From positions 1-44,784 of IMG/VR virus record IMGVR_UViG_3300024520_000138: a stretch of 44,784 nt of DNA, one strand, 5' to 3'. Under the pieces are notes generated by a model. That model saw only the letters and a list, made by a program, of their open reading frames with translations. It had not been told where the DNA came from and made no database searches. The position numbers and the translations under genes were made by a program. Positions 1 to 44,784 of this stretch are shown here, in pieces (within the stretch, counting starts at the first letter, position 1; each line of letters starts with the position of its first letter). Source of the DNA: a virus.

Positions 1-1091
1 TTTATACCAGGGTCGAAGAAATCAACCGTCGCCGACCAATCATAATACTCAGCCATTTCCAACTGGGCTTTATGCATCATATCCCAACCAGCCTGGTCGT
101 TCGTAATTTCTATAACAGCGTCAACAAAAAGGTCCTCATCGACAACCCCATCACCCTTGAGCGTGATTAGTGCGGCACCAGTTACAACACCTTCGCTGAT
201 ACGACAAGTCTCAGGTAGTGCGGCATGAAAACTACTGATGACGGGTAGCCCAGCAGCCATTGCTTCCATCGCAGTAATACACGACACTTCTTCAAAGGTC
301 GTAGGATAAACCATCGCCACTGATTGTTCCTGGAGAACTGCAAGTTCTGATTTATTTAAAGATCCGAGTAGTTCAACGTTTGGTAACGCCTCAGCCATAC
401 CATATAGTTCCTTGTAAGCTGGTGCCATTTCAGCAGTTGTATTCTCGTAACAACAAACCTTTAGTGTATAGTCATTACCAAGTTTCTCCATGATGCCGCC
501 GGGCTTAACTAAGTTGACTAAACCTCTCTCAGGACGACTGGAGTAGACGAGTTGGCCGTCTATTCGTTGATCTTTCCCTGGTGAAGGTTTCGAGAATATC
601 GAACGATCAACACCATTAAGAATTGGATAGACAACTTCCGGGTTAAATCCGTATACTTCAACGATCTGATCTTTATGGTACTGACTAACCGTGAACACAG
701 CGTCTACATTCCACATCATTGAATTGACAGCCTCAGCCTGGCGGTACAATGCCAGATCATGTGTCCACCAAATGTTAATCTTCGACGCCCACTTGTGTGC
801 GAACGCCAATGGGTGACGCTGAATAATACAAACGTCATGTGGTGTGTTCATTGCGTAGAAGTGAAAGTTAAAACCCAGGGGATGCTGTTGGTCAATTTCT
901 CCAACGTTAAGATACCGAACGCCATCCCATTCGCCTTCAGTTTTGTGGGTGGTGAATAACATCACCTTGTGACCCATAGTTGCCAAATGTTTAGCGACAT
1001 AGTATGCCGCGGACTCTGAACCCCCAAGGGACTCAGTCTCTATAGTGGTGCCATTAAATGGCATTCCCATGCAGTGCATGATAATTAACAT
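1..1091 (-). CDS. GT4 glycosyltransferase, N-terminal part of a three-domain fusion (runs off the window)
   Basis: The frame is open from the ATG at 1091 to the window edge (about 363 codons). It reads as a GT-B fold, GT4-type glycosyltransferase: the N-terminal GGSESAAYYVAK segment near residues 24-35 is the usual acceptor-side start, and FEEVSCITAMEAMAAGLP is the family's E-x7-E sugar-nucleotide site. GGGAG and TGGA precede the ATG. Bases 11-136 are identical to 44659-44784; joining the ends keeps the frame exactly (337 codons before the MM pair at 80/44728). The true protein is therefore about 990 residues: GT4, then methyltransferase, then GT2. The last few codons at the window edge (bases 1-10) differ from the other copy, reading FFDPGIK instead of FFDLCIQ. 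It lies directly behind the capsid gene, so modification of virion or host-surface sugars is a reasonable inference. Family call firm; substrate unknown. Confidence 0.88.
   Translation of the reverse strand, partial: MLIIMHCMGMPFNGTTIETESLGGSESAAYYVAKHLATMGHKVMLFTTHKTEGEWDGVRYLNVGEIDQQHPLGFNFHFYAMNTPHDVCIIQRHPLAFAHKWASKINIWWTHDLALYRQAEAVNSMMWNVDAVFTVSQYHKDQIVEVYGFNPEVVYPILNGVDRSIFSKPSPGKDQRIDGQLVYSSRPERGLVNLVKPGGIMEKLGNDYTLKVCCYENTTAEMAPAYKELYGMAEALPNVELLGSLNKSELAVLQEQSVAMVYPTTFEEVSCITAMEAMAAGLPVISSFHAALPETCRISEGVVTGAALITLKGDGVVDEDLFVDAVIEITNDQAGWDMMHKAQLEMAEYYDWSATVDFFDPGI
11..136. repeat. Terminal direct repeat, left copy (contig closes into a circle)
   Basis: These 126 bases are identical to 44659-44784. 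The ten bases to the left (1-10) resemble but do not match 44649-44658. The simplest reading is assembly overlap of a circular or circularly permuted genome of about 44,648 bp. The repeat lies inside one long open frame that is continuous across the join, which supports true closure rather than two genes. Confidence 0.9.
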
Positions 1092-1106
1092 TCCAGCAAC
1101 TCCCGG

Positions 1107-1220
1107 CTAAACGCCTTGACGAGGTTTTGAGGTTCCCGCGCTATCACGAGCTTTCTTTTCTTCCTTGATACGCTTGAGTTCCTTTTCACGATTTGGATCT
1201 TGTTTAGTAGGTACTAACAT
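1107..1220 (-). CDS. Small highly charged protein, 37 aa
   Basis: A 37-codon frame between the capsid gene and the glycosyltransferase. It starts MLVPTKQDPNREKELKRIKE and is rich in Lys, Arg and Glu, with a predicted single helix. A strong ribosome binding site (CTGGAGATACAAAT before ATG) sits at normal spacing and the reading frame fills the otherwise empty gap between two virion-region genes. No function is recognised. Small charged proteins at this position occur in many siphovirus head operons, but I cannot assign a family. Confidence 0.6.
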   Translation of the reverse strand: MLVPTKQDPNREKELKRIKEEKKARDSAGTSKPRQGV

Positions 1221-1287
1221 ATTTGTATCTCCAGTTAAAGTGGAGTGGGCTAACAGTGACCCACTCCGGTTCTAAGTCAACTCAGTA

Positions 1288-2253
1288 TTAAGTTGACGAT
1301 TGAGTATCAGCGATTAGAAAACCGTAATCTGCACCGACGATCTCTTCACCCTGGTAATATCCGACTTCAACTTCTTCACGCTTCTTACGTGAATCGTACG
1401 GATGCCGTTCTGCTTGAAGGTTTGGTAACCCAGCAGCAGACCAACGGAACGAATAACCAAATGCAGGTTGTTCAGTCGAAGGACTAGCAGGGGTATGGAA
1501 TAGCAAAACGTTATCACCCCATACTTGAGCCAACACTTCAGCCTGAGCTTCGTTCGCCGTATTCTGGTATGCACCACCGATAAGGATATCATCGACTTCA
1601 AGTAATGCTTTAACCTGAGCTACGTTAGGATATCCACCACCGTTATCAACACCGAAAATCAAATTACGAATTGCAGTGTTGCGACGGAAGTTACGCCAGG
1701 CAAGATCACCGAACACGATACGCTTCACTCGCTTGCCGGTTGAATCCTGGATATTATCCATACCTGCTTGTACGTCACCAAGTGGGTCAGCGTTAGTGAG
1801 ATCACTCCATGCTGATGCTACAGCTGCGGAACTACCAACGTTGGTAGTGCTGGTCACCTGGGAAGCGATACGAGTTTCCCAACCCAGCATTAGCTTATCC
1901 ATGATGTACTCAACACGACCGTTTAAAAGCTGCTGCACAAAGATTGGATCTGCGTTCGCACGATCTTCGATAGTGACACCGTATTTCAGTGCATAATTCT
2001 TTGCAAAATACGCAGCTGTTGAAACTTCACGAGTAATTTCGTTAGCTTCAGTACCAGGTGCTCGCAATGATTCTTCTACACGTAAAGCATCAGACCGTAA
2101 AAAGATCGAATAAAAGTCGCTTTGCTTTGCGACGGGAACCATCGGGAAAATCAAATCAGCGATCATTCCCTCCGGACGATAGTTAATAGCCACGTTCGAC
2201 AGTAATGCGTCTACGTGAGTATTCTCTGCTGTTGCTCCAAATTTCCGTTTCAT
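1288..2253 (-). CDS. Major capsid protein (HK97-fold type)
   Basis: A 321-residue protein, normal size for a phage major capsid protein. It has an N-terminal extended arm (MKRKFGATAENTHVDALLSN), a mid-region with FGDLAWRNFRRNTAIRNLIFG, and a C-terminal aromatic beta-rich segment (FGYSFRW, EEVEVGYYQGEEIVGADYGFLI) typical of capsid subunits in phages with Mu-like portals. GGAGA precedes the ATG by seven bases. It lies directly after the decoration protein gene and after the protease/scaffold gene, the canonical order in head operons. There is no protease or delta domain at the N-terminus, consistent with a separate scaffold. Identity rests on order, size and sequence character rather than one diagnostic motif. 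Confidence 0.85.
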   Translation of the reverse strand: MKRKFGATAENTHVDALLSNVAINYRPEGMIADLIFPMVPVAKQSDFYSIFLRSDALRVEESLRAPGTEANEITREVSTAAYFAKNYALKYGVTIEDRANADPIFVQQLLNGRVEYIMDKLMLGWETRIASQVTSTTNVGSSAAVASAWSDLTNADPLGDVQAGMDNIQDSTGKRVKRIVFGDLAWRNFRRNTAIRNLIFGVDNGGGYPNVAQVKALLEVDDILIGGAYQNTANEAQAEVLAQVWGDNVLLFHTPASPSTEQPAFGYSFRWSAAGLPNLQAERHPYDSRKKREEVEVGYYQGEEIVGADYGFLIADTQSST

Positions 2254-2265
2254 AATTGTCTCCGG

Positions 2266-2637
2266 TTAAGGCTGATATCCACCAGCAAAGTTGAAAAGAC
2301 CAGTGAAGGTATCACCAGAGTTCGCGGCGTAAAGAGCTTTACCAACAGCAGCGGAACCAGAGGTGACTGTGATCACCCAACCACCACCAGCGGCGTTACT
2401 CGTTACGTCAAGTCCGGCACCAACAGCGATAGCTGCTCCAGCTCGAGCTTTCATAATACCAGTGTAACCAACAGTTGCTGCACGACCAGAAGCGGCCGGC
2501 TTGTTCTGAAGAATACCGAAAGACGTAGCACCCGAGAGAGCTAATGTTCCACCGATGTTAATGACCTTGTACTGACCAGCTGAAAGGTCAGCACCAGCTG
2601 AGATAGCAACTGAATCGTATTTATTCTGAATAGTCAT
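2266..2637 (-). CDS. Head decoration protein (DUF2190-like)
   Basis: A 123-residue, Gly/Ala-rich, beta-strand-rich protein (SAGADLSAGQYKVINIGG, then AGAAIAVGAGLDVTSN) that matches the style of DUF2190-like capsid decoration or stabilisation proteins. These proteins sit at capsid three-fold or quasi-three-fold axes. The start ATG overlaps the stop codon of the protease/scaffold gene (TAATG), suggesting translational coupling, and the major capsid gene follows after 12 bases. Order protease-decoration-capsid is the same as in lambda-like and Mu-like head modules. Confidence 0.75.
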   Translation of the reverse strand: MTIQNKYDSVAISAGADLSAGQYKVINIGGTLALSGATSFGILQNKPAASGRAATVGYTGIMKARAGAAIAVGAGLDVTSNAAGGGWVITVTSGSAAVGKALYAANSGDTFTGLFNFAGGYQP

Positions 2638-3191
2638 TATGCATACTCCCCGTTACTAACTTTGTATTCCTCAGACAGTTCAGGGTTAGCCGACATCGTA
2701 ATAGTCAAAGCACGACCAAAATCGATTTGGCTGTTCTTCTCCATAATTGCGTAGGCTTTCTGTGAAAGTTCTGAACCAGCGTCCTTGCCAGTATCAAGAT
2801 CGTCGTCGTCTTCCTCGCCTGTTTGCTTGGAAAACTTACCGTCTTTTGGCTGGGTAGGTAGTAAAGCCAGGACATCAGCTTCTACCAGTTTAACGACACG
2901 CTCGTCGTCATCGATACCGAGAACCTTAGAAAACGATTCACGTTGAAGGACAGTGATGGTTTTGTTCTTCACTGCACCTTCAAGTAACGCTATGAACTTC
3001 ACGCGTGCGGCGTCTACTACTGATTGACCAACGGCTTTCGCTGTGGCTGCTTCGGCATCAGATACCTTAGTTGTCAGGTCTTTCACCTGGGATTCCAGTG
3101 TACTAAACTGGGTCTTAGTCGAAGAAACTAACGCAGTCGCTTCCGCGAGATCTTTGCGTAGCTTGGCTTCCTCTTCTGCTGTTAAAGGCAT
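2637..3191 (-). CDS. Nested scaffolding protein from an internal in-frame start
   Basis: An ATG at 3191 is in frame with the protease (codon 173) and is preceded by CAGGAGATAATTAC, a better ribosome binding site than most in this genome. It would give a 184-residue protein consisting of just the coiled-coil scaffold part beginning MPLTAEEEAKLRKDL. Lambda Nu3 and Mu Z are made in the same way. This is inferred from sequence only. Confidence 0.7.
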   Translation of the reverse strand: MPLTAEEEAKLRKDLAEATALVSSTKTQFSTLESQVKDLTTKVSDAEAATAKAVGQSVVDAARVKFIALLEGAVKNKTITVLQRESFSKVLGIDDDERVVKLVEADVLALLPTQPKDGKFSKQTGEEDDDDLDTGKDAGSELSQKAYAIMEKNSQIDFGRALTITMSANPELSEEYKVSNGEYA

Positions 3192-3707
3192 GTAATTATC
3201 TCCTGATAATTGAGGGTTCATTGAGAAACATAAATGGTCACCAACCGACGAAAACGTCGCGGAACTCATCCGGCTATTCTTGGACATTAAAGCACCCAAG
3301 TCGTCAAGCACATTCACGGCAGGGATATCCGCACCGAGTATGGCAATAGCCGTTATGACGAAATCATAAAAATTCCCTTTGTGTTGTACATCGAAATCCA
3401 ATTCAATGCTAACGTCCCGATATAACTTCTTATCAAAAGCTGTCATCATTACATCGGGGACATTTATAAACTCTGCTACAAGCTTGGGAGGTGTCTGAGC
3501 TTCATCAACACTCATTGAATCAACCCAACCAAGAGCTGGTTGTCCATCTAATACTGGTTGCTCGTCATTGTGACCAAGCTTAAGAGGTACATTTAAAACA
3601 TCTTTGAGAGAATTAAAGGCGTTGGTCATCTTCCTCAAGTCGTTAAGTGTGAAGTTGAAACCATTCCAGGTCCCAACTGCGAATATCTCTTTTAATAGTT
3701 TGTTCAT
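2637..3707 (-). CDS. Capsid maturation protease with C-terminal scaffold domain (Mu gpI-like)
   Basis: A 356-residue protein with two parts. Residues 1-150 resemble the Mu I / phage prohead protease group: GTWNGFNFTLNDLRKM at the start, LKLGHNDEQP (a His in the conserved KLGH context) and RDVSIELDF, where the Ser after YRDV is the likely nucleophile. Residues 173-300 are a Glu/Lys/Ala-rich coiled coil (EEEAKLRKDL onwards), as expected for a scaffold, followed by an acidic linker with EEDDDDLD. The start overlaps the stop of the upstream small membrane gene (ATGA). A second strong start lies inside the frame at 3191. Mu, lambda and many siphoviruses use this same nested protease/scaffold design. 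Confidence 0.8.
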   Translation of the reverse strand: MNKLLKEIFAVGTWNGFNFTLNDLRKMTNAFNSLKDVLNVPLKLGHNDEQPVLDGQPALGWVDSMSVDEAQTPPKLVAEFINVPDVMMTAFDKKLYRDVSIELDFDVQHKGNFYDFVITAIAILGADIPAVNVLDDLGALMSKNSRMSSATFSSVGDHLCFSMNPQLSGDNYMPLTAEEEAKLRKDLAEATALVSSTKTQFSTLESQVKDLTTKVSDAEAATAKAVGQSVVDAARVKFIALLEGAVKNKTITVLQRESFSKVLGIDDDERVVKLVEADVLALLPTQPKDGKFSKQTGEEDDDDLDTGKDAGSELSQKAYAIMEKNSQIDFGRALTITMSANPELSEEYKVSNGEYA

Positions 3708-3883
3708 GCAAAGTACCCCAGGGCTATTAGTACAACTAAAATAACACCTGCAGATATTTGATACTCAACAACTTTGTTCTTAGCTGCCTTTAGCATCGAC
3801 ATACCTTCAGGATCCTTATTTTTTAACCACTCAGTCACTAAGTCAATGCGCCTCATGATCATTCTATATTTAGTAAGTTTCAT
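3704..3883 (-). CDS. Small single-span membrane protein, 59 aa
   Basis: A 59-codon frame between portal and protease. GGAGG precedes the ATG, with the portal stop codon TAG between them. Its stop overlaps the protease start (ATGA), so it is tightly coupled on both sides and very likely real. The N-terminal two thirds is basic (MKLTKYRMIMRRIDLV) and the last 18 residues form a hydrophobic segment (AGVILVVLIALGYFA) that would span a membrane with the C-terminus just outside. Function unknown; a membrane protein within the head-assembly cluster is unusual. Confidence 0.75.
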   Translation of the reverse strand: MKLTKYRMIMRRIDLVTEWLKNKDPEGMSMLKAAKNKVVEYQISAGVILVVLIALGYFA

Positions 3884-3885
3884 AT

Positions 3886-6339
3886 CTAGCCTCCGAAGCC
3901 AGCTTGCGGATTAATTGTAGGAAATGGACTCTCAGACCACTTGTCAAACGACGTTACTGGTATTAAAAGAGAACGACAGTTGAAGTGATTAGGTGGACGC
4001 CAGGGACCATCCCAAACTTCACCATCAGCTGCATGGATTTGGTTATCAAGATGTTGGCATATTTGAGTTGTTCGTCCATCAAGAATAGCGGAGTATTCCA
4101 TAGCCTCTACGAAGTCATCTAGTAGTGGGTCAGTGAAGAACGAATACCGAGCTTCATTAATAGCTTCAAAGGAGTTAGTCCTAACAATAGTGTTTAGTCT
4201 AGCAGCTGTGGTTGCTGCGGTCTTGGTTTCAAGTAAACCAGCCATCTCAGTTTGGGCATCTTCACCAGTGATAAAACCTTCAGAGGCAAACGCCACGTAT
4301 ATATTATCGACTGTGTCACGTATTGTTTGTGAAGATTTAATTGACTGAGATAGGATATTCTCGACGATTGCTTTCATGTCGTTAGTAATCTTACCAGTCA
4401 TCGTAAATGATTTTTGATCGAAGAACTCGGCAGCATCCTCATCAAGACGTACAAACCCAGATGACATCTTGACACCCTTAGCTCTATCAATTTCTCTCCT
4501 AGCATGCTTCTCGCCTAGTGCCCATGCTTTATTTAGCATACGTCGTACGGCTGAACGAAGCTTCTTGACTGATTCAGTATCCAGTTTGATCTTCTCTAAA
4601 TCACCTGGCTTAATAACTTTCATAGTTAGTATGTGATCCGTTGTTGGCTTGACAATACCAATAACTATACTGGATAACTCAGGTACAGTGTCTTCCTCAA
4701 TCTGTTGTGAGTTCTTATCAATGACAGCGAACGCTACTCGATTGTTTGCTGCCTCAAGTTTAGAGACTATCCTTTGGCCTGATTTACCAATAATCGTTTC
4801 ATCAGGTTTGTCTGGATCTTCATTAGGATCAACGTCATCATTATCATCGTCTTCTTCACCCGGTATTGGTGTCCCTGGTGTACTAGGAACTTGGACAGGA
4901 GCTTTAGGCTCGAAGCCTTTACCAACATCACCCATTATTTCTTCAGCAGTTTCTAAATCAACTGGGAATGATACTACTAGTATTTGGACTCCTGTTTCTC
5001 TAGGTATCTTTTCAGTAGCTACTCTCTCAACGATATCCGCCATAGCACCTACCTGAACTCCACTCAACGCTGTTTGTGGACTAACGTCATTTGAGTTGTT
5101 CTCCTCGTCCTTAGGATCAACTTTAGGAAACTCGAGTATACTACGTAGGTGATCTTCATCTGATGGCCGAGATTTAACAGAGTTGTTATTCACTAACTCA
5201 CTCCATTTAGATACTATTTCAAATTGTTGCTTCTTAGAAAGGTCATGAAGCTTCCATCGTGGGTATAACCCATCAGGAAAGTTCTGCTCAGCTATGTCTG
5301 TGAAGAGTTGTTCGTTAACCGTTTCTTCTAATCCGCCAGCCTCCGAGTCAAGCACCCAAAGAAACGCCTCAACCTGGGTATCTCCCAAAGCTCGCGAACC
5401 ATTTGGACCTTGCTCGGATAAACCTAGCAGATTCGGCATCAATAACGATTTAGCTATTGACTTATCATGTCCTTGTACTGCACGACCAAACGCCTGAGTA
5501 TCTGATGGATGCTCAAGATTAAAATCAAACCCGGATGGTAGTATCATCGAAGAGTTAGACTTAATAGAAGACATGACGTTAACTAAGTTCGTATAGTCAG
5601 TGGAATTAACTGATAATGTCTTCTCGCCAACTGGTTTAATCCAAGCGAAGCCACCAGCCACACGTTCGAGGAATATATTTTGTAGTAGGAGGGTTGTATC
5701 CTTTGACCACCACGCTCGATACGCTTCACGTAACTCACTCTGACCGTAGTATTCATCAACGTCTGCGTTATTGACATGATGAATAAACTTAGTGATATCA
5801 AGTGAGATCTCCTTACCAGAGATATGTTGTTCTAATTGTTCTAATCCACCGAACTTATCTTTTAAGAAATGGAACGTCTCAAACGGTTTTAGTCGTAGCG
5901 ATTTAATACCTACCCAGGTAACACTATCAATCTCAACTGATTGGAATGTCTTCTCTACTAAGCTAAATCCATTATATAAAGACGACATAATCATGTCGAG
6001 CCTAGTCTTAAACGAACCCGGCATCTTCTGTAGTATACCTTCGAGTACCTCTGCACGCTTCTTGTTTTCAGAGTCTGAAAGCTTTGGGTGATCTTCAAAT
6101 GACCATTCACGACCTGTTACTGCATCACGATGAAAACGTATAACAGCTTTAACCTGTTCGTCAGTCATCATCTTCTTGTATATGGTGTAACCCTTACGAG
6201 TCATAAGATCATCAGGATTATAATCCGTAAACATACCAGGCAGTATAAGGGAATCACCTGCAAAAGCTACCTCGGAGGCTTTCTCCACTTTTGGCGGTTT
6301 TGATTTAAAGACATCAGGGATTAAGTTACCAAGTTCCAT
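3886..6339 (-). CDS. Portal protein fused to MuF-type head morphogenesis domain
   Basis: An 817-residue protein. Residues 1 to about 390 match the Mu gp29-like (DUF935) portal family: the clip/wing region includes RFHRDAVTGREWSFEDHP and a long helical stem region, ending with KPNLLGLSEQGP-type sequence (here MPNLLGLSEQG). Residues 430-540 are an acidic linker (GEEDDDNDDVDPNEDPD). The C-terminal 200 residues match the MuF/SPP1 gp7 minor head family: RTNSFEAINEARYSFF and the closing LDGRTTQICQHLDNQ...WRPPNHFNCRS signature with two conserved Cys. In most relatives these are two genes; here they are one polypeptide. Its start overlaps the end of the terminase gene by 14 bases. The portal forms the dodecameric DNA gate; the MuF part is usually an internal head protein. 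Confidence 0.85.
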   Translation of the reverse strand: MELGNLIPDVFKSKPPKVEKASEVAFAGDSLILPGMFTDYNPDDLMTRKGYTIYKKMMTDEQVKAVIRFHRDAVTGREWSFEDHPKLSDSENKKRAEVLEGILQKMPGSFKTRLDMIMSSLYNGFSLVEKTFQSVEIDSVTWVGIKSLRLKPFETFHFLKDKFGGLEQLEQHISGKEISLDITKFIHHVNNADVDEYYGQSELREAYRAWWSKDTTLLLQNIFLERVAGGFAWIKPVGEKTLSVNSTDYTNLVNVMSSIKSNSSMILPSGFDFNLEHPSDTQAFGRAVQGHDKSIAKSLLMPNLLGLSEQGPNGSRALGDTQVEAFLWVLDSEAGGLEETVNEQLFTDIAEQNFPDGLYPRWKLHDLSKKQQFEIVSKWSELVNNNSVKSRPSDEDHLRSILEFPKVDPKDEENNSNDVSPQTALSGVQVGAMADIVERVATEKIPRETGVQILVVSFPVDLETAEEIMGDVGKGFEPKAPVQVPSTPGTPIPGEEDDDNDDVDPNEDPDKPDETIIGKSGQRIVSKLEAANNRVAFAVIDKNSQQIEEDTVPELSSIVIGIVKPTTDHILTMKVIKPGDLEKIKLDTESVKKLRSAVRRMLNKAWALGEKHARREIDRAKGVKMSSGFVRLDEDAAEFFDQKSFTMTGKITNDMKAIVENILSQSIKSSQTIRDTVDNIYVAFASEGFITGEDAQTEMAGLLETKTAATTAARLNTIVRTNSFEAINEARYSFFTDPLLDDFVEAMEYSAILDGRTTQICQHLDNQIHAADGEVWDGPWRPPNHFNCRSLLIPVTSFDKWSESPFPTINPQAGFGG

Positions 6340-7834
6340 TATCAGATACCTCCCCGAATAGTGTTAGCACTCCCATATCAACCGGCGCCATTTCTGGTAT
6401 CTGAGTAGCAAGTTGCATAATAGCCGAGTCAGTCAAATCAGGTGACTTAATGTTTCGTCGTTTCATCTCTTCTTTTGTCTCCAGGTTTTCAACCCTCTCT
6501 ACACCCGGCTTGGAATGTACAGAACAAGTCTGTGCGGTAAAGTCTTCCCAGTCTTCCTCATCGTCGTGGAAGTCGTCTGCGAAGTCGATAGTTCCATCTC
6601 GTAACCCATCCCTGAATACCATGTACGTTTGAGTACGTCGATTAGACCAGATCTTTGTATCATCAGAGCCAGACCCTCCTCGGTACGTAACAACTGTATA
6701 ACCACCTTTAATAAGAATACCTGCTGTGCCAGCACCAACACCAATCGAGTCTATGACTAAATCATCATCAGAGTTCTTCTCACCTCCGAACTCTTTAAAC
6801 ATCTTAGCACCGGCTTGTGCTGATTCAATGGGAGCTACTGCAGGTGCAAAGCTATAACGTCTTTGTTTGATGTACTTAGTGAACGAATGGTAGTGTAGTG
6901 CCGCTGTCACAACGGTCTCATCTGTACCACCATCGGCAACGTCGACTGATACACGGAGTTTAGGTATTGAACCATCAGTATCACGTTCTCGGCCTTTAGC
7001 CTCCTCGAGCCACTCTAATGCAACGAGCTGGTTCTCTTCTGTATTAGCAAACTCACCCTTAGCACGTACAAGGTATACTGGTGACTTCTTGCCGTACTTC
7101 CTAGCCATGCCACGTACCCAGCTAGGATCGATGAAACGAGAATCACCTGGTTTGATATGCATCTTAAAATACAAATCCTTAATGCCAGGCTTGTTATGTG
7201 AATTACTAAACTCACCACTTGTTCTAGTGGGGTTACCTATCATGACTAACACAGAGCCAGCCGTTGAGAGTGTACCTTCTATAACTGGGAACATGGGGTC
7301 TAACACTTTAGCGGAACCCTCATCAACTAAGAATAGCTGAGGTTCATCATGGTAACCAGAAAGGTTGTCAGGGTCAGTGGCTGTCTCTGCCGTGCATCCC
7401 CAATCCTCGTCATTCAGTATTCTAATCTCAGTGGCTGTTACCTTGATCATGTTTGCATAAGAGGAATCCGCTTGTCGTAGGATCTTACGGTACCTTGGCC
7501 AGAGGCGAGTCTTAAGTTGTTTCTCTTTAGGGGCCGTGCACACTATGCGACCATAGAAAACGTAATTCCACCAATGAATCACCTGGGCTAAACAATGTGT
7601 TTTACCAGGACCGTGGCATGAGCGTATACTTATTCGATTCAAACCTTTGTGATTAACAACTGTCTTTTGTTTTTTAATCTTACGATGTACATCAGCAATA
7701 GCTTCTATAACAACAATCTGCCATGGGTCGGGTTTTTCGTGTAGTATTGATTTAAGGAACCACAATGGGTTATTAAATGCACGCTGTTTAGATTCTCTTA
7801 GTACAGTATAGAGATCTTCTGCAGTTGCACTCAC
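6326..7834 (-). CDS. terL: Terminase large subunit
   Basis: A 502-residue DNA packaging motor. The ATPase half has Walker A SCHGPGKTH (residues 72-80) and Walker B LFLVDEGS (168-174), with the adenine-binding region PDPWQ at 36-40. The nuclease half has the RNase H-like acidic residues in SVDVADGG (D298, D301) and LVIDSIGVG (D362), plus a late Asp in SPDLTDSAIM. All catalytic motifs look intact. The gene starts four bases inside the upstream gene (ATGA) and overlaps the portal gene, as in a tightly coupled packaging operon. The gene order small terminase-TerL-portal is standard. Confidence 0.93.
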   Translation of the reverse strand: MSATAEDLYTVLRESKQRAFNNPLWFLKSILHEKPDPWQIVVIEAIADVHRKIKKQKTVVNHKGLNRISIRSCHGPGKTHCLAQVIHWWNYVFYGRIVCTAPKEKQLKTRLWPRYRKILRQADSSYANMIKVTATEIRILNDEDWGCTAETATDPDNLSGYHDEPQLFLVDEGSAKVLDPMFPVIEGTLSTAGSVLVMIGNPTRTSGEFSNSHNKPGIKDLYFKMHIKPGDSRFIDPSWVRGMARKYGKKSPVYLVRAKGEFANTEENQLVALEWLEEAKGRERDTDGSIPKLRVSVDVADGGTDETVVTAALHYHSFTKYIKQRRYSFAPAVAPIESAQAGAKMFKEFGGEKNSDDDLVIDSIGVGAGTAGILIKGGYTVVTYRGGSGSDDTKIWSNRRTQTYMVFRDGLRDGTIDFADDFHDDEEDWEDFTAQTCSVHSKPGVERVENLETKEEMKRRNIKSPDLTDSAIMQLATQIPEMAPVDMGVLTLFGEVSDNGTW

Positions 7835-8247
7835 TTCATTGTATCCTTAGTAGCCTTTGTAATCATCTCAACAAACTCTGCAAAAGGATTGTTGCCGTTG
7901 GGATCGGATAATTCAACTGATTTTAAATCAGGAAGTACTTTAGCTAATAGCTTGAACTTGATGTTAATGGAGATCTTTAATGCATCAAGCTTAATGGAGA
8001 AGAAGTTTTTTTCCTCAGTAGTAATGTTTTTACGCTTCCGACTATTTAGAAGTTTATTGATATTTGCAACGTCTTTTAGTAACGCCTCAACGTCATTCAT
8101 CAGCTTAGTGTTGGCAATTCGGTTACGGAGATCTTCTTGGTTTTGAATTCGATTAGCTATCGCTCGTGTACGCATCGACTGTACGTTTTTCGTAACGGAG
8201 CCTGTCTTACCAGCGGTTCTCTTCTTCTGAGGGGCCTTGCTAGGCAT
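7831..8247 (-). CDS. Putative terminase small subunit
   Basis: A 138-residue basic protein starting MPSKAPQKKRTAGKTGSVTK, followed by long helices (QNQEDLRNRIANTKLMNDVE) and an Asp/Asn-rich C-terminus. I recognise no clear family; the call rests on its place directly upstream of and overlapping TerL, its basic N-terminus and its helical oligomerisation-like middle. The start is uncertain. The frame extends upstream to 8394, with an ATG at 8331 that has GGGG before it, but that ATG lies inside the predicted promoter at 8310-8337. The ATG at 8247 has no clear ribosome binding site; a leader peptide of 11 codons (ATG at about 8257 after AGGAGA) overlaps it and could couple translation. Confidence 0.55.
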   Translation of the reverse strand: MPSKAPQKKRTAGKTGSVTKNVQSMRTRAIANRIQNQEDLRNRIANTKLMNDVEALLKDVANINKLLNSRKRKNITTEEKNFFSIKLDALKISINIKFKLLAKVLPDLKSVELSDPNGNNPFAEFVEMITKATKDTMK

Positions 8248-8309
8248 TAAGTGAATGTAAAACAATGAGTTGCATGACTGATACGATCTCCTATGTACGT
8301 ATGTTTGAG

Positions 8310-8337
8310 ATTGTACATATATCAGTTCCATTGTAAA
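8310..8337 (-). promoter_or_regulatory. Probable sigma70-type promoter for the structural arm
   Basis: Read on the minus strand, TTTACA is followed after 16 bases by TACAAT. Transcription would begin near 8303, upstream of the head genes. The -35 context GTTTACAATGG is repeated exactly in the divergent plus-strand promoter at 8776. Inference from consensus only. Confidence 0.55.
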
Positions 8338-8350
8338 CCCCAGGGTAAAA

Positions 8351-8428
8351 AACACTCCAAAGGGACGAAAGTGCTGTTTTCGTGAACACTCCAAAGGGTC
8401 AGAAAAAAGGGCTCTAAAACCCTTTGGA
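8351..8428. repeat. AACACTCCAAAGGG direct repeats with an inverted third copy
   Basis: AACACTCCAAAGGG occurs at 8351-8364 and 8385-8398, 34 bases apart (about three helical turns). The core CCAAAGGGT at 8391-8399 pairs with ACCCTTTGG at 8419-8427, giving a 9-bp stem with a 19-base loop. No T-run follows on either strand in the right place, so it is more like a regulatory protein site than a terminator. It lies just upstream of the structural-arm promoter. Confidence 0.6.
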
Positions 8429-8456
8429 CTAAAAAAAGACTCAAAAAGAGCTGATT

Positions 8457-8731
8457 AAGCGACTTTAGAGTTTCCTAATATACGATCTAAGCTGTTGATG
8501 CGTAACAATAAAGTGACTAAGGGACTTTATACGCGTTTTTAAATTAGTTTATTATTTTTATTAGTTTTATACTATTGATATATATATATAAAATTTCTAT
8601 CTATTATATATATAGTAAAGTCACTAAGTCCCTAATGAATCCCAAGTGTTTGTTTTCCAACAGGTTTGTCAAGTAACTTACAAGGGACTTCCCTTCTCAT
8701 AAAACGCTTTTACCATAAGAAACAAACACTT
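8457..8731. other. Candidate replication origin: GACTT iterons around an AT-rich core
   Basis: An intergenic stretch with repeated units of the form AAGNGACTTTA: 8457-8467, a compound pair at 8511-8529, an inverted compound pair at 8616-8635, and AAGGGACTT at 8682-8690. Between the pairs lies an almost pure A/T segment, about 8533-8616, with TATATATATATA. There is also a 12-bp perfect inverted repeat AAGTGTTTGTTT (8644-8655 and 8720-8731) and the palindrome AAGGGACTTCCCTT (8682-8695). Iterons, a DNA unwinding element and the adjacent primase-helicase gene fit an origin. No coding frame fills this gap. Not proven. Confidence 0.5.
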
Positions 8732-8775
8732 AACTTTACTTATTGATGTTTTTAAAAATAGCTGCTCGTACTCAG

Positions 8776-8803
8776 TTTACAATGGTCTTAATACGAGTAA
8801 TAT
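8776..8803 (+). promoter_or_regulatory. Probable promoter for the replication arm
   Basis: TTTACA, 16 bases, then TAATAT. The preceding context GTTTACAATGG is identical to that of the divergent minus-strand promoter at 8310-8337. Transcription would start near 8810, upstream of the inverted repeat and primase-helicase gene. Confidence 0.5.
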
Positions 8804-8840
8804 AGTTACTGCGCATAACCGGTTAGCGCCGGTCAACCCA

Positions 8841-8892
8841 GTCCCAGGGAATTTCATATTTGTTCCTATGCAACTTTGGAATTCTCTGGGAC
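8841..8892. promoter_or_regulatory. 13-bp inverted repeat in the leader of the primase-helicase gene
   Basis: GTCCCAGGGAATT (8841-8853) faces AATTCTCTGGGAC (8880-8892), one mismatch, 26-base spacer. The left arm's first 12 bases recur exactly at 23478-23489 ahead of the second plus-strand unit. It could be a two-site operator or an RNA hairpin in the leader. Confidence 0.6.
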
Positions 8893-8917
8893 AACCTTTA
8901 TAACATAGGAAATACAA

Positions 8918-10966
8918 ATGGCTTATAACAAACTTGTCACCGACGATCTAGCCAGAAGTGGTTTACTAAAACCTGATATAACACTTCTAAAAATAAAATA
9001 CCTTTCACCATCAGCAACTAAAATACTAACAAAAAAATCTGTTGATTCATATCAAATTCCATACTTCAATTCACATGGCAAAGTAACTTCATTCAGTCGT
9101 GTTAGATTCCTCGGGGATCCTACTAAGTTTGGAAAAGCAAAAAAACCACAACGCTATTGGCAACCACCAGGGTCTGAGGTCGGAGTATACTTACCACCGT
9201 ACATAGCATGGACTAAAGTGTATAAAGACATTGAAGAAACAATATACATTGTAGAAGGCGAGAAGAAATCCGCTACGGCTTGCAAAGCTGGATACAACTG
9301 TATTGGTCTTGGTGGTGTCTGGAGTTTCTACGACAAAGACCACAATGTCACTAGTGAACTACAATCAATAAACTGGGAACAACGCGAAACAATAATCGCG
9401 TTTGATTCAGACTTATCAACGAATCCAAAAGTAGCACAGGCAATGCATCGTCTCAGTCGTGAGTTAACCGACTTAGGTGCTATAGTGTACCAGCTGTATT
9501 TACCTGATGCTGCTGATGGATCTAAGCAAGGAGTCGATGATTTAATAGTCGCCGAGGGCGAGGATTCCCTGGAGAACTTATCACCAGAGTCATATAATCT
9601 TTCACGAGAACTTTGGAGAGTCAATGACGAGATATGCGTAATTAATGAATTAGCTTGTGCATACGACATAGAATACAAACGAGCTTTATCCGACGCCCAA
9701 GTAAATTTCAAGTACGAAAATAAAAGTATTATTCAACACACTTCTGAAGACAAAGTTACTAAGATTAGTCTTTCAAAAGCTTGGAGAAAATGGCCACTAC
9801 GAAGGAACCATGAAAAACTTGTCTACAAACCTGGAAAACCAAAAATAACAGAATCAAATGAATTGAACTTATGGGAAGGCTGGGGAGTTACTCCAGTCGA
9901 AGGTTCGATACGTCCTTGGGAAGAATTGATGCTTGAGTATCTTTTCGCAGGCAACGAAGATTTCTATCATTGGTTCATGCAGTGGATTGCTTACCCAATA
10001 CAACACCCTGGTGCTAAACTTGCAACTGCTGTTCTCTTATGTGGTACTCAACAAGGTACTGGTAAATCTTTTACGGCGCACATTATCGCAAAGCTATACG
10101 GTCACCACAACTACGAAAAACTAAGTAATCATCTACTACATAGTTCGTTCAATGGATGGATTAAAGGGAAGCAGTTCATAATTGGTGAAGAAGTCATGGG
10201 CTCAGATAAGAGAAACGAGATGGACACTCTCAAGGATATGATCACAAGTGAATGGATAACAGTGAACGAAAAACATCAACCAACGTACCTACTTCAAAAC
10301 TGCGCTAACTTCTTTCTTAACTCCAATCATCTCAATGCACTATACCTAGAAGAGACTGATCGACGATTCGCAGTATATGAAACACCACGTAAAGTTGCAC
10401 CTGATTCACTATTCGCTAAACTTAGAAAGTGGTACGAGTCAACAGACTTAGAAAATAGCCCAGCTGCTTTGTTTCATCATTTACTACACGAAGTCGATGT
10501 ATCCAATTTTAATTACGCAGGACCTGCTCCGGCTAGTTTAGCTAAATCAAGTATGCAAGAACTTTCGACTTCAGACCTTCAGTACTTCGCTAATCAACTT
10601 CGTGATAACGTTAGTCATTGTCTTAAGTGGAAAGATCTTCAGATTGATCGCAAGACTTTCACCGCTAAAGACTTACTCGAGTTATGTCGAATACAGGGGT
10701 ACGACAATAACAACAAAGTGACAAGCACCGGAATGTCACGTGTACTACGGATAGCGGGATTTGAGTATCGTCGTATCACCACCCAGTCGAAAGGCCAGAT
10801 ACAACTATACGCAATACGCAATAGAGAGTGGATGGAAGACCAAGACAACCAGGAATGGGCTAACGATTATGATCAGTCATTGATCTTCTCGGCTAGTAAA
10901 AAGGGCAGTAAATTTAAGAATAAACGACTACAGCTGGTACCGGATAATCCTGACACTTCTAAGTAG
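8918..10966 (+). CDS. Primase-helicase (DUF3854 TOPRIM-like plus D5/DUF5906 helicase)
   Basis: A 682-residue replication protein. The N-terminal part (about 20-230) has the DUF3854-type TOPRIM layout: IYIVEGEKKSATACKAGYN, then IIAFDSDLSTN and GVDDLI, the Glu and Asp-x-Asp residues of a TOPRIM metal site. The C-terminal part (about 330-530) is an SF3/D5-like helicase: Walker A GTQQGTGKS, Walker B FIIGEEV, sensor-like NCANFFLNSNH and arginine-finger-like ETDRRFAVYE. It is the first gene of the plus arm, with AGGA before the ATG, next to the predicted origin. A combined primase/helicase of this kind usually loads on the origin and primes synthesis for the family A polymerase found downstream. 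Confidence 0.85.
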   Translation: MAYNKLVTDDLARSGLLKPDITLLKIKYLSPSATKILTKKSVDSYQIPYFNSHGKVTSFSRVRFLGDPTKFGKAKKPQRYWQPPGSEVGVYLPPYIAWTKVYKDIEETIYIVEGEKKSATACKAGYNCIGLGGVWSFYDKDHNVTSELQSINWEQRETIIAFDSDLSTNPKVAQAMHRLSRELTDLGAIVYQLYLPDAADGSKQGVDDLIVAEGEDSLENLSPESYNLSRELWRVNDEICVINELACAYDIEYKRALSDAQVNFKYENKSIIQHTSEDKVTKISLSKAWRKWPLRRNHEKLVYKPGKPKITESNELNLWEGWGVTPVEGSIRPWEELMLEYLFAGNEDFYHWFMQWIAYPIQHPGAKLATAVLLCGTQQGTGKSFTAHIIAKLYGHHNYEKLSNHLLHSSFNGWIKGKQFIIGEEVMGSDKRNEMDTLKDMITSEWITVNEKHQPTYLLQNCANFFLNSNHLNALYLEETDRRFAVYETPRKVAPDSLFAKLRKWYESTDLENSPAALFHHLLHEVDVSNFNYAGPAPASLAKSSMQELSTSDLQYFANQLRDNVSHCLKWKDLQIDRKTFTAKDLLELCRIQGYDNNNKVTSTGMSRVLRIAGFEYRRITTQSKGQIQLYAIRNREWMEDQDNQEWANDYDQSLIFSASKKGSKFKNKRLQLVPDNPDTSK

Positions 10967-11024
10967 TTGATTTCGTAACATAAAATATAATTTTACTATG
11001 GAATGTCTATGTATACAATAGATC

Positions 11025-11048
11025 TACAGCTATACAGCTGTATTTTTT
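11025..11048 (+). terminator. Rho-independent terminator after the primase-helicase gene
   Basis: A stem ACAGCT/AGCTGT (with a T-A closing pair) and four-base loop is followed at once by TTTTTT. It lies 59 bases after the stop codon and just before the next ribosome binding site, so it may set the level of read-through into the downstream genes. Confidence 0.7.
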
Positions 11049-11069
11049 CTACCAACTAGGAGACCTACA

Positions 11070-11261
11070 ATGGTTACTAAAGCAAAAGCAAAGTCAACTT
11101 TAACATTTGATATCCTCGCCCGTAAAGATGGTTTGAAAGTCCTCAAGGCAACAGTCTTAACTCAGTCTGCATTGGACAACACAATTGCAACTTTGTTGGA
11201 TGACGATCATCCCCTGGGAACTGACGCAATTGTTATTAGGAAAGTTTATTTGGAGACGTAA
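11070..11261 (+). CDS. Unknown small protein, 63 aa
   Basis: Preceded by AGGAGACCTACA. The protein begins MVTKAKAKSTLTFDILARKD and has alternating hydrophobic/charged residues suggesting a small alpha/beta fold (LKVLKATVLTQSALDNTIAT). No family recognised. It opens the second transcription segment after the terminator, and is followed after one base by another small gene. Confidence 0.6.
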   Translation: MVTKAKAKSTLTFDILARKDGLKVLKATVLTQSALDNTIATLLDDDHPLGTDAIVIRKVYLET

Positions 11262-11262
11262 C

Positions 11263-11466
11263 ATGCCGTTGAACAAATCGCTTATACGCAACATGAGCAA
11301 CGACGAATTTTGTCAAATGCTCGATGCGCAACTTACAGTAAAATTTCCAGTCAGGTACGACGATGCCCGGTACTTACTACAGTGTTGCTTAGACAGACTG
11401 AGTAATTCTAATGATAGTATCACGCAACGACATGTTATTAACAACAGCGGGAGGATTAAATCATGA
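11263..11466 (+). CDS. Unknown small protein, 67 aa
   Basis: Start chosen at 11263 because TGGAGACGTAAC precedes this ATG and it follows the previous stop by one base; an upstream ATG at 11185 would overlap the previous gene. The protein (MPLNKSLIRNMSNDEFCQML) is helical with two Cys near the end. Its stop overlaps the start of the next gene (ATGA). No function recognised. Confidence 0.6.
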   Translation: MPLNKSLIRNMSNDEFCQMLDAQLTVKFPVRYDDARYLLQCCLDRLSNSNDSITQRHVINNSGRIKS

Positions 11467-11834
11467 CAGTAAAAATTGGAACGTTAATAGACCGTCTTCA
11501 ACGAGTTAGTCTACAAGTCAAGGAACTTACAGCCAAGGTAGAGAAAGCAAAGGCTGATAAGGAAGCGGCAAAGAAACTAGTCTTAGACCAACTCAAATCC
11601 CTGGGGTTGGAATCTGCTCGCGGCAACTTAGCTACTGTGACCCACACAGAAACGACTATTGCAGAAGTAGTAGACCGAAAGAAAGTCTGGGCATACATTC
11701 AACGCAACAAAGCTACAGACCTTCTTCAATTCAGAGTTTCGAATCCCGCATTCAGGGAACGACTTGATGCCGGCAAAAAGGTCCCCGGCTTAAAGTCTTT
11801 TGTTAAACACGACCTTAGCGTCACCAAACGATAG
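11463..11834 (+). CDS. Conserved-type phage protein with coiled coil, 123 aa
   Basis: GGGAGG lies nine bases upstream. Residues 8-48 form a Lys/Glu/Ala heptad-rich coiled coil (LQVKELTAKVEKAKADKE), then a globular part ending VPGLKSFVKHDLSVTKR. This layout (coiled coil, then a small DNA-replication-region domain) is common next to phage polymerases, and has a loose resemblance to Gp157-type proteins, but I cannot assign it. It precedes the histone-tailed protein and the polymerase, so a replication or recombination accessory role is likely. Confidence 0.6.
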   Translation: MTVKIGTLIDRLQRVSLQVKELTAKVEKAKADKEAAKKLVLDQLKSLGLESARGNLATVTHTETTIAEVVDRKKVWAYIQRNKATDLLQFRVSNPAFRERLDAGKKVPGLKSFVKHDLSVTKR

Positions 11835-11842
11835 GAACTATT

Positions 11843-12691
11843 ATGACGATCAAAAAAACTGCTGTTAGGAAAAAGAAAAGTACGAAAGGTACAGCTATGC
11901 TTTCGATGGCTGAGTACGAAAAGCAAATGGCTGCAATAGCATCCGACCAATCTGCGCGAGTTAAACCAGACACCAGTCAAGCTATTAGTATAAAGGGCGG
12001 TGAGTTTGCGTACCAGGGAACCGAGCTTGGAGAAACTCTAGAAGTCGCTTTGGTGGACTTTGTGTATCTCAATACGTACTACGTTAATGACTACGATCCG
12101 GATAATACATCAACACCTGCGTGTTATTCAATCGATACAGAAGCTGGTGACATGGTTCCTGCCGAGAATTCCCCCAACGTTCAATCTGACAATTGTAACG
12201 ACTGTCCGCATTTTGAATGGGGTACAGGCGCTCGTGGAAAAGGCAAGGCTTGCGGTGAACATCGACTGATTGCTGTAGTTGCTGCCGATGATCTCAACGA
12301 AGATCTTAAGGACATCGAAATAGCAACACTTCGTACGCCAACCACTAGTAACAAGAATTTCGACAAGTACGCTAGTGGTGTTTCTAAAACGTTAAACAGG
12401 CCACTGCTGGGTGTAATCTCCAAACTCGGTTTCGACGACGACTTCGATTGGCCCGTGTTAACTTTTGAAGTAGAAGAAGTTATCAACAAACCTGGTCATA
12501 TTCAAAAGCTGATCAACACACAGGAATCTGCACGTGAGTTGTTAGAAGTCGGCTTTGATCCTTCTGGGTACACAGAAGACGAAGCACCAAAACCAAAGCC
12601 TAGACGCGGAAGGGCATCTACGAAGAAAGCTACGGCTAAAAAAGCTCCGGCTAAAAAGAAAGCTGCACGTAGATCTAAGTTTAGTAAATAA
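11843..12691 (+). CDS. Zn-binding candidate replication protein with histone-like basic tail, 282 aa
   Basis: AGGAACTATT precedes the ATG. The core contains NVQSDNCNDCPHF and then GKGKACGEHR, a C-x2-C...C-x2-H-like arrangement that recurs in a widespread but unnamed phage family encoded beside polymerases; I infer DNA binding, possibly ssDNA binding. The last 35 residues are Lys/Arg/Ala/Pro-rich (KKATAKKAPAKKKAARR), like histone H1 or bacterial H1-like tails, and should bind DNA without sequence preference. The same AKKAPAK motif appears in the SNF2-like protein at 16961-19195. Bases 12692-12731 hold a ribosome binding site for the next gene. Confidence 0.6.
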   Translation: MTIKKTAVRKKKSTKGTAMLSMAEYEKQMAAIASDQSARVKPDTSQAISIKGGEFAYQGTELGETLEVALVDFVYLNTYYVNDYDPDNTSTPACYSIDTEAGDMVPAENSPNVQSDNCNDCPHFEWGTGARGKGKACGEHRLIAVVAADDLNEDLKDIEIATLRTPTTSNKNFDKYASGVSKTLNRPLLGVISKLGFDDDFDWPVLTFEVEEVINKPGHIQKLINTQESARELLEVGFDPSGYTEDEAPKPKPRRGRASTKKATAKKAPAKKKAARRSKFSK

Positions 12692-12731
12692 CCTGCACAG
12701 CCAGGGACGGCTACTTTACTGGAGATAAGAA

Positions 12732-12926
12732 ATGAACGACAACGAATTGAGAGATATCTTAAACTGTAACTGGGTTACATTCAACGAAAAAATTATGTTG
12801 GTTACTAAGGTAGAAGATATCAAAGCACTGATAGCCTTAGAAAAGAAAGTGTCTAAACGAGGTACATTCATCACTCGATTAGAACGAAGAGCGAGGTACT
12901 TGGCGTCTAAAGTAGCATTGGATTAA
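12732..12926 (+). CDS. Unknown small protein, 64 aa
   Basis: GGAGATAAGAA precedes the ATG. A helical protein beginning MNDNELRDILNCNWVTFNEK with a basic C-terminus (RLERRARYLASK). It lies four bases upstream of the DNA polymerase gene. No family recognised. Confidence 0.6.
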   Translation: MNDNELRDILNCNWVTFNEKIMLVTKVEDIKALIALEKKVSKRGTFITRLERRARYLASKVALD

Positions 12927-12930
12927 TATC

Positions 12931-14793
12931 ATGCAACACGGAAAAATAGTTCCAATTGACTTCGAGACTAAAGGGATCGAGCACAGACCAAAGTATCCAC
13001 CAGAGCCGGTTGGGTTGGCAGTTAAGTGGGAAGGCAAGTGGCAATATCTTAGCTGGGGTCATAAAGCTGGTGGTAATAACTCTACTAAGACAGAAGCTAA
13101 AAAAATCTTGCGCGAAATTTTTAAGAACCACACGCCGTTAATGCACAACGCCGGGTTTGATATTGAAGTGGCTGTTAAGAAGTTTAGTCTACCGTGGCCA
13201 AAGGATTTTCATGATACGTTATTTCTTGCGTATCTATATGACCCCAGGGCAACTAGTCTTTCTCTAAAACCTCTGGCTGATGAACATTTGGATATGCCAC
13301 CACAAGAACAAGACGCAGTTCGTGATTGGATACTCGAACATACTGATTGTAAAGGAACTAAGAAAGATCCATGGGGTGCAAGAATCTGGGAAGCACCTGC
13401 TGGGTTAGTTAGTAAATATGCAAAAGGCGATATCATTCGTACTGAAAGACTATACAAATTTTTTCTGCCGTATATAAAAGAAAAAGGAATGTACGATGCG
13501 TACACCAGGGAAAGACAATGTCTCCCGATCTTTAATGCTATGAGCGACAGGGGTATCAGAGTTGCGGTTCCCAGGTTAACTAAGGACTTGAAGAAATGGA
13601 ACAAGACTCAAGAAGCTAGGGAAGACAGAATTCGAAAAACTTTGAAAGCACCCGACTTAGAAATATTTACAGGAAAACAATTGGCGGATGCTTTAGAGAA
13701 AGCTGGAAAGATAGATGACTGGGTATACACAGACAAAGGCAATCGTTCAACGAGTGCTGCCAATTTAAATTTAGCATGCACAGACGCCGATTTAAATTTA
13801 GAATTACAACTCCGAGGTATGTTTGAAACGTTCACTGGTACATTTGCTAAACCATGGTTAGAGCAAGCAAACTCAGAAGGTTCTAACGGTAGAGTATATC
13901 CTACGTTCTCACAAGTACGAACACCTGATGAACACGGGACAATGTTTGGCACTAGGACTGGAAGGCCTAGTAGTAGCAAACCAAATTTTCTTAACATACC
14001 ACGTCATGTAAAAGGCGGAGAGGTGTGGGTCTTAGGTACTAAAAGATATTTGACAAACGTCGAGATTCCATTTATGCGGGAATACATTATTCCTGATGAA
14101 AAATATTTGTTCCTACTCCGGGATTACTCACAGCAGGAGATGCGAATACTTGCACACTTCGAAGAAGGTGCCTTGTACCAAGCTTACTTAGAAAACCCCA
14201 GAGAAGATGCACACATCATGGTTACTAAAATTATGAATGATCTTACTGGCCAGACATACGGACGAACTGTAGCAAAGGCGATGAACTTCGGCAAGATATA
14301 CGGAATGGGTCTCAAAGCTACAGCACACACAATGCGCAGTGAACTAGAGGAAGCTAAAGAACTAGACAAAGTTTATCGAGCCGCTCTCCCTGATATTACC
14401 AACGTAATTAAAGACATTCAAAACTGGTCTAAGAAAGGAAACCCGATATACACATGGGGTGGTCGAGAATACTTTACTGAGCCACCTGCTATTGTTAAAG
14501 GAAGGCGAAGAGACTTTCATTACAAGTTAGTCAACTACTTAATCCAGGGATCCGGCGCTGATTGTACTAAAGAAGCAATGATACGAAGCACCGAGGCACT
14601 TAAAGACGTTGATGGTTTTTTAGTTCTTCAGGTGTACGACGAGATGATGGCTACTGTCCCAGTAGAACATGAAAAGAAAGGTATGATTTTATTACGAGAT
14701 GCAATGGAATCTATTGAATTTGATATCCCTATGTTAACGGATGGTAAGGTAGCTAGACGTAGCTGGGGTCAAGCGAGGAAGACAAAGATATGA
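12931..14793 (+). CDS. polA: DNA polymerase, family A, with 3'-5' exonuclease domain
   Basis: A 620-residue replicative polymerase of the phage PolA group. The proofreading domain (1-200) shows ExoI VPIDFETKG, ExoII HNAGFDIEVA and a late YAKGDIIRTERLY motif. The polymerase domain has motif A RDYSQQEMRILAH (near 397), motif B KAMNFGKIYGMG (near 449, with the Phe that disfavours dideoxynucleotides) and motif C LQVYDEMMAT (near 566). Motif C has Tyr where E. coli Pol I has His. There is no 5'-3' exonuclease domain. The catalytic residues are all present. The stop overlaps the start of a 39-residue membrane protein. A 34-bp segment at 13390-13423 is duplicated at 15062. Confidence 0.93.
   Translation: MQHGKIVPIDFETKGIEHRPKYPPEPVGLAVKWEGKWQYLSWGHKAGGNNSTKTEAKKILREIFKNHTPLMHNAGFDIEVAVKKFSLPWPKDFHDTLFLAYLYDPRATSLSLKPLADEHLDMPPQEQDAVRDWILEHTDCKGTKKDPWGARIWEAPAGLVSKYAKGDIIRTERLYKFFLPYIKEKGMYDAYTRERQCLPIFNAMSDRGIRVAVPRLTKDLKKWNKTQEAREDRIRKTLKAPDLEIFTGKQLADALEKAGKIDDWVYTDKGNRSTSAANLNLACTDADLNLELQLRGMFETFTGTFAKPWLEQANSEGSNGRVYPTFSQVRTPDEHGTMFGTRTGRPSSSKPNFLNIPRHVKGGEVWVLGTKRYLTNVEIPFMREYIIPDEKYLFLLRDYSQQEMRILAHFEEGALYQAYLENPREDAHIMVTKIMNDLTGQTYGRTVAKAMNFGKIYGMGLKATAHTMRSELEEAKELDKVYRAALPDITNVIKDIQNWSKKGNPIYTWGGREYFTEPPAIVKGRRRDFHYKLVNYLIQGSGADCTKEAMIRSTEALKDVDGFLVLQVYDEMMATVPVEHEKKGMILLRDAMESIEFDIPMLTDGKVARRSWGQARKTKI
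13390..13423 (+). repeat. 34-bp segment duplicated at 15062-15095
   Basis: 33 of 34 bases match 15062-15095 (one G/T difference), in the same frame in both genes: the polymerase has EAPAGLVSKYA and the other has EAPAWLVSKYA. The genes are otherwise unrelated, so the match points to a local copying or recombination event. Confidence 0.8.
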
Positions 14794-14909
14794 ATATTCA
14801 GAAACTTAAAGGTGCATTATTTGCCATTGCGTTAGTAGGTAGCTTTATGATACTAATATCAATTGTGCTTATCGACGTGGTATGGGTACTTAGTTTAGTG
14901 TGTTCTTAA
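14790..14909 (+). CDS. Small membrane protein, 39 aa
   Basis: A 39-codon frame that starts inside the polymerase stop codon (ATGA). After MNIQKLKG it is nearly all hydrophobic (ALFAIALVGSFMILISIV), one transmembrane helix. The tight coupling to the polymerase gene supports expression. Function unknown; it is not an obvious holin given its position. Confidence 0.55.
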   Translation: MNIQKLKGALFAIALVGSFMILISIVLIDVVWVLSLVCS

Positions 14910-14926
14910 CAAAATAGGATAAAGAT

Positions 14927-15316
14927 ATGACTGGTGAAGAAATGGGCTATATAATACTGGCTGTTAGTATATTCGGTTTGATACTTACTTGGGTCGACGC
15001 ACCTACTGGTTCCGGAGTAGAAACCTGTGACCAACCTGACGAACATGATTACAACGACGGAGAAGCACCTGCTTGGTTAGTTAGTAAATATGCAATAAGA
15101 GGTACTAACATGAAAGCATTTGTAATTTTTATGAATGGTTGCCCAGTACACACTGTCTTAAATGACGAGTTGTTAGCTGAGACTATCAAAGAAGAAAAAG
15201 CTAAATCTTACTGGGAATCTCAAAAACGTAATTTACATGACGATACGTACGAAGATTTTCGAAAACGTGTGTACTGGCATTATCATGAGACAACAGTGAC
15301 TAATAGGAGGTACTAA
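14927..15316 (+). CDS. Unknown protein, apparent fusion of a membrane-anchored leader and a small phage ORF
   Basis: A 129-codon frame with AGGATAAAGAT before the ATG. Residues 1-61 contain one transmembrane helix (YIILAVSIFGLILTW) and an acidic stretch. They end in a piece copied from or to the polymerase gene. At 15110 a second ATG, in frame, has a good site AAGAGGTACTAAC and begins MKAFVIFMNGCPVHTVLNDE, which looks like a free-standing small phage protein. The same GAGGTACTAACATGAAA start region occurs before the next gene at 15318. I think the 68-residue product from 15110 is the ancestral gene, and that the upstream part was joined in frame later. Function unknown. Confidence 0.6.
   Translation: MTGEEMGYIILAVSIFGLILTWVDAPTGSGVETCDQPDEHDYNDGEAPAWLVSKYAIRGTNMKAFVIFMNGCPVHTVLNDELLAETIKEEKAKSYWESQKRNLHDDTYEDFRKRVYWHYHETTVTNRRY
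15062..15095 (+). repeat. Second copy of the 34-bp polymerase segment
   Basis: Matches 13390-13423 at 33 of 34 positions; it ends immediately before the ribosome binding site AAGAGG of the internal start at 15110. Confidence 0.8.
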
Positions 15317-15317
15317 C

Positions 15318-15683
15318 ATGAAACAAATTGAACCAAACTGCAAAGCATGGTACACAGGCAGTCCACGATTCAACATACCTGGAAAAGAAGTTGTCTGTGT
15401 AGAAAAAATTGACGAGTATATAATTAACATAAACGGTGCGCTACTTGCTGTTACGACAGACCCGGATGCGAATCTTTGGAGTTTAGATCGTGACATTTGT
15501 CTTTCGTATTTTCAAAGTAGTACTAGGGAACGAACACATATCTACGCACCTATTGCCCTAGAGAGTAGACTTATTAGACTTGACGGCAACGATGATGAGT
15601 TCACCAGGGAACAAGAATCGCCAGTTGATCTTAGGACTGTGCAAGTTGAAGGTAGATGGTTTAAACCGGCGGAAATATTATGA
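15318..15683 (+). CDS. Unknown protein, 121 aa
   Basis: AGGAGG is perfectly placed before the ATG. The protein (MKQIEPNCKAWYTGSPRFNI) has a predicted beta-barrel-like N-terminal half (KEVVCVEKIDEYIININGALLAVT) followed by a tail ending DLRTVQVEGRWFKPAEIL. A small SH3-like domain is possible but I recognise no family. Its stop overlaps the next start (ATGA). Confidence 0.6.
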   Translation: MKQIEPNCKAWYTGSPRFNIPGKEVVCVEKIDEYIININGALLAVTTDPDANLWSLDRDICLSYFQSSTRERTHIYAPIALESRLIRLDGNDDEFTREQESPVDLRTVQVEGRWFKPAEIL

Positions 15684-15820
15684 GTGATACTTATACTGAA
15701 GACAAGAAGTTTACTGACTACGTCAATAGTCTTACAGATTCACATTGGTCAAAGTATGACTTAGCTGCCGTCAGGTTAGGATGGGACGCAGCGATGATTG
15801 CTGCAGAAGAAATGGGGTAA
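15680..15820 (+). CDS. Unknown small acidic/helical protein, 46 aa
   Basis: A 46-codon frame beginning within the stop of the upstream gene (ATGA), with GGCGGAAATATT before it. It reads MSDTYTEDKKFTDYVNSLTD and ends WDAAMIAAEEMG, two predicted helices. No family recognised; the coupling and intact frame support it. Confidence 0.5.
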   Translation: MSDTYTEDKKFTDYVNSLTDSHWSKYDLAAVRLGWDAAMIAAEEMG

Positions 15821-15867
15821 GTAAATTTATTCGCTAGAAACAGAAAACAAAACACAGGAGATATATC

Positions 15868-16059
15868 ATGAATACAGAAATTAAATACCCAGCAACTATC
15901 ACAATGCATTGGCCAACTGGTCCAGTTGATTGCTGTGAAGATCACGCGGCCAAACTGGTTGGCCTTGGTGCTTTTTTGGGCTCTCGCATTGCACAAACAA
16001 AAGCTGAAGATGACGCGCAGTGTTCAAACTGCATGTGTGAAGCTGAGAAACAATCATGA
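15868..16059 (+). CDS. Small Cys/His-rich protein, possible zinc binder, 63 aa
   Basis: AGGAGATATATC precedes the ATG. The protein has CCEDHAAKLVGLG and QCSNCMCEAE: two Cys plus His in the first half and C-x2-C-x-C in the second, compatible with one zinc site. Similar short phage proteins with a CEDHAxKL motif are common but unassigned. Its stop overlaps the nuclease start. Confidence 0.6.
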   Translation: MNTEIKYPATITMHWPTGPVDCCEDHAAKLVGLGAFLGSRIAQTKAEDDAQCSNCMCEAEKQS

Positions 16060-16739
16060 GAAAATCTACCACTAGGAAAGCTCCAGTCACAGCCTGGTCA
16101 TACAGCAGGTATTCTCAGTATGTTAAGTGTCATTATATGTTAAAGCTGTCAGCTATTGATAAGGCACCCACAGAGCCAAGTTACATTTTAGATCGTGGCA
16201 ATAGAATTCACAAACTAGGCGAGAGTTTTGTACGGGGTAACATCACTGGAATGCCAGACGAGCTGAGTAAGTTTGGCCATGAATTTAGAATGCTAAGGAA
16301 GCATAAAGCTGAGGCAGAATTAGACTTGTCTGTTGATAAAAAGTGGGGACCATCACACGGCCAAGCCTGGGACACAGTGTGGTGTCGTAGTTATTTGGAC
16401 GCAGTAGTTAAGCACAAAAAATCTATCACGGTAGTTGATTATAAAACTGGTCGTATTTATACTGACGCCCACATGAAGCAAGGTAGCTTGTATGCTACTT
16501 GTGCATTTAGCCACTACCCCGAGGCGGAATCTGTTGACGTGGAATTTTGGTACTTAGATCAAGATGAAACCCTTACACTAGAATTTTCCAGAGATGAGTA
16601 CGCAGGACTAAAATCTAAATGGAATAGACGTACTAAAGAAATGTTATTAGACAAAAAGCTTTTGCCTAACCCTGGTGACTCTTGTAAGTTCTGTTTCCAT
16701 AATCCAAAGAAAGGCGGAACTTGTAAATATGCCGAGTGA
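16056..16739 (+). CDS. PD-(D/E)XK nuclease, Cas4/RecB-like with a possible Fe-S cluster
   Basis: A 227-residue exonuclease candidate. SYSRYSQYVKCHYMLKL at the start is the RecB-nuclease N-terminal signature with Cys25. The active site is RSYLDAVV (D115), then TVVDYKTG (D128, K130), with a following QGSLYA (Gln in motif QxxxY). The C-terminus has C210-x2-C213-x9-C223 (CKFC...TCKY). One N-terminal and three C-terminal Cys is the Cas4/AddB arrangement that holds a 4Fe-4S cluster. It is encoded directly before a VRR-NUC gene and an SNF2-like helicase, so it likely works in phage recombination or DNA end processing. Start overlaps the upstream stop. Confidence 0.85.
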   Translation: MRKSTTRKAPVTAWSYSRYSQYVKCHYMLKLSAIDKAPTEPSYILDRGNRIHKLGESFVRGNITGMPDELSKFGHEFRMLRKHKAEAELDLSVDKKWGPSHGQAWDTVWCRSYLDAVVKHKKSITVVDYKTGRIYTDAHMKQGSLYATCAFSHYPEAESVDVEFWYLDQDETLTLEFSRDEYAGLKSKWNRRTKEMLLDKKLLPNPGDSCKFCFHNPKKGGTCKYAE

Positions 16740-17010
16740 ACATGATCTTGAGTCAAAGATAGAAGGTGACTTTGTGTTGTACGTAAAATCACGTGCGACT
16801 GGCGCCGCTATTAAAATGTATATACGACATTGGCCTGACCGGCTAATTCTAAAGAACGGTGGTAAAGTTTTCTTTATTGAATTTAAAAGACCTGGGGAAG
16901 AACCCCGGACTGGGCAAAAGATAATAGCTCAGCTAATTAACCGAATGGGATTTGAGTACTATGTTTGCACAAGCAGCGAAGAAGCTATTCGTCTCTACGA
17001 AAAAGCCTAG
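16729..17010 (+). CDS. VRR-NUC domain nuclease
   Basis: A 93-residue protein with the complete small VRR-NUC fold: an acidic N-terminal helix (EHDLESKIEGDFVLYV), RHWPDRLIL with D37, then VFFIEFKRPG with E51 and K53, followed by TGQK with Gln63. These form the PD-(D/E)XK-type site of stand-alone phage VRR-NUC proteins, which cut branched DNA such as Holliday junctions. The start at 16729 fits the GGCGGA site and overlaps the upstream stop by 11 bases; the next gene starts inside this one. Confidence 0.88.
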   Translation: MPSEHDLESKIEGDFVLYVKSRATGAAIKMYIRHWPDRLILKNGGKVFFIEFKRPGEEPRTGQKIIAQLINRMGFEYYVCTSSEEAIRLYEKA

Positions 17011-19195
17011 TCTTACTTTACATAAGTACTGGGACAAATCCGTAAAGTTCATTCTGCGTAAGCCAGAGAGTGGATTGTTCCTAGACCCAGGACTAGGAAA
17101 GACTTCAATAATACTAAAGGCTTTTAAAATTCTACAAGCTAAAGGGTCTGTAGATATTCTAGTCGTATTAGCAACCTCCAGGGTAATGAAATCTACTTGG
17201 CCAAAAGAAATTGAAAAGTGGGAAGACTTTAAGAATATGACGTACACAGTTCTCCATGGTCCTAAGAAAGACGATGGCATACAAGAAGAGTGTGACGTAT
17301 ACCTTCTCAACTACGAAGGATTACCCTGGTTCACAATACAGTATTTTAAATACTGGAAAGGCAAAAGAAAAATTATGTTTGTCTGTGATGAGAGTAGTCA
17401 TTTAAAGTCTACTTCATCTTTACGGTTTAAGATCTTAAAAGGTGGTAAGAAAGGTAAGAAAAAATTTAAAGCTCTTTTAAATGAATTTTCTAGACGCCAT
17501 ATTCTAACAGGAACTCCGGCGCCTAATAATCTCGGTGATATTTTTTCACAAATCTATGTTCTTGATCTCGGTGATACGTTTGGTAAATACATAACGAAGT
17601 TTAGAACAGATTACATGATGCCAGTTGGACACAAAGGATACCAATGGGAAATGATAAGAGGCTCTGAGAAAATAATCTACAATAAGATTAAGCCACTCAT
17701 TCTCAGGTTCAGTGATGCTGAGTTAGATCTTCCTCCGCTTGTATATAGGAGAATCGACGTCGAGCTTAGTGATAAGACTAATGTTATGTATAAACAAATG
17801 GAAGAAGAGTTTGTACTTGAATTAAAATCTGGTGAAAACATACTGGCTGAGTCAGGTGCGTCTGCTTCTAATAAGCTTAGACAAATAGTTGGTGGAAATA
17901 TATACAATGGAATTGGTAAAGACAGAACAGAGCACATGATACATGTGGACAAAATCCTAGCTCTTAAAGAATTAGTAGACGAACTCCAGGGACAACCGTT
18001 GTTAGTTGCTTATGAGTTCAATCATGAACTTAGACTACTGATGAAATACTTCCCAGGGACTAAGTACATTGGCGGTGGTGTTTCCCTTGAAGAAAGTTTT
18101 CAGATAGAAGACGATTGGAACGCCGGTAAGATTCAGCTGCTATTCGGACAAATTACTTCCGTAGCATACGGACTAAATTTACAAGAAGGTCCTTGTTCGA
18201 ATATTGCTTTTTATACTTTGACTTGGAAACTAAGTGACTATTTACAATTCATACGAAGGATCTGGAGACAAGGCCAAAAGAATAAAGTTATAGTCCATCA
18301 CCTAATTGCACAAAACACTGTCGATGAAACGGTGTTAAGAGTTCTACGTAGGAAAGACATAACTCAAAAAGATTTACTCGATGCAATGCAAGAACGATAC
18401 CTACTGGAGAATACCATGACTACTACAATCCACAAACTACATTCATTGGCTGAGCACATAAATACTTCCGCGAATGATATAGTACCCATCACAGAAACTA
18501 GTGATGAATCAGTAACAAATTTTGTAAAGGATCTAATAGCAAGTATTAGTGATATGAATGTACACAAGATAGAAGACTTTCTCTACGATGTGTTGAACGA
18601 ATTCATCGACGCTAGGATTGCTGATAAGACTGTTCTTATGGAAGCTGTACAAGACGGTCTTCTTGGAATATTAGATCTTCGCAAAAAGGGTGGACGATAT
18701 ATTGTCGACCCGAAAGGCAAAACTCAAGATCTTGTTCTTGAGCTAAACTCTAAACTTAACCTAAAAGGTAAAACCATGTCATTAAAACCATCAAACAAAC
18801 CTTCTTCAAAAGGCGCTGTTAAAGCATTCACTCCTTCAACTGGTAAAGAGTCTTACTTAAACCCGGATAAGAAGAAGTCAGCTGCTAAAAAAGCTCCAGC
18901 GAAAAAGACAGTGACAAAGAAAGCTCCAGCTAAGAAAACCGTTGCTAAAAAAGCTCCGGCTAAGAAAACTGTATCAAAGTCTACTAAGATGGAAGTCGTA
19001 GTAACTTCTACTGTTAAGCAAGCTAGTAAGGGAATCATGGCAAGTATCCAAAAGCATGTCGGTAAAAAGAAGCTTAGCATCGGAAAAATAATCGCCGCGA
19101 TTAAGCTCGATCACCCAAAGAAGAACGACAAGGAATTCATTAAGTACTATGTACTTGCAGCACTTCGTAACGGCTTTCTTAAGGAAACCAAATGA
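16961..19195 (+). CDS. SNF2-like helicase with linker-histone-like C-terminal region
   Basis: Start set at the ATG 16961 (a TTG three codons earlier also fits); 744 residues. The helicase core has motif I FLDPGLGKTS, motif II MFVCDESSH, motif III LTGTPAPNN and motif VI FIRRIWRQGQ, the SNF2/RapA-like SF2 type found in many phages. The core ends near residue 500. From about 606 the protein becomes a Lys/Ala/Pro tail with four near-identical KKAPAKKTV units, then a 70-residue C-terminal piece (MASIQKHVGKKKLSIGKIIA) that looks like a winged helix. A possible internal ATG at 18776 follows AAAAGGTAAAACC and would give this 139-residue H1-like part alone. It overlaps both neighbours by a few bases. 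Confidence 0.87.
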   Translation: MFAQAAKKLFVSTKKPSLTLHKYWDKSVKFILRKPESGLFLDPGLGKTSIILKAFKILQAKGSVDILVVLATSRVMKSTWPKEIEKWEDFKNMTYTVLHGPKKDDGIQEECDVYLLNYEGLPWFTIQYFKYWKGKRKIMFVCDESSHLKSTSSLRFKILKGGKKGKKKFKALLNEFSRRHILTGTPAPNNLGDIFSQIYVLDLGDTFGKYITKFRTDYMMPVGHKGYQWEMIRGSEKIIYNKIKPLILRFSDAELDLPPLVYRRIDVELSDKTNVMYKQMEEEFVLELKSGENILAESGASASNKLRQIVGGNIYNGIGKDRTEHMIHVDKILALKELVDELQGQPLLVAYEFNHELRLLMKYFPGTKYIGGGVSLEESFQIEDDWNAGKIQLLFGQITSVAYGLNLQEGPCSNIAFYTLTWKLSDYLQFIRRIWRQGQKNKVIVHHLIAQNTVDETVLRVLRRKDITQKDLLDAMQERYLLENTMTTTIHKLHSLAEHINTSANDIVPITETSDESVTNFVKDLIASISDMNVHKIEDFLYDVLNEFIDARIADKTVLMEAVQDGLLGILDLRKKGGRYIVDPKGKTQDLVLELNSKLNLKGKTMSLKPSNKPSSKGAVKAFTPSTGKESYLNPDKKKSAAKKAPAKKTVTKKAPAKKTVAKKAPAKKTVSKSTKMEVVVTSTVKQASKGIMASIQKHVGKKKLSIGKIIAAIKLDHPKKNDKEFIKYYVLAALRNGFLKETK
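18776..19195 (+). CDS. Possible internal-start product: H1-like DNA-binding protein
   Basis: An in-frame ATG at 18776, preceded by AAAAGG six bases upstream, begins MSLKPSNKPSSKGAVKAF. The 139 residues consist of the KKAPAKKTV repeats plus the predicted winged-helix end. Whether it is made separately is unknown. Confidence 0.35.
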   Translation: MSLKPSNKPSSKGAVKAFTPSTGKESYLNPDKKKSAAKKAPAKKTVTKKAPAKKTVAKKAPAKKTVSKSTKMEVVVTSTVKQASKGIMASIQKHVGKKKLSIGKIIAAIKLDHPKKNDKEFIKYYVLAALRNGFLKETK

Positions 19196-19698
19196 ACACG
19201 TATATCGCAGCACCATTTTTCAATGATATGCAGAAGGCTGTTGTTGATCAAATAAAAGGCATGTGTGAATCCTACGAATTAAAAGTCTACAGTCCTAAAG
19301 ACGAATGCTTGTTTGTCCCTGGTGAAACAGACCCACGTAGAATATTTCTCGACAATCTAAAGACCATCAAGAATAGTGATTTTTTAATTGCAGTAACTGA
19401 TGTTAAAGACGTAGGGACTCTATTCGAATGCGGTTACGCGTATGCAATTGGGACACCAATCGTGTACGTCTGGTTAAATCATGGGGAAGGTGATAAGTTT
19501 AACCTCATGCTTAATGAATCGGGTGTCGTAGTATGCAAATCTTTATATGATCTGACCAGTGTACTAGCAAAGGTATCTGCGTGGTGTGGAGCAAACCCCA
19601 GCTTTCAACGACATAAGCAGAAAGTTATGTGGAAGTATATACACAGTCTACTCGAAGAAGAAAAGAGTGGGTTCATAGAAGAGGAGAATCTGGAATGA
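19192..19698 (+). CDS. Nucleoside 2-deoxyribosyltransferase-like enzyme
   Basis: A 168-residue protein of the nucleoside 2-deoxyribosyltransferase/MTH538-like Rossmann family. It opens with the family's YIAAPFF motif (residues 4-10), has NSDFLIAVTDVKDVGT in the middle and FECGYAYAIGTPIVYVW, where the Glu is the expected catalytic nucleophile. Such enzymes swap bases on deoxyribonucleosides or hydrolyse deoxynucleoside monophosphates. It starts within the stop of the helicase gene (ATGA) and overlaps the next gene, an HD nucleotidase, in the same way. It begins a block of nucleotide-pool genes. Confidence 0.82.
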   Translation: MNTYIAAPFFNDMQKAVVDQIKGMCESYELKVYSPKDECLFVPGETDPRRIFLDNLKTIKNSDFLIAVTDVKDVGTLFECGYAYAIGTPIVYVWLNHGEGDKFNLMLNESGVVVCKSLYDLTSVLAKVSAWCGANPSFQRHKQKVMWKYIHSLLEEEKSGFIEEENLE

Positions 19699-20207
19699 TC
19701 AACGAAGAATTCTATGATTTGGTATATCGTCTGGAGTATCTAATCAGGTACTCCAACGTTCCTAGAATTCATGATGAATCTGTTGCATCACATTCGTTTT
19801 TTGTATCGGTCATTCTTATTGATTTGAATGACCGATACGAATTTGACTTGGGCAAAGCAACTATCATGGCAATTTGTCATGATATGCCTGAGACTAGAAC
19901 GAATGATCTTTCTCATGAAACTCAGAGTTTATACCCAAAGCTTAAGGAAGCATTGCGCGAGGCTGAAGTCGAAGCTATCAAAGAATTTCCGGAAGCTTGC
20001 CAACATGCCATTACTGAGTACACACTATGTGAATCAGTGGAATCTAAGTTTGTGCACTTGGCGGATGCTATGCAATGCTATCAGTATGCATGTCATGAAC
20101 TTAAGCTTGGTAATGATGGGTACATGCAGGAAGTGGTGCTAAATTCTCTGAATCGAATTAAACAATTATTCAAACTTTTAAATGAGTACGAACGAGATGC
20201 CTTCTAA
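19695..20207 (+). CDS. HD-domain 5'-deoxynucleotidase (YfbR-like)
   Basis: 170 residues from the ATG at 19695, which overlaps the upstream stop and has GAGGAGAATCTG before it. HD-family metal ligands are visible: ESVASHSFF with H33, AICHDMPETRTND with H62, D63 and E66, and a late Asp in LADAMQCYQY. The ESVA-SHS and HDMPE-TND pairs are the YfbR/HDDC2 signatures; E. coli YfbR removes the phosphate from dAMP, dUMP and others. In this context it may feed deoxynucleosides to the deoxyribosyltransferase or recycle host DNA products. DatZ-type dATPases are a related possibility, but no PurZ gene is present. Confidence 0.82.
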   Translation: MINEEFYDLVYRLEYLIRYSNVPRIHDESVASHSFFVSVILIDLNDRYEFDLGKATIMAICHDMPETRTNDLSHETQSLYPKLKEALREAEVEAIKEFPEACQHAITEYTLCESVESKFVHLADAMQCYQYACHELKLGNDGYMQEVVLNSLNRIKQLFKLLNEYERDAF

Positions 20208-20526
20208 TAGAGAAACTGTCATACAAGACAGACGAAAAACATATTGTGGTATGGAAACTACCATGCAAGACAGACGAAAAATCTATGGTGATTACCCTGG
20301 GGGAGCTACTCTCAGGGCAAGCCTTATGCGTCAACTACGACAACGGTACGCCGACGTGCACAAAAAACCGATGCATTGCACGGATGAGTCTATGTTGTGG
20401 GATATCGTAAACAAGCTTACTCGTCTAGCAGTAACCCCGAGTCATGTCGATACTTGGCATGACATTTCTACCTTCGCGCATTTAGCCGAACTTCACTACA
20501 ATGGAGAACCTTCCGATGCCAGTTAA
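20182..20526 (+). CDS. DUF6378-like phage protein
   Basis: A 114-residue protein with the DUF6378 pattern: RRKIYGDYPG, LWDIVNKLTRLAVTPSHVDTWHDIST and a closing YNGEP. The family is common among nucleotide-metabolism and replication genes in phages, but has no proven activity. The first part contains a near duplication, QDRRKTYCG followed by QDRRKIYGD, so an N-terminal extension has probably arisen by repeat expansion. It begins inside the HD gene and ends inside the next. Confidence 0.7.
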   Translation: MSTNEMPSNRETVIQDRRKTYCGMETTMQDRRKIYGDYPGGATLRASLMRQLRQRYADVHKKPMHCTDESMLWDIVNKLTRLAVTPSHVDTWHDISTFAHLAELHYNGEPSDAS

Positions 20527-21445
20527 TAACGAAATTCCAATAGTACCTGTGCCTTTCAAAAAGAAAACAGAAGAAGCCCCTACTACGAAAATCTTAGCGC
20601 ACCTAGCTTCTATTGACGTTACACTTCTAAGTGCACCATCTTTAGAAGATTTGTACTCATACATACCTGACTGGGTCACTGCTACCTGGAGGGATACCGC
20701 TGAAAAGTATCTATCCCAGGAAGAACGAAAACAATTGTTTGACGATACGTTAGACGGTCTTATGTTGCCTACTGCGTTAGAAACTATCAATTTAGTTTTT
20801 CGCATAGACAACTTAGACTTAATCGACGTCACTCATTTGATACGGCATCGTACTTTAAGTTTCTCTGCTCAGTGTACAGCAGATCGAGATCTTAGGCATG
20901 ATCCCGCGCTTGTTAAGGAAACCATTCTTTTTCATGAAAAGTTCTTAGACAGGTTCACAGATATTGTCAAGCAGGCAAAGGAACTATATTCTGTAATGGT
21001 TGACTCTGGAGAAATCTCTATCCTAGATGCTAGGACAATTTTACCAAGGTGTCTTCCAGCATTTTACTATGTCAGGGGTAACCTTAAAGACATCCTCAGT
21101 TTCATTCGCACTAGACTTGACGAACAAATTCAACCAATGTCTGATAACGTTATTGCTATGCGTATGTTTGTAGAACTTTGTCGCAAGTACCCGATGTTAA
21201 CACGGTATGCAACTATCGGTGGACGGGATGACTTCTATTGTAAGACAGCTTTAAGTGGACGCAATAGTAACATCTACCCACCTAAAGAGGAGAACGATAC
21301 GTTCTACTATAACGAAGAAAGTTTTCAGTACTCAAAACGTAGAGAAGAGTTCGTAGGCGCCGAAGCTTACGAAGTCATTAAAAGTCATTGTCTTCTACAA
21401 TTAGAAATAATTGAAGACGAGTACAATAAAAGAGAGGTTGAATAA
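20516..21445 (+). CDS. thyX: Flavin-dependent thymidylate synthase-like protein (ThyX)
   Basis: 309 residues from the ATG at 20516, chosen because GGAGA lies eight bases upstream; an ATG at 20501 is also possible. HLIRHRTLSFSAQC (110-120) is the ThyX signature RHR-x7-S, but the last position is Cys120 instead of Ser. Later ARTILPRCLPAFYYVRGNLKDILSFIRTR matches the ThyX C-terminal region (ARxxLP, NxRxLxxFxxxR), and the usual AQWEIR becomes QIQPMSD. ThyX methylates dUMP to dTMP with FAD and methylenetetrahydrofolate. Neighbours (dUTPase-like, dCMP deaminase) supply dUMP, supporting this role, though the altered motif leaves other pyrimidine substrates possible. Confidence 0.8.
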   Translation: MPVNNEIPIVPVPFKKKTEEAPTTKILAHLASIDVTLLSAPSLEDLYSYIPDWVTATWRDTAEKYLSQEERKQLFDDTLDGLMLPTALETINLVFRIDNLDLIDVTHLIRHRTLSFSAQCTADRDLRHDPALVKETILFHEKFLDRFTDIVKQAKELYSVMVDSGEISILDARTILPRCLPAFYYVRGNLKDILSFIRTRLDEQIQPMSDNVIAMRMFVELCRKYPMLTRYATIGGRDDFYCKTALSGRNSNIYPPKEENDTFYYNEESFQYSKRREEFVGAEAYEVIKSHCLLQLEIIEDEYNKREVE

Positions 21446-21855
21446 TGCTTGATTCTATATTTCGTAGACAAACTACACTTCAGAAAGCCTTGAGTAGAGA
21501 ACCTGTGTACACGGAAGACTTAACTGTTGGTGAAGTATACGGATACATTCTCCAAATGAAATTCTTTATTGAGGAAGAAATCACAGAAATTATGGAAGCC
21601 CTGGGCGACGGCTCCAGGGACATCCACAAACCATGGAAAGATTCTTGTCGAAGACTTAGAGATAAAAAATACCGTTCTACTTCTAAGTTGAGAGAAGAGG
21701 CTGTGGACATGCTATGCTTTTCTGTTAACCTTTGTATAGGACTTGGAATTACGGAAGATACAATCGGTGCTGAGTACAACAAAGTGTATTTAAAAAACGT
21801 CCGTCGTCTTCGTGATGATATAAAGAACGAGTTCTTCAAAGGAGTAGTTGACTAG
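21445..21855 (+). CDS. All-alpha dUTPase/MazG-like nucleotide pyrophosphatase
   Basis: A 136-residue helical protein with the family's metal sites: FIEEEITEIMEAL (E43-E45, E48) and REEAVDMLCFSVNLCIGLGI (E84, E85, D88). This is the EExxE...EExxD pattern of dimeric dUTPase and MazG-type pyrophosphatases. It starts inside the ThyX stop (TAATG), which strongly suggests they act together: hydrolysis of dUTP or dCTP to the monophosphate, then methylation by ThyX. Confidence 0.78.
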   Translation: MLDSIFRRQTTLQKALSREPVYTEDLTVGEVYGYILQMKFFIEEEITEIMEALGDGSRDIHKPWKDSCRRLRDKKYRSTSKLREEAVDMLCFSVNLCIGLGITEDTIGAEYNKVYLKNVRRLRDDIKNEFFKGVVD

Positions 21856-21856
21856 C

Positions 21857-22030
21857 ATGCCATACATCCCAGTAACACCCGCGGGCACTCCATGTGATTG
21901 GTTGGAGAGTCCTACGGAGATCGAAGCGTGGGAGGCACTAATGAAAGATGCCTCTCACATGCCTTATAAAAATCAAGCTGAGTTTGAAGACCATGGTTAC
22001 ACTGTAGAACAATGCTTGGATTGGAATTGA
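21857..22030 (+). CDS. Unknown small protein, 57 aa
   Basis: ATG at 21857, just after the upstream stop; AAAGGAGTAG lies upstream in a good position. Sequence MPYIPVTPAGTPCDWLESPT is acidic with several Trp. It lies in the nucleotide-metabolism operon; no family recognised. Confidence 0.55.
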   Translation: MPYIPVTPAGTPCDWLESPTEIEAWEALMKDASHMPYKNQAEFEDHGYTVEQCLDWN

Positions 22031-22051
22031 TATAACCCTGGAGAACTAATC

Positions 22052-22261
22052 ATGAGTAACGTAAATTCAAGACGGTCTAATGCTATCAATACATTGTGTG
22101 AAGAAAAAAGACAACTTGAAAACAAAATCACCGAGCTAAAAGTAGTGATTAAAAACTTAAGTAAACCTTTGGAGTGTGGCGAAATTGTTAATGAAGCTAA
22201 GCATCCTGAAGATTGGCATAGAGCAATGTCAGTGTATACTAGTAAAGCATTGGAGGAATGA
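22052..22261 (+). CDS. Small coiled-coil protein, 69 aa
   Basis: CTGGAGAACTAATC precedes the ATG. Residues 11-36 form a strong heptad pattern (EEKRQLENKITELKVVIKN), so it is probably a dimer. Unknown function; no domain recognised. Confidence 0.6.
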   Translation: MSNVNSRRSNAINTLCEEKRQLENKITELKVVIKNLSKPLECGEIVNEAKHPEDWHRAMSVYTSKALEE

Positions 22262-22263
22262 TT

Positions 22264-22494
22264 ATGCAAACTTTAAACGAAATACAAATAATTGAAAGTG
22301 ACCAAAGTCTTCAAACGTACCAACTAAGCGATTTTATTAAAGAACTTATAGGTATACAGTGGGTGAAGCAATTTAATACTTGGTCTGAACACGCACTTCC
22401 AAAACAACCAGCTTGTTACTGGACTGGTGACGGGAAAATGATTATGCATCCGTCTATAGCGCAAGCAATGCAGAATGAGGCTAGACGGTTATGA
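22264..22494 (+). CDS. Unknown small protein, 76 aa
   Basis: Start placed at the second ATG (22264), because GGAGG at 22252-22256 is seven bases upstream of it and only one base from the first ATG at 22258. The protein includes KQPACYWTGDGKMIMHPSIA. No family recognised. The stop overlaps the dCMP deaminase start. Confidence 0.6.
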   Translation: MQTLNEIQIIESDQSLQTYQLSDFIKELIGIQWVKQFNTWSEHALPKQPACYWTGDGKMIMHPSIAQAMQNEARRL

Positions 22495-22973
22495 GACCAA
22501 CATTCGATGAATACTTTATAGAGATCGCTAAAATAATTTCAAAAAGATCTACCTGCCTTCGTAGACAAGTGGGGTGTGTTTTAGTTGATTCAAACAATCA
22601 CATTCTTTCTACTGGGTATAACGGAGTAGCGGCCAATCTTCCACACTGCAATTTTCGTAGCCCAATACAACACGTTTCTCTAGACGTTGAATGGGTACAT
22701 CCGTACGCATGTGAAGGATCTACTAGTAAAAGCGGAGAAGATCTTGAACTGTGTGAAGCTATCCACTCTGAGCAAAATGCTTTGTTACAATGTCATGACG
22801 TCACTTCTATCTACACAGCGTACTGTACAACGTACCCATGTATCCACTGCATGAAGTTATTGTCAAACACCAGTGTTAAACGGATCGTGTACGAAGAAAA
22901 GTACTATCATCAAGATAGCGAACGACTAGCTAAGAAATGTAACATTGAAATAATACAGGTAGTACAAAAATGA
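22491..22973 (+). CDS. dCMP deaminase
   Basis: A 160-residue zinc-dependent deaminase. The active site has AIHSEQNA (H92 zinc ligand, E94 proton shuttle) and YPCIHCMKLL (C117 and C120 zinc ligands). The start has SKRSTCLRRQVGCVLVDSN, typical of phage and eukaryotic dCMP deaminases with their opening Arg and Cys. A 30-residue insert (HVSLDVEWVHPYACEGSTS) precedes the HSE motif and contains an extra Cys and His. The enzyme converts dCMP to dUMP, the substrate for ThyX encoded upstream. Coupled to both neighbours by short overlaps. Confidence 0.92.
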   Translation: MRPTFDEYFIEIAKIISKRSTCLRRQVGCVLVDSNNHILSTGYNGVAANLPHCNFRSPIQHVSLDVEWVHPYACEGSTSKSGEDLELCEAIHSEQNALLQCHDVTSIYTAYCTTYPCIHCMKLLSNTSVKRIVYEEKYYHQDSERLAKKCNIEIIQVVQK

Positions 22974-23224
22974 AAAACAGACAACGAAAAGATATAGTCC
23001 GTGGAACCTTGCTCGGATCAGGTAACCCAAACGACGACTGGCCTCACGTAGTGTGTGTAGGCTTTGATACCAATACTGGGAATTGTCTACTCCTGCAAAT
23101 AGGGAAAGGCAATTCACAATGTCCTGAGCAACCTATATCATTAGACGCCAAAAGTCTCCGTGAATCTAAATGGATTGTCGAAGGTTTTCGTGATTTAGAC
23201 GAGAGACCTGTGGGTGTACCATAA
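22970..23224 (+). CDS. Unknown protein, 84 aa
   Basis: Starts within the stop of the dCMP deaminase (ATGA). MKNRQRKDIVRGTLLGSGNP has a basic start; the middle is beta-rich (HVVCVGFDTNTGNCLLLQI). A small SH3-like fold is possible. It ends the first plus-strand unit and is followed by a hairpin. No family recognised. Confidence 0.6.
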   Translation: MKNRQRKDIVRGTLLGSGNPNDDWPHVVCVGFDTNTGNCLLLQIGKGNSQCPEQPISLDAKSLRESKWIVEGFRDLDERPVGVP

Positions 23225-23259
23225 AATCCCTGGTGATACGTATACCTATCCCAGGGGTT
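23225..23259. terminator. GC-rich hairpin after the nucleotide-metabolism operon
   Basis: AATCCCTGG (23225-23233) pairs with CCAGGGGTT (23251-23259), and inside it GATA pairs with TATC around an eight-base loop, with one bulged T. There is no strong T-run after it, so it could be a transcript-end structure or processing site rather than a classic terminator. Confidence 0.5.
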
Positions 23260-23543
23260 AAGCTGTGAGACCTCCCCAGATCAACCCAGATAGCTCCGTT
23301 TTATGCCCCTTATTAACCTATTACTAAATTCTGACGTATCAACCTGGGTAGACAGGATCAACCCAGCTGAGTATTCTGAGTATTAGGACAGCAGTTTGTA
23401 TTCGTAGAAGTACTAAACCCCTGCAATTAAGTCACTTAAACAGTATTTTTGAATCTATCATAAAATTTCGTGTTATAGTCCCAGGGAATGGGGTATAATT
23501 TGTCGGTTACATTTTGCAAGTTAACTAGATAGGAGATACAAAA
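23260..23543 (+). promoter_or_regulatory. Non-coding regulatory gap before the second plus-strand unit
   Basis: No convincing gene is present. Three CCCAG/CTGGG motifs form GATCAACCCAG at two places (about 23279 and 23357), the second pairing with ACCTGGGT upstream. GTCCCAGGGAAT at 23478-23489 is identical to the operator-like arm at 8841. TATAAT at 23494-23499 lies five bases after it; the -35 region (TGTTAT, 17 bases upstream) is weak, as expected for an activator-dependent promoter. TAGGAGATACAAAA then leads into the gene at 23544. Confidence 0.55.
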
Positions 23544-23819
23544 ATGGCGATTGAATTTTCAAGTGAAGCCCAACGCGAATCTTTCCAAAATGATGTTTTA
23601 GATTTCCTCTATGATAATTATCATGATGAAGATGGTAAAAATTACCAGGGCCAAAGTGTTAGTTTTGTATTAACTCAACTTAGGACCCAGAGAGGTGGAA
23701 GGGGATGGAAAGGTATTGGAGTTCTCAATGATTTTGAAACTCTTCTAGAAGTTGCTGATTTTAAAGTTTTACCATTGAGAAATTCTCGTAATCAAAAAGC
23801 CCGTGTAGTTACCCTTTAA
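23544..23819 (+). CDS. Unknown protein, 91 aa, first gene of the small-gene cluster
   Basis: TAGGAGATACAAAA before the ATG. The protein begins MAIEFSSEAQRESFQNDVLD and ends with a basic stretch RNSRNQKARVVTL. It is mixed alpha/beta with no recognised family. It sits nearest the TATAAT promoter region and so would be strongly expressed early. Confidence 0.65.
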   Translation: MAIEFSSEAQRESFQNDVLDFLYDNYHDEDGKNYQGQSVSFVLTQLRTQRGGRGWKGIGVLNDFETLLEVADFKVLPLRNSRNQKARVVTL

Positions 23820-23834
23820 TTTTTGGAGAATAAA

Positions 23835-24713
23835 ATGGCATACCATAAATTTGATTTTAGTAATCCCGAGGTATGGAGATACTTTGGCGGAGTAATGAAT
23901 TATTCCTCAGGTTCAGAAGAGGAAGCTGAAATAGCAGAGATGGTTTGTGAGAACATGGAGGAAGCTAACAATGTTCCTGGGCAAGTTGGATTTTATGGTA
24001 AGGAGTACGCAGTGTCTAATCTTTGTCGTGATGATAGTCGATTTGCATCCATTAATACCTGTGATCATTGTGGTACGTTTTTCAAGTACGGTGCAATATT
24101 CAAAAACAAAGATACTGGTGAACACTGTGTCGTCGGTCATGTATGTGCTACGAATACTCTCAACTTAACTGCCAACGAGTTCATGAATAAAAAGATGCGT
24201 AGAACCGTAGAGATGATTAAGACTAAGCTTAAAGGTGACGCGTTCCTAGCTTCCTTGATGTCTAACCGCCGAGATATCCTTTCATGGAGTCACTACATTG
24301 TCACGGATATCCGTAAAAGATTTCGACAGTACGGTTACTGCAGTGTTAAGCAATGGTCCCTGGTGAAGAAGATCGTAGCTGAAGATATTGAACGTGAAGC
24401 TGCCAAGGTAATGGAAGCAAAACATGCTAAGCCAGTTATTGAAGGCAAGGGGATGGTTATAGAAGGTGTTGTCCTTTACACTAAGTGGCAGGATGGTTAC
24501 ACGTATAATTCCCCACAAACTTTAAAGCTTATGATTAGAGATGTCAGGGGTTTTAAGGTTTGGGGATCTTGCCCTTCTTCTATTGAGGAACAGGTTTACG
24601 GTTCAGAAAAATGTATTATCAAGTTAGTTGCTAATGTTGAAGCTTCGAGAGATGATCCGACATTTGGTTTTTTTAAACGTCCACGTAAAGCAAAACTTTT
24701 AGAGGTGAAATAG
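23835..24713 (+). CDS. Zinc-finger-bearing phage protein, 292 aa
   Basis: Start at ATG 23835 with TTGGAGAATAAA upstream; a TTG at 23823 is in frame but its site is poorer. A zinc-binding segment near residues 72-105 reads CDHCGTFFKYG followed by HCVVGHVCATN, giving C-x2-C...C-x3-H-x2-C. The C-terminal third (VIEGVVLYTKWQDGY, then TLKLMIRDVRGFKVWGSCP) is beta-rich and could be an OB-like domain. Similar proteins occur in many phage early regions; I know no established activity. DNA or RNA binding is inferred. Confidence 0.65.
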   Translation: MAYHKFDFSNPEVWRYFGGVMNYSSGSEEEAEIAEMVCENMEEANNVPGQVGFYGKEYAVSNLCRDDSRFASINTCDHCGTFFKYGAIFKNKDTGEHCVVGHVCATNTLNLTANEFMNKKMRRTVEMIKTKLKGDAFLASLMSNRRDILSWSHYIVTDIRKRFRQYGYCSVKQWSLVKKIVAEDIEREAAKVMEAKHAKPVIEGKGMVIEGVVLYTKWQDGYTYNSPQTLKLMIRDVRGFKVWGSCPSSIEEQVYGSEKCIIKLVANVEASRDDPTFGFFKRPRKAKLLEVK

Positions 24714-24715
24714 AA

Positions 24716-24913
24716 ATGAACTTTGATAAAGATAACCGCAATATTTATGAAACATTTGAAGATGCGATGAAAGAGATGAAAGACAATTGTATAGTCACAT
24801 TTAAAACCGCAAACAATCGCCGCGAACTTGATTTGTCAAATTGGGGATACTACATCGTTGAGCCTATCGCTACTGCTAACGAACTAGATATCGCTCATTT
24901 CAATTCAAAGTAG
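24716..24913 (+). CDS. Unknown small protein, 65 aa
   Basis: GAGGTGAAATAGAA precedes the ATG (the stop of the upstream gene is within it). MNFDKDNRNIYETFEDAMKE is acidic and compact. No family recognised. A 6-bp inverted repeat CAAGGC/GCCTTG lies in the 63-base gap that follows. Confidence 0.6.
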   Translation: MNFDKDNRNIYETFEDAMKEMKDNCIVTFKTANNRRELDLSNWGYYIVEPIATANELDIAHFNSK

Positions 24914-24976
24914 ATAGCGTCAAGGCAGACACGGACGTCGAGCCTTGCCAGTATCAACCAACCATATGAAAATGAA

Positions 24977-25351
24977 ATGAAAGACAGCAAACGAAATCGT
25001 TCACTAAAATCTCGCCGCGCTAAAAGCGTTCCCGCTATCAGCAAGTATGCAGCTAAGCTGGATAGACCTGTGAAAACCCCAGAGCTGTCTGAGATCAAAA
25101 GAATACATTGGATAGGGTATATCGATGGTGCTATTCCCAGTGACTCAGAACACCTTGTGGGTACCTATCGTGCTGATGATGGTAACCTCTACGTAAAGGA
25201 TACTTTTGGAAATATCTTCAACGTCCATCATAAAGTGGCTTCATGCGGATACAGTGGCAATCAAATCGTATACCTTCCAGGGGTTTACCCAGTACGTTGG
25301 AAGCTGAGTGAACTTGAAGGTAAAAAACTTACAGGTCTTTTTGGAGAATAA
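24977..25351 (+). CDS. Unknown protein, 124 aa
   Basis: A basic N-terminus (MKDSKRNRSLKSRRAKSVPA) followed by a beta-rich domain (YVKDTFGNIFNVHHKVA). The ribosome binding site is weak (AAAATGAA). It may bind nucleic acid through the basic end, but no family is recognised. It shares the ending KLTGLFGE-type style with nothing else nearby. Confidence 0.55.
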   Translation: MKDSKRNRSLKSRRAKSVPAISKYAAKLDRPVKTPELSEIKRIHWIGYIDGAIPSDSEHLVGTYRADDGNLYVKDTFGNIFNVHHKVASCGYSGNQIVYLPGVYPVRWKLSELEGKKLTGLFGE

Positions 25352-25353
25352 AA

Positions 25354-25707
25354 ATGGCAAGCATTGACGTATACAGTGGGCAAGAAGGCCCAGCACATGA
25401 CCCGTACGCAGTGAGTACTATACTGTTCAAGAAAACAGACGGGACAGAAGTTGATTTAGTAATGGGTTCCCTGTCAGGATGTAAGCTATTCGTAAACGAC
25501 GAACAAGTTCTTACACCAAAGGAAATTAAGTTAGTACCTGGGGAATACCCTTACGAGCTTACCAACGTACTGCGTAATTTTGAAGACCAATGGCTATGTA
25601 TAGAGTTTGAAAAACTTACAGGGTTGACACCCGATAAGGCTGAACAACTCTACAACAAGCACTTTTACTTCGAAGATCCTATGGGCTGCGCTGCAGACTA
25701 TATCTAA
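25354..25707 (+). CDS. Unknown protein, 117 aa
   Basis: TTGGAGAATAAAA lies before the ATG. The sequence MASIDVYSGQEGPAHDPYAV continues as a beta-rich domain, ending FYFEDPMGCAADYI. No known family. Part of the string of short accessory genes. Confidence 0.6.
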   Translation: MASIDVYSGQEGPAHDPYAVSTILFKKTDGTEVDLVMGSLSGCKLFVNDEQVLTPKEIKLVPGEYPYELTNVLRNFEDQWLCIEFEKLTGLTPDKAEQLYNKHFYFEDPMGCAADYI

Positions 25708-25721
25708 TCCTGGAGAATGAA

Positions 25722-25904
25722 ATGAGTATAACACGGTATGATTTTAAAATGGATTCTATGGTTTCTTGCTATTGTGAAATGGAGGAAGCTGTAGACGGTA
25801 CCTACGTGTCTTACGAAGACTACAAAAACCTTGAAATACGTAATTCCGAATTGGAATCTTACAAAAGTGAGATTGAACGACTAGCTAAGGAGATACAAAA
25901 ATGA
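25722..25904 (+). CDS. Unknown small protein, 60 aa
   Basis: CTGGAGAATGAA precedes the ATG. The C-terminal half is a coiled coil (NSELESYKSEIERLAKEI); two Cys and several acidic residues are in the N-terminal half. Stop overlaps the next start (ATGA). No family recognised. Confidence 0.6.
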   Translation: MSITRYDFKMDSMVSCYCEMEEAVDGTYVSYEDYKNLEIRNSELESYKSEIERLAKEIQK

Positions 25905-26197
25905 ATAGCACATTTGACTATTACAAATTGCATGTAGAAGCTTCTGATCGCTTTGTTGTAAAAGGCTACGGGTCGTATCCAAAGCATTCTGTTAACTTCG
26001 GTATGACTAGGATCTGCTTTCTCGATTCGTTCACCACTGAAGCTGAAGCTTTGGAAAAATATCCAATGCTTTTAGACAACGGTAAAGATTCTATGTATAG
26101 TAATAAGTTCATGGATCCATCGACAGACCCGGGTCCTATTCCACCACCAGGGTTTGATCCTGCAGACGCAGGTGAACAATGGGATGAGGATTACTAA
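25901..26197 (+). CDS. Unknown protein, 98 aa
   Basis: AGGAGATACAAAA before the ATG. MNSTFDYYKLHVEASDRFVV starts a small alpha/beta domain; the C-terminus is Pro- and acid-rich (PGPIPPPGFDPADAGEQWDED) and probably disordered. Its stop overlaps the next start (TAATG). Confidence 0.6.
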   Translation: MNSTFDYYKLHVEASDRFVVKGYGSYPKHSVNFGMTRICFLDSFTTEAEALEKYPMLLDNGKDSMYSNKFMDPSTDPGPIPPPGFDPADAGEQWDEDY

Positions 26198-26388
26198 TGG
26201 AATACGATAACGTTATAATCCTGGAGTGTGATAGCAAACGACACTTGTTGTCTGAGGTAGACGAAATACTTGACTATGGAGAAGACCCATTTGGACGAGA
26301 CACTGTGTGGTACACCTGCTCAGAATGTAAAGAGGCACATTCGTCTATTCTTATTAAAGACCATAATTTTAACCCTGGAGAATCCTAA
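26197..26388 (+). CDS. Small protein with one CxxC, 63 aa
   Basis: Starts within the upstream stop. MEYDNVIILECDSKRHLLSE is acidic; WYTCSECKEAHSS gives a C-x2-C and a His that, with Cys10, could hold a zinc ion. The stop is just after the ribosome binding site of the next gene (CTGGAGAATCCTA). Confidence 0.55.
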   Translation: MEYDNVIILECDSKRHLLSEVDEILDYGEDPFGRDTVWYTCSECKEAHSSILIKDHNFNPGES

Positions 26389-26663
26389 TGATAAAAGACC
26401 CACGACCACTTTATATCATTGCAGCTGACATAGCATCCCACTGGTACAATACACACTATACAGCTAAGCCGTATCTTGACGCTATGCGAGAACTCAACTC
26501 GATAAACGGAGAGTACGGCGCTGACAGCGCACGAGACGTAGTTTTGTACTTCCTTAGTAACGCTTCAACTTTTCGAGGTCCGGAAGCAAGGCGTATTAAA
26601 GCTGAACTAAATGATCTTTTAGACACCACACAATTGGAGGATACCACTGATGTGCCACATTGA
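26388..26663 (+). CDS. Unknown helical protein, 91 aa
   Basis: CTGGAGAATCCTA before the ATG. It is all-helical with MIKDPRPLYIIAADIASHWY, then a segment rich in Arg and Ala (NASTFRGPEARRIKAELNDL). This resembles a short phage family of YxxAxxI-A-x-W type that I cannot name. Its end overlaps the next start. Confidence 0.6.
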   Translation: MIKDPRPLYIIAADIASHWYNTHYTAKPYLDAMRELNSINGEYGADSARDVVLYFLSNASTFRGPEARRIKAELNDLLDTTQLEDTTDVPH

Positions 26664-26895
26664 TTCAGTTGAATTTTGGAGAACTCGTTTAGATGCTGTG
26701 CGCAGTATGTGTACTAACAAAATTTCTAAGCAAAGAGATTGTTCGAGTTTAGTAGCCGATCAAATATTCTTGTCGTACATGTTAGACAAATTTGGTATTT
26801 CGTTTCTCAGTTTGAAAACCGAATCTGTTGAACAGTGTCGGGAAGACATCGAATGTATTTACAAAACCACTTTATCAGGAGTATTAGTACTATGA
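26650..26895 (+). CDS. Unknown protein, 81 aa
   Basis: TTGGAGGATACCACTG precedes the ATG inside the upstream gene. MCHIDSVEFWRTRLDAVRSM begins a helical protein with five Cys. No family recognised. Its stop overlaps the next start. Confidence 0.55.
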   Translation: MCHIDSVEFWRTRLDAVRSMCTNKISKQRDCSSLVADQIFLSYMLDKFGISFLSLKTESVEQCREDIECIYKTTLSGVLVL

Positions 26896-27119
26896 ACAAA
26901 ATCGAAAATTCTTACAAGTCGTATAAAGCAGCAGCGTATGGACCATCAACCCATCTTACTAAACTACAAGCTCAAGAAATTAAGCGAGCATTCTTCGCTG
27001 GTGCCTGTGGTTTATTTGGTATTCTGATGATAATCAGTAAACCTTCGGACCTTCAGACACTGCAAGACGAAATTCTGGCGTTTTCCGACCGCGTCTCAGA
27101 TCCTGATGACCCAGCGTAA
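26892..27119 (+). CDS. Small phage protein of the RAFFAGA type, 75 aa
   Basis: Start at ATG 26892, overlapping the upstream stop. The EIKRAFFAGACGLFGILMII segment resembles a widespread short phage protein that has RAF(Y/F)AGA after a helix; the function is unknown. Here the segment continues into a more hydrophobic run and may be membrane-associated. The C-terminus is acidic (SDRVSDPDDPA). Confidence 0.6.
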   Translation: MNKIENSYKSYKAAAYGPSTHLTKLQAQEIKRAFFAGACGLFGILMIISKPSDLQTLQDEILAFSDRVSDPDDPA

Positions 27120-27135
27120 CTACGAGGATACTAAA

Positions 27136-27738
27136 ATGAAAAATAAACGATCAAGAATACTTACAGGAATTCTCCTGTTTTTTGGATACCTAACATTATG
27201 GGCAGCAATGATTTTCGTAGTTATAGTTCTGTCTACAGGTAACGCGGAAGCTAAGTCGGAGATACGGTTTGATCTTGGGGTATCAGCCAACTTCAGTTTA
27301 GTAGATGAAGTGTACGATTGGAAAAGCAACGATCAAGTTGGTGCAGTTGTAGTTATCTATGCACTGAGACCTATAACGAAGATGTTTACCATCAACGCTG
27401 GATACAAACACGTATCTCAGTGGCTCACCGGTCAGAGCATCGACGGTAAAAAAGAGTCATCACTTGATCAAATGTTTTTTAGTGTTACTGCCAATCTAAC
27501 TAATAGCTTCGCTATTGATCTAGGTGTGACAACAGCTCAACAGCCTGACGAAGCAAAAAAGTATGATTGGACTGATGATGACCGGTGGGGTTCAACGATT
27601 GATATATACTACCACTGGGATAAACATCGGTGTGGGTACTCTAATGATTCCCAGTATGCTAAGGGTTGGCCATACGCAGAAGACGCCGGAGCAAGCTTAG
27701 ACATGCTGTATTGTCGAACTACTCTATGGACATACTAG
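27136..27738 (+). CDS. Predicted exported outer-membrane beta-barrel protein, PagL-like
   Basis: 200 residues from ATG 27136 (GAGGATACTAAA upstream). A basic start, a long hydrophobic segment (GILLFFGYLTLWAAMIFVVI) and a possible signal peptidase site after NAEA. The mature part alternates polar and aromatic residues in beta-strand style (IRFDLGVSANFSL, MFFSVTANLTNSFAIDLGV). TINAGYKHVSQW resembles the Y-x-H-x-S signature of PagL-type lipid A deacylases, with Glu thirteen residues after the Ser; PagL itself has Glu twelve after. It is the last gene of the plus arm. A role in altering host lipopolysaccharide or blocking superinfection is a hypothesis. Confidence 0.6.
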   Translation: MKNKRSRILTGILLFFGYLTLWAAMIFVVIVLSTGNAEAKSEIRFDLGVSANFSLVDEVYDWKSNDQVGAVVVIYALRPITKMFTINAGYKHVSQWLTGQSIDGKKESSLDQMFFSVTANLTNSFAIDLGVTTAQQPDEAKKYDWTDDDRWGSTIDIYYHWDKHRCGYSNDSQYAKGWPYAEDAGASLDMLYCRTTLWTY

Positions 27739-28727
27739 TACAACTCGTCATGAACCTTTAGTAGAGCTGCCGCTATGTCAACACATGCCGGATTTCTGAG
27801 TTGGGTAATAAAACCCTTTCGATGTATGAAATCCGGCATGACAATAACACTAGGGCAGTTAACGTTTGATAAGAAGAAGTCTGGACCGTTAGCAGGATCA
27901 TCTTTATAATACCCTTCCTTAACCCCTTGGTCTATCCCGAAGTGCTCCCCAACAGCGTCTGACACAACCTCCGCCACACGTTTACTACTAGTATTCCTTG
28001 GTGCGTATAACGTAGTACAACCTTCACCATTAGGGCCAGTCGACGTATCAGGATTATGGCTGAAATGTACTTCAATAGCTATTGAGGTTGAGGGATCACG
28101 ATCATTGATGAATCGAACTTTACGTTTAGTTGTACCCTGGGGAACTAGTAGACATTGAGAACCAAGTATCTCAGCTAAGCAGTTAGCCCATCGAATTGAT
28201 TCGTCATATTCATTGAAGCCGTTATAGCTGACACCTGGCTTTTCCTCGTGATGTGCAATGCTGATAAATATCATGGGGGATATACCTCCGATTAAGTTTT
28301 TGATCCCTTCAAGTTCTGTGAATTTTAGTTCTGAAATATCACCAACTATCCGTCCCTGGTGAACTAATGCGTCGATAACGTCTTCTTCACTAACTCCTTT
28401 GATTCTGTCTATTAAAGACTTAACTTCTTGTACTCGACGTTCTTTAACTTCACCTTCGATAATGCAACAGGGTTCAGATATTTCAATTTCATCTGATAGA
28501 GATACCGGGCAGCGTTTGTCAGAACAGCGTCCAACCTTGTCCAATAGTTCTCGAGCTCGGATGTACCCTTGACAACAAATCTCGACGTCATAGTATTCAC
28601 CATCTATTTCTCCATGATCGACAGGATTAAACTCTGCATCCGAGAAAGGTGTCTCTTGTGTATGAACACATAGAGGAATGTCCGGATTACCGTTGGCGAA
28701 ATAAATTCTAGCGTATTGTGTTTTCAT
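27735..28727 (-). CDS. N-acetylmuramoyl-L-alanine amidase (Amidase_3-like), candidate endolysin
   Basis: A 330-residue protein. The C-terminal half (about 150-330) has the Amidase_3 layout: FISIAHHEEKPG with H159, FNEYDESIRW with E173 and E176, AIEVHFSHNP with H221, and CPSVIVMPDFIHRKGF. In the last motif the Glu that usually completes catalysis is replaced by Met297 with Asp299 nearby. The N-terminal 130 residues hold eight or so Cys (C20, C51, C52, C68, C73, C87, C88) and no recognised domain; they might bind zinc. No signal peptide is seen. As the last gene of the minus arm it is the best lysis enzyme candidate. Its stop shares CTAG with the convergent gene. Confidence 0.72.
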   Translation of the reverse strand: MKTQYARIYFANGNPDIPLCVHTQETPFSDAEFNPVDHGEIDGEYYDVEICCQGYIRARELLDKVGRCSDKRCPVSLSDEIEISEPCCIIEGEVKERRVQEVKSLIDRIKGVSEEDVIDALVHQGRIVGDISELKFTELEGIKNLIGGISPMIFISIAHHEEKPGVSYNGFNEYDESIRWANCLAEILGSQCLLVPQGTTKRKVRFINDRDPSTSIAIEVHFSHNPDTSTGPNGEGCTTLYAPRNTSSKRVAEVVSDAVGEHFGIDQGVKEGYYKDDPANGPDFFLSNVNCPSVIVMPDFIHRKGFITQLRNPACVDIAAALLKVHDELY

Positions 28728-28741
28728 AGGTTATTCTCAGT

Positions 28742-29155
28742 TTATGAGGCGGCGACATATCGATGATCAACATCGTAACTACTTGCCGAAGTAAAATACA
28801 AAGAGCAGCGTGGTTGTGAACCATCACTACCTGCGGTAGTATGTCCTGATAGTGTAGCTGGTGAAGCTGAATGAAACATAGGAAAGAAACAGTAATCATT
28901 AAAGGTGAAGTATACGTACTCAGCCAGGCTAGCACTACCGGCAGTAGACGCTAAGGAAGTTTTAATTTCAGATGTTCCTACAGCAGCAGTGGCAATGGAA
29001 ATGGCAGTAGCAGATAGTAGACCAATACTAGCTTGAACATTTTGAGGGGCACTAGCATCGGCGTTAGCTTGCGCTGTGATATCAGCTTGCAGGTTATTCA
29101 TCTGCGTACTAGTTAAGATGGGTCCATCTGTAAATGTCTGGTTTGTCCAAGTCAT
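28742..29155 (-). CDS. Tail-tip paralogue C, 137 aa
   Basis: Third of three tandem genes sharing MTWTNQTFTDGPILTSTQMN-like starts, a middle Ala-rich helix with IxAxAVGxSEIK, and an end with YFTFNDYCFFPMFHSA. All three end in a Tyr-rich strand (SYDVDHRYVAAS). Probably fibre or tip proteins that trimerise or assemble together. Two bases separate it from paralogue B. Confidence 0.65.
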   Translation of the reverse strand: MTWTNQTFTDGPILTSTQMNNLQADITAQANADASAPQNVQASIGLLSATAISIATAAVGTSEIKTSLASTAGSASLAEYVYFTFNDYCFFPMFHSASPATLSGHTTAGSDGSQPRCSLYFTSASSYDVDHRYVAAS

Positions 29156-29157
29156 GT

Positions 29158-29580
29158 CTAAGACCCTGTTGTAACATAGCGATAAGCAACTTCATAAGAA
29201 GCTTCCGCTGTGACAGCTGTTAAAGAAAACCTAGGTGATGAACCACTACCACCGTCAGATAAGTGAGGTCTCCAGGTAGTTCGTTGTGCTGATACGTAGA
29301 TCATAGGAAAGAAAGCGTTTCGGCTTAGAATAATTCCTACGTTTTCACCAACACTAAGACTACCACTAGTAGACGTCAGCGCTGTTGCTAATTTGCTTCG
29401 TACGACAGCGCTGGCTGCGATCTTAGCTGCAGTAATAGATCCTGTTGCATAACTACCAACTTGTTGCTTAGGTGCACCAGTATCACCATTAGCTTGTGCT
29501 GTGATATCGTCATTGACAGCGTTAAGGGCAGTGTCGTGAAGCTCCTGACCTACTTGGAATATTGTTCCTACCCAGGTCAT
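29158..29580 (-). CDS. Tail-tip paralogue B, 140 aa
   Basis: Middle copy: MTWVGTIFQVGQELHDTALN, AKIAASAVVRSKLATALTST, then NAFFPMIYVSA and GGSGSSPRFSL. The end matches its neighbours (SYEVAYRYVTTGS). Divergence from copies A and C is moderate and spread evenly, so the duplications are old. Confidence 0.65.
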   Translation of the reverse strand: MTWVGTIFQVGQELHDTALNAVNDDITAQANGDTGAPKQQVGSYATGSITAAKIAASAVVRSKLATALTSTSGSLSVGENVGIILSRNAFFPMIYVSAQRTTWRPHLSDGGSGSSPRFSLTAVTAEASYEVAYRYVTTGS

Positions 29581-29582
29581 AG

Positions 29583-30005
29583 TTATACCCCCGTTGTTAG
29601 ATAGAGGTGGTCAATATCGTAATCTGTACTTGCGATAGGACCATTTAGTAAAGAGAACCGTGGTGATGCCCCACTACCTCCGTCTGTATCGTGTGACCGA
29701 ACAAGAACGAATTCATTCGGTGTTGAATGTATCATTGGAAAGAAAGCATAATCATTCAAGGTTATACTCACAGCAGTATCGGTTGCTAATGTTCCCGCTG
29801 AAGTTGCAGCAGCTTGAGATAGCTCACTTCGACCAACTGCAGCTGCCGCTATACGAGCAGCGTTGAATGCATCATTGGCGATAGCAGCTGTGACTAACTT
29901 AGGTGCACCAGTATCACCATTAGCTTTGGCGAGAATATCCGCCTGAAGATTCGTCAACTGGGCAGCAGTTAAAGTTCCGGAGAAAGTACGTCCTGTCCAA
30001 GTCAT
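29583..30005 (-). CDS. Tail-tip paralogue A, 140 aa
   Basis: First copy, starting four bases inside the end of the 661-residue tail protein (ATGA). MTWTGRTFSGTLTAAQLTNL, then ANGDTGAPKLV (also in copy B as ANGDTGAPK), an Ala-rich helical hinge, NDYAFFPMIHST and GGSGASPRFSLL. Similar small proteins with FFPMI and GGSG..PRFSL occur in other environmental phages near tail-tip genes. I infer a host-contact or fibre role. Confidence 0.65.
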   Translation of the reverse strand: MTWTGRTFSGTLTAAQLTNLQADILAKANGDTGAPKLVTAAIANDAFNAARIAAAAVGRSELSQAAATSAGTLATDTAVSITLNDYAFFPMIHSTPNEFVLVRSHDTDGGSGASPRFSLLNGPIASTDYDIDHLYLTTGV

Positions 30006-31987
30006 GTCAGTACCTCCGTTGTGCTACCCAGGGAGGTAACATCAAGAACGAATGGGAAGGATATCTGAGTTCGGTCAACGCTCATTTTGATTAAAGATTT
30101 GTCCATATCATACCGCTTGGTAAGTACCCGATAAGATTCTGAAATAGAATGGAAATCGTCTTGGACATATATCGTTTCCCCGACTGTAGGAAATAGACCT
30201 GCCATAGTAGTTGTAATTTCAAGCCTGTCGTCAGGTTCCGAGTTAGCTAATATCCGTCGCTGCGTAAAGTTCAAAGCCGAAGACGAGTTCACATACCAAA
30301 CATTATTATCTTTTATTAAGTCTTCTTTAAGACCAAAGCTATTAATAGACGTAGTGTCATCCGTAAAGACTGTGAATGTATGAAAGTTTGAAGTGACGTC
30401 GTAACCACCTGACGCATGCTGTCGATTGACAACATCATTAGTATCAAACTTCAAAGTCAAATCTTTAATGCTTGAGTTATCGAAAGAACCCACTGCAGCC
30501 GAGACGATACCAAACCGGTTGAAGTTAAGTTTATCTTCGTTGATAAAAATAGCGGAGTGAGTATGCCTGGCGATTTTCCTCAGTATCTCCGTGACTTTTT
30601 GTCCGGTGAAATTAGCTTCCATGAAGACCGAGTCACCACTGAAGATCGCAGCCCAGGCGTTAAAAGAGTCCCAGTTTATATCCGGGTTTGAAGTGCTCTG
30701 AACATTACTATAACCTCCGTATGATGTAACGGTTGCCCAGACTATATCAGTGGGGAGATCAGTGCCACTGGAGAACGTAACTGGAACGTCAGGAGTACCA
30801 ACTTTTCTTTCAGATAGTTGTTGGAACTTATCAATGACCGTTATAGTACAAAGCTCTTTTGAATAGTTGAGAGTTCGCATTTTACCAGAGAATACAATAG
30901 AATCTTCCCCACTCGTATTCTCTGGTATATCCATTGACTGAACCTCTCGGTCTGGTACAAGTTGCATCACTTTATAAAGCTTAGTCTTGTTATTAAGTAT
31001 TTTAAAACCGCCGATGTAAGACACGCCGCCAACAGCGACCTGAGAATGAAAGACTCCGTTATAAATTGCACCCGATAAATCGAAAGCATTCGGGAGTATA
31101 AGTTCAAAAATGAAATCCTCCCTATCTGTTCCAACAGTGGTTGTTCCTTGAACGTACATGGCTGTCCCATCTTCACTAATGCTTAGATGGGTAAAAAAAT
31201 CAAGGCCCAATACTTCGAATAGGTCTAAAGTCTTGTCGATTGTAGCACTTGAAGGGTCGTATGCTGTGCCCAACGTATACTGTATTAGTATCTTCTGGTC
31301 ACCACCTATCATAAACAACTTAGTCCCGATATCGTTTATAGCTAACCCGAAAGCTGTCGAATCGTCGTTTGCCGTATCAAGGTCAAAGCCTGACCCACTA
31401 TACGAGATAGTAGATAAATCCCACGGCGTTGACATCTCGTACCTGAAAATCTTTTCAAAAGCTATTGAATTGACGAAAAGATACTGACCAGCATTTCCCG
31501 TGACCATACCACTAGCGACTGAAACTTCTGTTAATGAAGCGGTTACGGTATCATAAGTTGCTGTACTTAAATCTTCCGCGACACTTAAGGTGTACGAGTA
31601 TATTTCAGTGACCGTTGCCAGGATAAACATTTTAGTGAAAGCTGCGTTAAAGACAACATCAGCAGCAGCCCCAAGTTGGGTAGTGTAGTCAAATACAGTA
31701 TCATCTACCGCCCCGGCTAAATCAGAGTCAGAGCCTGGGCCAAATCCAAATTTTAGTACCGTGGTTTGTTCCATCAAAGTTTTGTCTAACCGAATAGCGT
31801 TCAACTCCTTATCAGTATTAATAATGGGGATGGATATTGTTTTAGGTTTTACCTCATCCCATTTCGTAGAGATTGAAGGCCATTTTAATACTCGATTACT
31901 ATAGTCGTCCGAACCAACTATGAAAGTCCGTTGGGGACTACCCGGTTTAAATCGTTTTGTTTTCGCTATAAAACTATCAGTAACCAT
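30002..31987 (-). CDS. Tail hub/tip protein with inserted beta-propeller-like domain, 661 aa
   Basis: The protein seems to be a tail hub (gp27-like) domain split by a long insert. Residues 1-85 (NRVLKWPSIS, ISIPIINTDKELN, TTVLKFGFGP) and from about 345 (EDSIVFSGKMRTLNYSKEL, CTITVIDKFQQLSERKVG) form one hub-like unit; the rest includes TGQKVTEILRKIARHTHSAI and ends with VDRTQISFPF. Between them, roughly 95-335, are repeated blades such as AEDLSTATYDTV, RYEMSTPWDLSTISY and IQYTLGTAYDPSSATI, separated by GTKLFMIG-type strands. The same blades occur in the 385-residue protein at 32343-33500. The insert is a likely receptor-binding or particle-exposed domain. Confidence 0.7.
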   Translation of the reverse strand: MVTDSFIAKTKRFKPGSPQRTFIVGSDDYSNRVLKWPSISTKWDEVKPKTISIPIINTDKELNAIRLDKTLMEQTTVLKFGFGPGSDSDLAGAVDDTVFDYTTQLGAAADVVFNAAFTKMFILATVTEIYSYTLSVAEDLSTATYDTVTASLTEVSVASGMVTGNAGQYLFVNSIAFEKIFRYEMSTPWDLSTISYSGSGFDLDTANDDSTAFGLAINDIGTKLFMIGGDQKILIQYTLGTAYDPSSATIDKTLDLFEVLGLDFFTHLSISEDGTAMYVQGTTTVGTDREDFIFELILPNAFDLSGAIYNGVFHSQVAVGGVSYIGGFKILNNKTKLYKVMQLVPDREVQSMDIPENTSGEDSIVFSGKMRTLNYSKELCTITVIDKFQQLSERKVGTPDVPVTFSSGTDLPTDIVWATVTSYGGYSNVQSTSNPDINWDSFNAWAAIFSGDSVFMEANFTGQKVTEILRKIARHTHSAIFINEDKLNFNRFGIVSAAVGSFDNSSIKDLTLKFDTNDVVNRQHASGGYDVTSNFHTFTVFTDDTTSINSFGLKEDLIKDNNVWYVNSSSALNFTQRRILANSEPDDRLEITTTMAGLFPTVGETIYVQDDFHSISESYRVLTKRYDMDKSLIKMSVDRTQISFPFVLDVTSLGSTTEVLT

Positions 31988-32346
31988 TAGAATGATCCCA
32001 GTTCAATGATACCTTCGAATCTTTTATCGTAAGGTTCAGACAATTTACTAATAGGTGCAGTCTTATTCACCAAGCGAACATTGAAAGAACCCGAGGTTAC
32101 ATCTGTCGGTATCCAGATCAAGTCCGTATTGTTTTCCCACCAATCATTCACAACCGACCGAAAGGATGAGTTGACATAACTTACAGTGAATTTAACTCTT
32201 TCCTTAATCACCCAGGTGTAGTTAAAATAAGCCCCAGTATCCGTAGTATATTTGGAACCCACCTTCTGTGATGAATTTAAAAATCCCTGGTACCTGGGGA
32301 AGACTAAAACACTTGACAAACTATTCGCCATTAAAATGTTGCTCAT
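31987..32346 (-). CDS. Tail-tip protein, propeller-free paralogue, 119 aa
   Basis: Starts four bases inside the upstream gene and ends where the hub gene begins. Its core, FTVSYVNSSFRSVVNDWWENN and RLVNKTAPISKLSEPYDKRF, matches the two ends of the 385-residue neighbour (FISEADRAIINGWWKND and KLINRSLPIDSVIEPHNNLF). It is thus a compact version of the same domain. It may form part of the distal tail ring. Function inferred from position only. Confidence 0.7.
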   Translation of the reverse strand: MSNILMANSLSSVLVFPRYQGFLNSSQKVGSKYTTDTGAYFNYTWVIKERVKFTVSYVNSSFRSVVNDWWENNTDLIWIPTDVTSGSFNVRLVNKTAPISKLSEPYDKRFEGIIELGSF

Positions 32347-33500
32347 TCGTATGTCCTCAAATCCAACTTACCTCTGAACAAATTGTTGTGAGGTTCAATA
32401 ACTGAATCGATCGGTAGGCTTCTATTAATTAATTTAATGTTTATAGCTGTCGGTGCGTTGGTGGCAAACTGATAGATAGTGTCAGTGGTACTATCTGGAA
32501 CATAGAAGTGTTTAAAGTTTTGGCTGAACGATACGCCCCGTGGTGCGTTAAGTGCTGGAACTGGAACTTGCATATCGTAAACAGCACCATTGTAAACGGA
32601 AGTTGTTATATCGTAAGGTGTAGCTAGGTCATATTCGAAAAGGGAGTCCATCGTAAGACCTGCTATGTACATTTTGAAGCCGCCAAAAGCGAATTGGATG
32701 CCAAACGGAATTCCATCTTCGGATGATACGTCGAAACTCTGACCACTATATACAAATGATTCAATACCCCACGGAGCCGATAACGTGTAGCGATATACTT
32801 TATCAGTCTCCGCACCTAGTAAAATACACACAGCGCCATCACCTGAAAAAACCATCCCCGCTGTTGAATCGTCTTCAGTAGAAAAATTAATGCTAGTAAC
32901 GCCATCAGGTGTTGCTGTTGTAATATCCCAAGCAGTTGTTAATGTGAACGGTGTTATATCATCGCTACTGATATCTTGGCAGAACAACTTGAGGCCGTCA
33001 GGTTTGAAAAAGAACGTCTGGCAACTAGACACGCCCGTAAGAACGAGGTTCACTGAGTTGTATATAGCCGTTGATAGATCGTAAGCCGTTGATAGATCGT
33101 ATTCAAACAAAGTTGCAGGTATACTCTGCACAACCCACAACTTCAAACCGTCGTCAGAAATTCTTGCCTCACGTAAACGTGATGCTGCAGCCAGTTGACT
33201 AGTAACGTCTAATGAATTCCCTATGTAAATAGAATTACTAATCTCAAATCCCTCGAACGAATCCCAGAACCTAAGAGGGGTATCGTTTTTCCACCAACCA
33301 TTGATGATTGCCCGGTCAGCTTCCGAGATAAACCTAACACCCATCTTGAAGTTTTTAAAGCTACCCCACTTGTATACATAATCAGAACCATCTCGAACCG
33401 TTATTCGGTCTTCAAGTTTCCGGTGGGGTATTTCAAAGTTGAACTCCGGGTTTATAACAACCGTATCAGTACTGGTTGTGTCTTGTAGAATAATAGGCAT
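32343..33500 (-). CDS. Tail-tip protein with inserted beta-propeller-like domain, 385 aa
   Basis: Residues 1-85 (IPHRKLEDRITV, YKWGSFKNFKMGVRFISEAD, GWWKNDTPLRFW) and 345-385 (INIKLINRSLPIDSVIEPHN) are the same domain as the 119-residue neighbour. An insert of about 255 residues between them has four or five blades: LFEYDLSTAYDLSTAIY, TPFTLTTAWDITTATP, VYRYTLSAPWGIESFVYSG, LFEYDLATPYDITTSVY, each preceded by a strand like DGLKLWVV or GGFKMYIAG. This fits a beta-propeller. An exact 18-bp tandem duplication at 33067-33102 produced the doubled YDLSTA. Near the start codon the gene touches the tape measure stop. Likely part of the host-recognition tip. Confidence 0.7.
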   Translation of the reverse strand: MPIILQDTTSTDTVVINPEFNFEIPHRKLEDRITVRDGSDYVYKWGSFKNFKMGVRFISEADRAIINGWWKNDTPLRFWDSFEGFEISNSIYIGNSLDVTSQLAAASRLREARISDDGLKLWVVQSIPATLFEYDLSTAYDLSTAIYNSVNLVLTGVSSCQTFFFKPDGLKLFCQDISSDDITPFTLTTAWDITTATPDGVTSINFSTEDDSTAGMVFSGDGAVCILLGAETDKVYRYTLSAPWGIESFVYSGQSFDVSSEDGIPFGIQFAFGGFKMYIAGLTMDSLFEYDLATPYDITTSVYNGAVYDMQVPVPALNAPRGVSFSQNFKHFYVPDSTTDTIYQFATNAPTAINIKLINRSLPIDSVIEPHNNLFRGKLDLRTYE

Positions 33501-35587
33501 TAGTCGAGATTCCTCTCAATGGCAGCCTGGCGTATACCGGCGCTGTCCAGGGTATCAAGGGCGGGGATAACCCGTTCACTCACAAAGACTTCAAGTTCAA
33601 TGTCACTGATGTCTTCAAACCGTTCAGCTGATGTGTTAATTTGTATTTCGATATTACCAATACTAGTACCACCACCTGCGCTACCCTGGGCATCGAGAAA
33701 GTCTGTTAGATCAGCGTTTTGCTTGGGGCTGATAATTCGTTCACCTTTATTGACAAGTACTGTAGTTTCCTCAGGTACGAATCCTAAACCACCATGTGCT
33801 GCGACTGATGCACCTAGCGAGGATCCTGTTGCTGAGAATGATCCAAACTGTGCCAGTGCTTGACTACCATGGGAAGCAGCAACTACAGGGGCAGTTAAGC
33901 TTATAGGCCAAGGTGCTGCTGATACTGACGCCAGGGTATTGGCTGCTGCTAATCCTGCTGCCTTACCTACCTCCGCGGAAGCTTCAGTCTTAACAGACGC
34001 TATAGTTAACGCAGAAGTTATCTTACGTTGAATCTGCATAGCGACAAATGTAGCGATGACTTCTTTTAAAACGTTCTTAGCTATTTGCTTAAATACCTTG
34101 GAAGCTTTCTCACCTTCTACGATCACTTCTCCAACACCTTGACCAATAGCCTTGGTTGTATTCATCATTGTAGCAAATAGAGACTTAGCGAATTCTTCAG
34201 TCAATGACTTCTGGTTAGATAAGAATAATTCACTTTGTTCTCGCATGAAGTCCATTATTCCGGAAACCTTCTCAGCATTCATAACAGCTATCTCTTCAAC
34301 AGCTTCACCAAATACTGATAGTTGTTCAATCATAGCTTCTGCTTGAGCTGATGCTAGTTCAGTATTAATACCAAACATTTCTTTTAGTGCAGTGCCTGTT
34401 GAATCAGCGTTCTCCAGTACTATTTCAGATACGCCTCCCATGGTTTCTATTAGTACATCCATTTCGGCGGACGCAGCTTTTGCAGCTTCTGATATAATAT
34501 CACCGAATGATTTGGCGACTATATCATCATCAAACAAAGACTTAATATTATGCCATGCATTCTCTGCGAAGGATCCAAAAGACGTCCATATAATTTTAAA
34601 CTGAGATACAAAAATCCTAGCGAGGAATGGGGCAATATCCATAGCCATGTTTAAGATTCCAACAAACATTTCTTTGAAGCCAGCAGTCACTTCGTTCAAT
34701 ACGTCCGCGGTAGTATCTAGATCAAACAAACGAGAAAAGAAGTTTCCAACAGTGTTAAACACCTGGGCAACTACATTGCCAAATGTTAGGATATTCTTTA
34801 TTGCACTCTTGACAAACAGTACGATGTTTCCACGGCTGTTAGCTACGAAGTCAGCGAACTGATTAGCTAATCCAGTAACCATGGGAATCAATTCGTTACC
34901 TACTGCACGAGCTGTGCCTCCTAACGCAGTTGTGACACGTAGCATTGAATCTTTGTATTTCTCTGCGTTAGCTACACCCTGCGCGTCCATTGTCCCGCCT
35001 AAGAATGCTAGGTCAGCTGCTGCATCCTTAAACGACTGAGAACCTTTCTGCATTGTCTGTAACACTGATACGCCTTCTGAATCAAACAGCTTAAAGGCTA
35101 ATCGGACTTTATCAGACTGTGACTCTACGCCTAACAGAGAATCAGCTACAACGTTCATCTGTTGGTCAAGTGGTATCGATGCTAAATCTCTGGCGTTAAG
35201 TCCCAGCTCAGCAATGGCAGTCTTAGCTTCACCAGAACCCTCGGCAGCTTCTGCAATTCGTCGAGTCATACGTTGTAGAGCTAAGTCAAAAGTATTAGCT
35301 TCGACACCACCGAGCTTGGCAGCAAAATGAAACTCTGATAGCTTATCAACTGCTATGCCCAATCTCGTCGAAAGCTTTCCAACTTTATCCTGAGCATTAG
35401 CTATCTTGTTTAGAAATAAAACGGTAGCAGTGGCAGCAGCAGTGAAAGCAAGAGCGGCAACTTTACCAACTCGTGCTGCTGCTTTGACTGTTGCCTTCGC
35501 TGCCTTCGCTACTGACTTAGTTGCTTTACCGAAGGTACTTGACAAACCATCAACACCTTTCAGGGTAAACTGTATGACGTTAGCCAC
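33500..35587 (-). CDS. Tail tape measure protein
   Basis: 695 residues starting at a GTG (35587). The start (FTLKGVDGLSSTFGKATKSV) and Ala-rich helices are typical. The middle has hydrophobic segments (AALAFTAAATATVLFL and the region AVGNELIPMVTGLANQF) as in other tape measures that pass through membranes. The central part ANAEKYKDSMLRVTTALGGT belongs to the tail-tape family. At about 0.15 nm per residue the tail would be near 100 nm. The GTG overlaps the frameshift chaperone stop (TAGTG), giving tight coupling. A His/Gly-rich stretch near residue 600 (SLGASVAAHGGLGFVPEETT) matches the C-terminal motif of many tape measures. Confidence 0.88.
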   Translation of the reverse strand: MANVIQFTLKGVDGLSSTFGKATKSVAKAAKATVKAAARVGKVAALAFTAAATATVLFLNKIANAQDKVGKLSTRLGIAVDKLSEFHFAAKLGGVEANTFDLALQRMTRRIAEAAEGSGEAKTAIAELGLNARDLASIPLDQQMNVVADSLLGVESQSDKVRLAFKLFDSEGVSVLQTMQKGSQSFKDAAADLAFLGGTMDAQGVANAEKYKDSMLRVTTALGGTARAVGNELIPMVTGLANQFADFVANSRGNIVLFVKSAIKNILTFGNVVAQVFNTVGNFFSRLFDLDTTADVLNEVTAGFKEMFVGILNMAMDIAPFLARIFVSQFKIIWTSFGSFAENAWHNIKSLFDDDIVAKSFGDIISEAAKAASAEMDVLIETMGGVSEIVLENADSTGTALKEMFGINTELASAQAEAMIEQLSVFGEAVEEIAVMNAEKVSGIMDFMREQSELFLSNQKSLTEEFAKSLFATMMNTTKAIGQGVGEVIVEGEKASKVFKQIAKNVLKEVIATFVAMQIQRKITSALTIASVKTEASAEVGKAAGLAAANTLASVSAAPWPISLTAPVVAASHGSQALAQFGSFSATGSSLGASVAAHGGLGFVPEETTVLVNKGERIISPKQNADLTDFLDAQGSAGGGTSIGNIEIQINTSAERFEDISDIELEVFVSERVIPALDTLDSAGIRQAAIERNLD

Positions 35588-36185
35588 TATCTTCCTCTCT
35601 TTTTCCTAGGAGTATTTAGTCTGTGAAGTTCATCTTTAATAATCGTAAAGATCTCACAAACAACATTATCCTGTTCGGCGTATGTACCCCCGTCGGGCCA
35701 ACACCATTGAGAAGGTGCGTGACCTTCGGCAGTTAAGTTTACACAACCCACAACTATTTTGACCCACTCTTCACATGCGAAATCGTAGAGGATGATGTCT
35801 CGTCTCGTTCCTGTGCCACGTCCGTAGTGCTGCGTGGCTTGTCGGAGTTTTTTGAGTCTTCATCACCCAACTTAGATATGTTGAATAGTTCAGCGATAAT
35901 CTCTCCTGCTAATGTCATGAAGTAAGTCTGATCACAAACAGTTTCGATAGTTACTGGGTTACCGTCTTCATCCTTAAGACCTTTGAAGTTCTCGACATAG
36001 TTCGGCAGAAGATCTGACGCCAAATTCATTAAGTCAACGTCGACTTTAACTTCGCCTTTACCGGCTTCATTCATGAAAGGCATCAACACCATCATGTCCG
36101 CTCGACGAAGCCGGTTCAAGTTCATTGTAATTTTGTCCTCTTCGAATTCAGTTTCGTAAGGACAGCTCTTAGTAAATTTGCTCAT
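35587..36185 (-). CDS. Tail assembly chaperone GT by programmed -1 frameshift
   Basis: A second frame opens across the end of the shorter chaperone. The slippery heptamer A-AAA-AAC lies at 35853-35847 in the correct phase of the upstream frame (codons TCA AAA AAC). After a -1 shift the sequence reads KKLRQATQHYGRGTGTRRDI and continues ILYDFACEEWVKIVVG to a TAG at 35587-35589, giving a 199-residue G-T fusion. This is the standard arrangement between tail tube and tape measure genes in siphoviruses. Confidence 0.85.
35754..36185 (-). CDS. Tail assembly chaperone G (unshifted product)
   Basis: A 143-residue acidic protein beginning MSKFTKSCPYETEFEEDKIT, with NYVENFKGLKDEDGNPVTIE near the middle and a Ser/Asp-rich tail ending SHVKSGSK. 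Located between the tube and tape-measure genes. It would be made in excess of the frameshifted form and together they chaperone the tape measure protein. Confidence 0.82.
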   Translation of the reverse strand: MSKFTKSCPYETEFEEDKITMNLNRLRRADMMVLMPFMNEAGKGEVKVDVDLMNLASDLLPNYVENFKGLKDEDGNPVTIETVCDQTYFMTLAGEIIAELFNISKLGDEDSKNSDKPRSTTDVAQERDETSSSTISHVKSGSK

Positions 36186-36203
36186 TAGTAATGGCTCCTG
36201 TTT

Positions 36204-37175
36204 CTAGTATACCGCTTGGGTATTAGTTAATGTAACTTGCAATGCTGTTGCCGACCCGGTATGATACTTGGCCTCAGCGGTAAACCCGACCTCGGTTTTA
36301 CCTGGGCCTGCCCCAACGGGTTTGAATTCGCTGTAACGGAGTGCCGGCATTTCGAGGATAATCTCATCTATATAACCCGATGAAATAGCTGTAACACCAC
36401 CAAAGGAAGCCTTAAACGGCTGCTCAGTTCCAGCGATGAATTTCTGCCACTCAGTCTGATTCTTAAAGATGATTGTACCAGAAACTTCGATAACCCGTTC
36501 GGCCGACCTTAGAACATGGGAAGGATACGGACTATTGTTTATAGTATGCATCGGCTCCAGGGAATCATCAGATACTATTGATAACGCTTTCAGGTTTCCG
36601 TTAGTTACACCGTTTATCTGAAGACTAGACACGTCCCAGGTGAACCGCTTACCTGTTGGATAACTTGCCGCGATGTCAGCATTCTGTGAGAACTTGCCAC
36701 CGACGAATGATGCCTTGGCAGTTAAGAACTCACCATTCTCCGCACCAAATTCCATTGCCCCGATATTCAGATTATAGAATAAGGAAGCCGAACCACCGTC
36801 ATCCATATACTTGAAATACGACATCGGGTCGTGCGCACTAAACTCGTCGAAGTCTGCCTGGGCTGACTTAAAGACATGATTGAATACGCTCGCAGAGTTT
36901 TCCTGTGTTACCGTAGCTGCACCGAAGTAACCACGACATAACACACCTAGGGGAATCGACTTAGCATTAATAATAAAATCCCCGTCAACCGTACGAGGTC
37001 CTTGATAACTATCACCTTCATCAAATACACCACGAGCGGATCCGTCTTTCAATGGGGGTATATTAAGCCCGACTGATTCCTCGATATGTTGAATGTGATA
37101 GAGCGAACTGACGTTTGCAGTATCCCACGAATTCTGGAATGACAAAGCGACGTGGGTTTTTTGACCGTAACTCAT
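36204..37175 (-). CDS. Major tail (tube) protein
   Basis: A 323-residue protein MSYGQKTHVALSFQNSWDTA with the pattern of phage tail tube proteins that include an N-terminal EESVGLNIPP strand and GDFIINAKSIPLG. A later Ig-like or extra domain may be present (SLQINGVTNGNLKALSIVSD). Size and position upstream of the frameshift chaperones support the call. Preceded by GGAGAAACAGTA. Confidence 0.85.
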   Translation of the reverse strand: MSYGQKTHVALSFQNSWDTANVSSLYHIQHIEESVGLNIPPLKDGSARGVFDEGDSYQGPRTVDGDFIINAKSIPLGVLCRGYFGAATVTQENSASVFNHVFKSAQADFDEFSAHDPMSYFKYMDDGGSASLFYNLNIGAMEFGAENGEFLTAKASFVGGKFSQNADIAASYPTGKRFTWDVSSLQINGVTNGNLKALSIVSDDSLEPMHTINNSPYPSHVLRSAERVIEVSGTIIFKNQTEWQKFIAGTEQPFKASFGGVTAISSGYIDEIILEMPALRYSEFKPVGAGPGKTEVGFTAEAKYHTGSATALQVTLTNTQAVY

Positions 37176-37186
37176 TACTGTTTCTC

Positions 37187-37360
37187 CTATTTAGGTTTAA
37201 CCTGTTTGACCGCTTTGTATTCCTCAGCCAACTTCTGTTCAATGTAACTATCTGCGACAGTCGCATCCATTATTTTGGTATCGTCGTAAGACACTACACC
37301 GATACCGGGCAACTCTTTTTCATCGCCGAGCCAGCGAATAACTTTAAACGATTTACTCAT
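37187..37360 (-). CDS. Small protein near tail terminator, 57 aa
   Basis: A 57-codon frame whose ATG overlaps the upstream stop (ATGA). MSKSFKVIRWLGDEKELPGI, then a strand/helix pair and a basic end KAVKQVKPK. Small proteins of this kind between terminator and tube genes are frequent in Mu-like tails (some are DUF2635-like, 55-70 residues with LPG in the middle). This one fits that size and motif, but the match is weak. Confidence 0.6.
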   Translation of the reverse strand: MSKSFKVIRWLGDEKELPGIGVVSYDDTKIMDATVADSYIEQKLAEEYKAVKQVKPK

Positions 37361-37797
37361 GATGTTGATACCTCTGTCTCAACGGTTATAAATGCAGACT
37401 GGAAATACAACTCTTCGGTTTCAGAACCGATTACGTACGAGTACGTTACGTCCACTCCTTTTACAATATCGACGATACCTCGAATCGATAAATCTGAAAA
37501 TAGTTTGTTTATAACTAATTCTACCAAGGCGTTAAGAGAGTCCTCAACTTCAGCTCCACTAGAATAGTTAACTTCCTGTGCGACTATGGTTAACGTCACT
37601 GCGCCTGTCCAAGCTTCGGGACCTTGCCCCAGGGTTTCTGGATCGTAGACAATAGAAGTTCCGTATATACCTACCCATGGACAAAGCTCAGGATCGGTGT
37701 TAACAGTGTCACTTCGACAAATGTTACGACCCTCAAATGCTGGGTCAGTATTGAATGCAGTCTCAATTGCCTTAGTTACGTCATTAGAAGTTAACAC
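37357..37797 (-). CDS. Tail terminator-like protein, 146 aa
   Basis: I take GTG 37797 as the start: GAGG lies nine bases upstream and it overlaps the previous gene only slightly; the longer ATG start at 37860 would overlap by 77 bases. The protein (VLTSNDVTKAIETAFNTDPA) has a typical terminator-like alpha/beta order: an N-terminal helix, a beta-sheet with TGAVTLTIVAQEVN, a helix SLNALVELVINKLF, and a final strand FQSAFITVETEV. The position between completion protein and tube protein supports the call. Confidence 0.65.
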   Translation of the reverse strand: MLTSNDVTKAIETAFNTDPAFEGRNICRSDTVNTDPELCPWVGIYGTSIVYDPETLGQGPEAWTGAVTLTIVAQEVNYSSGAEVEDSLNALVELVINKLFSDLSIRGIVDIVKGVDVTYSYVIGSETEELYFQSAFITVETEVSTS

Positions 37798-38254
37798 GGG
37801 AATTAGCCTCGTAGTGTCGTTGTAGTTCGTTAAGAATATCTTTAGAAACTTCAGACGCAATTGGCAAAGTACGCCTTGCTGGTAAATTCCCCATGCCTAA
37901 GTGATGTGCTTTGGAGTATGGGAGGTCTGAGCCAATACCAGCATCCTTAGCACTTGAGAATGGTAGATGTGAGATCCTCAATCGACCGGTATCTTGTAAA
38001 AGCTTTGCTGAAGAATCAATACCACCACCTTTAATACGACGACCACCAATTTTAAAATCTGGCCATGCGTCAGCTCCCAGGGTTTTACCCTGACCTTTAA
38101 AGTTCTTCTGCACCCATCTATCAAGAAGGACAGCCGCAGCTTTATGGAACCTAGCAAAGTCAACCATCTCTCTTTTTAGATTCTTCAAGACAGCTTGCAT
38201 CTTCGCAGCGTCAGGCGTCTGGGTAACCTTCAATTGGAAATTACCTTTCGTCAT
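37784..38254 (-). CDS. Tail completion/virion morphogenesis protein (Mu gpG-like)
   Basis: A 156-residue protein matching the Mu gpG virion morphogenesis family (PF05069-like): VLLDRWVQKNFKGQGK, W-P near residue 64, then SSAKLLQDTGRLRISHLPF, YSKAHHLGMGNLPARRTLPI. The LL-x-DTG-x-L and P-x-R motifs are diagnostic. The protein would join head and tail. It starts 14 bases inside the upstream gene. Confidence 0.82.
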   Translation of the reverse strand: MTKGNFQLKVTQTPDAAKMQAVLKNLKREMVDFARFHKAAAVLLDRWVQKNFKGQGKTLGADAWPDFKIGGRRIKGGGIDSSAKLLQDTGRLRISHLPFSSAKDAGIGSDLPYSKAHHLGMGNLPARRTLPIASEVSKDILNELQRHYEANSRVNF

Positions 38255-38681
38255 ACAAGTCTTCCAGTAGTTCAGGATCTATCAGATCACCATCAGGTCC
38301 GAGTTCGCTAAAGGTGGAATGATAATCCTCTGATGTGCTCCAGATAGCTTGGCCAACAGTTGAAACAGCGGAACCATTCTCGTCAATCAAATCCATGGTA
38401 CCACTAGCCAAGTCTTTCAACATTTGAAGTGCCTGAGTTCGAACTTCCTTAACACTCTTGTCTTTTCCAATCATCATCTTAGCAAACACAAGGTCAACAC
38501 AAATGTCTTTTAGTAGTGGTGGATTATCTGATACTGGCACAGTGTAGGGTCCAGAAAGCATCGCGTTAATAAATGCCTCTGCACCGGTTATGTAGCCATC
38601 ACCCATTTCAATAGAATCAGCAGCCGATGATAATTTACTGTACCTGTCTATGACGTCTTTCCAATCAGCATATGTACCCAT
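38241..38681 (-). CDS. Head-tail adaptor protein (DUF1320/gp36-like)
   Basis: A 146-residue acidic, mostly helical protein (MGTYADWKDVIDRYSKLSSA, then GYITGAEAFINAMLSG, VKEVRTQALQMLKDL). This is the DUF1320-like connector style with an N-terminal phage-adaptor helix followed by a long C-terminal acidic tail. It is directly upstream of the Mu gpG-like gene, as in Mu-type tails. Likely binds below the portal. Confidence 0.65.
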   Translation of the reverse strand: MGTYADWKDVIDRYSKLSSAADSIEMGDGYITGAEAFINAMLSGPYTVPVSDNPPLLKDICVDLVFAKMMIGKDKSVKEVRTQALQMLKDLASGTMDLIDENGSAVSTVGQAIWSTSEDYHSTFSELGPDGDLIDPELLEDLYDER

Positions 38682-38962
38682 TAGTCAGTCTCCTTAGAAA
38701 TAGCTTTGAAAGCGAATCGTTTTTTGTAGGGTTTACTAGCGACAGTTGCATCTGTTTGAGCAACGTAATACCCCAGGGTATTCACCAGGGTATACAAACC
38801 GTAATAATGACCGTTACCACTACTAGTCATTGATAGTGAGTTGACTAACGTATCACTACCGTTAAAAATCGACAGACTAATTGCGCTCGGTGTTATTCCA
38901 CTACTAACCCAAGTAACTTTGATTGTGTTACCGATTAGCTTTTTCTTTAGTGTAGAACTCAT
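38681..38962 (-). CDS. Small beta-rich virion-region protein, 93 aa
   Basis: MSSTLKKKLIGNTIKVTWVS then alternating strand residues (NSLSMTSSGNGHYYGLYTLV). A single Ig-like or jelly-roll domain. It starts four bases before the end of the repeat protein (ATGA) and ends at the adaptor start. No family recognised; position suggests a virion decoration or fibre-associated protein. Confidence 0.6.
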   Translation of the reverse strand: MSSTLKKKLIGNTIKVTWVSSGITPSAISLSIFNGSDTLVNSLSMTSSGNGHYYGLYTLVNTLGYYVAQTDATVASKPYKKRFAFKAISKETD

Positions 38963-40617
38963 TCTATAGTACCCTCAATGTGGTCTAGTAGGGATTGGAG
39001 AATTGGCAAGCCTGGTTCAATCGACATATCAATTGACAAGCCTTCTTCGACGTCCATTAGTATCGCGACAGAGACCAGTATAGCAACCAAACTAACGAAC
39101 TGTGTTTCACTGAGTTCTGTTTGAGCTATTGACAATTGAGAAATTAATTCAACCATTACTGATTGCGATTCGGAAGACTCAGCTTGAGAGATTGACGTAC
39201 TAATAACGTTCTGCAGGTTCACCGATTGGGATTCGCTTAATTCTGTTTGAGCCATTACTAGGGCAGCACCTGCAACAACTTCAATTGATACAGCTTGAGA
39301 TTCACTAGCTTCCGTCTGAGCCATAACCAATTGAATGAGATTCTCAATGGAAACTACTTGTGATTCAGTTAACTCAGTTTGCGACAAACTTAGCTGCGCT
39401 GGAACTTCAAGGTTTAGTACCTGAGATTCAGTTAGCTCAGTTTGTGACATAAGCAATTCAATCAGTCCCTGTACAGTAACACTCTGAGTTTCACTAGCCT
39501 CAGTTTGCGCCATCGTTAACGCAGAGGTCACTACGCTCACCAGGGATACAGCTTGAGATTCACTAGCTTCAGTTTGAGTCATAACTAATTGGATAATACC
39601 TTCTATCAAAATAGCCTGAGATTCACTAGCTTCAGTTTGAGACATGACGATTGAAGTTAGAAGTTGTACCAGCAAACTCTGTGACTCAGAAGACTCTGTT
39701 TGCGACATCACCAGGGTAATCAAACCGGCTAAGGAGACAGCTTGCGTTTCGGTCGCTTCGGTTTGGCTCATTATTAAACTAGCTATCGAGTTTAGCAGAA
39801 CAGTTTGCACGTCGGTCGCTTCGGACTGAATCATCACTAGATTGGCCGGGACTTCCAGTGACACTGAATTGGTTTCCCCGGTTTCGGTTTGCGTAATGGC
39901 TATGTCAGTCGGGACTTGCAATGATACCGCTTGTGTTTCGGTCGCTTCGGTTTGAGCCATCGTCAAAGTTTTAGCGCTGATGCCTTTCAGTATCAATGAT
40001 AAATAAATGCTGTGATTGTCCGCGGCTTTAGTATAAGTCATTGCTGGGCCATCAGCCCCCGCTTGAGTGGACATATTAATGCCACAATTATAGGAGCCTC
40101 CCGTGGTAGCACCAACTTCTCGCTCAGTTTGGTTAGCGCCAGCGGTTCGCGCGCCTGTTGGGTCTTCCGAATATAGAACATCAGTGAGCATATCGTCGGA
40201 CGTTTCACCAGTCGGTGAAGCTGTAATAGTCCCAGTGCCAGCGGTGCTGGTCGCGTTTGCTGTAGTCCCCACAGGCGTCGTTTGGTCTACATTTTCAAAG
40301 TAACCAACGACCAATCCAGCGCTATCGCGCGATGTCCCCCATGTCCCCGTTACTGTGTCTGTGTCTTTTACGGTAGGCACTAAAGTCCAAAGCGACGCGG
40401 CGTGATAAGTATCGAACGCAGCCGAAACTTGAGATGTAAAATTCTCAGGGGTCGGCGTATTTAATGTTATGCTTGAAGGGTGGTTTACATCATCATTCGA
40501 AACGGCACCAGCCGACAAACACACGTCAACTCCAGCCGAAATGTTTAGCGCGCCAGTTGTTAAACTGGTGATAGCTTTATCAGCCGTGACAAGACTGCTG
40601 TTGTAACTAACAGTCAT
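38959..40617 (-). CDS. Fibre-like protein with 14 tandem 21-residue repeats, 552 aa
   Basis: Residues 1-216 form a beta-rich domain (LTTGALNISAGVDVCLSAGA, then YFENVDQTTPVGTTANAT), similar in style to galactose-binding-like or jelly-roll domains of environmental phages. Residues 217-515 are 14 imperfect copies of a 21-residue unit close to LVMSQTEASESQAVSLxxLIT, with two copies lengthened by two residues. The last 37 residues (DVEEGLSIDMSIEPGL) are a cap-like end. Each unit has a T/S-E-x-S/T-E-S-Q centre and alternating hydrophobic residues, as expected for a beta-solenoid or beta-rich rod. It lies between virion decoration-like proteins and head-tail connector genes. Probable surface fibre or capsid spike. 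Confidence 0.65.
   Translation of the reverse strand: MTVSYNSSLVTADKAITSLTTGALNISAGVDVCLSAGAVSNDDVNHPSSITLNTPTPENFTSQVSAAFDTYHAASLWTLVPTVKDTDTVTGTWGTSRDSAGLVVGYFENVDQTTPVGTTANATSTAGTGTITASPTGETSDDMLTDVLYSEDPTGARTAGANQTEREVGATTGGSYNCGINMSTQAGADGPAMTYTKAADNHSIYLSLILKGISAKTLTMAQTEATETQAVSLQVPTDIAITQTETGETNSVSLEVPANLVMIQSEATDVQTVLLNSIASLIMSQTEATETQAVSLAGLITLVMSQTESSESQSLLVQLLTSIVMSQTEASESQAILIEGIIQLVMTQTEASESQAVSLVSVVTSALTMAQTEASETQSVTVQGLIELLMSQTELTESQVLNLEVPAQLSLSQTELTESQVVSIENLIQLVMAQTEASESQAVSIEVVAGAALVMAQTELSESQSVNLQNVISTSISQAESSESQSVMVELISQLSIAQTELSETQFVSLVAILVSVAILMDVEEGLSIDMSIEPGLPILQSLLDHIEGTIE
39073..39969 (-). repeat. 63-bp tandem repeat array, 14 units (protein level 21 aa)
   Basis: Coding repeats of the fibre-like gene. 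Bases such as CTTCAGTTTGAGAC recur about every 63 bases on the plus strand. Units are diverged (about half to four-fifths identical residues), so not a recent expansion. Confidence 0.85.
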
Positions 40618-40620
40618 CGC

Positions 40621-41028
40621 TTATGCGCTCCGCCCAACGCCCCGAATTAATTGATCGCAGTCGCATTTGATTCGAGTTCGCGCAACGGTATTAATTTCTA
40701 ACCGATATTTTCGACCTCTAACCATCGGCAATGGGCCGGAACTTATCGTGGTGAACGGGAGAATCTGACCTTTACGCGCGACGTGAACGCCACCCGCGAA
40801 CCCGTTCGTTTTGATTAGTTGGAAATCATCACCTTTCAGCGAAACGTATAGTGAAACTCTAGCTATTTCAGCATCGATTGTCCCGCCTAATTTAGCGCGA
40901 TCCACATACACGATAAGGTTTGTGACATCATCGTCTATGGGGAAACTAGTACTATCTCCCTTCACGCCTCGATCTAAAGTTTGGTCGAACGTCAAATCAA
41001 CTTTTTCGGGCATAGCTATTGGCCTCAT
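40621..41028 (-). CDS. Virion-region protein, 135 aa, unknown
   Basis: GGGAGAAATTT before the ATG at 41028. The protein is beta-rich (TNLIVYVDRAKLGGTIDAEI, then RVSLYVSLKGDDFQLIKTNG, PMVRGRKYRLEINTV), resembling small single-domain surface proteins of phages (GBD-like). The start lies 32 bases inside the sulfotransferase gene. No family recognised. It may bind sugar or another virion protein. Confidence 0.6.
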   Translation of the reverse strand: MRPIAMPEKVDLTFDQTLDRGVKGDSTSFPIDDDVTNLIVYVDRAKLGGTIDAEIARVSLYVSLKGDDFQLIKTNGFAGGVHVARKGQILPFTTISSGPLPMVRGRKYRLEINTVARTRIKCDCDQLIRGVGRSA

Positions 41029-41659
41029 AAATTTCTCCCATATTCCGGGGCAAAGATTTTCGGGTTTTTTCGACCCGTGTATTCATCGTAAAGTTGCACG
41101 CGCCAACGTGATACAGCAATCGCCTATTTAGCCAACACGATAATCGACTGATGTTTTTACCTCGTGTCATCCTTTCGTATGATAGGGTCATCGTGGCATA
41201 CGGCTTAATGATGCTGTTCCTCTGAATTCTTAAAGCAATGTTACGCTCGGCGATATCCAAATCCAAGTCGTACCCCCGATCGATCCGATCGTATTCCATC
41301 ATGGTTTGTTTGACGCCGCCGAGAATTTCATCCTCTCGATATAGCATGATTTTAGGAAATGGAGCGTTTAAGATATCATCATTCAACATATCAACATGAC
41401 CATGCAGCCCAATGTGTTTGGCTAACGGATAGCGGCTGGCTATTAGGTTTGCGCGCTCCCACCAATCCACTTCACCAGGCACCAAGAAGAAAGCCGAGTC
41501 AGCCAACTGAACTCCGTCTTCACCTCTCTTCAACCCTTCGTGTATACACGAAATATCTGGGTGACTATTAAACAAGGAGCACAGCAATGCTGACCCACTT
41601 CTATATTGAGAGAAGATGAAAAAGATAGGAGTGCATTTTTTCTTTAGTAAAGAACGCAT
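40997..41659 (-). CDS. Sulfotransferase
   Basis: A 220-residue protein of the sulfotransferase/P-loop family. FSQYRSGSALLCSLFNSHPD (residues 16-35) is the 5'-phosphosulfate loop that binds PAPS (R-S-G-x-x-L-L). Later LNDDILNAPFPKIMLYREDEI is the region around the 3'-phosphate site (LYRE-type), and YERMTRGKNISRLSCWL is the C-terminal helix found in such enzymes. It likely transfers sulfate to a sugar or Tyr. GGGGGATACCGTT precedes the ATG. It sits between virion-protein genes and is about five kilobases from the GT4-methyltransferase-GT2 fusion; together they suggest a carbohydrate decoration pathway. Target unknown. Confidence 0.82.
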   Translation of the reverse strand: MRSLLKKKCTPIFFIFSQYRSGSALLCSLFNSHPDISCIHEGLKRGEDGVQLADSAFFLVPGEVDWWERANLIASRYPLAKHIGLHGHVDMLNDDILNAPFPKIMLYREDEILGGVKQTMMEYDRIDRGYDLDLDIAERNIALRIQRNSIIKPYATMTLSYERMTRGKNISRLSCWLNRRLLYHVGACNFTMNTRVEKTRKSLPRNMGEIYEANSYARKS

Positions 41660-41673
41660 AACGGTATCCCCCT

Positions 41674-42072
41674 CTACGCGTTTGGCGCTGTCTTCGTCCA
41701 GTTCCCGGAAACCTGAACGGTTTGGCCGGAGACAATTGACGCGTTGTCAATGGTCGCGCCATCGGTTCCGCCGGTATCACAAAGTCCTGATTCAACCCAG
41801 GTAGCACCCGAAGTAGTCAGTTCATAGTGAGCTGCTGTGCCGGTAGCATTCGCTGACGAGTCTGCCGTAATGGCGTTGGACGTCAATACCCCCGAAGCCG
41901 AAGCCCCAAAGAACGCTGTGACGTTGCCAGTTAATTGGGCGAGTAAGGTACCGTTACCACCCGAACCCAGGGGCGTACCCGTGCGGATATTGAATAAAGC
42001 ACTTCCTCCAATCTCCCCGTCGTGCGCGTCATTTTTAGCATTGCGCAATGCCGTACTATCAAAGCGTGTCAT
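41674..42072 (-). CDS. Gly/Ala/Thr-rich virion protein, 132 aa
   Basis: MTRFDSTALRNAKNDAHDGE, followed by LFNIRTGTPLGSGGNGTLLA. Similar short proteins are common in virion clusters of siphoviruses with this head type and are probably head or tail decorations; SGNW near the end and many Thr, Gly and Asn support a beta-structured, extended surface protein. Start overlaps the previous stop (ATGA). Confidence 0.6.
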   Translation of the reverse strand: MTRFDSTALRNAKNDAHDGEIGGSALFNIRTGTPLGSGGNGTLLAQLTGNVTAFFGASASGVLTSNAITADSSANATGTAAHYELTTSGATWVESGLCDTGGTDGATIDNASIVSGQTVQVSGNWTKTAPNA

Positions 42073-42479
42073 TACATTTTCTCCTTAATGATAGCGTTGT
42101 AAGCGTCAGTTGCTTCCTGACGAATCAGATCGCCCCGACGGATTTCAGCCACCCAGGGTTTCAAGTCCTCGATATCAGGTAGTGAATACTTATCACGTAC
42201 ACTGAGTAGAAAGTCGAAACACGCTTCGTGACCTGCATTCCAGTTATCAGCGTTACCTGCAATAAACTCAATGCCTGTATCAAATATTTCAACTGGTTCG
42301 TTCTTTTCCCCGTTCTCGTAAACACAAGCCACCCAGTTATTCAGAAACTCCTGAGTTTGTTCTTTTGATGCATTAGTAGGAATGAGGTGTTTTGGCATAC
42401 CCCGATAATTAGTCGGCTGTGCGGATGATAGGCGATAGTCCCAAACCTGCGTGATAAAAAATTGCTTAGCTTTACTCAT
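42072..42479 (-). CDS. Unknown protein, 135 aa, structural region
   Basis: Begins MSKAKQFFITQVWDYRLSSA. A mixed protein with Trp-rich helices (TQEFLNNWVACVYENGEKNE) and an acidic centre (SVRDKYSLPDIEDLKPW). AGGAAAAGAA lies upstream. No domain recognised. Being between the XhlA-like and the Gly-rich gene it may be a virion protein or a chaperone. Confidence 0.55.
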   Translation of the reverse strand: MSKAKQFFITQVWDYRLSSAQPTNYRGMPKHLIPTNASKEQTQEFLNNWVACVYENGEKNEPVEIFDTGIEFIAGNADNWNAGHEACFDFLLSVRDKYSLPDIEDLKPWVAEIRRGDLIRQEATDAYNAIIKEKM

Positions 42480-42490
42480 TTTCTTTTCCT

Positions 42491-42748
42491 CTATTGAATA
42501 AAATGTTTCAGAATGAACTCACGAATACTATTAAAAGTAAGACTCCCGACGGTACCAATGGCAAGAAGAATCCCAAGGACAATCCCTTTACCAACGCGAA
42601 GTCTGTTATCGATATCGTTCTTCCAATTCGTTGAGTTCGTGATAAAGTTTTCTGTGTATATCTCATATTCTTTCAACTCCTCTTTAAGACTGGCGACCTC
42701 TTGTTGAAGAAGAGCTATCTCTGTTTCTATTGACGGCTGATCATTCAT
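42491..42748 (-). CDS. Small coiled-coil plus membrane-anchor protein (XhlA/holin-like)
   Basis: 85 residues: an acidic coiled coil (EIALLQQEVASLKEELKEYE) followed by a basic turn and one transmembrane helix (GIVLGILLAIGTVGSLTF), then a short basic end. This is the XhlA/haemolysin-like layout that accompanies some phage holins. It is one candidate holin or lysis-timing protein, even though it is far from the amidase. Confidence 0.5.
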   Translation of the reverse strand: MNDQPSIETEIALLQQEVASLKEELKEYEIYTENFITNSTNWKNDIDNRLRVGKGIVLGILLAIGTVGSLTFNSIREFILKHFIQ

Positions 42749-42766
42749 AAGAAGCTACCTTGCCTT

Positions 42767-44784
42767 TTAGTAATAACGTGAATTTAAATTCGCAAGTTGT
42801 TCGTCTTGCACCTTATCGATATATGCACGTGCATGTTCAGTATCGTAGAACGTTGCTTGATGCCGATTTGTTTCACCAGGGTCTGAGTCAATTCCACCAA
42901 AGCTAGCACATATATCTACTGAGCAATCAACCGGGTGAGGTGGATTAACGAATGTAACTAACGGTGTATAGAACTCAAGAGCCTCGGAAGCCATTCGAAG
43001 ATTATCATCGAGTAACTCACGCCATAGCTTAACAGCAGCTACAGCATCCTCGTACATCTTCTGAGTAGGTTGTAACCCAGACTCAGCGGCGAATCCAATC
43101 ATTTGTGAAGTGTCTCGAATCCATAGCATCTTGCCCATTACACGGGTAGGATACTCTTCTCGATCACGCTCCATTAAAGTATAGTTACGAGAGAACCGTT
43201 CACGTCTGACGTCTTCATCATGATACCCGTGATGTGCAATGCGAACTGTTGGCGGAGCTAACGTGGCGTGACCTACGCCTTCGTTCATCTCTATCTCAGG
43301 ATGCTCATGTACTCGACCGAAGAACTTAATTCCCAAGTTATTACGAAAGATACGAACTGGTAAGTCTGTTCTCAACACAGTCAATGGATGAATAGAGAAG
43401 TGATGCTGCGGTATAGCAAACCCAGCAAACTGGTTTTTCTTTAAGTACGGACGAAGTGCTAGTGGACTGTATATGACTTCATCAGCATCCATCCACAGTA
43501 TCCATTCACCGTTAGCGTGTTCGATTGATTGGTTCCGAGCATAATCGAATCCGGTTGACAAAGGAGATTCAATCATTAAATTTTCAAATTTAGTTAGTGG
43601 ATACTTAAACTCAAGCATATTAACAGCCGCCATTATGTGATGAACGTGTTCACCAGTGTCATCAATCGCGATAATAACTTCATCCACTAGAGGCAAAGCC
43701 GATTCGATTGCAGTAGCCAGGGTGAACGGAGAATCCTTTACGATCATGCAGAGGGTCACTGAGTCCCTCCCCAAGGTATTCTTAATTTTTCGTTGGGTAT
43801 CAATAGTGCCGAACGAGGCTAGGTACTCACCCATCCAGGTGAAGGTTGTCAAGTAGCTTCCCAGCATTTCACCCTCCTTAGACATCCCCGAGGGCAGCAC
43901 ATTCACACTAAACTTCTCCATTTTACCGAATAGGTTCTGAAGGTCTTCACGCTCAAAGTGCCACACGTGGGCACGCCAGGGAAAGTGTTCCTCGTACCCC
44001 TCGGCTTCCCAGGGTCCGAACGGGGTAGTGATGCAGAACTGAACTGTCGGTTGGCCGAGGGTAGCCAGATTAGATATCAGGTTCGTCGGTTCCTTGACAT
44101 GCTCTAGCACTTCAGCAACTATGATCAGTGAAGGTGGTACCCCGATCTCAAGTACTTCTCCCGTCGTTGCATCTCCTTGTACAAAGGTGACGTTATTAAG
44201 TTGTTCAGCATCTGCCCATTTGGCTGCTTTAACAATGTTTGATTCTTCGAGATCCACACCAATGAACCTGAGCTTAGGATGCCTAAGTGCCAGATTAACT
44301 GTATAGTGGCCGTGGGCACAACCGTAATCGAGTACCATATCACCGTCAACCAGCTTACTAACCAAATCAGACACACACTCAAATCGCGGATTGCGGTCCA
44401 AAGATTCAGGACCGTAGTCAATACCTCTTTCTTTTTCGTATGCATAATATGCCTCGTAATGTTCCGGGAAAGTGTCGTCAATAGCGAAGGTGTAAGCTTT
44501 GAGAGCCTTCTCAATTTGGAAGGAACTCAGGTCGTTCCCGATTTCTGTATAGTCATCATCACCGAAATCGAAAGCCACATAAGCATCACTATTTTGGATG
44601 AGTTGCCGGAAGACCGTAGCGTCAGTTTGACGTTCAAGGAATAACCCTTGTATACAGAGGTCGAAGAAATCAACCGTCGCCGACCAATCATAATACTCAG
44701 CCATTTCCAACTGGGCTTTATGCATCATATCCCAACCAGCCTGGTCGTTCGTAATTTCTATAACAGCGTCAACAAAAAGGTCCT
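42767..44784 (-). CDS. SAM methyltransferase plus GT2 glycosyltransferase, C-terminal part of the fusion
   Basis: The frame is open from the window edge; 672 codons are visible. First comes the end of the GT4 domain, then a Rossmann methyltransferase: VLDYGCAHGHYTVNLALR (SAM-binding motif I), RFIGVDLEESNI (motif II), FVQGDATTGEV (motif III), SLIIVAEVLEHVKEP (motif IV). After a linker of about 100 residues comes a GT2 domain: VTLCMIVKDSPFTLATAIES, the nucleotide-binding acidic stretch DEVIIAIDD, and EWILWMDADEVIY, a D-x-D catalytic motif. It ends with an unassigned helical tail NSRYY. Across the contig join it continues as the GT4 domain at 1-1091. It probably makes or modifies a glycan on a virion or host target. 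Confidence 0.88.
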   Translation of the reverse strand, partial: DLFVDAVIEITNDQAGWDMMHKAQLEMAEYYDWSATVDFFDLCIQGLFLERQTDATVFRQLIQNSDAYVAFDFGDDDYTEIGNDLSSFQIEKALKAYTFAIDDTFPEHYEAYYAYEKERGIDYGPESLDRNPRFECVSDLVSKLVDGDMVLDYGCAHGHYTVNLALRHPKLRFIGVDLEESNIVKAAKWADAEQLNNVTFVQGDATTGEVLEIGVPPSLIIVAEVLEHVKEPTNLISNLATLGQPTVQFCITTPFGPWEAEGYEEHFPWRAHVWHFEREDLQNLFGKMEKFSVNVLPSGMSKEGEMLGSYLTTFTWMGEYLASFGTIDTQRKIKNTLGRDSVTLCMIVKDSPFTLATAIESALPLVDEVIIAIDDTGEHVHHIMAAVNMLEFKYPLTKFENLMIESPLSTGFDYARNQSIEHANGEWILWMDADEVIYSPLALRPYLKKNQFAGFAIPQHHFSIHPLTVLRTDLPVRIFRNNLGIKFFGRVHEHPEIEMNEGVGHATLAPPTVRIAHHGYHDEDVRRERFSRNYTLMERDREEYPTRVMGKMLWIRDTSQMIGFAAESGLQPTQKMYEDAVAAVKLWRELLDDNLRMASEALEFYTPLVTFVNPPHPVDCSVDICASFGGIDSDPGETNRHQATFYDTEHARAYIDKVQDEQLANLNSRYY
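44659..44784. repeat. Terminal direct repeat, right copy
   Basis: Identical to bases 11-136. The ten bases before it (44649-44658) continue the gene as FDLCIQG, whereas bases 1-10 would read FDPGIK. This supports circle closure with either a sequencing/assembly error or population variation at the extreme left end. Confidence 0.9.

Follow-up and report, generated by a model that had tools for sequence, protein, structure and literature searches.

Related predicted five-bladed propellers in two neighbouring tail-tip proteins of a siphophage, with a most likely role in binding host-surface glycan

The evolved Dit proteins (evoDits) of lactococcal, Lactobacillus and streptococcal siphophages are split by an internal insertion (PMC10688798, PMC9692632, PMC7291167). 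Such decorated Dits have been described mainly in Gram-positive phages and carry the insert in the galectin domain (PMC9692632, PMC7291167). In lactococcal phages, insertions of a carbohydrate-binding module (CBM) in Dit extend host adsorption, and phages without a CBM that were given that of a lactococcal evoDit regained the ability to infect exopolysaccharide-bearing hosts (PMC10688798). A propeller with five blades is the proposed GlcNAc-binding part of the receptor-binding protein (RBP) of the Staphylococcus aureus phage phi11, and many propellers with this number of blades act on carbohydrates (PMC4901313).

The locus described here lies in a window of 44,784 nucleotides, which is the whole stretch of viral DNA that was analysed (IMG/VR record IMGVR_UViG_3300024520_000138). 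As in the evoDits, the two ends of a 385-aa protein align to a complete protein that lacks the insert (at profile positions 7-80 and 78-117), and forms with and without the insert occur together among relatives. Unlike in the evoDit systems, an unrelated hub protein also carries the module in the window.

The tail-tip genes and their inserts

On the minus strand of the window, the tape-measure gene is followed directly by the genes of the 385-aa, 119-aa and 661-aa proteins:

33500..35587, minus strand: tape-measure protein, the synteny anchor (PHROG tape-measure families, best E 9.6e-41)
32343..33500, minus strand: Dit-like tail-tip protein of 385 aa, interrupted by a predicted five-bladed propeller (flanks match the 119-aa protein and the Dit-like profile of relatives)
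32448..33257, minus strand: predicted propeller within the 385-aa protein (residues ~82-351), with five blades, each of ~52 aa (AlphaFold2, Foldseek)
31987..32346, minus strand: 119-aa insert-free Dit-like protein, an old paralogue (flank matches, alignment of 30 homologues, tree)
30002..31987, minus strand: 661-aa hub-like tail protein with a propeller insert (~32% identity to the hubs of relatives; core family of 47 loci)
30917..31741, minus strand: propeller insert of the hub, residues ~83-357, in a hairpin with the edges FGF and TSGED (match to the insert of the 385-aa protein, blade HMM, empty site in relatives)

The same gene order from the tape measure on was found in the relatives L017, L019 and L020, and a second contig encodes proteins identical to those of the window across the tail-tip stretch. 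The names Dit and hub are inferred from synteny, that is, from gene order and size. The Dit-like gene follows the tape measure and its product is ring-sized; the Dit-like part of the AlphaFold2 model mostly has pLDDT below 50. The hub gene follows both the tape-measure and the Dit-like genes, and one member of the hub family matches a PHROG 'tail protein' at 2e-4. A profile search of the hub against the PDB returned no significant match, and the comparison of the Dit-like and hub proteins with λ gpM and gpL, with tail proteins of Vibrio K303 and 1.207.B and with the PDB returned nothing significant.

Beyond the hub, the region 28742-30005 encodes three paralogues in tandem, each of 137-140 aa. 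At their place L017, L019 and L020 have a single protein of 333-367 aa with the same MTW... start; the window thus seems to carry several copies of a short form. Elsewhere in the window (38959-40617) a 552-aa protein consists of about a dozen repeats of 25-28 aa of the type MAQTEASESQAVSL.

In the 385-aa protein, the first 80-odd residues and the final 30-odd matched the 119-aa protein (E 8e-8 for the N half, E 2e-6 for the C half), and the joined flanks scored z ~27 against shuffles. This agrees with the original prediction, made from the letters alone, that the two proteins share both ends. The extra middle that it described is also there, but its length, given as about 255 residues, is about 270: the bounds of both inserts were set from the empty sites in relatives, giving 270 aa in the 385-aa protein, whose remainder is a tail-tip protein of ~117 aa, and ~275 aa in the hub. 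As had further been claimed, the hub carries a similar insert. The two inserts are 28% identical over 254 aa (E 5e-18), and with z ~25 against shuffles a chance similarity between them is ruled out. Without its insert, the hub resembled neither the 119-aa protein (z 0.3) nor the flanks of the 385-aa protein (z -0.7), and thus the two carriers are unrelated.

The 119-aa protein had also been regarded as the natural insert-free control. It is a homologue without the insert, but not a fresh duplicate of the 385-aa protein: a tree of 35 Dit-like domains placed the two copies of the window apart, which does not support a recent duplication, and joined the 119-aa protein to one of the copies of L107 (96/85), a phage that likewise has two. 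Being an old paralogue, the 119-aa protein serves less well as a control than the relatives do. Among the sampled relatives, the window alone has a loop insert in a Dit-like protein; the extra Dit-like copies of L115 and L116 have N-terminal extensions instead. In these two loci, two or three Dit-like genes lie in a row upstream of the hub, and the extensions, present in some of them, measure ~185-190 aa.

The propeller fold and its family

The insert of the 385-aa protein is predicted to form a separate five-bladed beta-propeller. In the AlphaFold2 model, pLDDT was mostly 70-92 in the blades, and for most of the flanks it stayed below 50. An outer strand at residues 90-98 comes first and is followed by five blades up to residue 347, with A/B-strand motifs at 111, 162, 215, 267 and 322, and with four strands per blade in most blades according to DSSP. 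Judged from the model strands only, blade 5 lacks an outer strand and strand 90-98 precedes blade 1, as the closure of the ring requires; by the blade HMM, other arrays likewise begin with a half-blade. The top Foldseek matches of the insert in the PDB were propellers, and several models of a viral library superposed on it over 260-265 residues at ~2 Å. The profile of the module matched 27 PDB sequences, the best being the YVTN surface-layer protein 1l0q (E 2.5e-15); the phi11 RBP propeller was absent from these matches. The predicted fold is in line with the earlier view of the repeats as a domain of their own. This structural check, proposed for both proteins, succeeded for the 385-aa insert; the AlphaFold2 model of the hub had a pLDDT of 34, and for this reason the hub insert is read, from homology alone, as having the same propeller fold.

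The family extends well beyond this locus. We gathered 80 viral loci with the module found in Lentibacter phage ICBM2 and counted their blades with a blade HMM. The blade count was almost always five or a multiple of five: exactly five blades were detected in 75 of 93 interior, non-identical arrays, and fifteen in three. Many of the remaining arrays are divergent or split, so that the HMM misses a blade, and the two of the window are among these, with four blades detected in the hub insert. Modules of the same sequence family and blade number, with structure matches as well, occur in ICBM2 gp51, in the Roseobacter phages CRP-13 and CRP-738 and in the Synechococcus phage S-SKS1; there, they sit in tail or fibre proteins of other kinds that lack Dit-like or hub flanks. 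Most carriers are annotated as hypothetical proteins, for example, ICBM2 gp51 and CRP-13 gp43. The flanks of the carriers fell into many clusters (21 among 66 N-terminal flanks and 12 among 49 C-terminal flanks), which points to mobility of the module among phage tail and fibre proteins. Sequence comparison thus supports the propeller as a widespread mobile module of unrelated tail and fibre proteins, in line with the mobile or selected domain that the original prediction had envisaged.

A different phage contig, L039 (IMGVR_UViG_3300024518_001892), encodes a propeller 55% identical to that of ICBM2; the prefix 3300024518 is also that of the twin contig of the window, and both presumably come from the same metagenome. 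In the 484-kb uncultured phage LR756508, a transposase-like ORF, which by eye looks like an IS200/IS605 TnpB, follows soon after the propeller gene (L011:7856-9154).

The hub hairpin in relatives

Relatives were collected from IMG/VR, L017 through its tape measure and L019 and L020 through hub alignments, and then extended to 47 loci. No phage record was found to contain a relative of the Dit-like or hub flanks, and two scans of GTDB genomes yielded no confirmed relative. We surveyed the hub loop from HMM edges with short extrapolation. It comprised 1-10 residues, with GFTHPTSGDEL as the typical motif of the site, in 37 of the 45 other measurable loci (near-duplicates counted). L020, for example, has a 392-aa hub without an insert and one Dit-like protein of 117 aa. 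Residue by residue, the edges of the window insert, FGF...TSGED, aligned with GFTHATSGDEL of L106.

In L017 and L019, each with one insert-free Dit-like protein, a Laminin_G_3 (LamG) domain (PF13385) was found at the very hairpin that holds the propeller in the window (E 1.2e-5, slightly below the Pfam cut-off, and E 2.2e-10, above it, respectively). Laminin_G_3 is a jelly-roll, in contrast to the propeller, and has no sequence relation to it. The hairpin of L117 holds six repeats of ~45 residues (YRWDGALWAQVG) with no match in solved structures, presumably another propeller. Additionally, the C terminus of this 965-aa hub (L117:8914-11811) has a different array of about eight ~43-aa repeats (TWTERANPKNFAL); both arrays are probably propellers of another kind.

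A tree of 32 hub cores placed the insert-free L106 and L103 nearest to the window by path; L103 also had the highest identity to it (44%). On the best tree the four large loop inserts require at least three changes; the well-supported branches alone are compatible with a single origin of the four. An ancestral propeller is ruled out by the insert-free relatives. With this position empty in most relatives and filled by LamG or other repeats in a few, both inserts are derived, and domains have been exchanged repeatedly at the hub hairpin. The derived state of the propellers, which had been set against an ancestral one, is borne out by most of the hub relatives and by all other sampled Dit-like relatives, none of which has a loop insert.

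Insertions occur at other positions of the hub family as well. LamG was found in L108, where it lies in an N-terminal loop, and in L143 and L147, where it lies at the N terminus. A second insertion site lies ~180 residues into the C-part of the hubs of L132, L136 and L147; in L136 it holds a weakly matching CBM_4_9-like domain (E 0.002), and L132 and L147 have a similar sequence. An apparent 144-aa loop insert in L148 was rejected, since the loop itself proved short on reading and the additional residues are located beyond it.

Function and origin of the propellers

We consider it probable that, in this uncultured siphophage, five-bladed propellers of one family sit in-frame in surface hairpins of two tail-tip proteins, most likely projecting and binding a host-surface glycan, with the hub hairpin as a recurrent exchange site. 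The propellers would point outward, one from the Dit-like ring and the other from the hub; glycan binding there would add avidity before the hub commits. Receptor or capsule binding is inferred here from analogy with evoDit and the phi11 RBP, together with the exchange of LamG and propeller at one hairpin. As the hub loop is empty in relatives or holds another domain of sugar-binding type, it looks like a plug-in site, probably for parts that grip the host surface. We lean, by a narrower measure, towards a more specific version: the hairpin would be a dedicated cassette site for lectin-like modules of unrelated folds (propeller, LamG, six-repeat array, or none), and one phage would, for avidity, also have placed such a module in a second tail-tip ring.

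Instead of merely binding a surface polymer, the propellers might cleave it as enzymes of a lactonase-, esterase- or glycosidase-like kind. By profile, they weakly resemble SGL, lactonase and paraoxonase propellers, which would fit, as would the action of many five-bladed propellers on carbohydrates (PMC4901313). However, the Pfam matches of the 385-aa protein stay below the curated cut-offs. Moreover, the hub propeller stands where relatives have LamG, which is usually a binding fold, and we regard catalysis as improbable. About as improbable is a purely structural role, in which ligand-free domains would serve as decorations or spacers for tail-tip stability or particle contacts. Permissive loops should accept any tolerated domain, and the majority of relatives manage without an insert, but it is lectin-type folds (LamG, CBM_4_9-like, propeller) that recur at the tail-tip sites of these phages, and the window has retained two copies.

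Whatever the function of the propellers, their origin bears on the claim of two independent insertions. The module is present twice, as claimed; it may have been gained separately, as the inserts were sisters in 0 of 200 bootstrap trees, though both are on long branches. A single gain followed by copying within the genome into the second protein would suit the location of both inserts in one 3.5-kb segment and their similar G+C content (0.431 and 0.425; no clear foreign base-composition signature was seen between inserts and flanks). It is a less likely course of events, given that the inserts share only 28% identity with each other and each is ~35% identical to modules of other phages, although we hold it to be less doubtful than either of the functional alternatives.

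Taken together with glycan binding as the preferred reading, the locus extends the 'evolved Dit' principle beyond dairy phages, with another fold and a second tail-tip site, and offers one loop with natural empty, LamG and propeller alleles. The ligand of a five-bladed propeller so widespread in phage tails would give a direct handle on the host range of uncultured phages.

In the evoDits, the insert is a BppA- or J-1-type CBM within a galectin domain, whereas in the window it is a predicted five-bladed propeller in a ring-sized carrier of ~117 aa; as this is the whole insert-free form, the Dit-like protein of the window has no galectin domain. The platform of the phi11 RBP has five blades, like the predicted module of the window; its blades are four-stranded and closed by an N-terminal strand, an arrangement that the module may share, and it serves host recognition, but it is part of a trimeric RBP, whereas the propellers of the window are inserts in the tail-tip core. 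Thus, evolved Dits and the phi11 propeller are known, and what is new is a propeller instead of a CBM, a ring-sized Dit-like carrier, and a second use of the module in the hub.
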